Shown: in pieces, positions 1-37,207 of the stretch
Layout of the letters: every line of letters begins with the position of its first letter
Numbering within the stretch: position 1 is the first letter of the stretch
Origin: Dehalococcoidia bacterium
Lineage (GTDB): Bacteria > Chloroflexota > Dehalococcoidia > Lucifugimonadales > Australimonadaceae
Assembly (NCBI GenBank): GCA_022449765.1
Contig: JAKUPZ010000015.1
Span: forward strand, 1 to 37,207
Direction: 5' to 3'
Length of the DNA stretch: 37,207 nucleotides
The notes under the pieces: model-generated
What the model was told of the DNA's origin: nothing
The model's database searches: none
What the model saw: the letters and a program-made list of their open reading frames with translations, nothing else
Translations under genes and position numbers: made by a program

Positions 1-435
1 AAATATTCCTTGGTTATGGGGATGATGGGTGGAGTTCTTATGGTTGGTGGTATGAATGGGATTAAAGATCGTATGGGCGATGGCCCTGGTATCCATTTTG
101 CTCGTCTTGCACTAGTGGTAATGATTATTGGTATGGGTGGGAACATACTTGAAGCTGCATATATTATGATTGGGTCGGCTGCAGCAATTGCAGCGGCAGC
201 AGGTGCTCTTTCAACAGGGCTTATCATGCTTGGCTTTGCTGTCATAGGAATTGCGTTTTTCCTTCAGAAAAACATCCACATTGCCTTGTCCTTGCTTTTT
301 ATCGCGGTGGGTTTGTGGGGTGCTGTAACTGCGACTATTTGGTACGAAACAAATAGCTTGATTTACGTAGCCTATATAGGCTCGATGATCGTTAGTCTCG
401 CTCTTGGAGTATTAACCGTAAGATCGAAAGATTAA
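1..435 (+). CDS. Integral membrane protein, 5' end cut by window edge
   Basis: The reading frame is open back to base 1, so this is the C-terminal 144 residues of a gene that probably starts outside the window; a TTG at 10 is the first in-window start but has no visible ribosome site. The protein is almost wholly hydrophobic, with about four to five membrane-spanning stretches, an Ala-rich segment (near residues 58-65), and a short basic tail ending in RSKD. No family motif is recognised. A strong terminator follows 20 bases after the stop, so this gene ends its own transcript and is not co-transcribed with the flavin enzymes downstream. Its function is unknown. Confidence 0.6.
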   Translation, partial: KYSLVMGMMGGVLMVGGMNGIKDRMGDGPGIHFARLALVVMIIGMGGNILEAAYIMIGSAAAIAAAAGALSTGLIMLGFAVIGIAFFLQKNIHIALSLLFIAVGLWGAVTATIWYETNSLIYVAYIGSMIVSLALGVLTVRSKD

Positions 436-455
436 GTTTTTACTTTAGTGGAATT

Positions 456-499
456 CAAACTGGCCAAGGTCTTATCATGACACTTGGCCAGTTTGTTTA
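456..499 (+). terminator. Rho-independent terminator after the first membrane protein gene
   Basis: A perfect 13-bp inverted repeat (456-468 with 483-495, arm CAAACTGGCCAAG) encloses a 14-base loop. The inner GTC (469-471) and GAC (479-481) can extend the stem with one bulged A. TTTAT follows directly. This separates the membrane protein gene from the next gene and argues against starting that gene at the ATG at 477, which lies inside the hairpin. Confidence 0.8.
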
Positions 500-521
500 T
501 ACTGAAGCTAATGGAGGGGAA

Positions 522-959
522 ATGAGTGAATATATCCCAAGCCCTAGAGAGTGGGTTGCGGACCAAGTTGCTCTTTATGAAAGCAGTGGAGGGACAGAAG
601 GCTTGACCCTTAGAGATACGGGTTTACCTGTGATAATTGTAACTAACAAAGGTAATAAGACAGGTGCCACGCGGAAAACACCTTTAATGCGCGTTATGGA
701 TGGAGATAATTATGTTTTAGTAGCTTCAATGGGCGGAGCTCCAAAACACCCAGTGTGGTATTACAACTTGAAGGCAGATCGTGATGTTGAAATACGAGAT
801 GAGACTCAAGTTTTTAATATGCGAGTAAGAGAAATCAAGGACGCTGAAGAGCGGGCACGTCTATGGGAAATTGCCGTTAATACATATCCTCCCTATGCGG
901 ACTATCAAAACAAGACTGAAAGGGTTATTCCCGTCTTTTTGGCTGAGCCAGTATCTTAG
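522..959 (+). CDS. Deazaflavin (F420)-dependent nitroreductase-family protein (Ddn-like)
   Basis: The 145-residue protein has the DUF385/Ddn split-beta-barrel signature: LPVIIVTNKGNKTGATRKTP, then YVLVASMGGAPKHPVWYYNL, then a C-terminal region with YPPYADYQ and a hydrophobic final strand. Family members bind coenzyme F420 (or a flavin) and reduce small molecules such as quinones or nitro compounds; the true substrate cannot be read from sequence. The start at 522 is chosen because GGAGGGG sits just upstream, whereas an earlier in-frame ATG at 477 falls within the preceding terminator. The next gene, also of the split-barrel flavin type, begins 2 bases after the stop, so the two form a small operon. 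Confidence 0.85.
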   Translation: MSEYIPSPREWVADQVALYESSGGTEGLTLRDTGLPVIIVTNKGNKTGATRKTPLMRVMDGDNYVLVASMGGAPKHPVWYYNLKADRDVEIRDETQVFNMRVREIKDAEERARLWEIAVNTYPPYADYQNKTERVIPVFLAEPVS

Positions 960-961
960 AA

Positions 962-1369
962 ATGAGTGTCTTAAGGGCTATTCATGAAGAAAAATATGTC
1001 CGTCTAACGACCTTTACTCGCGATGGTCGTAAAAAGCATATCCCTGTCTGGATCGCATTAATTTCTGATAAATGCATTGGCTTCACTACCGTACAGAATT
1101 CATGGAAAGTGAAAAGAATTTTGCATACATCATCTGTCGAATTGATCGCCAGTGATTACAGTGGTAATCCGTTAAAAGACGCGAAGGCAGTTTTAGGGAA
1201 TGCGCGAATTGTTGATGGGGAAGAGTATAGGGAAGTAGTAAAGGCAATAAGCTCGAAATACGGCTGGCAGTATAAGATGATTGCATTAGCTAATCGACTT
1301 AGGCATTTCTTTCGCAACGGCAACTTGTCCAGTGACTGTGCGATAATAGTTACTTTCGATAAGAGTTAA
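962..1369 (+). CDS. PPOX-class F420-dependent oxidoreductase
   Basis: The 135-residue protein matches the pyridoxamine-phosphate-oxidase-like split barrel. After a short N-terminal helix come the paired strands YVRLTTFTRDGRKKHIPVWI and KCIGFTTVQNSWKVKRILHT, typical of the actinobacterial Rv2061-type F420 enzymes ('deazaflavin' PPOX class). The VELIASDYSGNPL strand and ILGNARIV-like segment (VLGNARIVDGEEY) follow the usual order. It lies 2 bases after the Ddn-like gene and probably shares its mRNA. The cofactor (F420 rather than FMN) is inferred from the subfamily look; no substrate can be named. Confidence 0.75.
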   Translation: MSVLRAIHEEKYVRLTTFTRDGRKKHIPVWIALISDKCIGFTTVQNSWKVKRILHTSSVELIASDYSGNPLKDAKAVLGNARIVDGEEYREVVKAISSKYGWQYKMIALANRLRHFFRNGNLSSDCAIIVTFDKS

Positions 1370-1403
1370 TTGTTTCGCAGTTTTTTGAAGAGTAAATTAA
1401 TGT

Positions 1404-1440
1404 TTGATTAATTGAGCGGTTGGAATAAGCAGACTATTTA
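1404..1440 (+). promoter_or_regulatory. Possible promoter region for Rieske oxygenase 1
   Basis: Two overlapping sigma-70-like options are visible: TTGATT (1404) with a 16-nt spacer and TAAGCA (1426), or TTGAGC (1412) with a 17-nt spacer and TATTTA (1435). Neither is a strong match, and the second would start transcription inside the ribosome site. This is weaker than the promoters seen elsewhere in the window. Confidence 0.3.
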
Positions 1441-1451
1441 AGAGGTGCAGG

Positions 1452-2861
1452 ATGCTTAGTATCGAAGATAATGAACTGATGACTCGTGTAGGGCCGGGTA
1501 CACCTATGGGTACGCTTATGCGACTGTACTGGATGCCTGCGGTATTATCCGCTGAAGTTGCAAAAGATGGAGTACCTCATCGTACTCGATTGCTTGGTGA
1601 AGACCTTCTTGTTTTCAGAGTGTCTTCAGGTAACGTTGGAGTTATTAGCCCTAGCTGCCCGCATCGTGGAGCATCATTGTATTTTGGGCGTAACGAAGAA
1701 GAAGGTTTGCGCTGCGTTTACCATGGCTGGAAATTTGACATTAATGGTGAATGTGTTGAGATGCCTTCTGAGCCGCCCGAATCAAATTTTAGCTCTAAAG
1801 TTCAACTTCCCCACTACATTGCTTCCGAACGAAATGGAGTGATCTGGATATATATGGGGCCTGACCAGGACAACCCTCCTGAATTGCCTCAGCTTGAATG
1901 GAATATGGTTCCGGAGTCCCAAGTTTATTTAAGCAAGCGTGTTGCTCAAAATAATTTTATGCAAACCATTGAAGGGGAAATTGATTCTTCACATTCAGGT
2001 TTTTTGCACCGTCAATTTGATAAGCCTTATCGAGGATCTTCATCTGGTATGCCCAGCATGAACGCGAACGACGTAGGTACCTTAGTTGGCGACCCCAAGG
2101 CGCAGATTTCTTTGCCTAATAGCCAACAGGGAATGGTTTATAAAATGCGTGACAAGCACCCGCGTTTTGAGACATTAGACACAGATTATGGAGTACTGAT
2201 AGGTGCCAGAAGAAATGCTGAGGAAGATTCGTTCTATTGGCGCATAACCAATTTTTATATGCCGTTTCACACGATGATACCTCCCTATGGTGAGAACCCC
2301 GTGCTAAGTGGTCATTCATATATGCCTATGGATGATCACCACGTCCTTGCTTTGTGCTTTACCTACAATCCCAAAGAACCTTTGACTGAAGGGCAGCTTG
2401 ATTATTTAAATTTTGGTCCAAGACCTGGACAGCAGGGTCTGCACCCTACAGTGGATGCATTTTTGCCTGCTCTTACAAAACCCGAAGGGGCTTGGTGGCC
2501 TAAGCACAATATAGAAAATGATTTCAATATTGATTGGGAAGCACAGAAAACTGATCGTTTTTCTGGTTTACCAGGCACATGGCCACAAGATTCGGGAATG
2601 CAGGAAACGATGGGTTTTATCTATGATCGTAGTCGCGAACATCTAGGGATCAGTGATACGGCGATTATCCGCACTCGAAAAAGATTGATTCAGGCTGCTA
2701 AAAATCTAAGAGACTACGGGATAACGCCATCTTCAGTAGATGATTCAGGTGTTTACTACACACGTTCAGCTGCGGTAGTTTTACCGCGAGCTATAGATTG
2801 GGTTGAAGGATCCCTCAGCTCAAGAGTGGCGAGCCCAGGTGTCAATCACGCAGCTGTGTAG
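1452..2861 (+). CDS. Rieske non-heme iron oxygenase, alpha subunit (phthalate/vanillate-oxygenase type)
   Basis: The 469-residue protein carries a complete Rieske [2Fe-2S] site: C69-P-H71 and C88-x2-H91 in CVYHGWKFD. It also has the mononuclear iron motif D178-x2-H181-x4-H186 (DSSHSGFLH). The N-terminal phrase TRVGPGTPMGTLMRLYW is typical of the one-component phthalate-4,5-dioxygenase-like group. Such enzymes hydroxylate or O-demethylate aromatic or other cyclic substrates, taking electrons from a separate reductase; no reductase gene is seen in this window. GAGG lies just upstream of the ATG. Its last 20 bases overlap the end of the convergent LLM gene. The substrate is unknown. Confidence 0.93.
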   Translation: MLSIEDNELMTRVGPGTPMGTLMRLYWMPAVLSAEVAKDGVPHRTRLLGEDLLVFRVSSGNVGVISPSCPHRGASLYFGRNEEEGLRCVYHGWKFDINGECVEMPSEPPESNFSSKVQLPHYIASERNGVIWIYMGPDQDNPPELPQLEWNMVPESQVYLSKRVAQNNFMQTIEGEIDSSHSGFLHRQFDKPYRGSSSGMPSMNANDVGTLVGDPKAQISLPNSQQGMVYKMRDKHPRFETLDTDYGVLIGARRNAEEDSFYWRITNFYMPFHTMIPPYGENPVLSGHSYMPMDDHHVLALCFTYNPKEPLTEGQLDYLNFGPRPGQQGLHPTVDAFLPALTKPEGAWWPKHNIENDFNIDWEAQKTDRFSGLPGTWPQDSGMQETMGFIYDRSREHLGISDTAIIRTRKRLIQAAKNLRDYGITPSSVDDSGVYYTRSAAVVLPRAIDWVEGSLSSRVASPGVNHAAV

Positions 2862-3924
2862 TAGTTAATTGAGGACTGATTTTGTTAGTAAGGCCTAATT
2901 CATGGGCTATCAGTTCGTAAGACTTGATCCTGTCCTTCAGATAATAAGCAATCGTGACGATTCCTATATCTTGAGTTTCATAGGACTCTGAAACGTCATG
3001 TAAAGCTTTTGCGATTTGCGTTGGGTCACCGTCATAGTACCCAGCGGTATATTGATTAATATACTGCAAAGCTTCTTCGCTAAGCGCGGTATTGGAAGCT
3101 TCTTCTGGGGAAGATAAACCTTCGATACGTTGCCCTGTTTTAGCTTCTAGAAGGCGGCGAGCTCGGTTTAAGTTCCTGCTAGTAGCGATAAATTTTGCTT
3201 CTTCTTCTGTTGGTGCGCATACCACTTGCACCGTTACATTTACACGAGGTTCAGAGCAAAGATGTGAAGGCCTGAAATTTTTGCGATAAAGTTCTGTCAC
3301 TGCAGGACCGTGCTTACCCGTGTTTCCAAAAAAATCTGCAAATGCAAAAGGTAGTCCTAGATAAGCTGCGAGATTCGCAGAGTAATCACTAGATCCTAAA
3401 AGCCATACTTCAGGTGAAGATTCTGGATCAGGACCAGGCTGTGCTTTGATGCTTGCGAAAGGGTGATCTGGCTGCAGGTTATTTTGTAAATAGCCGATTA
3501 GGTCAGCTACTTGCTGGGGGAATGTTTGAATGTCAACGGGTCGTTTCGGATATGCGAGTGCAAATATGGTGGCCTGGTCACTACCAGGAGCGCGCCCTAT
3601 TCCTAAATCAACCCTACCTGGATAGAAGGACTCCAAAATTCGAAATTGTTCAGCAATTTTCAGAGAAGAATAATGAGAGAGCATCACCCCACCACTCCCC
3701 ACTTTTATCTTTTCGGTGTTCGCTAGAATTTGGCCAATAAGGATTTCAGGGCTTGCTCCAGCGTATGTTCCTGTATTGTGATGCTCTGCAACCCAATAGC
3801 GCGAATAGCCTAAATTTTCGACCGCTTGCGCAAGCTTTACGGTATCTAGAAGGGCGCTCCTAGGTGTGTCGTTTCTGCGTATAGGCGATTGATCAGTAAC
3901 GCTGAGAATCAGATTATTTTTCAC
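2842..3924 (-). CDS. LLM-class flavin-dependent oxidoreductase (MsnO8-like)
   Basis: A bacterial-luciferase-like (alpha/beta)8 barrel of 360 residues. Recognisable blocks are VAEHHNTGTYAGASPEIL near residues 46-63, IKVGSGGVMLSHYSSLKIAEQF, and FYPGRVDLGIGRAPGSD, followed by EVWLLGSSDYSANLAAYLGLPFAFA. These match the MsnO8/YtnJ-like subgroup, which uses FMNH2 (or F420) and oxygen on unidentified substrates. It is the last gene of the long minus-strand operon, 14 bases after the DUF6159 gene, with GGTGAAAA before the ATG. It overlaps Rieske oxygenase 1 tail-to-tail by 20 bases, with no terminator between them. Confidence 0.88.
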   Translation of the reverse strand: MKNNLILSVTDQSPIRRNDTPRSALLDTVKLAQAVENLGYSRYWVAEHHNTGTYAGASPEILIGQILANTEKIKVGSGGVMLSHYSSLKIAEQFRILESFYPGRVDLGIGRAPGSDQATIFALAYPKRPVDIQTFPQQVADLIGYLQNNLQPDHPFASIKAQPGPDPESSPEVWLLGSSDYSANLAAYLGLPFAFADFFGNTGKHGPAVTELYRKNFRPSHLCSEPRVNVTVQVVCAPTEEEAKFIATSRNLNRARRLLEAKTGQRIEGLSSPEEASNTALSEEALQYINQYTAGYYDGDPTQIAKALHDVSESYETQDIGIVTIAYYLKDRIKSYELIAHELGLTNKISPQLTTTQLRD

Positions 3925-3938
3925 CAGTTAACACATTC

Positions 3939-4814
3939 CTATTGGTGTTGGCGCAGATCACTTGATGGTCGAAACGCAGAATCAAGTATTTCTTTATGGT
4001 ATTGCCCTATTTCACCGGCGGTCGCATATCGATATAGGACTGCACGGTATGTTGAGCTAAGTGTCGAGCCTATGGCAGCGACAGTCATGCCTGACAGAAT
4101 ACCTAGCAGAATGAGTAAAGCCCCAAGTAAGAAACTTGCGTCAATTGCAAAAACACCTAATGCGATTGGTCCTGCCCCTGTCAGAAGCACAGCAATAAAA
4201 ACTAAGAGTCCAATGCCTTGGTTACCAATAATTGCGCTACCCCAGCGTTCCTTAATTATTTTTCCTGATTGTTTGATCGCACTAATACCTGTTTTGTTTT
4301 CGGCAACTATGACGGGAATTACAAAGAAAACAAGTAGATTCCAGCTAGCACCGAGAATCATCACTATTATGGAAGCACCTATGCCGCTACCACGTCTTCG
4401 AGCACCTTCTTCAATAGCTTTAATTATTAGTCCGACTGTTGCTGCAATTAAAGTCCACACTAGTATTGCGAAAAGGCGATGGTTTGCTTGGTTAATAGCG
4501 AATCGAATAGAAGGGTCGTAGCCATCCATACGGTGCATTACCGCGGAAACTAATGCAACTTGGAAATAGATTTGTGAGAAGTAACAGAGAAAATAGATCA
4601 AAGCTATAAGAAATATCCCCCCCGACGTAATCGATTCCGAGCCTTCTTCAGCGACAATCATATTGCTGCTGAATCCTATCCCCGTGAATATTACGATTAT
4701 CAATCCTACGGAAAAGAATGAAGCGACAGTAAGCCAAATTAATTCGGGGTCTTGCCGCAAAACGCTCCAGCTCTCTTTGAATAATTTAAAACTTCTGCTA
4801 AATGAACCAAACAT
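3939..4814 (-). CDS. DUF6159 family integral membrane protein
   Basis: The 291-residue protein begins MFGSFSRSFKLFKESWSVLR, the usual opening of the DUF6159 family. About six hydrophobic segments follow, including a YFLCYFSQIYFQVALVSAV stretch and the SWNLLVFFVIPVIVAENKTG block, which is highly typical. The last third, ending in SSTYRAVLYRYATAG, also fits. The family has no assigned function. It lies within the operon of catabolic enzymes, 34 bases after the aldehyde dehydrogenase and 14 bases before the LLM gene, so a membrane or transport-related accessory role for that pathway is possible but unproven. Confidence 0.8.
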   Translation of the reverse strand: MFGSFSRSFKLFKESWSVLRQDPELIWLTVASFFSVGLIIVIFTGIGFSSNMIVAEEGSESITSGGIFLIALIYFLCYFSQIYFQVALVSAVMHRMDGYDPSIRFAINQANHRLFAILVWTLIAATVGLIIKAIEEGARRRGSGIGASIIVMILGASWNLLVFFVIPVIVAENKTGISAIKQSGKIIKERWGSAIIGNQGIGLLVFIAVLLTGAGPIALGVFAIDASFLLGALLILLGILSGMTVAAIGSTLSSTYRAVLYRYATAGEIGQYHKEILDSAFRPSSDLRQHQ

Positions 4815-4848
4815 TTTGCACCTATATTAATGAGACTAAATTGCACTC

Positions 4849-6321
4849 TTATTCCAAGTTTACTGTAACGCTCTTTCGCTGAGTAAAGCTATCTAACATG
4901 CCTTCAAGAGAGAATTCCCTTCCAATTCCACTCATCTTATACCCACCGTAGGAATGTCCTGGCAATTGCCCTAATCCTCTGTTTACTTGAACCCAACCAG
5001 ATTCAATCTTATGAGCCGCATTGAGAGCTTGTTTAATATTTTTGCACCAGACATAGGCTGCCAATCCATAATGACTGTCGTTTGCCATGCGGATTACATC
5101 TTCTTCATCTGACCAAGGCACTACGACAAGCACAGGGCCAAAGATTTCCTCACGTGCAACTCGCCAATCATTATTAGCACGCGTTATCACCGTAGGAGTA
5201 ACATAATAGCCTTCTGCAAGCGGACCATGTGAGGGAGGCATCCCCCCAAGTACTATTTCTGAGCCTTCTTGCCCCAATCCATCCTCAATATAACTGCATA
5301 CCCGATTGAATTGCTTTTCATTGATTATTGATCCCATATGAGTTGCTTCATCAAGTGGGTTTCCGACTTTTAATCCCTTGAGCTTATCCACTAACTTACC
5401 TAGAAAGTCATCATGAATGCTTTCATGTAAGAAAAGACGCGACCCCGCTGTGCATGATTGCCCTTGACGGGTGAAACGCATTCCGGATATGACTCCCTGC
5501 ACAACACTATCTTCATTGGAGTCAGGGTACACGACAACAGGGCTTTTACCTCCAAGCTCAAGAGAGACCGGAACAATTCTGTCTGCCGCTGCATGCATAA
5601 TTAATTTCCCGACGTCAGTTGATCCTGTGAACGAAAGCTTTCTTACTAATGGGTGAGCTGCTAGTGCTGCGCCGGCCTCTTCACCATAGCCAGTGAGAAC
5701 ATTCAAAACACCTGCAGGCAAAAAATTGTTACAAATTTCGGACATTTTGAGAACTGCAAGAGGTGCATCTTCCGCAGCCTTGAGGACTAAAGTGTTTCCG
5801 GCAGTAATTGCCATGGCGATTTTCAATGCGCCTAATAGAACTGGTGAATTCCAGGGAATAATTCCGCCAACAACGCCAATGGGTTCACGTCTGTTGTAGA
5901 CAAGGAGATTTTCCCCTAGGGGAATTGTCTCTCCTTTAAGCTCGTTTGCAACTCCTCCAAAATAACGGAAAACCTCGGCGGTAGTGTTAGCTTCAGGTCT
6001 TGATTGCGGTGCTAATGCATTACCGGTTTCTGTAGAAATCAGAATAGCTATTTCCTCAGCAGCAGATTCCAGAGCATCTGCAATGCGAAGCATAATACGT
6101 CCTCTTTCACGAGGAGCTACTTTCCTCCAACTCTGGAAGGCGTCCTGTGCGACATGAACCGCATGGTCTACATCTTCTTGATATGACCTTGGCACTAAGG
6201 CAAGTGGGAGCCCACGGAAAGCAGGGTTTCCCACCACGATGGTGTCACCTGCTTTAGCAAGAATTTCTTCGCCTCCAACATGCATTGGTACAAGCTTAAG
6301 CTCTTCAGTTTGGGTAGCCAT
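4849..6321 (-). CDS. NAD(P)-dependent aldehyde dehydrogenase
   Basis: A full-length ALDH superfamily protein of 490 residues. The catalytic Asn158 (PWNSP), general-base Glu255 (LELGGKSP) and nucleophile Cys290 (GQSCTAG) are all present, as are the cofactor-binding FTGSTDVGK and the late block EEIFGPVLVVVPW. It oxidises an aldehyde to the carboxylate. The family resembles betaine/lactaldehyde-type ALDHs more than the CoA-acylating methylmalonate-semialdehyde type, but this is a visual judgement. It starts 11 bases after the 3-hydroxyisobutyrate-dehydrogenase-like gene, with GGAG before the ATG. The pair could convert a hydroxy acid or alcohol to an acid in two steps. Confidence 0.93.
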   Translation of the reverse strand: MATQTEELKLVPMHVGGEEILAKAGDTIVVGNPAFRGLPLALVPRSYQEDVDHAVHVAQDAFQSWRKVAPRERGRIMLRIADALESAAEEIAILISTETGNALAPQSRPEANTTAEVFRYFGGVANELKGETIPLGENLLVYNRREPIGVVGGIIPWNSPVLLGALKIAMAITAGNTLVLKAAEDAPLAVLKMSEICNNFLPAGVLNVLTGYGEEAGAALAAHPLVRKLSFTGSTDVGKLIMHAAADRIVPVSLELGGKSPVVVYPDSNEDSVVQGVISGMRFTRQGQSCTAGSRLFLHESIHDDFLGKLVDKLKGLKVGNPLDEATHMGSIINEKQFNRVCSYIEDGLGQEGSEIVLGGMPPSHGPLAEGYYVTPTVITRANNDWRVAREEIFGPVLVVVPWSDEEDVIRMANDSHYGLAAYVWCKNIKQALNAAHKIESGWVQVNRGLGQLPGHSYGGYKMSGIGREFSLEGMLDSFTQRKSVTVNLE

Positions 6322-6332
6322 ACTAATCTCCG

Positions 6333-7232
6333 TTACTCGTGTTTATGTGTTTCTAATAATTTTGCGACCGCAGAAAAATCTAACCTACCGAAGCCCTGTC
6401 TACTAGTAGCGCCATATTGTTCGTGAGCTATAGCAGTAAGTGCGAGGGGCAATTTTTCCTGACTTGCAGCGGATAGTGCTAATCCTAGATCTTTATACAT
6501 GAGATCAGTCATGAATCCAGGAGCGAACCCGTTATTTACCGGGCTATCTTCAATGACATCCGGAGCTGGGCATCGCGTTTGAAGCGTCCAGCAATTTCCT
6601 GATGCCTTCGACATCACTTCGAAAAGTATTTTTGGGTCAGCACCTTTAGATATGCCAAGTGCAAATGCCTCTGTCACTGCAACCATTGAAACCCCAGCAA
6701 CAAGATTATTAGCAAGCTTGACGGTCTCTCCCATTCCTATATCGCCACAGTGGATAATATTTGTCCCCATGCAGCTCAATAATGAATGATGCTCATCTAG
6801 AACGTCTTTACTCCCACCAACCATAATTGTCAGCGTTCCCGCAGTTGCCCAGGCAGATGAACCGCTTACAGGCGCATCGAGCATTTTGCCACCAGCCTCT
6901 GTTACTCCCTGTGCAATCTGGCGCGTAGTGTCAGGATCGATAGTACTCATGTCGATGATCGTGGCTCCATTTTTCAGCCCTGATATGTAGCCATCGGGTC
7001 CGAATGCTGCAGCTAAAGAATGCTGCGACGCTGGGAGCATTGAAACAATCACTTCAGAATTCTCAGCAACATTTTTGGCACTGGTTTCTGCTTTAGCTCC
7101 CTCTGCCACTAAAGATTCCACTGCACTTCCGTCGACATCAAAAACGGTAAGTTGATAACCCGCTTTTAGCAGGTTTAAAGCCATAGGCTTTCCCATAGTA
7201 CCTAACCCAACAAACCCGACATTCTGAGTCAT
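6333..7232 (-). CDS. 3-hydroxyisobutyrate dehydrogenase-family NAD(P)-dependent oxidoreductase
   Basis: A beta-hydroxyacid dehydrogenase of 299 residues. The dinucleotide fold GFVGLGTMGKPMA lies at the N-terminus, the substrate-binding DAPVSGSSAWATAGTLTIMVGG at about 119-140, and the catalytic lysine K172 in GETVKLANN. Family members oxidise 3-hydroxyisobutyrate, tartronate or related beta-hydroxy acids to semialdehydes. An upstream ATG at 7247 is possible, but GGAG sits 9 bases before the ATG at 7232, which also gives the standard family N-terminus. It lies 35 bases after the nitrile hydratase accessory gene and directly before the aldehyde dehydrogenase, so it probably makes the aldehyde that enzyme consumes. 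Confidence 0.9.
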   Translation of the reverse strand: MTQNVGFVGLGTMGKPMALNLLKAGYQLTVFDVDGSAVESLVAEGAKAETSAKNVAENSEVIVSMLPASQHSLAAAFGPDGYISGLKNGATIIDMSTIDPDTTRQIAQGVTEAGGKMLDAPVSGSSAWATAGTLTIMVGGSKDVLDEHHSLLSCMGTNIIHCGDIGMGETVKLANNLVAGVSMVAVTEAFALGISKGADPKILFEVMSKASGNCWTLQTRCPAPDVIEDSPVNNGFAPGFMTDLMYKDLGLALSAASQEKLPLALTAIAHEQYGATSRQGFGRLDFSAVAKLLETHKHE

Positions 7233-7267
7233 TTCATTATTCTCCATCCATTAATCTTCGCTTCGGA

Positions 7268-7660
7268 CTATAGCTGTTGTGAGTGATGCGGGAAAGACTT
7301 CGCTTCCGTGTATGCAGCTTTAAGATGCACAGGTTGGCCATGCTCGGTGTTTAGGTAGGCCCTCCGCCAGTCTTCTTGGCGAAGATCTATTTCACTTTCA
7401 CTTATTAGCCCTTTAGTAATACATAGGCGTTCTAGTGCCCGTAGCCAGTGCACGTAATAATTTTCTCTTATGTTTGGATCTGCTGATAAATTGGCATGCT
7501 TTATTTCTTCAGCTAGCGTTGTTGCCCATTCCTGCCAAGTGAAATGCTTTTCAGAGGAAAGTTGAACAGCAAGTGCAAAAGCCGAAGCTTCCCAAGGCTC
7601 AGAAAAGACAGGACCTGAATCATCTCTAGGTATCAGTGCTAACTCATCTATGTCGGCCAT
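7268..7660 (-). CDS. Nitrile hydratase accessory protein (metallochaperone/activator)
   Basis: The 130-residue protein has the core of the nitrile hydratase activator family: VFSEPWEASAFALAVQLSS, FTWQEWATTLAEEI, then NYYVHWLRALERLCITKGLI. This family is homologous to the N-terminal part of the NHase beta subunit and delivers cobalt (or iron) to the alpha subunit. The ATG at 7660 gives the normal family start MADIDELALIP; a TTG at 7690 would overlap the beta gene by 17 bases and adds an unlikely leader. It follows the alpha and beta genes, so the cluster has all three parts needed for an active enzyme. No CxCC-type metal motif is present, but there is one conserved Cys in RLCITKG. Confidence 0.88.
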   Translation of the reverse strand: MADIDELALIPRDDSGPVFSEPWEASAFALAVQLSSEKHFTWQEWATTLAEEIKHANLSADPNIRENYYVHWLRALERLCITKGLISESEIDLRQEDWRRAYLNTEHGQPVHLKAAYTEAKSFPHHSQQL

Positions 7661-7673
7661 CGCTACTTGCTTA

Positions 7674-8345
7674 TTAGATAGATTTTTCAAGGTAATCTTC
7701 CCATAAATCTACGTAGACGGCTGTATTAGATGCACCATCTGCCCCCCATAGTTCGGATGCTTCAAAACGTACGCTATAAAGATGATGGCCTTCGTCAACG
7801 CCCTTAACGCTTAAATCAGGGAAAACCTGCGCTCCGTAGTGTTCATGGACTACCCCTGAATGCCCTCTCACATACCTTGGTTCACGGGTATGCGATGTAG
7901 GATGCTGGTTTATTGCTCTCACGGCATCACCTACTTTGAATTTTGGAATCGCGTCTGTATCCCGGAAGTAGCTCATTCTTACCAATGGCGTATTTTTTAC
8001 ATCAGACGGTAGCAGGACACGTTCGCGTAATTCTTTTGGTGCAGGTCCCTTGGCAATACCTTCTAATAATTCCTCCATAGTCACCAAGCCAGATTCGAAC
8101 AACTGAGTCTCTAAACCTGCGAGCCAATTTTCATAATAAGAATTACGTAGGTAGTCTACTGGGTGAAGCCTTTCTCTAGCATGCCGTGACATATCTATAT
8201 TCCATAGACCAAATAAACCTAACATTCGGACTAATGCGTAAACTCTTCCCTCCCACCAATTGTGGAAAATTGGCTCAATATCTTCTGGTTCAGGATGAAT
8301 GGACCCAAACCCTTCGCTTCCCCCTAAATCATGTACGCTATTCAT
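7674..8345 (-). CDS. nthB: Nitrile hydratase beta subunit
   Basis: The 223-residue protein begins MNSVHDLGGSEGFGSIHPEP, the classic NHase beta start. The helical region WEGRVYALVRMLGLFGLWNIDMSRHARER then follows, with the C-terminal SH3-like barrel (FKVGDAVRAIN, TREPRYVRGHSGVV, LYSVRFEASELWG and YVDLWEDYL). It forms the alpha-beta heterodimer that hydrates nitriles to amides. Its ATG overlaps the alpha stop by 8 bases, which suggests translational coupling and balanced subunit supply. All expected blocks are present and length is normal. Confidence 0.95.
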   Translation of the reverse strand: MNSVHDLGGSEGFGSIHPEPEDIEPIFHNWWEGRVYALVRMLGLFGLWNIDMSRHARERLHPVDYLRNSYYENWLAGLETQLFESGLVTMEELLEGIAKGPAPKELRERVLLPSDVKNTPLVRMSYFRDTDAIPKFKVGDAVRAINQHPTSHTREPRYVRGHSGVVHEHYGAQVFPDLSVKGVDEGHHLYSVRFEASELWGADGASNTAVYVDLWEDYLEKSI

Positions 8346-8970
8346 GGATCAACTCTTCAGTCTGCAAATTTACCTTCTCAACCCCTATCATTGAATTCCT
8401 TGAGACAAGACTAATTAATTTTTCTTCAGGCCAATCCTCTGTTCCTTCCGGTCTCTGGGGCAAAACCAGGAATCTCATTTCAGAGGTGGAATCCCAAACA
8501 CGAATTTCTACGTTTTCAGGAATATTAGTGCCGAATTGCGCTAGCACCCCTCGAGGGTCTGCTACAGCACGTGACCGATAAGGCGCCGATTTATACCATA
8601 CTGGAGGTAAACCAAGAATTGGCCATGGGTAACATGAACACAGAGTACACACAACTAAATTATGTACTTGATCAGTGTTTTCCAAGATTCGAATCTGCTC
8701 ACCTTGTGCTCCAATTTCTGCAAATCCAGAGAGAGCAGAGTGAGGGTCATTAATAAGATCTGCCTTGAATTGAGGATCAACCCATGCCTTGGCAACAATT
8801 GCCTTACCAACAGATGGGCCAATTTTGGTTTCATAGGTATCAATGATCATGTCAATAGTCTCTGACTTGGCCAAACCTTTTTCGACAAGCAAAGATTCGA
8901 TTGATTTGACACGTAGCTCGGTGGAAGAAGGTGGCTCAGTGTGTTCATGATGATGTTCTGACATATTCAT
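8338..8970 (-). CDS. nthA: Nitrile hydratase alpha subunit, cobalt type
   Basis: The 210-residue protein contains the metal-binding claw C108-T-L-C111-S-C113 in VCTLCSCYPWPILGLPPVWY. Thr at the second position marks the cobalt class, since iron enzymes have Ser there; two of these cysteines are normally oxidised to sulfinic and sulfenic acids. The later blocks YRSRAVADPRGVLAQFG and VWDSTSEMRFLVLPQRPEGT complete the family pattern. The enzyme hydrates nitriles to amides in the cytoplasm. The N-terminus has a His-rich EHHHEH stretch. Start 8970 follows AGGAAAG and lies 4 bases after the LLM stop. An amidase, the usual next enzyme, is not found in this window. Confidence 0.96.
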   Translation of the reverse strand: MNMSEHHHEHTEPPSSTELRVKSIESLLVEKGLAKSETIDMIIDTYETKIGPSVGKAIVAKAWVDPQFKADLINDPHSALSGFAEIGAQGEQIRILENTDQVHNLVVCTLCSCYPWPILGLPPVWYKSAPYRSRAVADPRGVLAQFGTNIPENVEIRVWDSTSEMRFLVLPQRPEGTEDWPEEKLISLVSRNSMIGVEKVNLQTEELIHE

Positions 8971-8974
8971 TCTC

Positions 8975-9793
8975 TCACTTTCCTACTAAGGACCTGATTT
9001 TTTTTAGGTCAATGGGATCACTACCTCGGTATACCACAATAGCATCATCAAATCCTATATTTTTTAATTTTTCGAGTCGCTCAGACGCAATTTCAGGCTC
9101 ACACATTAAGTGGAATGAATTATCTGAATCTTGGAGAGGCTCTGACCGACTATCAAAAGCTAACGAAATGTTAGTAACTATAGCTCGTTTTCCTCCCGCC
9201 TCTTTATATTGTTTGATGCCATTTTTTAACGTATCAAATCCTGAAAAATAGGCTGATGCTATCCAACCATCGTAATTGCCTGCTGCTGAGTTAATCCATT
9301 TAGGTCCAGCCCAACTACCTATCACAATTGAAGGTCCCCCCAAGGTTACAGATGCTGGACAAAGATCGATGCCGTTGACCTCTTCACCACGCCAAAGCTT
9401 TTTCATAATTTCAAGTCCATCTCTAAGCAAGCTCATCCGTTCATTAAAATTTTTACCAACTGCCTCAAAGTCTATGCGGGTAGAGCCTGAACCAACTCCA
9501 AGAGTAAGCCTGCCCTCGCAAATTAAATGCGCGGTGAGAACACGATTCGCTAATTCATATGGATTACGTATCGGTATCTGGAGAATACCAATTCCAACTT
9601 CGATATGGCGTGTGGCGGCAGCTGCGACAGAAGCTCCTATCAAAGGATCAAAAGAGAGTCTTTTTCGACCTAAAGAATCAAAAAACCAAACACTGTCGAA
9701 TCCATGGGTTTCAGCAAGTGAAGCACCTTTGGAAAAAACATCATTGGTAGGTTCGGTATCAAAATCTAACGGAAGTGCTATTCCCAATCGCAT
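8975..9793 (-). CDS. LLM-class flavin/F420-dependent oxidoreductase
   Basis: A luciferase-like barrel of 272 residues opening MRLGIALPLDFDTEP. It has FDSVWFFDSLGRKRLSFDPLIGASVAAAAT, IEVGIGILQIPIRNPYELANRVLT and RLTLGVGSGSTRIDFEAVG, which follow the F420-type LLM order. The ATG at 9793 is chosen over a TTG at 9808 because GGAGATAAT precedes it; it begins 1 base after the stop of the racemase-like gene. It lies directly before nitrile hydratase alpha (4-base gap). A role oxidising a nitrile-bearing precursor or the nitrile product is an inference from this position. Confidence 0.88.
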   Translation of the reverse strand: MRLGIALPLDFDTEPTNDVFSKGASLAETHGFDSVWFFDSLGRKRLSFDPLIGASVAAAATRHIEVGIGILQIPIRNPYELANRVLTAHLICEGRLTLGVGSGSTRIDFEAVGKNFNERMSLLRDGLEIMKKLWRGEEVNGIDLCPASVTLGGPSIVIGSWAGPKWINSAAGNYDGWIASAYFSGFDTLKNGIKQYKEAGGKRAIVTNISLAFDSRSEPLQDSDNSFHLMCEPEIASERLEKLKNIGFDDAIVVYRGSDPIDLKKIRSLVGK

Positions 9794-9794
9794 A

Positions 9795-10526
9795 TTATCT
9801 CCGACCAAACACTGGCCATTCTCGCACTAATTTCCCTTTACCTTCAATTCTAAATTCATGCCCAAGTTTTGATACGATTGCCCAAAGCATGGCTGGATTA
9901 CTAGAGATAACTGGTATTGAAAATTCGGCTTCCATTTCATCTATTACTTGTAATGGACTTAGAACAGCTCCTTGGAAATATAAGGCGTCAATCCTACTAG
10001 ATTTAGCCACTGCTTTTTTGGTTATTTCATATACAATTTCATGGTTCAAATCTATTGCGTCTTGTTCGCTTGAGAACCCAAGATCTGCTAATTCGAATTC
10101 TATTCCTGTTTCTGCTTCAGATAAATGCTTCGTTATTAGAGAGTTCATATGTGAATCAAAAGGCGTTAGAAGTAAAACTTTTCTGGCATTATAGGCATTA
10201 AGAGCGGAGCACCCTGCCTCCAATGCTGTCACAAAAGGAATTTCCAATACGCTAGATAAACGATCTCGTAATCCTTGATTTTGAACTTCAACGGGTGCAC
10301 CAGGAATGATAATTCCCTGCCAATTGCTTTGCGCAGTTAACGTCACCGCTCTATTAATTATGGCGTCAGCTCTTGCTGCAAAATCAGTTAATGAAGATTG
10401 CATTACTCCTAGTTCTTGCATGTCTAAATTGATCCCTTCTGGGATCATTGCTGCAAATTCGTCATAATGAGATCTACCGGTGCCTGGCTTTAAGAATCCT
10501 ATTTTGAGATCTGTCGATATTGGCAT
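9795..10526 (-). CDS. Asp/Glu racemase / maleate isomerase / arylmalonate decarboxylase-family protein lacking both catalytic cysteines
   Basis: The 243-residue protein has the two-lobed Asp/Glu racemase fold: IGFLKPGTG at the start, WQGIIIPGAPVEV at 69-81, IPFVTALEAGCSALNAYNARKVLLLTP at 96-122 and IDALYFQGAVLSP at 179-191, ending IPVISSNPAMLWAI. In maleate isomerase and racemases a Cys stands at each active-site position; in arylmalonate decarboxylase one remains. Here the first site reads PGAP and the second QGAV; the only Cys (106) lies elsewhere. It is therefore probably not a standard racemase. The start at 10526 matches the family N-terminus; a longer ORF to 10583 has an atypical leader. 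It is the first gene of the nine-gene operon, divergent from the cupin gene. Confidence 0.75.
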   Translation of the reverse strand: MPISTDLKIGFLKPGTGRSHYDEFAAMIPEGINLDMQELGVMQSSLTDFAARADAIINRAVTLTAQSNWQGIIIPGAPVEVQNQGLRDRLSSVLEIPFVTALEAGCSALNAYNARKVLLLTPFDSHMNSLITKHLSEAETGIEFELADLGFSSEQDAIDLNHEIVYEITKKAVAKSSRIDALYFQGAVLSPLQVIDEMEAEFSIPVISSNPAMLWAIVSKLGHEFRIEGKGKLVREWPVFGRR

Positions 10527-10596
10527 AGCTATAAACCTTATCCAAAATTTGAATTTGGGAGTATGGTATGCCATAACCGGCATTAAGGGGTGAAAT

Positions 10597-11034
10597 ATGT
10601 CTGTAGAGCGAGAAAATATTGGGGAAATGGAAGTAATACGTTACGAAACACCTGATTTGGGAAGCTTGCCTAAATCGAATACGCAATTAGTTAACAGCGG
10701 AATCTTGGGAGTTGCTATCCAAGTGGTCAGTAAGGACGGGGGTGAGACCAACTTACATGCACATTCTGGCCAAGATGCAGTTTGGTTTGTCCTTTCAGGC
10801 AAAGCTCGATTTTACGGCAAGGACGGAAAGTCAGTTGACCTAGGCCCTAAGGATGCTTTATTCATACCTAAAGGCGTGGGCTATTGGTTTGAGTCTATTA
10901 GCGAAGAGCCTTTAGAAATAATGCGGAATTTTTCTACAGATCCTAATATGAAAAACCAGCGAATTAATTTTGAGGCCTTACGTGACCGACAACAGGATGG
11001 ACGTCACGCAGATAGCGTTTACGCTAACGGCTGA
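10597..11034 (+). CDS. Cupin domain-containing protein
   Basis: A single-domain cupin of 145 residues. Motif 1 reads NLHAHSGQDAVWFVLSG, keeping HxH but with Asp/Gln where the metal-binding Glu normally lies; motif 2 reads FIPKGVGYWFES, where the usual His is Tyr or Trp. Metal binding may therefore be weak or altered. AAGGGGTG precedes the ATG. It opens a plus-strand cluster (cupin, thioesterase, molybdopterin-domain protein, CMD-family protein) divergent from the nitrile hydratase operon, so the roughly 70-base space between them must hold both control regions. It could be a small dioxygenase, isomerase or a binding protein; the sequence does not decide. Confidence 0.8.
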   Translation: MSVERENIGEMEVIRYETPDLGSLPKSNTQLVNSGILGVAIQVVSKDGGETNLHAHSGQDAVWFVLSGKARFYGKDGKSVDLGPKDALFIPKGVGYWFESISEEPLEIMRNFSTDPNMKNQRINFEALRDRQQDGRHADSVYANG

Positions 11035-11078
11035 TTTTACCCTTATATTTCTATTATTCGTCCATTGAGGTACCTAAA

Positions 11079-11555
11079 TTGAGTTATGCGTTTCAAGATT
11101 TATTGCCAGGTAATCACTGCTGGGGTTGCGGCCCAGAGGTTGAAGATGGCTTGAAAATTAGAAGTTTTTGGGATGGGGATAAAGCTACATGCACTTGGAC
11201 CCCTAGGCTTGAATTTGCTGCAGGTCCAAAGCATATAGTTTACGGCGGGACTATAGCTAGCGTGATTGATTGCCATAGTATATTTACTGCAATTGCTGAA
11301 ACTTACAAAAAAGAAGGTCGAGAGGTTGGTGAGGGTGACATAATTTGGTACGTTACTGCGTCACTAAAAATCACTTACAAAAAGCCTACACCTATTGACC
11401 AGCCTCTTACGATGACAGCGAACGTTACGGAGCTGGGGGAAAGAAAAGCCTTGATTCATTGTTCGTTAGTTTCAGGAGGTATTGAAACAGCTACTGGTGA
11501 AATGGTTGCAGTACGAGTATCTAATGACTGGTACTATGCCGATTCAAAGGAATGA
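11079..11555 (+). CDS. PaaI-like hotdog-fold thioesterase
   Basis: The 158-residue protein starts MSYAFQDLLPGNHCWGCGPE, the usual head of this hotdog subgroup, where a Cys-x2-Cys-Gly loop precedes the fold. The central hotdog helix is HIVYGGTIASVIDCHSIFTAI, followed by strands VTASLKITYKKPTPID and ALIHCSLVSGGIETATGEM. Family members hydrolyse acyl-CoA thioesters. The start codon is TTG at 11079, supported by GAGGT just upstream and by the conserved N-terminus. It ends 1 base before the next gene, so they are probably co-translated. The substrate is unknown. Confidence 0.82.
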   Translation: MSYAFQDLLPGNHCWGCGPEVEDGLKIRSFWDGDKATCTWTPRLEFAAGPKHIVYGGTIASVIDCHSIFTAIAETYKKEGREVGEGDIIWYVTASLKITYKKPTPIDQPLTMTANVTELGERKALIHCSLVSGGIETATGEMVAVRVSNDWYYADSKE

Positions 11556-11556
11556 A

Positions 11557-12045
11557 ATGTCGGAAAAGATAATTATTACAGGGTTAGTAAATAAGCCTAA
11601 AGAATTTGGCTATTCTGATTTAGCTTTGCTGCCGGACCAGATAAAAGATGTTTCAACGCTTGCAGCTGGTAGGGAAGGGGTAGGCGTGAAATTGTCTGCA
11701 ATTATGGCCGTCGTGGAGCCAAAAAAAGATGTGCAGTACATTACTTTAGAAGCAGAAGGAGACTTTGCTGCAAGTATTCCTCTTGATGCAGTCCTTGATC
11801 AGGCAATTGTCTGGTATGGCCTTGATGGAGGTCCCTTACCTGTAGAAAAAGGCGGGCCCATACGATTTTTAATACCTGATCCGGCAGCGTGTGGTACTGA
11901 CGTAGTGGACCAGTGTGCCAATGTTAAATGGCTTAAAAGCATAGAGATGAGCGCTGAACGAGGGCGTGATATCAGACCAACTACCCTCAGGGCTCATGAG
12001 GAACTGCATGAGAAAGAAAAACGTGGCGAACAAAGCGGATTATGA
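11557..12045 (+). CDS. Short oxidoreductase molybdopterin-binding-domain protein without the catalytic Cys
   Basis: The 162-residue protein resembles the molybdopterin-binding domain of the sulfite oxidase / YedY (MsrP) family: IIITGLVNKPKEFGYSDLALLP, GVGVKLSAIMAVV, ITLEAEGDFAASIPLDAV, GGPIRFLIPDPAACGTDV and the closing VKWLKSIEM. Sulfite-oxidase-type proteins carry a Cys that ligates molybdenum shortly before the 'GVxLxxIL' block; here that stretch reads STLAAGREGVGVKL with no Cys. It is also much shorter than YedY and has no signal peptide. It may bind a cofactor or ligand without redox chemistry, or use different chemistry. AAAGG lies 6 bases before the ATG at 11557. Its stop overlaps the next start (ATGA). 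Confidence 0.72.
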   Translation: MSEKIIITGLVNKPKEFGYSDLALLPDQIKDVSTLAAGREGVGVKLSAIMAVVEPKKDVQYITLEAEGDFAASIPLDAVLDQAIVWYGLDGGPLPVEKGGPIRFLIPDPAACGTDVVDQCANVKWLKSIEMSAERGRDIRPTTLRAHEELHEKEKRGEQSGL

Positions 12046-12596
12046 GTAGGTTACCTGAAATTAATAGAGGAATGATCCCAGAGAAACTACGCTCAGCTTT
12101 TGATGAACTTATCGCTGATAGCGGAGGGAATGTTCCTATAGGCCCTGGTTCTGTAGCTGCAATAAGCCCTGAAATGGCGCTTAGGCGCAGACCTCTAAGT
12201 AATTATGTCAGGTGGGAATTGAGGTTTCCGCAGGTACTCCAGGAGCTTGCCATACTGGTGACTGCTAGATCTATGGACTGCGAGTATGTCTGGAGTGCAC
12301 ATGTTCAATTAGCGCTAGGTGGAGGCGCAAGCCAATCCCTTGTTGACGCGATTTATGATCAAAAAGCACTTCCTGCAGAGACTCCAGATGATTATCGAAC
12401 AGTTATTGAATTTACACGTGCAATTGTATTGGAACATGCTGCTAAGGATGAGCTGTTTGATGCGGCGATGAAATTGTTAGGTATTCAAAATCTGATTGAC
12501 TTGATGGCGCTTACTGGCCAGTACATTACCAATTCGCTTTTCATCAATTCTTTTGAACTTGAAATCCCTGAACCATATAAGCCTGAAATAAAATAA
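12042..12596 (+). CDS. Carboxymuconolactone decarboxylase-family protein
   Basis: An all-helical protein of 184 residues in the CMD/AhpD-like superfamily: RRRPLSNYVRWELRFPQVLQELAILVTAR, then the signature SMDCEYVWSAHVQLALGGGA, then YRTVIEFTRAIVLEH and IDLMALTGQYITNSLFINSF. The redox CxxC of AhpD peroxidase is absent, since the site has a single Cys followed by E-Y-x2-S-A-H, so decarboxylase/lactonase-like chemistry is more likely than thiol-peroxidase. The start overlaps the preceding stop by 4 bases. It converges on Rieske oxygenase 2, leaving only 2 bases between stops. Confidence 0.88.
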   Translation: MSRLPEINRGMIPEKLRSAFDELIADSGGNVPIGPGSVAAISPEMALRRRPLSNYVRWELRFPQVLQELAILVTARSMDCEYVWSAHVQLALGGGASQSLVDAIYDQKALPAETPDDYRTVIEFTRAIVLEHAAKDELFDAAMKLLGIQNLIDLMALTGQYITNSLFINSFELEIPEPYKPEIK

Positions 12597-12598
12597 AA

Positions 12599-13768
12599 TT
12601 ATTTCTTAGTTTCGGTAACGGCAACAGTACTACTGGTTCGGCCTTTCCAAAAATCCTCATCAATTTTCGTATCAATAATTGCGTGATTTGAATCGCGAAA
12701 TACGCCCATTGGATCATTTCCGTTTTGAACTTTTTCGATCTGCTCTTTAAGGATGCGGCGCAGCAATACTACACCTCGATCAGAGTAACTGAGATGCTCA
12801 TTGGTCCTGTCTGCAATTTGGCCTTGAGTCTCCCATGCCATGTGATCTTGCGGGATAACATGCTGGAGAGTGAATTTGGCAAAAGGGTAAAGGGCTTCTG
12901 CAGGCTCCTTATATGCTTCCATATATTGAATAGGAGGATCGAATGCCTCGGCGGGTTCTGAGCCATCTTCCGTCAAAGTGAAATTGACGTGTATATGCAT
13001 GGTATGCGTATCGTCTATAGGAGTGCGAAATTGAGTGCTCGGACCTTGGCGTAAAATTGTCGGGAAAAGCACTGGATGTTCGTCAACGACTCCATTTTTG
13101 TAAGTTCGTTTCTTCATTAACCCATAATCAGTTGAATAAAAATCAAATGTTTCTACATCGTCAGTAAACCCCCGAGTTGTGTTTACAGGGTTGCGACCCC
13201 TGCCAATATATTCTTGATGGAGTATTTGAAGATGCGCTGGATCCATTGAGTTTTCCATAGCCTGAAACCAATTGCAGTCTAGTTGGGGATGGACTCTTAT
13301 TAACCTATTCCCATCTGGTCGGAACAATGTATCAAAGCGTGTCATAGGCGGTACCGGTTGCGGGCCTAAATATGCCCATACAAGATTCAAATAGACTTGA
13401 ACCGGGTACGCAGTCTGTTTCACGGTATTTAAAATAGCATCGTTTTTCTCAGGCGGGGTCTCTAGAATATTTCCTGCACAGTCGTAGAGCCACCCGTGAT
13501 AGGCGCATGAAATGCCTCGTTCTTCTACACGACCGTAAACTAGCGAAGCGTTTCTATGGGAGCATTTATCTGCCAGTAGGCCCCAATTCCCAGATTTGTC
13601 TTTGAAAATTACAAGATCTTCACCAAGGACTCTCACAAACTTGGTAGGGTTTTCTTCATTAATTTCAGTAGCAACGGATATAGGGTGCCAATACCTGCGC
13701 AGCAACTCCCCGCAGGGTGTTCCCGGGCCAACCTGCGTAAGTAGTTGATTTTCTTCTGAGGTTAACAT
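12599..13768 (-). CDS. Rieske non-heme iron oxygenase, alpha subunit (second copy)
   Basis: The 389-residue protein has Rieske ligands C69-S-H71 and C88-x2-H91 (CAYHGWLYD), and a mononuclear iron site D176-x2-H179-x4-H184 (DPAHLQILH). The opening TQVGPGTPCGELLRRYWHPI is almost the same as that of the other Rieske protein in this window, but the C-terminal half is shorter (389 against 469 residues) and clearly different. It probably hydroxylates or demethylates an aromatic or heterocyclic acid. GGAGGG precedes the ATG. It follows the amidohydrolase gene by 22 bases in one transcript. No reductase partner is encoded nearby. Confidence 0.93.
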   Translation of the reverse strand: MLTSEENQLLTQVGPGTPCGELLRRYWHPISVATEINEENPTKFVRVLGEDLVIFKDKSGNWGLLADKCSHRNASLVYGRVEERGISCAYHGWLYDCAGNILETPPEKNDAILNTVKQTAYPVQVYLNLVWAYLGPQPVPPMTRFDTLFRPDGNRLIRVHPQLDCNWFQAMENSMDPAHLQILHQEYIGRGRNPVNTTRGFTDDVETFDFYSTDYGLMKKRTYKNGVVDEHPVLFPTILRQGPSTQFRTPIDDTHTMHIHVNFTLTEDGSEPAEAFDPPIQYMEAYKEPAEALYPFAKFTLQHVIPQDHMAWETQGQIADRTNEHLSYSDRGVVLLRRILKEQIEKVQNGNDPMGVFRDSNHAIIDTKIDEDFWKGRTSSTVAVTETKK

Positions 13769-13790
13769 TTAGCCCTCCGTTATTTTAAGG

Positions 13791-14861
13791 TTATAGGTTT
13801 ATCCCATAAAACTTAGTTGCATTGGAACCGAGTATGTTATCTACAGTACTGGGCTTCAGCCCCCCGTCTTCTTTCATGATCCTGATTGCTTCTATTTCAC
13901 TTGATTGATCCTGATGTCCATAGTCAGTCCCAATCAGAATGTGCCGATCGCTTACATAGTTAAGTACATCAGGCAAATTGTCATCAGTCTGTGCTGTGAC
14001 CCAAATGTTATAAGCTCCAAGAACGTCCTCTTCCAGATCACGCCCTCTAGTTTCAAGGCGTCTCCTGAGATCATGAACTGCATAAGGTAACCATTGAGAA
14101 CTTGCTTCAATGAACCCCCATCGTAGATTAGGGAATTTCTTAGGTGTACTCGTGGTTATTAATTGATGGAAGCTCGCTACTGACATTAGTCGTAAACCGC
14201 TGAAAGTGCCTCCAATACCATCCTTAGCCATAAGTCCCCGTATGTAAGAATTGGAATTACCAATATGTACAGTGATTGGTATATTTAGATTTGAAGCCTC
14301 TTCGTATATTGGGTAGAAATACTCATCAATCAGAAGCCTTTCGTCTTCAATAGAGCGCATAGTCACACCACATGCCCCATGGTTAGCTGACCAGCGGAGC
14401 TGGTCAATGGCTTCATCCATCGAGTCTAGGGGGAGTATGCAAGTCCATCGTAAACGTCCGTTAGATTCTTTCCAGATGTCTGCGAGCCACCTATTGTAGC
14501 TCTTAGCCAATGCCAACTGAGCCTCGGGGCTATCGCACATTCTGCCAATATAAAGAGTAGGGTAAAGGACTTGCACATCGATTCCGAGCTCGTCCATATG
14601 GGCAATTCTGCCAGGGATGTCTTCCATATATCGCTTAGCATCGTCAGTTACCATATTACGTTTTACTTTTTCTGAAATGCCCGCGGCAGCTACAGGGCCT
14701 CTTGCTCGCGCCCTAATTTCGCCATCAATTTTCCAATACTTAACACCGTCTCCATTCGGAGAATCTACGATCGTAGGACGGTATTTCTCATCTCCGGGAT
14801 CCATGTAATCCCATGTCTGTTCAGTTTCCACAACATGTGCATCAGAATCGATTACTGGCAT
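13791..14861 (-). CDS. Amidohydrolase-2 family metal-dependent hydrolase/decarboxylase
   Basis: The 356-residue protein is a TIM-barrel amidohydrolase of the ACMSD / o-pyrocatechuate decarboxylase type. MPVIDSDAHVVE is the first metal strand, with Asp-x-His in place of the usual His-x-His. IPITVHIGNSNSY supplies a later His, and HILIGTDYGHQDQS supplies the catalytic Asp followed by a His. Such proteins often decarboxylate hydroxylated aromatic acids. GGAGG precedes the ATG and a strong promoter lies 33 bases upstream. Pairing with the Rieske oxygenase downstream fits hydroxylation followed by decarboxylation or hydrolysis, though this is inference. Confidence 0.88.
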   Translation of the reverse strand: MPVIDSDAHVVETEQTWDYMDPGDEKYRPTIVDSPNGDGVKYWKIDGEIRARARGPVAAAGISEKVKRNMVTDDAKRYMEDIPGRIAHMDELGIDVQVLYPTLYIGRMCDSPEAQLALAKSYNRWLADIWKESNGRLRWTCILPLDSMDEAIDQLRWSANHGACGVTMRSIEDERLLIDEYFYPIYEEASNLNIPITVHIGNSNSYIRGLMAKDGIGGTFSGLRLMSVASFHQLITTSTPKKFPNLRWGFIEASSQWLPYAVHDLRRRLETRGRDLEEDVLGAYNIWVTAQTDDNLPDVLNYVSDRHILIGTDYGHQDQSSEIEAIRIMKEDGGLKPSTVDNILGSNATKFYGINL

Positions 14862-14893
14862 ATAACCTCCGATACGTTACAGCTTATAAGATG

Positions 14894-14922
14894 AACCTAG
14901 CACCGCTAAGGTTCTCTGTCAA
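14894..14922 (-). promoter_or_regulatory. Promoter for amidohydrolase-Rieske transcript
   Basis: On the minus strand, a perfect -35 TTGACA (14922-14917), a 17-nt spacer, and -10 TAGGTT (14899-14894) precede the amidohydrolase start by about 33 bases. It lies in the 87-base gap after the FAD oxidase gene, so this pair can be transcribed apart from the upstream SDR-FAD pair. Confidence 0.75.
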
Positions 14923-14948
14923 AAAGTTTGCGATCATTGCCTTTAAAC

Positions 14949-16046
14949 TCATTGGGTAAAACGATTAGGGCTAAACTGATCAATCCCTATTTCGTGAGTA
15001 CCAAACGCAATTAGATCAGCAAGTAATTTTGATATTCCAGGTCCCATCATGATTCCTTGCCTCCCCCCACCAGTAGCAATGTAAGCGCCTTGAATTTCTT
15101 GGAATTGACCTAAGATGATGCCATTATCAGGGGTTATGGGCCTGAGGCACGCCGTTTGTAATATTAATTCTGCATTTTCTAGGCAAGGTAGCATTCGTAG
15201 ACTTGAGTCAATAATTTGATCGCGAGCGGCTATAGTAGTGCCTTCCTCAAATTCAGCATCTTCTTCTGTTGTGCCACACCAAACCAATTGATCTGATGGT
15301 TTTGTCATCGCATAATTTTTACCATGACCAATACTAAATTCGAAAGGCTTATCATCTGATCGAAGGCGGATAATTTGTCCTTTTAAAGGCTTGATCGGGA
15401 TATTTACATTAAGCCATGATTGAGCGTTAATACTCCACGGGCCCATGGCAACAATAACGTTTTCACACGCTATAAAATCCTTGTCGGTTCTAACTCCTAA
15501 TATTTTATGGTTCTCCTGAAGGATGGCCGTGACGTTTCCAGATTTTATAGTGGCCCCAAGCTTTTCGCTTGCTTGGGCAAGAGCTAGGGTTAGGCGATAA
15601 GGCTCTACGTCAAAGGAACCTTCAACATGCAGAGCTCCAATAGTTTCATCAGTTATGCGAGGCTCCAGCGCCTTAGCTTCGTATTCATTGAGCCAAGATA
15701 CTTTGTAATTTTCTTGCTCTTTTTGCCAATTCGAATGTTTAGTTAAGTCATCTATGTCATTTTGTGACAGGGCCAATCGTAGTAAATCTCTTTTGCGAAA
15801 TTGAAGGTCTATGCCTGTTTGGGTTTGCAATTCATCCACTAGAGAGGGGAATAGGCTCATACTATAGTCAATGATCGGTGTATTTATATTTGGGCCATTT
15901 GGGATACCGCCGGAAAGTCCTCCATAGGCGAAACCTGATGCATGACTGGCAATAGAATCGCGTTCTATGACAGTACTTTTCACCCCATTTTGGGCTAGAA
16001 AATATGCAATTCCGACTCCGGTAATTCCTCCACCGATGATAACCAC
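14949..16046 (-). CDS. FAD-dependent oxidoreductase (D-amino acid / glycine oxidase family)
   Basis: The 365-residue protein (from GTG) has the Rossmann FAD-binding motif VVIIGGGITGVGIAYFLA, then TVIERDSIASHASGFAYGGLSG, the usual DAO flavin loop. The C-terminal ATGGGRQGIMMGPGISKLLADLI completes the fold. Members oxidise amino acids, sarcosine-type amines or hydroxy acids. GTG at 16046 is the only standard start codon in the frame, but it removes the normal 5-7 residues before the FAD motif and has no ribosome site. GGAG lies at 16077-16074, 6 bases before an ATC (16067) and 9 before an ATT (16064). A rare start there would restore the N-terminus. The SDR gene upstream ends in the same frame. 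Confidence 0.85.
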   Translation of the reverse strand: MVIIGGGITGVGIAYFLAQNGVKSTVIERDSIASHASGFAYGGLSGGIPNGPNINTPIIDYSMSLFPSLVDELQTQTGIDLQFRKRDLLRLALSQNDIDDLTKHSNWQKEQENYKVSWLNEYEAKALEPRITDETIGALHVEGSFDVEPYRLTLALAQASEKLGATIKSGNVTAILQENHKILGVRTDKDFIACENVIVAMGPWSINAQSWLNVNIPIKPLKGQIIRLRSDDKPFEFSIGHGKNYAMTKPSDQLVWCGTTEEDAEFEEGTTIAARDQIIDSSLRMLPCLENAELILQTACLRPITPDNGIILGQFQEIQGAYIATGGGRQGIMMGPGISKLLADLIAFGTHEIGIDQFSPNRFTQ

Positions 16047-16076
16047 ATTAGAATTTTTATTAATGATGTAATTCTC

Positions 16077-16829
16077 CTACCCTGAAATTCTTACCGCTAA
16101 ATTCCCACCGTCCACTGGCAAGTCTGCGCCAGTTATGAAATCAGCTTTATCAGAGGCCAAGAACAAAATTGCCTGTGCCTGATCACTTGGTTCACCCCAC
16201 CTTCCTCGTGGTACGCTTTTCGGTTTTTCATTTGTGCTTCGTATGGGTTTTCCACCTACTGGCATTCCTGTTTGCGTTGGTGTAACCGAATTTACTCGAA
16301 TGTTATGAGGTGCGAGCTCCACTGCGCACGCGCGTGTAAAGTTAAGGATGCCTGCTTTTGCCGATTGATAAGCGATTGCACCAGATTTGCCCCTATGCCC
16401 AGAAGTTGAGGCAATATTGACTATTGCTCCACCAGTCCCTTGACTGACCATTTGCTGTGCTACGTGCTGCGTACAGTTGAAAGTCCCTGCAAGGATTACG
16501 TCTACCACCTTACGAAAGGTCTCAATATTTTCTGTCAATAAACCTGGAGAACTGGTGATAGCGGCATTGTTGATTAAAATATCGATTCGCCCAAATGCAT
16601 CTAAAGTTTTTGTAATCATGTTTGCCATGTCATCGGGCTTTGTAATGTCAGCCTGAATAGCAATGGCATTAAATCCTTTTTTCTCTAGTTCTTGCGCTGA
16701 ATTAGCTGCAGATTCTGCATTGAGGTCCATACAGACTACACTTGCTCCCTCTGAAGCTAGCGTTGCTGCAATTTCCCTTCCTATATTCGGACCGGCTCCT
16801 GATACGATCGCAACCTTACCTTCTAGCAT
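16077..16829 (-). CDS. Short-chain dehydrogenase/reductase (classical SDR)
   Basis: The 250-residue protein has TGxxxGIG-type cofactor site VSGAGPNIGREIA, ILINNAAITS, catalytic Ser in VNIASTSGHRG and Y-x3-K in AIAYQSAKAG, and the C-terminal ITGADLPVDGG. It reduces or oxidises an alcohol/ketone with NAD(P). GGAGGCAAA precedes the ATG. It is the first gene of a transcript continuing into the FAD oxidase, whose ribosome site overlaps this gene's stop. A near-consensus promoter lies 45 bases upstream, and the next gene on the plus side is divergent. Confidence 0.93.
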   Translation of the reverse strand: MLEGKVAIVSGAGPNIGREIAATLASEGASVVCMDLNAESAANSAQELEKKGFNAIAIQADITKPDDMANMITKTLDAFGRIDILINNAAITSSPGLLTENIETFRKVVDVILAGTFNCTQHVAQQMVSQGTGGAIVNIASTSGHRGKSGAIAYQSAKAGILNFTRACAVELAPHNIRVNSVTPTQTGMPVGGKPIRSTNEKPKSVPRGRWGEPSDQAQAILFLASDKADFITGADLPVDGGNLAVRISG

Positions 16830-16873
16830 TTTGCCTCCTATGCTCCTGTCTACTATGATTTCAGGTATGCACC

Positions 16874-16902
16874 AAGTTATGGTGCCGTTGTAGGCTTGTC
16901 AA
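16874..16902 (-). promoter_or_regulatory. Promoter for SDR-FAD oxidase transcript
   Basis: On the minus strand: perfect -35 TTGACA (16902-16897), a 17-nt spacer, -10 TAACTT (16879-16874). The -35 overlaps a TTGTCA on the plus strand (16896-16901) that points towards the divergent SDR, so the two promoters may share one control site. Confidence 0.7.
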
Positions 16903-16940
16903 ACGAGTCCATTTTTTAATACCAATGCATGGTGAATATT

Positions 16941-17678
16941 ATGGTTGCAGGAAAATCCGTAATTGTGACAGGGGGAGCAAAAGGGATAGGGCGTTTTATT
17001 GCTCACTCATTTGCTGACCAGGGAGCCAATGTCGCGATAGCTGACATTGATGAGCAGCGCCTTTTACAAACGTCTGGCGAACTAGGGGAAAAAGGAGTCA
17101 AGTCATTGGCTATTCCCACAGATGTAACTAATGAAAGTTCGGTTCAAGCAATGACCGAGTATGTGTATGAAACTTTTGGGTCGATCGATATTCTTGTAAA
17201 CGACGCTGCAGTAGTACCACATTTTATGTGGAAAGATAAGGAGCGCTGGCCTAAAGTCGAAGATATGGATACTTCATTTTTCTGGGATACTGTCCTAGGA
17301 GTTGCTCTTCGAGGGACATTTTTAGTTTCTAAGCATACTGTCCCCTATATGCGGGAAAAAAGAAGCGGGCACATAATAAATTTGCATGGCGGGGGAGGCG
17401 TGACTCCTCCGGGTGCTCTAGCCTATGCAACAGCCAAAGACTCTCTAATTACATTCACGAAGTTCCATGCTGAAGAGGTACGCGATTCCAACATATGTGT
17501 GGTGATCATTTCACCAGGTGCAGCCATTGCTACTGAGGATGCGCCTGAAGAGGCACGTAATCGTATGCCTGGACCTGACTATGTTGGCCCCAGATTTGTA
17601 TTGTGCGCTGAAGCTAGCATGGAGATGTCAGGGAAATTGCTCGATTATGAAGATGGTGTACTGGTGGTAAAAGAATAA
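16941..17678 (+). CDS. Short-chain dehydrogenase/reductase with atypical active site
   Basis: The 245-residue protein has the cofactor motif VTGGAKGIGRFIA, the DVTN segment, and Y-x3-K in YATAK. Two usual features differ: the NNAG structural motif reads NDAAVVP, and the stretch that should hold the catalytic Ser, 13 residues before the Tyr, reads LHGGGGVTPPG, placing His there with no Ser nearby. It may have altered or lost dehydrogenase activity. An ATG at 16929 lies in frame, but GGTGA stands 6 bases before the ATG at 16941, which gives the normal start. The HesB-like gene begins on the base after its stop. Confidence 0.85.
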   Translation: MVAGKSVIVTGGAKGIGRFIAHSFADQGANVAIADIDEQRLLQTSGELGEKGVKSLAIPTDVTNESSVQAMTEYVYETFGSIDILVNDAAVVPHFMWKDKERWPKVEDMDTSFFWDTVLGVALRGTFLVSKHTVPYMREKRSGHIINLHGGGGVTPPGALAYATAKDSLITFTKFHAEEVRDSNICVVIISPGAAIATEDAPEEARNRMPGPDYVGPRFVLCAEASMEMSGKLLDYEDGVLVVKE

Positions 17679-17966
17679 ATGTTAGAAGTAACTTCCGAAG
17701 CTAAATTGCAGCTCAAAGTCGTTTCGCAAGCGCAAAAACTTGAGCCAGGGCAAATTTTACGCTTGGCTGTACCTCCAGTGTGGACAGGCCAAGGTGACTG
17801 GGGAATAGTAATAGACCAGAGGGGCGCCGCAGATATTGCCTACGCATTTGAAGGTAATACGGTTTTAATTATTGAAGAAGTAGTTGCGCATTCCTTAGCA
17901 AATTCAATTCTAGATTATAAAACAGAAGGTGTCCCGAATCCTCGTTTCACGCTTGATATTTACTAA
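17679..17966 (+). CDS. HesB/IscA-like domain protein without cysteines
   Basis: This 95-residue protein begins MLEVTSEAKLQLKVV and ends SILDYKTEGVPNPRFTLDIY, the same order as IscA/HesB Fe-S carriers, but it has no Cys at all, so it cannot hold an iron-sulfur cluster by the usual three ligands. It may be a structural or regulatory relative. It starts on the base after the SDR stop (TAAATG), indicating translational coupling and perhaps a partner role. It overlaps the end of the convergent RidA gene by 4 bases. Confidence 0.68.
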   Translation: MLEVTSEAKLQLKVVSQAQKLEPGQILRLAVPPVWTGQGDWGIVIDQRGAADIAYAFEGNTVLIIEEVVAHSLANSILDYKTEGVPNPRFTLDIY

Positions 17967-18352
17967 TTGTCAACGACTGCTATTACTTCTATTTGAACTT
18001 TCATCCCTCCTGGAGGAGGATCATACTTTGAAGTATGCCTAGCAGGTCTATCGTCAGGATCTGGGAAGAGTGATAACCAAGGCTCATTCAATGCCGGCCT
18101 ATCTTTTAAATCAGACAAAAAGCAAGTTAGCCTCACTATGTCATCTGAAGTTGCCCCGGCATATTGTAAAAAAGTCAGCATATTTCGAAAACATTGCCGT
18201 GCTTGTTCATATACGTCGTCCGAGAGTTCACCGGTGTCTGCGTTAATGCCCTGTATAGCAGAGCTGTAAATTATATTTCCCACTCGGGCACCGTAGGGTA
18301 TCGGAGCGTTGTGTTCGACCCCTGGAATGTGAATTGTTTGCCTCTTTCCCAT
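17963..18352 (-). CDS. RidA / YjgF family enamine-imine deaminase-like protein
   Basis: The 129-residue protein has the RidA order: GARVGNIIYSSAIQGINADTGEL, EQARQCFRNMLTFLQYAGAT, VRLTCFLSDL, then RPARHTSKYDPPPGGMKVQIEVIAVV, in which the conserved Arg and Glu needed for imine hydrolysis are present. It probably clears reactive imines or acts on a related pathway intermediate; amine oxidation by the nearby FAD enzyme could produce such imines (inference). AAGGAGGG lies just before the ATG. It is divergent from the first TctC gene. Confidence 0.88.
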   Translation of the reverse strand: MGKRQTIHIPGVEHNAPIPYGARVGNIIYSSAIQGINADTGELSDDVYEQARQCFRNMLTFLQYAGATSDDIVRLTCFLSDLKDRPALNEPWLSLFPDPDDRPARHTSKYDPPPGGMKVQIEVIAVVDN

Positions 18353-18429
18353 AATCCCTCCTTATAGGTATTGTAGAGGGTATAACAAGATGGAATAATA
18401 TGTTCATAAATGATTATGGGAATATTAAA

Positions 18430-18458
18430 TTGACGTGAGCCTACACACGCGTTAGGGT
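18430..18458 (+). promoter_or_regulatory. Promoter of first tctC gene
   Basis: TTGACG (18430-18435), a 17-nt spacer, then TAGGGT (18453-18458), 76 bases before the ATG. The -10 is the same as that of the second tctC promoter (19877), and in both cases it continues TAGGGTA, supporting a real shared element. Confidence 0.7.
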
Positions 18459-18534
18459 AGCTCAATAAGTTTGATTGCACTTAATCAGCTAGTATGGATC
18501 ACACGGATAATTATGTTAGGGAGGTCGTACGTCC

Positions 18535-19755
18535 ATGAAGAATGTTCGAAGTATATTGCTATTTGCAGTTATGGCATTGACTCTAGGGATAGTAGTCGTA
18601 GCTTGTGGGGATGATCCCACACCTACGCCGAAACCGGCTGCGTCTGCTGCTGCTGCACCTACTGCAACACCAGTTCCGGCTCCTACGGCAACGCCAAAAC
18701 CAGGTGTTACCCCAGCTCCTACAGCTACGCCAAAACCTGCACCTACATTTGATGCAGAAGGGTATTTTAAAGGCAAAACTATTCGTATGATGGTTGGCTA
18801 CAACCCTGGTGGTGGTACTGACGCACAAGCAAGATTTATGTCCCGAGCTTGGCCGAAATACATACCTGGTAAGCCCCGCATCGTTGTTACGAATATGACT
18901 CCTGACGTAACTCAGCGTAATTTCGTTTGGAATTCAAAGCCTGATGGCTTGACCCTTTCAGTAGAGGCAACCGCAGGTATCTACGATATGAACATACCTA
19001 GTGCTGAGTTTGATATGCGAGAGGTTTCAATGATTGGTGTTACCTCAGGGAAAGACCAATTCTGGATGACCCTTGGAAGTACAGGATATGGCTGTTTAGA
19101 GACAGCGTTCAATTCGACAGGACCTACATTGACTGTTGGAACGTCTGCTCCTACCCCTGCTGATCTTGGTTCCGTTGTCGCAATCCCATGGATGGCAGAC
19201 CAATTTAATATTCCTTTGGAAATTAAGAATGTTGCCGCCGCGGGATCCGCTGAGCAATACCTAATGCTAGAGAGAGGCGATGTTAATAGCTGGACTTCGT
19301 CAACAGTTTGGAATCAGCTACCTATTACACGACCAGGTTGGATCGAGAGTGGATTCTTAAAACCATTCGCAGACATGTCCTTCCCTGGTTTTGAACTTGG
19401 ATCGAATGCTGAAGGTCCATATGATTGTGCCAAAGTAGAGAGCTTCTTTGATAAGGATGATCAATTACCAACTTGGTTGGCAATTACAGGTCCACGGACT
19501 TATGCATCTAAGAACATCATTGGCCCACCAAACATGGCTGAAGGCCCGCTGAAAGCCCTGCGAGACGCTTTGAGTGCAGCTATGGCTGACGAGGAATATG
19601 CTGCTGATCAAACACGATTTACAGGTATTCCAAATAACTTTACGCCTGGAGCACAGGCTCAAAAAGAATTGAGGGAAACTACACAAGCATTTATAGATAA
19701 TGCTAGTAAGATTGATGACATATCTAAAGCCGCTTTTGAGAAATACGTTAAGTAG
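18535..19755 (+). CDS. TctC-family tripartite tricarboxylate transporter substrate-binding lipoprotein (copy 1)
   Basis: The 406-residue precursor has a lipoprotein signal peptide with lipobox VVAC (Cys24), then a Pro-Thr-Ala linker (about 27-71, repeats of PTATPKP) tethering the binding domain away from the membrane. The domain opens GYFKGKTIRMMVGYNPGGGTDAQAR, the usual TctC ligand loop, and includes APTPADLGS and AAAGSAEQYLMLERGDV. Classical TctC is a free periplasmic protein; a lipid anchor suits a monoderm cell. Two Cys (in GYGCLE and YDCAKVE) occur at the same places in copy 2 and could form a disulfide. GGGAGG precedes the ATG. Its own promoter and terminator frame it as a single-gene unit. 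Confidence 0.92.
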   Translation: MKNVRSILLFAVMALTLGIVVVACGDDPTPTPKPAASAAAAPTATPVPAPTATPKPGVTPAPTATPKPAPTFDAEGYFKGKTIRMMVGYNPGGGTDAQARFMSRAWPKYIPGKPRIVVTNMTPDVTQRNFVWNSKPDGLTLSVEATAGIYDMNIPSAEFDMREVSMIGVTSGKDQFWMTLGSTGYGCLETAFNSTGPTLTVGTSAPTPADLGSVVAIPWMADQFNIPLEIKNVAAAGSAEQYLMLERGDVNSWTSSTVWNQLPITRPGWIESGFLKPFADMSFPGFELGSNAEGPYDCAKVESFFDKDDQLPTWLAITGPRTYASKNIIGPPNMAEGPLKALRDALSAAMADEEYAADQTRFTGIPNNFTPGAQAQKELRETTQAFIDNASKIDDISKAAFEKYVK

Positions 19756-19772
19756 ACTTAAGTAGTTTTAAT

Positions 19773-19808
19773 AAAACGAGCCGCTATTTTTAGCGGCTCG
19801 TTTTGTGT
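19773..19808 (+). terminator. Rho-independent terminator after first tctC
   Basis: A perfect 14-bp stem, AAAACGAGCCGCTA (19773-19786) with its complement (19791-19804), encloses a TTTT loop and ends in a T-rich run. Because the arms begin with A4 and end with T4, it could work in both directions. Confidence 0.9.
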
Positions 19809-19853
19809 TTATTGCCAATTTCGGAGTAATTTTGAAATTAGGCTTAAAAAAAA

Positions 19854-19882
19854 TTGACACTAGGAGCCGCGACCGATAGGGT
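19854..19882 (+). promoter_or_regulatory. Promoter of second tctC gene
   Basis: A perfect TTGACA (19854-19859), a 17-nt spacer and TAGGGT (19877-19882) start transcription roughly 60 bases before the ATG. It lies just after the terminator of copy 1, so the two binding proteins are made from separate mRNAs. Confidence 0.78.
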
Positions 19883-19949
19883 AACGCCTCGACATAGCGC
19901 ATTAGCTACGTCTAATACTGCCTTGTCCAAATGAGGTTGGGAGGAAACG

Positions 19950-21164
19950 ATGTTAAGGATAGGTAAAAAGTTAGCAGCCGTTGGCGTGATGAGCCTCGTG
20001 CTTGCTCTCGTGTTAATTGCATGTGGAGGGGATGATCCAACCCCAACACCTAAGCCTGCAGCTACAGCAACCCCTGTGCCTGCACCTACGGCAACCCCAA
20101 AACCTGGGGTTACTCCAGATCCTACTGCCACTCCTACTCCTGCTCCTAAAGAGCCAGAGTTTGATGCAGAAGCTTATTTCAAAGGTAAGACGATTCGCAT
20201 AATGGTTGGATTTAACCCAGGCGGTGGAACTGACGCTCAAGCAAGATACATGTCTAAAGCTTGGCCGGAATTCATTCCAGGGAAACCACGAATCGTAGTT
20301 ACGAATATGACTCCAGTTTTGACCGAACGAAACTTCGTTTGGAATTCCAAGCCTGATGGTCTTACTCTGGCTGTAGAAGCAACACCCGGTATTTTTGACA
20401 TGACCGCACCTGGTGCCCAATTTGATATGCGTGAAGTAACCATGATTGGTGTTACTTCCGGTAGAGAAGGGCTTTGGGTTATTAACGGTGAAATGGGATA
20501 TGATTGTTTTGAATCGGCATGGGGCGGCTCAGAGACTTTAACTATTGGCCAGAGCGCACCAACACCTGCTGACCTCGGTTCTTACGGTGTTTTGGGGTGG
20601 CTTGCTGATGAATTCAATGTTCCATTAGAGATTAGAAACGTTGCAGCAGCAGGTTCTGCTGAACAGTACTTGATGATGGAACGTGGTGATGTTAATTCCT
20701 GGTTATCAGGTACCTTATGGGACCAGTTCCCTCGCACGAGGCCAGATTGGCTTCCAAATGGATTTATTCGACCATTCGCTGACATGTCAGTTCCCGGATT
20801 TGATTTAGGTAACAATGGACAGATGGATTTCCATTGCCCGAACGTTGCTGATGCGCATTTGGACGAAGCTCAAACTGCTATCTACAACGCATTCCGTGGA
20901 CCTCAGATTTACGCAGCAAAGAACGTAGTTGGACCTCCGGGTATGGAAAAGGGCGTTGCGAATGCATTAAGGAATGCTCTTGCTGATGCGATGAATGACG
21001 AAAAATTTGCTTCAGACATGCAAGGATTTACAGGAATTAAGAATAACTTCTCGGGTGGTGAAGCCGCTCAACAGCAGCTTATTGAAACTACTCAAGCATT
21101 TTTGGACAAGAAAGATGATGTAGATAAAATCATCGAAGCTGTCCATGCGAAATACGTGAAATAG
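19950..21164 (+). CDS. TctC-family tripartite tricarboxylate transporter substrate-binding lipoprotein (copy 2)
   Basis: The 404-residue precursor is a tandem paralogue of copy 1. It has lipobox LIAC (Cys25), a PTATPKP-type linker to about residue 70, then AYFKGKTIRIMVGFNPGGGTDAQAR and the same block order throughout. Differences cluster in the ligand-side loops, for example TSGREGLWVINGEMGYDC against TSGKDQFWMTLGSTGYGC, so the two may bind different acids. Both conserved Cys are kept. GGGAGGAAAC precedes the ATG. The gene is followed by a hairpin and then the fused transporter gene, making this copy the more likely main partner of that channel. Confidence 0.92.
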   Translation: MLRIGKKLAAVGVMSLVLALVLIACGGDDPTPTPKPAATATPVPAPTATPKPGVTPDPTATPTPAPKEPEFDAEAYFKGKTIRIMVGFNPGGGTDAQARYMSKAWPEFIPGKPRIVVTNMTPVLTERNFVWNSKPDGLTLAVEATPGIFDMTAPGAQFDMREVTMIGVTSGREGLWVINGEMGYDCFESAWGGSETLTIGQSAPTPADLGSYGVLGWLADEFNVPLEIRNVAAAGSAEQYLMMERGDVNSWLSGTLWDQFPRTRPDWLPNGFIRPFADMSVPGFDLGNNGQMDFHCPNVADAHLDEAQTAIYNAFRGPQIYAAKNVVGPPGMEKGVANALRNALADAMNDEKFASDMQGFTGIKNNFSGGEAAQQQLIETTQAFLDKKDDVDKIIEAVHAKYVK

Positions 21165-21197
21165 ACCTCTAATAAGAGAGGAATAAGTACGAATTAG

Positions 21198-21227
21198 CGA
21201 AGGGGCATCAAAATTGATGCCCCTTCG
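21198..21227 (+). terminator. Hairpin between second tctC and tctA (attenuator or mRNA end)
   Basis: A 13-bp perfect inverted repeat, CGAAGGGGCATCA (21198-21210) with its complement (21215-21227), encloses AAAT. It is not followed by a clear T-run, so it may be a weak terminator or a stabiliser of the tctC mRNA, letting the binding protein be made in excess over the transporter. Confidence 0.6.
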
Positions 21228-21240
21228 GCACATAATAATG

Positions 21241-21269
21241 TTGATTAATAAATTTATTATGAGTATCTT
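21241..21269 (+). promoter_or_regulatory. Possible promoter for the tctA fusion gene
   Basis: TTGATT (21241-21246), a 17-nt spacer, then TATCTT (21264-21269), about 46 bases before the TTG start. It is moderately matched, but lies just after the hairpin that ends the tctC message. Confidence 0.45.
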
Positions 21270-21314
21270 GGCACGATAGTAAGTGTGGCGCTGCTGCGCG
21301 AGAGGTGATGTCTC

Positions 21315-23699
21315 TTGGAAGGCGAATGGGCTCATGAGGTAGGCCAGGCATTTGGAAGCCTGGCGGATCCAGTTTATTGGATTGCAGTTACGGGAGCTGT
21401 GCTGGTTGCGGCAGTTACCGGTATTATCCCTGGCGCTTCAGGCGTACTAATTATGGCACTCTCTATTCCTTTCATTGTGGATTTTTTCCGCGGTGAAAGA
21501 GCTGCTATTGGATTAGTGATGCTTGCCTCTATGACAGGCGTGAACAATACTTTGGACTCAATCCCTGCTGTGTTATTAGGACAACCTGGAGCAGCTACTC
21601 AGGTGACCTTCTTAGAGGGGCATCAGTTAGCTAGGCAAGGTAAGGCGGCACATACTCTTGGTGCAATATATGCAGTTTCTGCATTAGGCGGAATAATCGG
21701 AGCAGTGGTACTTGCTATTCTCGTACCTATCATTAAGCCTTTCGTTCTTTCCTTTGGATTTCCCGAAATTGCGGCGATGGCATTTTTCGGAATAGCTATG
21801 GTCTCCGCCCTTAGTTCTGGAGCAATGGTTAAAGGGCTGGCCGCAGGTGCATTAGGAGTGCTTTTCGGAACGGTCGGAATAAACCCAATTACTGGGGATG
21901 TTCGATTTGTTTTCCAGCAACCTAGCTTGTGGTCTGGGTTACCGTTGATTGCTACCACACTAGGTCTTTTTGCTCTACCTGAAATGATTGACCTTTCTAT
22001 AGCCCGACGTCCGGTTGCTCCACGTGATGCTGTGATTAACACTGGTGAAGTATGGCGTGGTGCTCGTGCAGGACTTAGTCGCTGGCCGATAATGATTCGA
22101 CAATCAATTTTTGGGGTGCTGCTAGGTGCCATACCCGGAGTAGGTGCCGCAGTAATTGACTGGCTTTCCTATGCTTTTGGTATTTTCTGGTCAAAAGATA
22201 AGAGCCAATTTGGTAAAGGTTCTCTTGATGGGGTTTTATTTGCTGAATCTGCACAGAACTCTAAAGAAGCTGGGCAGGCAATACCTACACTTGCTCTAGG
22301 TGTCCCTGGGGGACTGGCATGGGCCTTTGTACTTATAGCAATGCTTGCAATGGACGTTACCCCTGGTCCCCAGATGTTAGGGCGCTTTGCAGATGTAACT
22401 ATCCTGTTAATTATAACTTTGGCTATCGGTAACTTTATGGTTACCATCTTAGGTATTTTAGCTACTGGTCATCTTGCGAAATTAACCAAAGTTCCATACC
22501 CCGTTATTGGTGGTATTGTTATTCCTATTTCGATATTAACCGGTGTCATCAATATGACGAACTGGTTGGCAATTCCTATCATGTTTGTATTTATGGGAAT
22601 TGGAATCATCATGAAATTATTCCAGTGGCCGCGACCTCCCTTACTTTTGGGAGTGATACTTGGTCCTATAATTGAGTTGAATTTCCAGTCTGCGGTCAAC
22701 GTCCACGGGTTTACGGGTGTTTTGGGTAGGCCACTCACCATAGGGCTGATATTTATAGCTGTAGCTACGGCATACATGTTCTATCGATCTGGACAGAATC
22801 AGGCTAAAGCACAGCAGTTAATTAGAGAAAATGACGACTCGCCTGCGGATGATCACAGCAGCACAGGGACCCCCCCTCTAATCCCAGCGAATTCTTTCTT
22901 CAAGGGATTGAAATTAGTGCTTACCTTGGGAACAAATGATATTCGTAATTTCCCTGTATTTCTTGCTATTGGTGGTGGGACTGCTTTCATTCTCAGTTCG
23001 GTTCCTATCCCGGCGTTTGGATGGCCAGGCTTTAGTTCAACTTCAAGAATGTTACCTGTTGTAATGTCCTCAACAGTAATACTGTTGGCGAGCATTCAAT
23101 TGTTCTTCAATTTGCGCGAAAAAATCCGGGGAGGCAACTCTGGGCAAGCTGACATTATGGATTTAGGTATGCACAGCTTGACATTACCGGGTGCAAGAGG
23201 AGCTATTCTCCTAGTCGGTCTGACGATGCTTCTTTTCCTATTGGCAACGGGAATCGTTGGCTTGCGCTGGGGAGCTCTATTACTTGCGGCTTTATTGCCA
23301 ATATTTCTCATGAGCGGAACCCCCGAAAAGCCAGGAGTAGTGGCTGCAGTATCAGGTACATTCGTTGCAATCGCACTGATTGGTACAGGCGAGACAATTG
23401 CATATAACTGGGGCTTGATTGAGGATATGCCATATTTGGATACCTTTACCGATGCTGCACCCATGCTTGCAGGGCTATTGGTTCTTGGCCTTATATATGT
23501 TCCTCAAGTTAGAAATTTCCAGCCTCCTGCTACTCTGACCTGGCTGTTTTCATGGAGAATTTTGGCGGCTCTAATTACTGTTTCATTTGTTACAGTGTTC
23601 CAATTTATAATGGCTGACAATATTCTATATATGATTTGGCCTGAGGCTGCTTTGTTTGAGTGGATCGGGCGAGAAATCTGGACACCGCTTTTTGGATAG
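21315..23699 (+). CDS. TctA family transporter fused to a TctB-like membrane domain
   Basis: The 794-residue protein has two parts. Residues 1-490 form a complete TctA: GIIPGASGVLIMALSIPF near the start, the second signature GAIPGVGAAVIDWLSYAFG (271-289) and IPTLALGVPGGLA (323-335), with about a dozen membrane spans. A charged linker follows (about 491-535, rich in Asp, Gln and Ser). Residues 536-794 add several more spans, opening IRNFPVFLAIGGGTAFIL and with GLRWGALLLAALLPIFLMSG, resembling the small TctB subunit, which has no separate gene here. The start is TTG at 21315, with GAGGTGAT 5 bases upstream; the nearer ATG is in another frame and stops early. It probably moves di- or tricarboxylates with Na+ or H+. 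Confidence 0.88.
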   Translation: MEGEWAHEVGQAFGSLADPVYWIAVTGAVLVAAVTGIIPGASGVLIMALSIPFIVDFFRGERAAIGLVMLASMTGVNNTLDSIPAVLLGQPGAATQVTFLEGHQLARQGKAAHTLGAIYAVSALGGIIGAVVLAILVPIIKPFVLSFGFPEIAAMAFFGIAMVSALSSGAMVKGLAAGALGVLFGTVGINPITGDVRFVFQQPSLWSGLPLIATTLGLFALPEMIDLSIARRPVAPRDAVINTGEVWRGARAGLSRWPIMIRQSIFGVLLGAIPGVGAAVIDWLSYAFGIFWSKDKSQFGKGSLDGVLFAESAQNSKEAGQAIPTLALGVPGGLAWAFVLIAMLAMDVTPGPQMLGRFADVTILLIITLAIGNFMVTILGILATGHLAKLTKVPYPVIGGIVIPISILTGVINMTNWLAIPIMFVFMGIGIIMKLFQWPRPPLLLGVILGPIIELNFQSAVNVHGFTGVLGRPLTIGLIFIAVATAYMFYRSGQNQAKAQQLIRENDDSPADDHSSTGTPPLIPANSFFKGLKLVLTLGTNDIRNFPVFLAIGGGTAFILSSVPIPAFGWPGFSSTSRMLPVVMSSTVILLASIQLFFNLREKIRGGNSGQADIMDLGMHSLTLPGARGAILLVGLTMLLFLLATGIVGLRWGALLLAALLPIFLMSGTPEKPGVVAAVSGTFVAIALIGTGETIAYNWGLIEDMPYLDTFTDAAPMLAGLLVLGLIYVPQVRNFQPPATLTWLFSWRILAALITVSFVTVFQFIMADNILYMIWPEAALFEWIGREIWTPLFG

Positions 23700-23718
23700 C
23701 GGCATAGCAAAATAATTT

Positions 23719-23751
23719 ACTGAGAGGGCCGGTCAGGCCCTCTCAGTTTTT
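23719..23751 (+). terminator. Rho-independent terminator after tctA fusion
   Basis: A 12-bp perfect stem ACTGAGAGGGCC (23719-23730) with its complement (23736-23747) and loop GGTCA is followed by T5 (23747-23751). It lies only 15 bases before the next start, so the DUF4395-lut genes depend on read-through or on a promoter not identified here. Confidence 0.88.
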
Positions 23752-23765
23752 AAAAGAGGTACGCT

Positions 23766-24305
23766 TTGAACCAAGATCCTATAAAAGCGGATTCTGCTTT
23801 ACGGACTATATTTTCATTCCCGCATCCCGTGAATGAGTACGCCGCAAGAAGCGTTGCCTCTATGGTCTTCATACTAGGTGTCACGATTATTGCTACCGAT
23901 CTACATTGGCTTTTATTTATTTTGACCTATGGGTTTGTTGCCCGAGTTTTGACGGGTCCCACATTAAGTCCTATGGGCCTGATTGCCACAAAAATTATTA
24001 TTCCCAAAATTATAAAAAAAACACGGAACGTAGCGGGCCCCCCAAAGCAGTTTGCTCAGCTGATTGGCTTGGCATTTTCACTTGCCGCTTTAATTTTCAC
24101 TTATGGTTTTGATATGTTTTCAGTGGGCCAAATTCTTATAGGAATCTTAGTTTTATTTGCTGGACTTGAGGCATTCGTCGGATTTTGCGCTGGATGCTTC
24201 GCTTTTGGGTGGTTGATGCGTTGGGGCATCGTACCCCCAGCAGTTTGCGATAAATGCTTCGAAGCAAATTTCAAAATTCCTTTCACAAAAATATCGCCCA
24301 AATAG
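23766..24305 (+). CDS. DUF4395 membrane protein
   Basis: The 179-residue protein has the DUF4395 signature FPHPVNEYAARSVA near the N-terminus, about four membrane spans, and the GFCAGCFAFGWLM block, with an added CDKC pair near the C-terminus. In other bacteria DUF4395 proteins travel with thioredoxin-like or thiosulfate sulfurtransferase genes, so a thiol-linked membrane role is suspected; no such partner is seen here. The start is TTG at 23766, after GAGGT. It is the first gene after the terminator and 38 bases before the proposed lutA start. Confidence 0.8.
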   Translation: MNQDPIKADSALRTIFSFPHPVNEYAARSVASMVFILGVTIIATDLHWLLFILTYGFVARVLTGPTLSPMGLIATKIIIPKIIKKTRNVAGPPKQFAQLIGLAFSLAALIFTYGFDMFSVGQILIGILVLFAGLEAFVGFCAGCFAFGWLMRWGIVPPAVCDKCFEANFKIPFTKISPK

Positions 24306-24343
24306 TTTCATTATTATCGAATATCTGTTACCTTCGTCGTGTG

Positions 24344-25114
24344 GTGCGACGTCGCGGCTGGAGCCGCTTTTCTAATAGGCCCAAAGCAAAATTAAAGGCT
24401 GCATTATGTGTAACATGCCTTATTGATCAGTTTTACCCTGAAGTTGGAGAGGCTGTTGTAAAAGTTTTGCGTGGACAGGGTGTTGATGTTTCCTTCCCCG
24501 AGGATCAAACATGCTGCGGGCAAATTGCGTTCAATGGTGGGTTCAGGAATGATGCTGCGGATGTAGCTCAACATTTCATGGATTTATTTGAAAACGAAGA
24601 ACACGTCGTAGTTCCATCGGGCTCTTGTACGAGCATGATTAAAATTTATTATCAAGAGTTATTTAAAGATGACCCTGAGCAACTCGAACGAGCTAAAGCC
24701 ATTGCGGAAAAGACATATGAGTTTTCTGATTTTCTTGTAAATGTAGTTGGCCAATCAGACGTTGGGGCTTCTTCATATGGATTAATTACGTACCATGACG
24801 CATGCCACCTGTTAAGGGAATTGGGGATTTCAAAAGAACCCCGTGAACTTATAGGAAATGTGGATGGTGTAGAGATTCAAGAAATGCACGACTCTGATTC
24901 CTGTTGTGGATTCGGAGGCCTCTTTTCTGTAAAATTTCCTGATATATCTGCAGCAATATTGGAAGAAAAAATTAAAAATATAATTGATTCTGGAGCAGGT
25001 ACCTTAGTTGCGAATGACTGTGGATGTTTGATGCAGATTCGAGGGGCAATGCAACGGAAAAACCTAAACGTTCGAGCAGTTCACATTGCTGAATTATTGG
25101 CGGAAGGTGAATAG
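24344..25114 (+). CDS. lutA: LutA/LldE-like Fe-S oxidoreductase with two CCG domains
   Basis: The protein matches the LutA subunit of the LutABC L-lactate oxidation complex: LKAALCVTCLIDQFYPEVGEA, QTCCGQIAFNGGF, TYHDACHLLRELGISKEPRE and SCCGFGGLFSVKFPDIS, which are two Cys-Cys-Gly (CCG) domains. The start is unclear: homologues begin right at ALCVTCL, but no ATG, GTG or TTG lies there. The nearest are two GTGs at 24341 and 24344, giving a basic 16-residue leader (256 residues in all), and an ATG at 24254 that would overlap the previous gene. GTG 24344 is chosen as a compromise. lutB follows 1 base after the stop. Confidence 0.85.
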   Translation: MRRRGWSRFSNRPKAKLKAALCVTCLIDQFYPEVGEAVVKVLRGQGVDVSFPEDQTCCGQIAFNGGFRNDAADVAQHFMDLFENEEHVVVPSGSCTSMIKIYYQELFKDDPEQLERAKAIAEKTYEFSDFLVNVVGQSDVGASSYGLITYHDACHLLRELGISKEPRELIGNVDGVEIQEMHDSDSCCGFGGLFSVKFPDISAAILEEKIKNIIDSGAGTLVANDCGCLMQIRGAMQRKNLNVRAVHIAELLAEGE

Positions 25115-25115
25115 T

Positions 25116-26573
25116 GTGGCTCAAGTAAAAACGGCTGAGTTTAAGAAAATATCGAAACAAGCTATTAAAAATGAGAAACTCCAACATTCCCTAGACCATG
25201 TGATGGAGCATTTTGTGAGCGCTCGCTCTTCAATTATTGACCAAGATATTGGTGCAGAGAATTGGGAACTATTAAGAACACGCGCTGCCAGTATCAAGCA
25301 ATCTACCATTGAAAACTTGGATTACTATCTTGACTTGGTTGATAAAAACGTTCGTAGAAATGGTGGCTATGTACATTTTGCTAACGATGCGAACGAAGCT
25401 AACCAAATTGTCTTAGATATTGCTAAACGTAACGAAGTCAAAACAGTAATAAAAAGTAAATCCATGGTTTCTGAAGAGATGGGTATTAATGAAGTGCTTG
25501 AAAAAGCCGGGATTGAACCTGTAGAAACCGATCTTGGGGAATATATTATTCAGCTGGCAGGAGAAACTCCTTTTCATATCATTGCTCCAGCTATGCACAA
25601 GACAAAAGAGGAAGTATCTGATCTTTTTCAGGACTGGCTGAAGACTGCACCAACTCAAGATATAAAACGATTATGCATATATGCTCGTGACGCGCTACGA
25701 GAGAAATTCGCAACAGCTGAGATGGGCATTAGTGGGGCTAATTTTGTTGTTGCCGAAACAGGAACTGTTTGTTTGGTTACAAATGAAGGTAACGGAAGGA
25801 TGACTACCTCTGCCCCACGAGTACATGTGGTTTTAGCTGGGATGGAGAAAATTGTTCCTGCAATTGAAGACTTGGCCCTTTTTCTTAGGCTTCTGCCACG
25901 CTCAGCCACAGGCCAAAGGATTACTAGTTATAACACCTTTGCAAGCGGACCTCGTAATCAAAGTGACGAAGACGGACCCGAGGAATTTCACCTGGTCATA
26001 GTTGATAACGGCAGAATGAACCTGCTAAAAGACGAAGAGATGAGGGAAGCACTCCGGTGTATAAGGTGCGGAGCTTGCTTAAATCATTGCCCGGTTTACA
26101 AAAAAATTGGTGGACATGCATATGGCTGGGTATATTCCGGTCCAATTGGTGCAATTGTCACACCCCCAATGACTAATATGAAAGTGGCGAGTGATCTGCC
26201 CTATGCTTCCACTTTATGTGGGACATGCAGAGATGTATGCCCTGTGAAAATCGATATCCCCAAGTTATTACTACATTTGAGGCATAAAGTTGCAGAAGGC
26301 TCATCGTCTGAAAGAGGCTCTGCATGGATGGAAAGGCTGTTTATTGGGCAATGGCATAAGACCGTACGTAACCGGAAGTCTCTTGAACGCAGAGTGAAAT
26401 TAGCAAGGATTTTTCTTAAGCCAATTAGCCGTAACGGCAAGATCAAGAAATTAAGGGCTCCAATGGTCAGTGGATGGACAAATTCTCGAGATTTCCCTGC
26501 ATTGGCTCCCAAATCTTTTGGTGATATATGGAAAAGCGGTTTATCTGGAAATAACGGTAATAGGAATCAGTAG
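25116..26573 (+). CDS. lutB: LutB/LldF-like iron-sulfur lactate oxidation subunit
   Basis: The 485-residue protein has the LUD domain (TVIKSKSMVSEEMGIN, ISGANFVVAETGTVCLVTNE) followed by two 4Fe-4S motifs, CIRCGACLNHCPVY and CGTCRDVCPVKIDIP, the standard LutB plan. With LutA and LutC it oxidises L-lactate (or another 2-hydroxy acid) to the keto acid and passes electrons to the quinone pool. The start is GTG at 25116, with AAGGTGA 5 bases upstream and 1 base after the lutA stop; an earlier TTG (25086) would overlap lutA. All motifs are intact. Confidence 0.94.
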   Translation: MAQVKTAEFKKISKQAIKNEKLQHSLDHVMEHFVSARSSIIDQDIGAENWELLRTRAASIKQSTIENLDYYLDLVDKNVRRNGGYVHFANDANEANQIVLDIAKRNEVKTVIKSKSMVSEEMGINEVLEKAGIEPVETDLGEYIIQLAGETPFHIIAPAMHKTKEEVSDLFQDWLKTAPTQDIKRLCIYARDALREKFATAEMGISGANFVVAETGTVCLVTNEGNGRMTTSAPRVHVVLAGMEKIVPAIEDLALFLRLLPRSATGQRITSYNTFASGPRNQSDEDGPEEFHLVIVDNGRMNLLKDEEMREALRCIRCGACLNHCPVYKKIGGHAYGWVYSGPIGAIVTPPMTNMKVASDLPYASTLCGTCRDVCPVKIDIPKLLLHLRHKVAEGSSSERGSAWMERLFIGQWHKTVRNRKSLERRVKLARIFLKPISRNGKIKKLRAPMVSGWTNSRDFPALAPKSFGDIWKSGLSGNNGNRNQ

Positions 26574-26575
26574 CT

Positions 26576-27328
26576 GTGCCATATATTCCACCAGAACATC
26601 CTAATAAATCAGCGTTTCTAAAAAAGGTGAGAGAAGCCTTGGGTAGAACTCATCCTATCCTGCATGCTCCTGATCACCCTCCGCTAAAATCTAATATTGC
26701 GCGGCAAAGAGAAAAAGTGCGGACCATCGTTGCCAGAAATGATGCTCGTATGCTTACAAATATTAATCGCTTAATGGAGAATGCTTCATTTGCCTCTTGG
26801 AACGTGCATAGGGTTGAAAGTTATGAGGATGCTGCAGCAACTATTGCCCGTGTAGCACGTTCTCATAAAGTAAAGAACGTTATTCGGTCATCTGAAGAAA
26901 TTTTTAAGAAGGTAGACGTAGATAAAAGCTTGAGATCGGTTGGAGCACCTCCAACAATTTTAGCTTCAAGCCGTACCCGCCGCAGAGGCCAATTAAAAAG
27001 CATTGCGTTCAAGTCTGAAATGGGCGTAACGGGTGTTGGATATGCTATAGCAGAAACAGCAAGCTGCGCTGTTATTCCGCGTAAAGGAGTAGCTCGACTA
27101 ACCTCACTGGCTCCTTCTGTTTTGATATTGCTGGTTGAGACTGACCAAATATTAGAGAATTTGGACGATTTTTTTGCGATTACCAGACTCAAAAGAATGG
27201 AATCTAGGAGCCATGGACCGAACTATTATAATTTCATATCAGGTCCCTCGCGTACTGCAGACATAGAGCAAACCTTAACTGTTGGGGTTCACGGTCCGGG
27301 GGAAGTTCATATGGTAATTGTGGGGTAA
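26576..27328 (+). CDS. lutC: LutC/LldG-like LUD domain protein
   Basis: The 250-residue protein has the LUD fold seen in LutC: HKVKNVIRSSEEIFKK, then MGVTGVGYAIAETASCAVIP, ARLTSLAPSVLILLVE and a C-terminal GPSRTADIEQTLTVGVHGPGE, the closing motif diagnostic for the family. It is the third subunit of the lactate oxidation complex. It starts at GTG 26576, 2 bases after the lutB stop, and precedes an SDR gene by 2 bases, so the whole set reads as one operon. Confidence 0.92.
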   Translation: MPYIPPEHPNKSAFLKKVREALGRTHPILHAPDHPPLKSNIARQREKVRTIVARNDARMLTNINRLMENASFASWNVHRVESYEDAAATIARVARSHKVKNVIRSSEEIFKKVDVDKSLRSVGAPPTILASSRTRRRGQLKSIAFKSEMGVTGVGYAIAETASCAVIPRKGVARLTSLAPSVLILLVETDQILENLDDFFAITRLKRMESRSHGPNYYNFISGPSRTADIEQTLTVGVHGPGEVHMVIVG

Positions 27329-27330
27329 CT

Positions 27331-28080
27331 ATGAAATTAAAAGATAAAGTAATAATCATTACTGGGGCAGCAAGGCACCTTGGTCAGGCTTATGCAATTA
27401 GGTTAGCCCAAGAGGGAGCTAAATTAGTTGTAACTGATGTGAGAGATTGCAAAGAGACTGAAGAACTTTGCAAGGCTGAAGGGGCAGAAGTTATATCTTT
27501 AGCTACTGACGTTACTGATGTGCAACAAACCGAAAACTTAGCGCTTAGGGCGTATGAGAAATTTGGGAAAATAGACGGATTATTGAACAATGCAGGATTA
27601 ATGCAGAACATTACGGGTCCGTCACTAATGGATGTTGACCCTGAATGGTGGGATCGTGTGTTCAATGTTAATGCACGAGGGACGTACCTGTGTACACGCG
27701 CTGTGTTTCCGTACATGCGTGAGCAGATGTATGGGAAAATTATTAATGTGGGTTCTACCACAATGTTGAGAACCTCAAATAGGGTTAATGATAGTAATCC
27801 ACACTATGTTGCATCGAAAGGTGCAATCATGGCGTTCACACGTTCAATTTGTCGGGAGCTAGGCCAATTTAATATATGCGTGAATACACTTGCTCCAGGC
27901 GGTACCGATCAGGAAATAGATCGATTGGGTTCCAATGCTACGCCCGAAGATTCACGTGCTTTCGGTCGTAGAGGAGTCCCTAGTGACTTGACTGGGACTG
28001 TGGTTTTTTTGCTTTCAGACGACGCTGACTTTATTACTGGTCAGTTATTTGCAGTAAATGGTGGAAAAGAAGTTTCGTAA
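27331..28080 (+). CDS. Short-chain dehydrogenase/reductase at end of lut operon
   Basis: The 249-residue classical SDR has ITGAARHLGQAYA as cofactor motif (His at the spot often held by Gly-Ile), GLLNNAGLM, a Ser in INVGSTTML, and Y-x3-K in HYVASKGAIM. An insertion (RTSNRVNDSNP) widens the space between Ser and Tyr. The C-terminus ends ITGQLFAVNGGKE. It may convert a hydroxy acid or ketone linked to the LutABC substrate. It starts 2 bases after lutC and converges on gmk with 3 bases between, no terminator visible. Confidence 0.92.
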   Translation: MKLKDKVIIITGAARHLGQAYAIRLAQEGAKLVVTDVRDCKETEELCKAEGAEVISLATDVTDVQQTENLALRAYEKFGKIDGLLNNAGLMQNITGPSLMDVDPEWWDRVFNVNARGTYLCTRAVFPYMREQMYGKIINVGSTTMLRTSNRVNDSNPHYVASKGAIMAFTRSICRELGQFNICVNTLAPGGTDQEIDRLGSNATPEDSRAFGRRGVPSDLTGTVVFLLSDDADFITGQLFAVNGGKEVS

Positions 28081-28083
28081 TTT

Positions 28084-28677
28084 TTAAAGGCGTATCGATT
28101 GAGATTCCGGTCGATTTTGCTCTGAAGCTACAATTTCTAATATTTGTTCGACCGTATCCTCTAGCTTATCAGTATCGTTAATCACGACAGAATCAAACCA
28201 ACTAGACTGATCCATTTCGTGCTTAGCGGTGGCGATACGAATGTCCATTTGAGCAGCTGAATCGGCTTTTCGTTCCCTCAATCTACGCTCTAATTCCATT
28301 AACGATGGAGGGGCAATAAATATGAGCAGTGCATTTCGTTCTAGAGACTTGATGGTTCTTGCTCCTTGAACATCTATTTTTACAAAGGCATTGGTAGCGT
28401 TATTCAAAGCTTCACGGATTTGTTTTTTAGGAACACCATAATGGTTTCCATAGACTTCGGCATGCTCTAAAAATTCATCTTTCGCCTGCAGATCTAAAAA
28501 TTGATTTTTGCTCAGAAATATATAATCATACCCGTCTTTCTCATTAGCTCTCATTGGCCGCGTTGTAGCTGTTACTGCGTAGGAAAAATCAGGACGATGA
28601 ATACGCAATTGCTCAAGGATGGCGTCTTTGCCTACACCAGATGGGCCTGAAATAACGACTAGTAAAGGATTAATCAA
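28084..28677 (-). CDS. gmk: Guanylate kinase
   Basis: The 197-residue protein carries the P-loop GPSGVGKD (11-18), the GMP-binding block ATTRPMRANEKDGYDYIFLS, then EVYGNHYGVPK and the lid/core FVKIDVQGARTIK. It phosphorylates GMP to GDP. Length and motifs are normal. Its ATG lies 1 base after the aroA stop, so it is the second gene of a two-gene minus-strand operon. Confidence 0.97.
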   Translation of the reverse strand: MINPLLVVISGPSGVGKDAILEQLRIHRPDFSYAVTATTRPMRANEKDGYDYIFLSKNQFLDLQAKDEFLEHAEVYGNHYGVPKKQIREALNNATNAFVKIDVQGARTIKSLERNALLIFIAPPSLMELERRLRERKADSAAQMDIRIATAKHEMDQSSWFDSVVINDTDKLEDTVEQILEIVASEQNRPESQSIRL

Positions 28678-28678
28678 C

Positions 28679-29953
28679 CTACGCCACCTTAAGAGACTCT
28701 AAGTCTTCCCAAAAAGTAGGGTATGAAATCGATGCAGCATCTGCATCTTGAACGTAGGTTTGCCCAGAAGCAAGGAGGCCAGCGATACCCATTGTCATTG
28801 CGATCCTGTGATCAGAATAGGTTTGATGATTGGAGCCTTTGAGTAGTTTGCCTCCGGTAATAATTAAGCCATCTTTGGTTTCTTGAACCAATGCACCAAG
28901 GCGGGAAAGCTCACTCTGCATTGCAAAAATTCGATCAGATTCCTTAATTCTAAGTTCTTCTGCATCACGAATAATTGTAGTTCCTTTGGCGAAGCATGCC
29001 GCAAGAGAGAGTATTGGAATTTCGTCGATTAATCTTGGAATCAAATCTCCTTCAATAACGGCCGAGTTCAATTCGCTTGATTCGGCAATAATGTCCCCCA
29101 CTAACTCTCCACCTTCTAATCTTTTGTTTTCTATGTTGATTGAAGCTCCCATCATTTCTAGGGCGTCAAGTATTCCTGTTCGAGTAGGATTAATGCCCAC
29201 ATTCTGAATAGTTATTTTCGCATTAGAATGACAAATTGCTGCCACTACCCAATAAGCTGCAGAACTTATGTCTGCAGGCACATTGACATCGATTGCATTA
29301 AGTTGACCAGGTTCAATGTTTAGGCTTAGTCCGTGCTCGGAAACGTTAATACCCATTGCTCGGAACATCAGTTCAGTGTGGTCTCTGGAAAACGCAGGTT
29401 GGTGAATTATAGTGGGTCCGTCTGCATAAAGCGCTGCCAACAGTAGTGCGCTTTTTACTTGAGCGGATGGAATTGGCATGTCGTATTCAATCCCATGTAG
29501 ATTAGATTGCTTGAAAACAAGTGGGCAAAGTCTGCCGCCTTGCCTGCCTTCAATACTAGCGCCCATTTCACGTAGTGGGTCGACTATTCTTGCCATTGGT
29601 CGCATGCGAATTGATTTATCTCCGCTCATTATGGACAGGAATTTTTGACCTGATAGCACTCCAGCCATTAACCGTGTAGTGGTTCCACTATTTCCTGTAT
29701 ATAGCAAATTTGAAGGCTCTTTTAATTCTCCGCCTACAATATTGATTAATCCATCAGTTTTTTTAATCTTTGCTCCGAGTGCTCGGAGTACTTTTAAAGT
29801 AGATTGAACATCAGCTCCAGTTCCGTAATTACTGATGTGCGAAGTTCCTCGGGCAAGTGCGTTAAATATTGCAGACCTATGCGAGATTGACTTGTCACCA
29901 GGAGGTGTGATCGTCCCCCGAAGTTTATGAGGTTGTTGAATAACTGTATCCAT
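28679..29953 (-). CDS. aroA: 3-phosphoshikimate 1-carboxyvinyltransferase (EPSP synthase)
   Basis: The 424-residue enzyme of the shikimate pathway joins PEP to shikimate-3-phosphate. Seen motifs: PGDKSISHRSAIFNAL near the start (Lys21), YTGNSGTTTRLMAGVLSG, SGDKSIRMRPMARIVDPLREMGA and the C-terminal LRIKESDRIFAM and DHRIAMTMGIAGL. The pattern is closer to the Bacillus-like form than to the E. coli form (inference). The ATG at 29953 follows GGAG and gives the standard start; a TTG 15 bases upstream is less likely. It is followed at once by gmk. Confidence 0.97.
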   Translation of the reverse strand: MDTVIQQPHKLRGTITPPGDKSISHRSAIFNALARGTSHISNYGTGADVQSTLKVLRALGAKIKKTDGLINIVGGELKEPSNLLYTGNSGTTTRLMAGVLSGQKFLSIMSGDKSIRMRPMARIVDPLREMGASIEGRQGGRLCPLVFKQSNLHGIEYDMPIPSAQVKSALLLAALYADGPTIIHQPAFSRDHTELMFRAMGINVSEHGLSLNIEPGQLNAIDVNVPADISSAAYWVVAAICHSNAKITIQNVGINPTRTGILDALEMMGASINIENKRLEGGELVGDIIAESSELNSAVIEGDLIPRLIDEIPILSLAACFAKGTTIIRDAEELRIKESDRIFAMQSELSRLGALVQETKDGLIITGGKLLKGSNHQTYSDHRIAMTMGIAGLLASGQTYVQDADAASISYPTFWEDLESLKVA

Positions 29954-29989
29954 GGATCTCCAAATCAAAAATTGCGGATAAAGATCTCT

Positions 29990-30340
29990 CTAAAGGTTAT
30001 CAGGCAATATAAAAGAACCGAAACTATCTGCTTCTATTGGTATAACCCTAGTTATTGCATCTTTGTTTAATCGCCCGTATATATGAGGATACCAGTCATT
30101 GGGATACGATTCTTCCATCAATAGGGGGCTTTTAAGCTTCGCAGTTTCGATTTCAAGCAGAATTAGAGCTTGGTGACTTGAAAAATGCCGCCCTATAACA
30201 TTAAGTAATTGCCCTTTAGTGCAATTATGTATGAAGCCTTCATTTTTCAAGGATTCAGTTTCATAAAAAGGAAGACTTTGAAATTGATTCCAAATTTTGG
30301 ACGTTGTTACATGTAGAATCTTTTGCGGTTTACTATTCAT
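29990..30340 (-). CDS. DUF952 family protein
   Basis: The 116-residue protein has the DUF952 blocks ILHVTTSKIWNQ, GFIHNCTKGQLLNVIGRHF, ALILLEIETAKLKSPL and WYPHIYGRLNKDAITRVIPIE. This is a small domain of unknown function, related to ADP-ribosyltransferase-like folds. It lies 36 bases upstream of aroA on the same strand and is divergent from a tiny plus-strand gene only 18 bases away. Confidence 0.85.
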   Translation of the reverse strand: MNSKPQKILHVTTSKIWNQFQSLPFYETESLKNEGFIHNCTKGQLLNVIGRHFSSHQALILLEIETAKLKSPLLMEESYPNDWYPHIYGRLNKDAITRVIPIEADSFGSFILPDNL

Positions 30341-30358
30341 ATATTTACTGAGGTACCT

Positions 30359-30523
30359 ATGGCGTTAATTACTCCAACTGACCGATCTTTAATAAATGTA
30401 ATTTCAGCGTATGAGCGCGAGATAATGGGCCAGAAATTAACTATTGCGCAAATTAACCGAATTGCTGAATCAACGAAGCGATTGTTATTGGATGAAATCC
30501 ATTCCGCGAAACATTCACGATGA
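30359..30523 (+). CDS. Small hypothetical protein (54 residues)
   Basis: This short gene starts at ATG 30359, after GAGGT at a good 5-base spacing, and encodes a charged helical protein, MALITPTDRSLINVISAYER onward, ending in a Lys/His/Arg tail. A longer reading from 30323 would overlap the divergent DUF952 gene and is rejected. No family is recognised. It converges on the M50 protease gene with 1 base between the stops. The clear ribosome site and clean placement support a real gene. Confidence 0.6.
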   Translation: MALITPTDRSLINVISAYEREIMGQKLTIAQINRIAESTKRLLLDEIHSAKHSR

Positions 30524-30524
30524 T

Positions 30525-31211
30525 TTACCTCATTAAAAATGCACCAAATTGAAGGACTGGCTGGAAAACGAACCCTAGCGGGTTTAAGTCTGTTAGAACT
30601 GAGAGCCCTATAATAAGGATCAATAAAATCAGCCCCAGTCGTTCAAAGTTATCTACTAAGTGAAGCCAATTTCTTGGAACTATCCCACTAAGAATCCCTG
30701 CCCCATCTAATGGTCCTAAGGGCAGTAGGTTGAAAGCAGCGAGAATTAGATTCAGTAAAATACTGTAGGTTGCAACAATATTAACCCAGGCAGGTATATT
30801 TAGGGTCCTTAGCTCTGACCTACTGAAATCTCCTGCTTCAAGTAGACCTACTTGGAATAACAGCGCTAGCCCTAACGCGATGAGAACATTTGCTGCCGGT
30901 CCCGCTAGCGATACAATTGCCAACCCTTGTCGCCCGAATCGTAAATTGCGTGGATCCACAGGTACCGGTTTACCCCATCCGAAGCCAAGGATAAGTAACA
31001 TAATTGTTCCAGCAGGATCCAAATGTGCTTTGGGATTAAGCGTGATTCTGCCTAGTCTCATTGAGGTCGGGTCACCAAGTTTTCTTGCTATAAAGGCATG
31101 TGAAGCTTCATGGAAGGTTATTCCTATAATCAATGAAAGGCTTATGCATGTAATTAGAACAAAGAAAGCGAAGGGGTCATCAAGGAGTAAATCAGTTTGA
31201 GCTAGTAGCAT
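30525..31211 (-). CDS. Site-2-type M50 membrane metalloprotease
   Basis: The 228-residue protein has the zinc motif H34-E-A-S-H38 in ITFHEASHAFIARKLGDPTS, the RLGRITLNPKAHLDPAGT stretch after it and the NLLPLGPLDGAGIL motif, whose Asp is the third zinc ligand. About five to six membrane spans surround these. It belongs to the compact M50 group without PDZ domains (SpoIVFB/YwhC-like). It probably cuts membrane-bound proteins within the bilayer; the substrate is not identifiable. Confidence 0.92.
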   Translation of the reverse strand: MLLAQTDLLLDDPFAFFVLITCISLSLIIGITFHEASHAFIARKLGDPTSMRLGRITLNPKAHLDPAGTIMLLILGFGWGKPVPVDPRNLRFGRQGLAIVSLAGPAANVLIALGLALLFQVGLLEAGDFSRSELRTLNIPAWVNIVATYSILLNLILAAFNLLPLGPLDGAGILSGIVPRNWLHLVDNFERLGLILLILIIGLSVLTDLNPLGFVFQPVLQFGAFLMR

Positions 31212-31237
31212 TCTTTTTTGACCAATTTATAGATTTG

Positions 31238-31990
31238 CTAGTCCTCTTCATACTCGTCATCAGGATCAGTACTAATCCTATTAGATAACGATGAGTTAAC
31301 CTTCCTTTGATCGCGGTCAAGTGTTTTTTGAGGAAGTGCTAGTAATGACGTATGAAGCTTTGCAAATTCTTCAATGGAATTATCTTGCAAATCAATAATT
31401 AATGCCGCAATGCCTACGTCCCGGAGCCCTCTCAATTCATCATCTAATGGGATAGAGCTTAAGTGTAAGAATACAGGTTTGGACGTTGCTGTACTAATAC
31501 GTCCGATCTGCAGTAAATGATCTATGGTGAGTTCATTGCCGCCAAGGATCTGAATAATAAAGGCATTTACAGGTAGTAGGTCAATAGCCCTAGTTAAGCC
31601 TTCATCTATCCCTAAGTCTACAGTCATGAGGAACGTTCGTTCATTTGCAGTTAAAGAGCCTACAGTAGTAGAAGAATCATCGAATATTTCAAAATCGATA
31701 CCTTTTATTTCCTTTGATTGAGGAGTGGCGCTCCATACCCCGAACATCAAAGGGCTAAGTAGCTTTGCTGATTTATCTAGTGCTGCTTTGGTTGTTTTAT
31801 CGGTCGCCTTTATTACAACACCATCAAGTTTTGCAATATTTGCTTTTTTAGTTTCATCGGTTTGATTAGCATCGATTGCACCTAAGACCAAAATAGGCGA
31901 CACATCTTCCCTTTTGGATGAACCGCCAAAACCTAGTGGCTGGACGAATCGATCTCCTGCTCGATCAAGCTTGTCGAGTAATTGACTCAT
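31238..31990 (-). CDS. Hypothetical cytoplasmic protein, possibly TIM-barrel-like
   Basis: The 250-residue protein has no recognised family. It alternates strand-like stretches (ILVLGAIDAN, LDGVVIKATD, FLMTVDLGI, AFIIQILGG, PVFLHLSSIP, IAALIIDLQD) with helices, which suggests a barrel. It ends in an acidic tail, STDPDDEYEED. No catalytic motif stands out. AGGAATATTC precedes the ATG. It lies 26 bases before the M50 gene on the same strand and may be co-transcribed with it. Confidence 0.7.
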   Translation of the reverse strand: MSQLLDKLDRAGDRFVQPLGFGGSSKREDVSPILVLGAIDANQTDETKKANIAKLDGVVIKATDKTTKAALDKSAKLLSPLMFGVWSATPQSKEIKGIDFEIFDDSSTTVGSLTANERTFLMTVDLGIDEGLTRAIDLLPVNAFIIQILGGNELTIDHLLQIGRISTATSKPVFLHLSSIPLDDELRGLRDVGIAALIIDLQDNSIEEFAKLHTSLLALPQKTLDRDQRKVNSSLSNRISTDPDDEYEED

Positions 31991-32097
31991 GAATATTCCT
32001 AAATCTAGTTATTATGGTACGCAAGACTTATAAACCAGCGATAGTTGATTCTAACAGTCGTTCGATCCTCTGTGCTACTCTTCATATATGGTGTTGA

Positions 32098-32820
32098 ATG
32101 GCTGTAAATAATTCCCTTGTAAAATATTTGGTTTCTGCTGGGATTGGTTCACGCCGAAGATCTGCTTCATTGATTATGGAAGGTCAGGTTTTTGTTAATG
32201 GGTCTCAGATACTGAACCTAAACTACGCTGTTGACCCAAGAGATAGCATTAAAGTAAACGGATTAAAACTAGAGAAGCCTGTTAATGAGAAAATTTATAT
32301 CCTGTTGAATAAGCCAAGAGGATATTTATCTGCAGTGAACGATCAAAGAGGTAGGCAGACTATCCTTGATCTGGTCCCCAAAAATCTTCGGTTTCCGGGT
32401 TTAGTACCTGCAGGAAGATTAGATTTATATAGCTCTGGGCTGATGGTCTTATCTAATGATGGAGAATTTGTAAATAAGATTACCCATCCTCGTTATGAGG
32501 TGGAAAAAGAGTACGAAGTATTATTGGATGCAACTCTTTCAGAGACGGATAAGAAAAAATTAGTTAAAGGCATAACGATTGAAAGTGGAATAGCTAAAAT
32601 TCAGTCAATTAGAGGCAAGAGCCCCTCAAGCCCTCAGTACAATCTAATTTTGATAGAAGGGAAAAAACGTGAAATTAGGTTGCTGATGTCAGCATTGGGT
32701 AGAAATGTAAGGCGACTGAAGCGTATACGTATAGGAAACTTTGAGCTAGGTGAATTAAGTGTTGGCTCTGTGCAGCGTATCTCTGAACAAGAAGTAAAAC
32801 TATTTAAAAAACGATTATGA
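32098..32820 (+). CDS. rRNA pseudouridine synthase, RsuA/RluB family
   Basis: The 240-residue protein begins with an S4 RNA-binding domain (LVKYLVSAGIGSRRRSASLI, GQVFVNG), followed by ILLNKPRGYLSAVND and the catalytic GRLD motif with Asp109 (PAGRLDLYSSGLMVLSNDG). The C-terminal IEGKKREIRLLMSALGRNV is diagnostic. It converts a uridine in ribosomal RNA to pseudouridine; which subunit (RluB for 23S or RsuA for 16S) is not decided from sequence. It is followed by orn at 12 bases. Confidence 0.94.
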   Translation: MAVNNSLVKYLVSAGIGSRRRSASLIMEGQVFVNGSQILNLNYAVDPRDSIKVNGLKLEKPVNEKIYILLNKPRGYLSAVNDQRGRQTILDLVPKNLRFPGLVPAGRLDLYSSGLMVLSNDGEFVNKITHPRYEVEKEYEVLLDATLSETDKKKLVKGITIESGIAKIQSIRGKSPSSPQYNLILIEGKKREIRLLMSALGRNVRRLKRIRIGNFELGELSVGSVQRISEQEVKLFKKRL

Positions 32821-32832
32821 TGGAAGGAATTT

Positions 32833-33378
32833 GTGGCTAATTTAAGTCGAATGGTTTGGATTGACCTTGAGATGACAGGATTAGATCCTGATACTCATGT
32901 CGTGCTTGAAATTGCAACGATTATTACCGACGGTGAGTTAAACACCCTAGCTGAAGGTCCAGTAATTGCAATTGCTCGAACAAGTAAGGAATTGAGCAGA
33001 ATTGATAATTGGAGCTTTGAGCATCACACTAAATCCGGGTTACTACAACGAGTTGAAGATTCAAATATTGGCATCGAGGAAGCAGAACTAATTACCCTGG
33101 AATTCGTCAAAGAATGGGTTGGTGTACATGAATCTCCTCTTTGTGGGAACTCAGTTCATCAGGATAGATTATTTTTGAGAAAAGAAATGAAGAAGCTAGA
33201 GTCATATCTTCATTACCGTATCGTTGACGTAAGCACCATAAAAGGATTAGCAGAGAAATGGTATCCGGATTTAGAAAAATTTCCTAAAAAAGGTACACAT
33301 CTAGCACTTGATGATATATATGAAAGCATTGGAGAATTAAGGTATTACCGCCAAAATATATTTAAAATTATAGTTTAG
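32833..33378 (+). CDS. orn: Oligoribonuclease
   Basis: The 181-residue protein is a DEDDh 3'-5' exonuclease. D11 and E13 are in WIDLEMTGLD, SFEHHTKSGL and GNSVHQDRLFL follow, and HLALDDIYESIGELRYYR supplies the His and last Asp. It degrades 2-5 nt RNA pieces and pGpG to mononucleotides. The start is GTG at 32833, with GGAAGG upstream. Motif order and length are standard. Confidence 0.96.
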   Translation: MANLSRMVWIDLEMTGLDPDTHVVLEIATIITDGELNTLAEGPVIAIARTSKELSRIDNWSFEHHTKSGLLQRVEDSNIGIEEAELITLEFVKEWVGVHESPLCGNSVHQDRLFLRKEMKKLESYLHYRIVDVSTIKGLAEKWYPDLEKFPKKGTHLALDDIYESIGELRYYRQNIFKIIV

Positions 33379-33397
33379 ATGTTTGCGGGGGCGCGAA

Positions 33398-33715
33398 ATG
33401 ATGCGAAAGAAGAGTAAAGTGCAAAAACCGGAGGTCGAAGAATTAAGCGAATCTCCGAACAGAAAAAAAACATTACCTTTATCGAACCGACCATTTTCAA
33501 GAGGCTTCATAGCAACGGGAATTATTTTGAGTGGGATATATGCTATTGCACGAGTATTACCGCAGACTAGAAAACTGAGCGGCTCTTTTGCAGATTCTAA
33601 GCAATTGAAAGTAAAGGCTTTCACCAGCTTAAAGGCAGGGGCAAATGCATATAAAGCAACAAATATAATTTTCGATTTCTATCGAAATATTTCAGGGAAG
33701 CTTAGGAAGAATTAA
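33398..33715 (+). CDS. Hypothetical protein with one membrane span
   Basis: The 105-residue protein has a basic, Lys-rich N-terminal region (about 1-35), one hydrophobic span (FIATGIILSGIYAIARVLP), then a Lys-rich amphipathic C-terminus. No family is recognised. The ATG at 33398, 6 bases after a GGGG run, is preferred over a TTG at 33383. It lies 19 bases after orn and overlaps the convergent CoxG-like gene by 4 bases. Confidence 0.6.
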   Translation: MMRKKSKVQKPEVEELSESPNRKKTLPLSNRPFSRGFIATGIILSGIYAIARVLPQTRKLSGSFADSKQLKVKAFTSLKAGANAYKATNIIFDFYRNISGKLRKN

Positions 33716-34161
33716 GCTTCTACGCGTTTTGCTAAATTCTGGCCAAAGTCTTTCATTATCCCATCTGCTTTTCTCTTGATGATCCCTTGGCCGAATTCAC
33801 CCAGCTTACCCATGATATTGGCCTCCGAATTTACAACAAGCTCGCTAGAGCCGTCGCCAGGGCTTTGTACTGACATTGAAATTTTCACACGTACATTTCC
33901 TGGGACTTTTCTATCTGCGCCTTCACCAGTCATAGTTATTGTCAGGTTGTTATCGTCTCTACTATCTACAGAAAGTTTCCCTGCAAGACCCAAGGCAACA
34001 GGGCCTACTCTTACCTTAACAGTTCCGGAATAAGTACCATCTTCATTTTCTGAAACATCAGTGGCTCCAGGAATACATAGGCCTACTGTTGGAATGTCTG
34101 TTATGAAAGACCAAAGTTCACTGGTCGAGGCTTTTACTTTATAGGTGTAGTTAAATTCCAT
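33712..34161 (-). CDS. CoxG-like SRPBCC (START-like) family protein
   Basis: The 149-residue protein matches the CO dehydrogenase subunit G family: LWSFITDIPTVGLCIPGATDV, YSGTVKVRVGPVALGLAGKL, ITMTGEGADRKVPGNVRVKI and a C-terminal IMGKLGEFGQGIIKRKADGIM. The SRPBCC fold forms a hydrophobic pocket. In carboxydotrophs CoxG helps anchor CO dehydrogenase, but no cox genes are seen here, so this copy may be a stand-alone binding protein. It is divergent from the amidohydrolase-MFS pair. Confidence 0.87.
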   Translation of the reverse strand: MEFNYTYKVKASTSELWSFITDIPTVGLCIPGATDVSENEDGTYSGTVKVRVGPVALGLAGKLSVDSRDDNNLTITMTGEGADRKVPGNVRVKISMSVQSPGDGSSELVVNSEANIMGKLGEFGQGIIKRKADGIMKDFGQNLAKRVEA

Positions 34162-34193
34162 CTGTATTGAATCCTTAAATTTTTCTACTACTA

Positions 34194-34222
34194 ATGATAG
34201 GAGGGACGAAGATTACAAACAA
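34194..34222 (-). promoter_or_regulatory. Possible promoter of the CoxG-like gene
   Basis: On the minus strand: TTGTTT (34222-34217), a 17-nt spacer, -10 TATCAT (34199-34194), 32 bases before the ATG. Its -35 lies 9 bases from that of the divergent promoter. Confidence 0.55.
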
Positions 34223-34231
34223 CTCTACTCG

Positions 34232-34260
34232 TTGACAACATAACTTTGCAGTACTACGGT
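34232..34260 (+). promoter_or_regulatory. Promoter of amidohydrolase-MFS operon
   Basis: Perfect TTGACA (34232-34237), a 17-nt spacer, then TACGGT (34255-34260), 35 bases before the ATG at 34296. The -10 follows the TAnGGT form of the tctC promoters. Confidence 0.72.
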
Positions 34261-34295
34261 CATGAATGACAAGTATTGTTATCGGGGAGGCGTTG

Positions 34296-35456
34296 ATGGC
34301 ACCATACGTGAGAATTTCAGGAGACTCTCATCTTGAAGTCCCTAACGAGCGATGGACTCACAGGATAGATCCTAAATTTAGAGACAAGGCTCCTCGTACG
34401 ATTAAACTTGAGACGGGCGCAGATGCTACTCAATTAGAAGCACTCCCTGCAGCTCAGAATCCTATGGATCTATATGGTGGCAAAGGTCGGGATATATGGT
34501 ACCCAGGCGGGCAGACGTATGAAGATACCCCTGGAACAGGATTACCTGAGCAGCGAGTGCAAGAGCAGATCCAAGATGGCTTGGATGGTGAAATTCTTTA
34601 TCCAGCAGTTGTGGTTGGACCTAGATTATGGATGAAGGTAGAAGATGAATCTTTGCAAAAAGCGATTTTCCGAGGATGGAATAGTTGGATGGGGGAGGAA
34701 TATTGCGCTGAAGCTCCTGACCGGCTATTTGGGATTGGTGCAATTCCCGCTACAAATACTGAAGATGCAATTGCAGAGATGGAATTTTGCAAAAAGGCAG
34801 GGCTGACAGGAGTCCAATTAATGGCATTTCCCAACGGGAGCGGCAAACCGCTACCCGAAGATGATCGCTTTTGGGCTGCTTCACTAGATATGCAGATGCC
34901 TGTTTCGATTCATGTAGAGCTAGCAAAAACTGGGCATGAAGGCAAATTACTCGACTATCCAAAAGAAGACCCAAAATTAACAACGGAACTTGCGTTTCAA
35001 GTTCAAAGATTTGCTGCTCGCGGGGCTGGTACTAATGCAGTACAACTCCTACTTTCTGGCTTATTTGATCGTTACCCAGAACTCAGAGTTTGCCTTGCAG
35101 AGACTTCTATCGGTTGGGTTCCTTACTTCCTTGAAATAGCTGATGTTCGCTACAACCGTCACATTTACTGGGCGGAAAAAATGAGTGGATTTAAGCCATT
35201 AAAAGCAATGCCAAGTGAGCTACTTAATGAATATTTCTACTGGGGTTTTCAGCAAGATAGATCTGGTGTTGATCTCCGTCATCATATGAATGTCGATCGT
35301 CTGATCTGGGCGGCAGATTTCCCTCATCAGGAGTCGGATTGGCCCAACTCTGACATGGTCATGGAGCATAATTTCAAAGGAGTTCCGGAAGAAGAAGTAT
35401 ATAAAATGATAGTACAGAACGCAGTTGATTTCTTCCATTTACCTTCTAAGAATTAA
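34296..35456 (+). CDS. Amidohydrolase-2 family metal-dependent hydrolase
   Basis: The 386-residue TIM-barrel protein starts MAPYVRISGDSHLEVPNERW, with Asp-x-His at the first metal site. It has EILYPAVVVGPRLWM, MPVSIHVELAKTGHEG with a later His, and LIWAADFPHQESDWPNS with the catalytic Asp. These fit the decarboxylase/hydrolase branch of amidohydrolases. It is longer than the other copy (386 against 356) and clearly distinct. GGGGAGG precedes the ATG; an earlier in-frame ATG at 34266 is less likely. The MFS gene starts within its stop codon (TAATG), so the two are translationally coupled, and uptake of its substrate by that carrier is likely. Confidence 0.88.
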   Translation: MAPYVRISGDSHLEVPNERWTHRIDPKFRDKAPRTIKLETGADATQLEALPAAQNPMDLYGGKGRDIWYPGGQTYEDTPGTGLPEQRVQEQIQDGLDGEILYPAVVVGPRLWMKVEDESLQKAIFRGWNSWMGEEYCAEAPDRLFGIGAIPATNTEDAIAEMEFCKKAGLTGVQLMAFPNGSGKPLPEDDRFWAASLDMQMPVSIHVELAKTGHEGKLLDYPKEDPKLTTELAFQVQRFAARGAGTNAVQLLLSGLFDRYPELRVCLAETSIGWVPYFLEIADVRYNRHIYWAEKMSGFKPLKAMPSELLNEYFYWGFQQDRSGVDLRHHMNVDRLIWAADFPHQESDWPNSDMVMEHNFKGVPEEEVYKMIVQNAVDFFHLPSKN

Positions 35457-36736
35457 TGGCAAAACAGGATTCGAATTCACGTAGTCCGGCAGGATTCTTC
35501 TGGCCATTTAATATTTATTATGGCTGGGCAATTGCTAGCACCTCCCTTATTGTCTCTTTCGCTTCGGTCGTTTTTTACGGACCTGTACTAAGCGTTTGGT
35601 TTGAACCCATAAGAGAAGAAACAGGATGGCATGCCTGGGAAGTAGCAGCTTCATTCACCATAGGTAGCTTTGCTGGTTCTATTTTCACTGCGTTTGTTGG
35701 TCGAATCATGGATCGCTACGGTACAAGAACTGTAACAGCAATTTCAGGGATGGTACTTGCAGGCTGTATGGTTGGGCTTGCCTTCATGCAGGCTCCATGG
35801 CAAATGTGGATTTTCTTTGGGATTGGTAGAGGTTTTGCCATCGCTGGTGTCCAGCTAGGTACTACTGTTGCTATTGCAAATTGGTTTATACGAAGAAGAG
35901 GTAGTGCGACGTCTTTTGCGGGATTTGGGCTTAGATTTGGACAGGCCTTGGTGCCGTTAATAGCTACTCCCATCATCATTCTGCTAAGTTGGCGCTGGGC
36001 ATATGGCCTTCTCGCTGTTTCTGCGATCTTGCTAATTACAGCTCCAGCTTTGATATACCTTCGTCGACGCCCTGAGGATTACGGATTATTACCGGATGGC
36101 GAAATACCGGTTGATACAAAAGATAATAAAAAAACGGACGATTCTACTGATCCCGTATGGTCCGTGGCAGAGGCACGTAAGACCTTAGCATTTTGGCTGA
36201 TTTTACTTACTACTTCTACAATCTTCTTGGCACAGACAGCTACGAACCTCCATGCAGTTCCTCATTTCCAAGCTAAAGGGATAGATTTTGAGGCTTCTGT
36301 GCTGGTTGTATTCACCTTCGCTATGACCTCTGCGCTCATGACTGTTCCTTGGGGTTGGGTCATGGACAAGTTGCACGTACGCTATGTGATAGCAATAGTC
36401 TCTTGTATCTATTTTCTTTCCATGGTGATTATAGTTAACGCTGATACATTCGCGGGATCTATCTTATTTGGTTTAGTTTTTGGTATTGCTCAAGGAGGTT
36501 GGACTGTAAGTCAACGTATTGTGGTGCCAAATTATTTTGGCCGCAAATCAGTTGGCGGCATTCGTGCACAGATGGGGTTGATTACAGCATTTATTAACCC
36601 TATCGGACCATTGCTTGCAGGAGCGATCAAAGACTATTCAGGAGACTACCATATAGCCTTCACGATTTTTGGAGGGACATTCTTGCTTTCTGCGATCATG
36701 ATATTGGTTGCTCGTCCACCAAAAATTCGGATTTAA
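35456..36736 (+). CDS. MFS transporter
   Basis: The 426-residue protein has about 12 membrane spans. Motif A reads GRIMDRYGTR in the loop after span 2, and the second half has its repeat around MDKLHVRY. A central charged loop with LLPDGEIPVD separates the halves. It resembles monocarboxylate/oxalate-formate-type MFS carriers, which import organic acids by proton symport, though this is inferred. It overlaps the amidohydrolase stop by 1 base. Confidence 0.9.
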   Translation: MAKQDSNSRSPAGFFWPFNIYYGWAIASTSLIVSFASVVFYGPVLSVWFEPIREETGWHAWEVAASFTIGSFAGSIFTAFVGRIMDRYGTRTVTAISGMVLAGCMVGLAFMQAPWQMWIFFGIGRGFAIAGVQLGTTVAIANWFIRRRGSATSFAGFGLRFGQALVPLIATPIIILLSWRWAYGLLAVSAILLITAPALIYLRRRPEDYGLLPDGEIPVDTKDNKKTDDSTDPVWSVAEARKTLAFWLILLTTSTIFLAQTATNLHAVPHFQAKGIDFEASVLVVFTFAMTSALMTVPWGWVMDKLHVRYVIAIVSCIYFLSMVIIVNADTFAGSILFGLVFGIAQGGWTVSQRIVVPNYFGRKSVGGIRAQMGLITAFINPIGPLLAGAIKDYSGDYHIAFTIFGGTFLLSAIMILVARPPKIRI

Positions 36737-36778
36737 TCGCTAATTGAAAAATTCAAAGTAAAATAAGAATCAGGTTTA

Positions 36779-36853
36779 GCCACCGTAGCTCAGGGGCAGA
36801 GCAGCTGTTTCGTAAACAGCAGGTCAACGGTTCAAATCCGTTCGGTGGCTCCA
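36779..36853 (+). tRNA. tRNA-Thr (anticodon CGT)
   Basis: A complete cloverleaf. The 7-bp acceptor pairs GCCACCG with CGGTGGC. The D stem is GCTC/GAGC. The anticodon stem GCTGT/ACAGC encloses loop TTCGTAA (anticodon CGT, reading ACG), and the T stem is AACGG/CCGTT with loop TTCAAAT. Discriminator T and an encoded CCA end follow. It is read 42 bases after the MFS stop. Confidence 0.96.
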
Positions 36854-36938
36854 TTATTTTAGGAGTAAATAAGCCCATATCCCTTTGGTAGGGTAGGTAT
36901 ATATCCTCCTTACTACACCAGTTTCTCCAAAAAGGCTT

Positions 36939-37207
36939 TTATGGGGTTGAAATTTCTATGAAATAATTGTTGCCAACTTTCGAAGTAACAGAAATTTCAT
37001 ACCCCGTAACAGTGATTTTCTCTCCAGGTTGAAGAAGAACAGATGAGTCAGGCCAGTCAGCTGAATAATCACCCTGGACTTTAATAGGTCCCTTTCCAGT
37101 TGCAATTCTTTCATCTACTGAATAAACCAAAATTCCTCCTGTTGAGAGATTCTGGTCATAGCCGTCAATTGCCCTATTCTCAGCAACGAGAACCCGACTG
37201 CTATCAA
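36939..37207 (-). CDS. C-terminal end of a possible M6-type secreted peptidase (cut by window edge)
   Basis: The frame is open to the right edge, giving the last 88 residues of a longer protein. It begins SSRVLVAENRAIDGYDQNLS and goes on to GGILVYSVDERIATGKGP, which resembles the block 'vEnR...GyD..l...GlLvY.vD' at the end of immune-inhibitor-A (M6) metallopeptidase domains. It continues with a beta-rich tail, GEKITVTGYEISVTSKVG. The catalytic HExxH would lie outside the window, so the call rests on this one block. A TTG at 37130 is an internal codon, not a start. Confidence 0.55.
   Translation of the reverse strand, partial: DSSRVLVAENRAIDGYDQNLSTGGILVYSVDERIATGKGPIKVQGDYSADWPDSSVLLQPGEKITVTGYEISVTSKVGNNYFIEISTP

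Follow-up and report, generated by a model that had tools for sequence, protein, structure and literature searches.

The gene at positions 9795 to 10526 (minus strand, stop codon included) of the window, the 37,207-nucleotide stretch of DNA from a marine Dehalococcoidia bacterium analysed here, encodes a protein of 243 amino acids that is a relative of arylmalonate decarboxylase (AMDase) and maleate isomerase in sequence and fold and carries neither catalytic cysteine. Comparison with close relatives indicates that its pocket is rebuilt and maintained under purifying selection. We give about even odds to its being a lyase or isomerase that works without a thiol or a cofactor and serves an oxidative catabolic pathway. 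The gene was assigned from its open reading frame, its match to the Pfam family Amdase and its predicted structure. The minus-strand frame is open, whereas the plus-strand frame of the same positions is closed by many stops, and the start codon is backed by an orthologue (L001) that aligns from residue 1.

The protein scored 64.1 bits against Pfam Amdase (PF17645), above the cut-off of 25.9, and matched Asp_Glu_race under that family's own cut-off. Its scores against two equivalog families, arylmalonate decarboxylase (NF052327, 59.9 bits against a cut-off of 225) and EutA (TIGR02990, 52.2 bits against 318), are far below the thresholds. The AlphaFold model, which was built from 39 aligned sequences (mean pLDDT 91.6, pTM 0.90), has the two-domain, pseudo-symmetric alpha/beta fold of the Asp/Glu racemases. 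Its best structural match is the maleate isomerase 4fq5_B (Z 25.9, 229 residues, 2.3 Å), and the AMDase structures 3ixl (Z 24.2) and 3dg9 (Z 23.6, 222 residues, 2.5 Å) also match closely. The top 12 structures by Z (20.9 to 25.9) are maleate isomerases, AMDases, 4ix1 and 2dgd, and the Foldseek matches agree with this ranking. Structure prediction and structural matching, which an earlier note on this DNA had proposed as a check, thus gave the maleate isomerase/AMDase fold. In the model, strands 71-74 and 181-184 directly precede the two motifs discussed below; both motif glycines are the second residue after the strand, and the motifs sit where the pseudo-symmetry of the fold puts the two catalytic residues.

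The minus-strand translation bears out the earlier reading of PGAP at residues 75-78 (10293..10304, minus strand), QGAV at 185-188 (9963..9974, minus strand) and a single cysteine at position 106 (10209..10211, minus strand). For mapping both sites, a profile built from 14 orthologues and paralogues was aligned to AMDase chains, with AMDase numbering as given in the accessible part of PMC4996985. In this alignment, GaP falls on GTS and fqGav falls on LSCGG, so that G76, A77 and P78 correspond to Gly74, Thr75 and Ser76 of AMDase, and F123, G186 and A187 correspond to Tyr126, Cys188 and Gly189. G76 therefore stands in place of the first catalytic cysteine (Gly74 in AMDase) and G186 in place of AMDase Cys188; the profile alignment and a census of aligned rows both support the claim that the two catalytic cysteines are missing. 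According to the same portion of PMC4996985, Cys188 is the proton donor of AMDase, and T75, S76, Y126 and G189 form its dioxyanion hole. Because P78 offers no main-chain NH and A77, P78 and F123 replace T75, S76 and Y126, carboxylate binding would be weakened or changed, which counts against a lyase or isomerase.

Cys106 lies inside helix 101-111 of the model, outside the active-site loops as the earlier note had it, and in a variable column: cysteine occurs there in the window protein only, and the other 18 census rows of the clade have L, E, V, T, S or A. A role for Cys106 as a displaced catalytic residue is ruled out by its helix position and its lack of conservation. It falls on no catalytic position, and the nearest rows that carry a cysteine at either site are only 27-28% identical, so neither outcome that could have overturned the earlier claim was seen.

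A search of 16 genomes of the window's family gave 22 clade members, spread over 12 genomes, and all 22 were read (19 as census rows and L005, L033 and L035 in a separate alignment). Ten are of the window type, two of them at 48% identity, and 12 are paralogues at 34-41%. Six relatives at 59-74% identity were found in named genome records, all of them SAR202, Dehalococcoidia or Chloroflexota MAGs, which places the window's genome in the SAR202/Dehalococcoidia group of Chloroflexota. The alignment of close homologues, likewise proposed earlier, showed that all 22 members lack both cysteines and that G76, P78, F184, Q185 and G186 are conserved in 22/22. His20 (10467..10469, minus strand) is also common to all of them, including the 19/19 census rows, and is a candidate proton donor or acceptor. 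Gln82-Asn83 (10278..10283, minus strand), a clade-specific polar pair after site 1, is kept in 18/19 clade rows, and Q82 is absent from the other two-Cys, one-Cys and Cys-free rows. The clade-specific residues Q82, N83, F184, Q185 and P191 cluster at the two former cysteine sites. Among the 14 orthologues and paralogues, 59 columns are invariant, with 35 of 79 in strand-end loops and 24 of 164 elsewhere (Fisher p 1.0e-6, an indicative value because the loops were picked by hand from the model strands). The dN/dS ratio is about 0.07-0.17 in the four orthologue pairs with unsaturated synonymous sites; the window gene and L001 differ with a dN of 0.19, their synonymous sites being saturated. The window's genome encodes two further Cys-free AMDase-like paralogues, L009 (G000:C9:47276-47959) and L008 (G000:C2:90542-91258), and all three of its detected family members lack both cysteines.

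Given that the replacement residues are strictly conserved in close relatives, the protein probably functions, and by a different chemistry. The earlier statement that the protein must have lost activity or do different chemistry was reasonable; the conserved pocket and the low dN relative to dS favour function over decay, and the balance leans towards different chemistry.

In the window, the gene is the first of an operon that includes nitrile hydratase, as had been claimed. Directly downstream is a luciferase-like (LLM) oxidoreductase gene (8975..9793, minus strand; PF00296, 117.9 bits), and a single base separates its ATG from the stop codon of the AMDase-like gene; the longest LLM reading frame starts with TTG at 9808. 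The genes for the nitrile hydratase alpha subunit (8338..8970; TIGR01323, 280.7 bits), beta subunit (7674..8345; TIGR03888, 227 bits) and accessory protein (7268..7690; TIGR03889, 90.1 bits) follow on the minus strand, all above cut-off. The alpha subunit carries CTLCSC, which we take to be the cobalt-type metal motif of nitrile hydratase. Among the orthologue loci read, only the window and L001 have, beyond the operon, a 3-hydroxyisobutyrate dehydrogenase-like gene (6333..7247, minus strand; TIGR01692, 331.1 bits) and an aldehyde dehydrogenase gene (4849..6321, minus strand; PF00171, 505.8 bits). A divergently transcribed cupin gene (10597..11034, plus strand; PF07883) adjoins the orthologue in 6/8 genomes. 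Nine amidase family matches were found in the genome, and none of them lies on the window's contig, which rules out an amidase next to the nitrile hydratase genes. Elsewhere in the window, a TctA-type transporter gene (PF01970) comes after two long lipoprotein-like reading frames with Pro-Thr linkers (21315-23699 and 18535-21164, both plus strand), the first of which has no Pfam match at 1e-6.

The most constant neighbour is the LLM gene. It is directly downstream on the same strand in all eight genomes with an AMDase-like orthologue of at least 60% identity, and LLM orthologues, at the threshold used, occur in exactly those eight genomes. In two loci (L002 and L004), an extra gene stands between the LLM and nitrile hydratase genes, which, judged by eye, we presume to be PrmC-like. 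The F420 enzyme CofE was found in the genome, and the LLM protein could therefore use F420 or a flavin. The two relatives at 48% identity (L042 and L043) and L051 adjoin Rieske oxygenase genes, L051 having one on each side. Altogether, 11 of the 22 clade members adjoin a gene for an oxidative enzyme (eight LLM and three Rieske). For the other 11, no neighbour related to the window's four oxygenase baits (LLM/Rieske) was found in flanks of 1.5 kb to about 10 kb, which counts against the lyase or isomerase reading.

If the protein is such a lyase or isomerase, main-chain amides in its two strand-end loops would still anchor the substrate. The available part of PMC12661438 describes substrate binding by main-chain amides in OpaE, where they belong to Phe91 and Thr200, which come just after the two cysteines. 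A77 and A187 follow the former cysteine positions and match these amide positions, so anchoring may persist without side chains. The task of the thiol would have passed to the clade-specific candidates His20, Gln185 and Gln82/Asn83, or to water. His20 and Gln185 are invariant and Gln82/Asn83 nearly so, and all are at or near strand ends; from the alignment, we infer that these four residues could replace the thiol. Against His20 in this role, a histidine is also present in column 20 of 17/61 two-Cys rows (in a row set with L029/L068 and L022/L096 entered twice). A thiol-free pocket together with a co-encoded oxidoreductase suggests a cofactor-free decarboxylation, isomerisation or elimination. 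The reactant would be a carboxylate or amide intermediate handled by that oxidoreductase, and nitrile hydratase would act elsewhere in the same catabolic route. A broader proposal, which we advance tentatively and at rather less than even odds, is that the clade represents a new activity on the Asp/Glu racemase fold, in which the thiols were given up and the pocket was rebuilt (His20, Gln82-Asn83 and Phe184-Gln185) for carbanion or enol chemistry on the substrate or product of the paired oxidoreductase. In that case the clade would belong, with PDB 4ix1, to a far wider class of thiol-free "GxP" proteins.

Several other explanations were weighed. The protein may be a pseudoenzyme that has kept ligand binding and lost catalysis, and that serves as a binding, sensing or scaffold subunit for the adjoining oxidoreductase. 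This would account for the loss of both catalytic cysteines and of the dioxyanion-hole side chains (as the latter are defined in the accessible text of PMC4996985), and the strict 8/8 pairing with the LLM gene is as compatible with a subunit as with a step in a pathway. However, the eleven paralogous clade members in which no LLM or Rieske neighbour was found keep the pocket motifs, and conservation is concentrated in the hand-chosen strand-end loops, not on surfaces. A pseudoenzyme is the main rival, though we hold it to be unlikely.

We consider it improbable that the protein is an AMDase-like decarboxylase in the narrow sense, which would act on alpha-substituted malonates by the enediolate route with water or another residue in place of Cys188. 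The nearest curated families are Amdase and arylmal_decarb, and G76 occupies the position of AMDase Gly74. However, the score against the arylmalonate decarboxylase equivalog is about a quarter of its cut-off, and T75, S76, Y126, C188 and G189, as numbered in the available portion of PMC4996985, are all replaced. In addition, that portion reports true AMDases only from Alpha-, Beta- and Gammaproteobacteria.

A role specific to the operon's nitrile hydratase, as a maturation factor or partner enzyme, would agree with the shared operon in the window and with the presence of nitrile hydratase alpha within about 3 kb in 6/8 orthologue genomes. In one genome (G257), however, the AMDase-like and LLM genes are paired about 300 kb from nitrile hydratase; in another (G276), the contig breaks off next to the LLM gene and a search for nitrile hydratase came up empty. 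Two further genomes (G395 and G400) have nitrile hydratase without a member of the AMDase-like clade, and the usual accessory protein is already encoded in the operon. Nitrile hydratase was rejected as an obligate partner, its link (6/8) being less constant than that of LLM (8/8), and a helper function is very improbable. A decaying gene or a sequence or annotation error, which might be suspected from the loss of both catalytic residues and from in-frame stops in some more distant relatives, is already refuted by the same residues in 22/22 clade members from 12 genomes, by dN well below dS and by the open frame in the window.

The window protein is not a lone oddity, judging from the Cys-free rows of the census and from PDB 4ix1. 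Some of the rows were collected for their similarity to the window protein, others by an Amdase search of 400 genomes of the phylum. Among the 152 distinct AMDase-like rows, 60 have both cysteines, 32 the second only (the AMDase type), five the first only and 52 neither, and three are gapped at a site. Cys-free proteins thus make up 52 of the 149 rows with both sites readable, in a sample biased towards the window protein. The phylum-wide survey contributed 108 rows read of 120 matches listed: 56 two-Cys, 24 second-only, five first-only, 22 neither and one with a gap. Not counted among the 108 were five matches in G000 and G069, four of them present under other identifiers and all five covered elsewhere, and seven short or weak fragments. 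Five of the rows (L029, L039, L042, L047 and L054), and L150 besides, derive from matches that contain an in-frame stop, and each was read from one stop-free piece. Proline at position 78, the "GxP" signature, is present in 46/52 Cys-free and 22/32 second-Cys-only rows and in 0/60 two-Cys rows. A quick tree of 104 rows, calculated with the site columns removed, strongly supports the window clade (12 rows), which is wholly Cys-free. In the same tree, the deep branches of which are weak, the Cys-free rows need eight changes, three of them forced by well-supported branches.

Beyond the phylum, 179 records matched, and of the seven plasmid-borne relatives that were read among them, five have both cysteines, one (Aminobacter, L196) the second only and one (Acuticoccus, L193) neither. 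Tripartite tricarboxylate transporter genes lie immediately upstream of the Cys-free gene of the Acuticoccus plasmid (2992-3708), a setting that the part of PMC4996985 at hand describes for true AMDases as well. A search of viral contigs confirmed no relatives there.

The Cys-free state is common and, as far as our searches show, is not discussed in the literature searched. No paper on Cys-free members was found there, a weak negative given that subscription journals were thinly covered, and none of the Cys-free relatives found has a known activity. A 2025 paper, in its accessible part, presents the cysteines as a conserved feature of the whole superfamily (PMC12661438). About a third of the AMDase-like proteins sampled here have neither cysteine, with a recognisable G-x-P at site 1 and site residues fixed within each clade. 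The window clade is thus one well-conserved group in a larger and unexplored set of Cys-free proteins belonging to a known family, and automatic labels such as "Asp/Glu racemase" or "maleate isomerase" would be misleading for such proteins. If these proteins are active, two-, one- and no-cysteine pockets would form a natural series on one fold and offer a route to learning how protons are handled without a thiol.

Among known systems, the closest in structure is maleate cis-trans isomerase (PDB 4fq5, 4fq7, 2xec and 2xed), which is 19% identical. It has two catalytic cysteines, as the C200A and C194S mutants in the PDB titles indicate, whereas the window protein has G76 and G186. EutA of ectoine utilisation is a weak family match only, and a Rhizobium phaseoli EutA (L192) carries both cysteines, in SCTSAS and ISCTAL, in contrast to the window protein. 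OpaE and allantoin racemase (PDB 9qbx and 3qvj) have the common Asp/Glu racemase fold (Z 16-18), with an oxyanion hole formed by main-chain amides beside the catalytic positions; both cysteines of OpaE are essential, the mutants being almost inactive according to the available text of PMC12661438. PDB 4ix1, the hypothetical protein OPAG_01669 of Rhodococcus opacus, is an uncharacterised structural-genomics entry of 2013, and the literature searched contained no paper naming it and no function for it. It is also Cys-free, with VGTP at site 1 and MSGAA at site 2 in the alignment, and has the same fold (Z 23.4) at about 19% identity, but without the QN pair and without FQG. AMDase of Bordetella bronchiseptica (PDB 3dg9 and 2vlb), at about 19-20% identity, shares with the window protein the fold, the Pfam family, the glycine at site 1 and membership of a cofactor-free family. 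The window protein differs from it in lacking Cys188 and in having A77, P78, F123 and A187 for the dioxyanion-hole residues T75, S76, Y126 and G189 (identified from the accessible portion of PMC4996985). In a region outside the profile alignment, P14 of the AMDase pair P14 P15 is present and residue 15 is glycine; AMDase has its own hydrophobic pocket, formed by L40, V43, Y48, V156 and M159.
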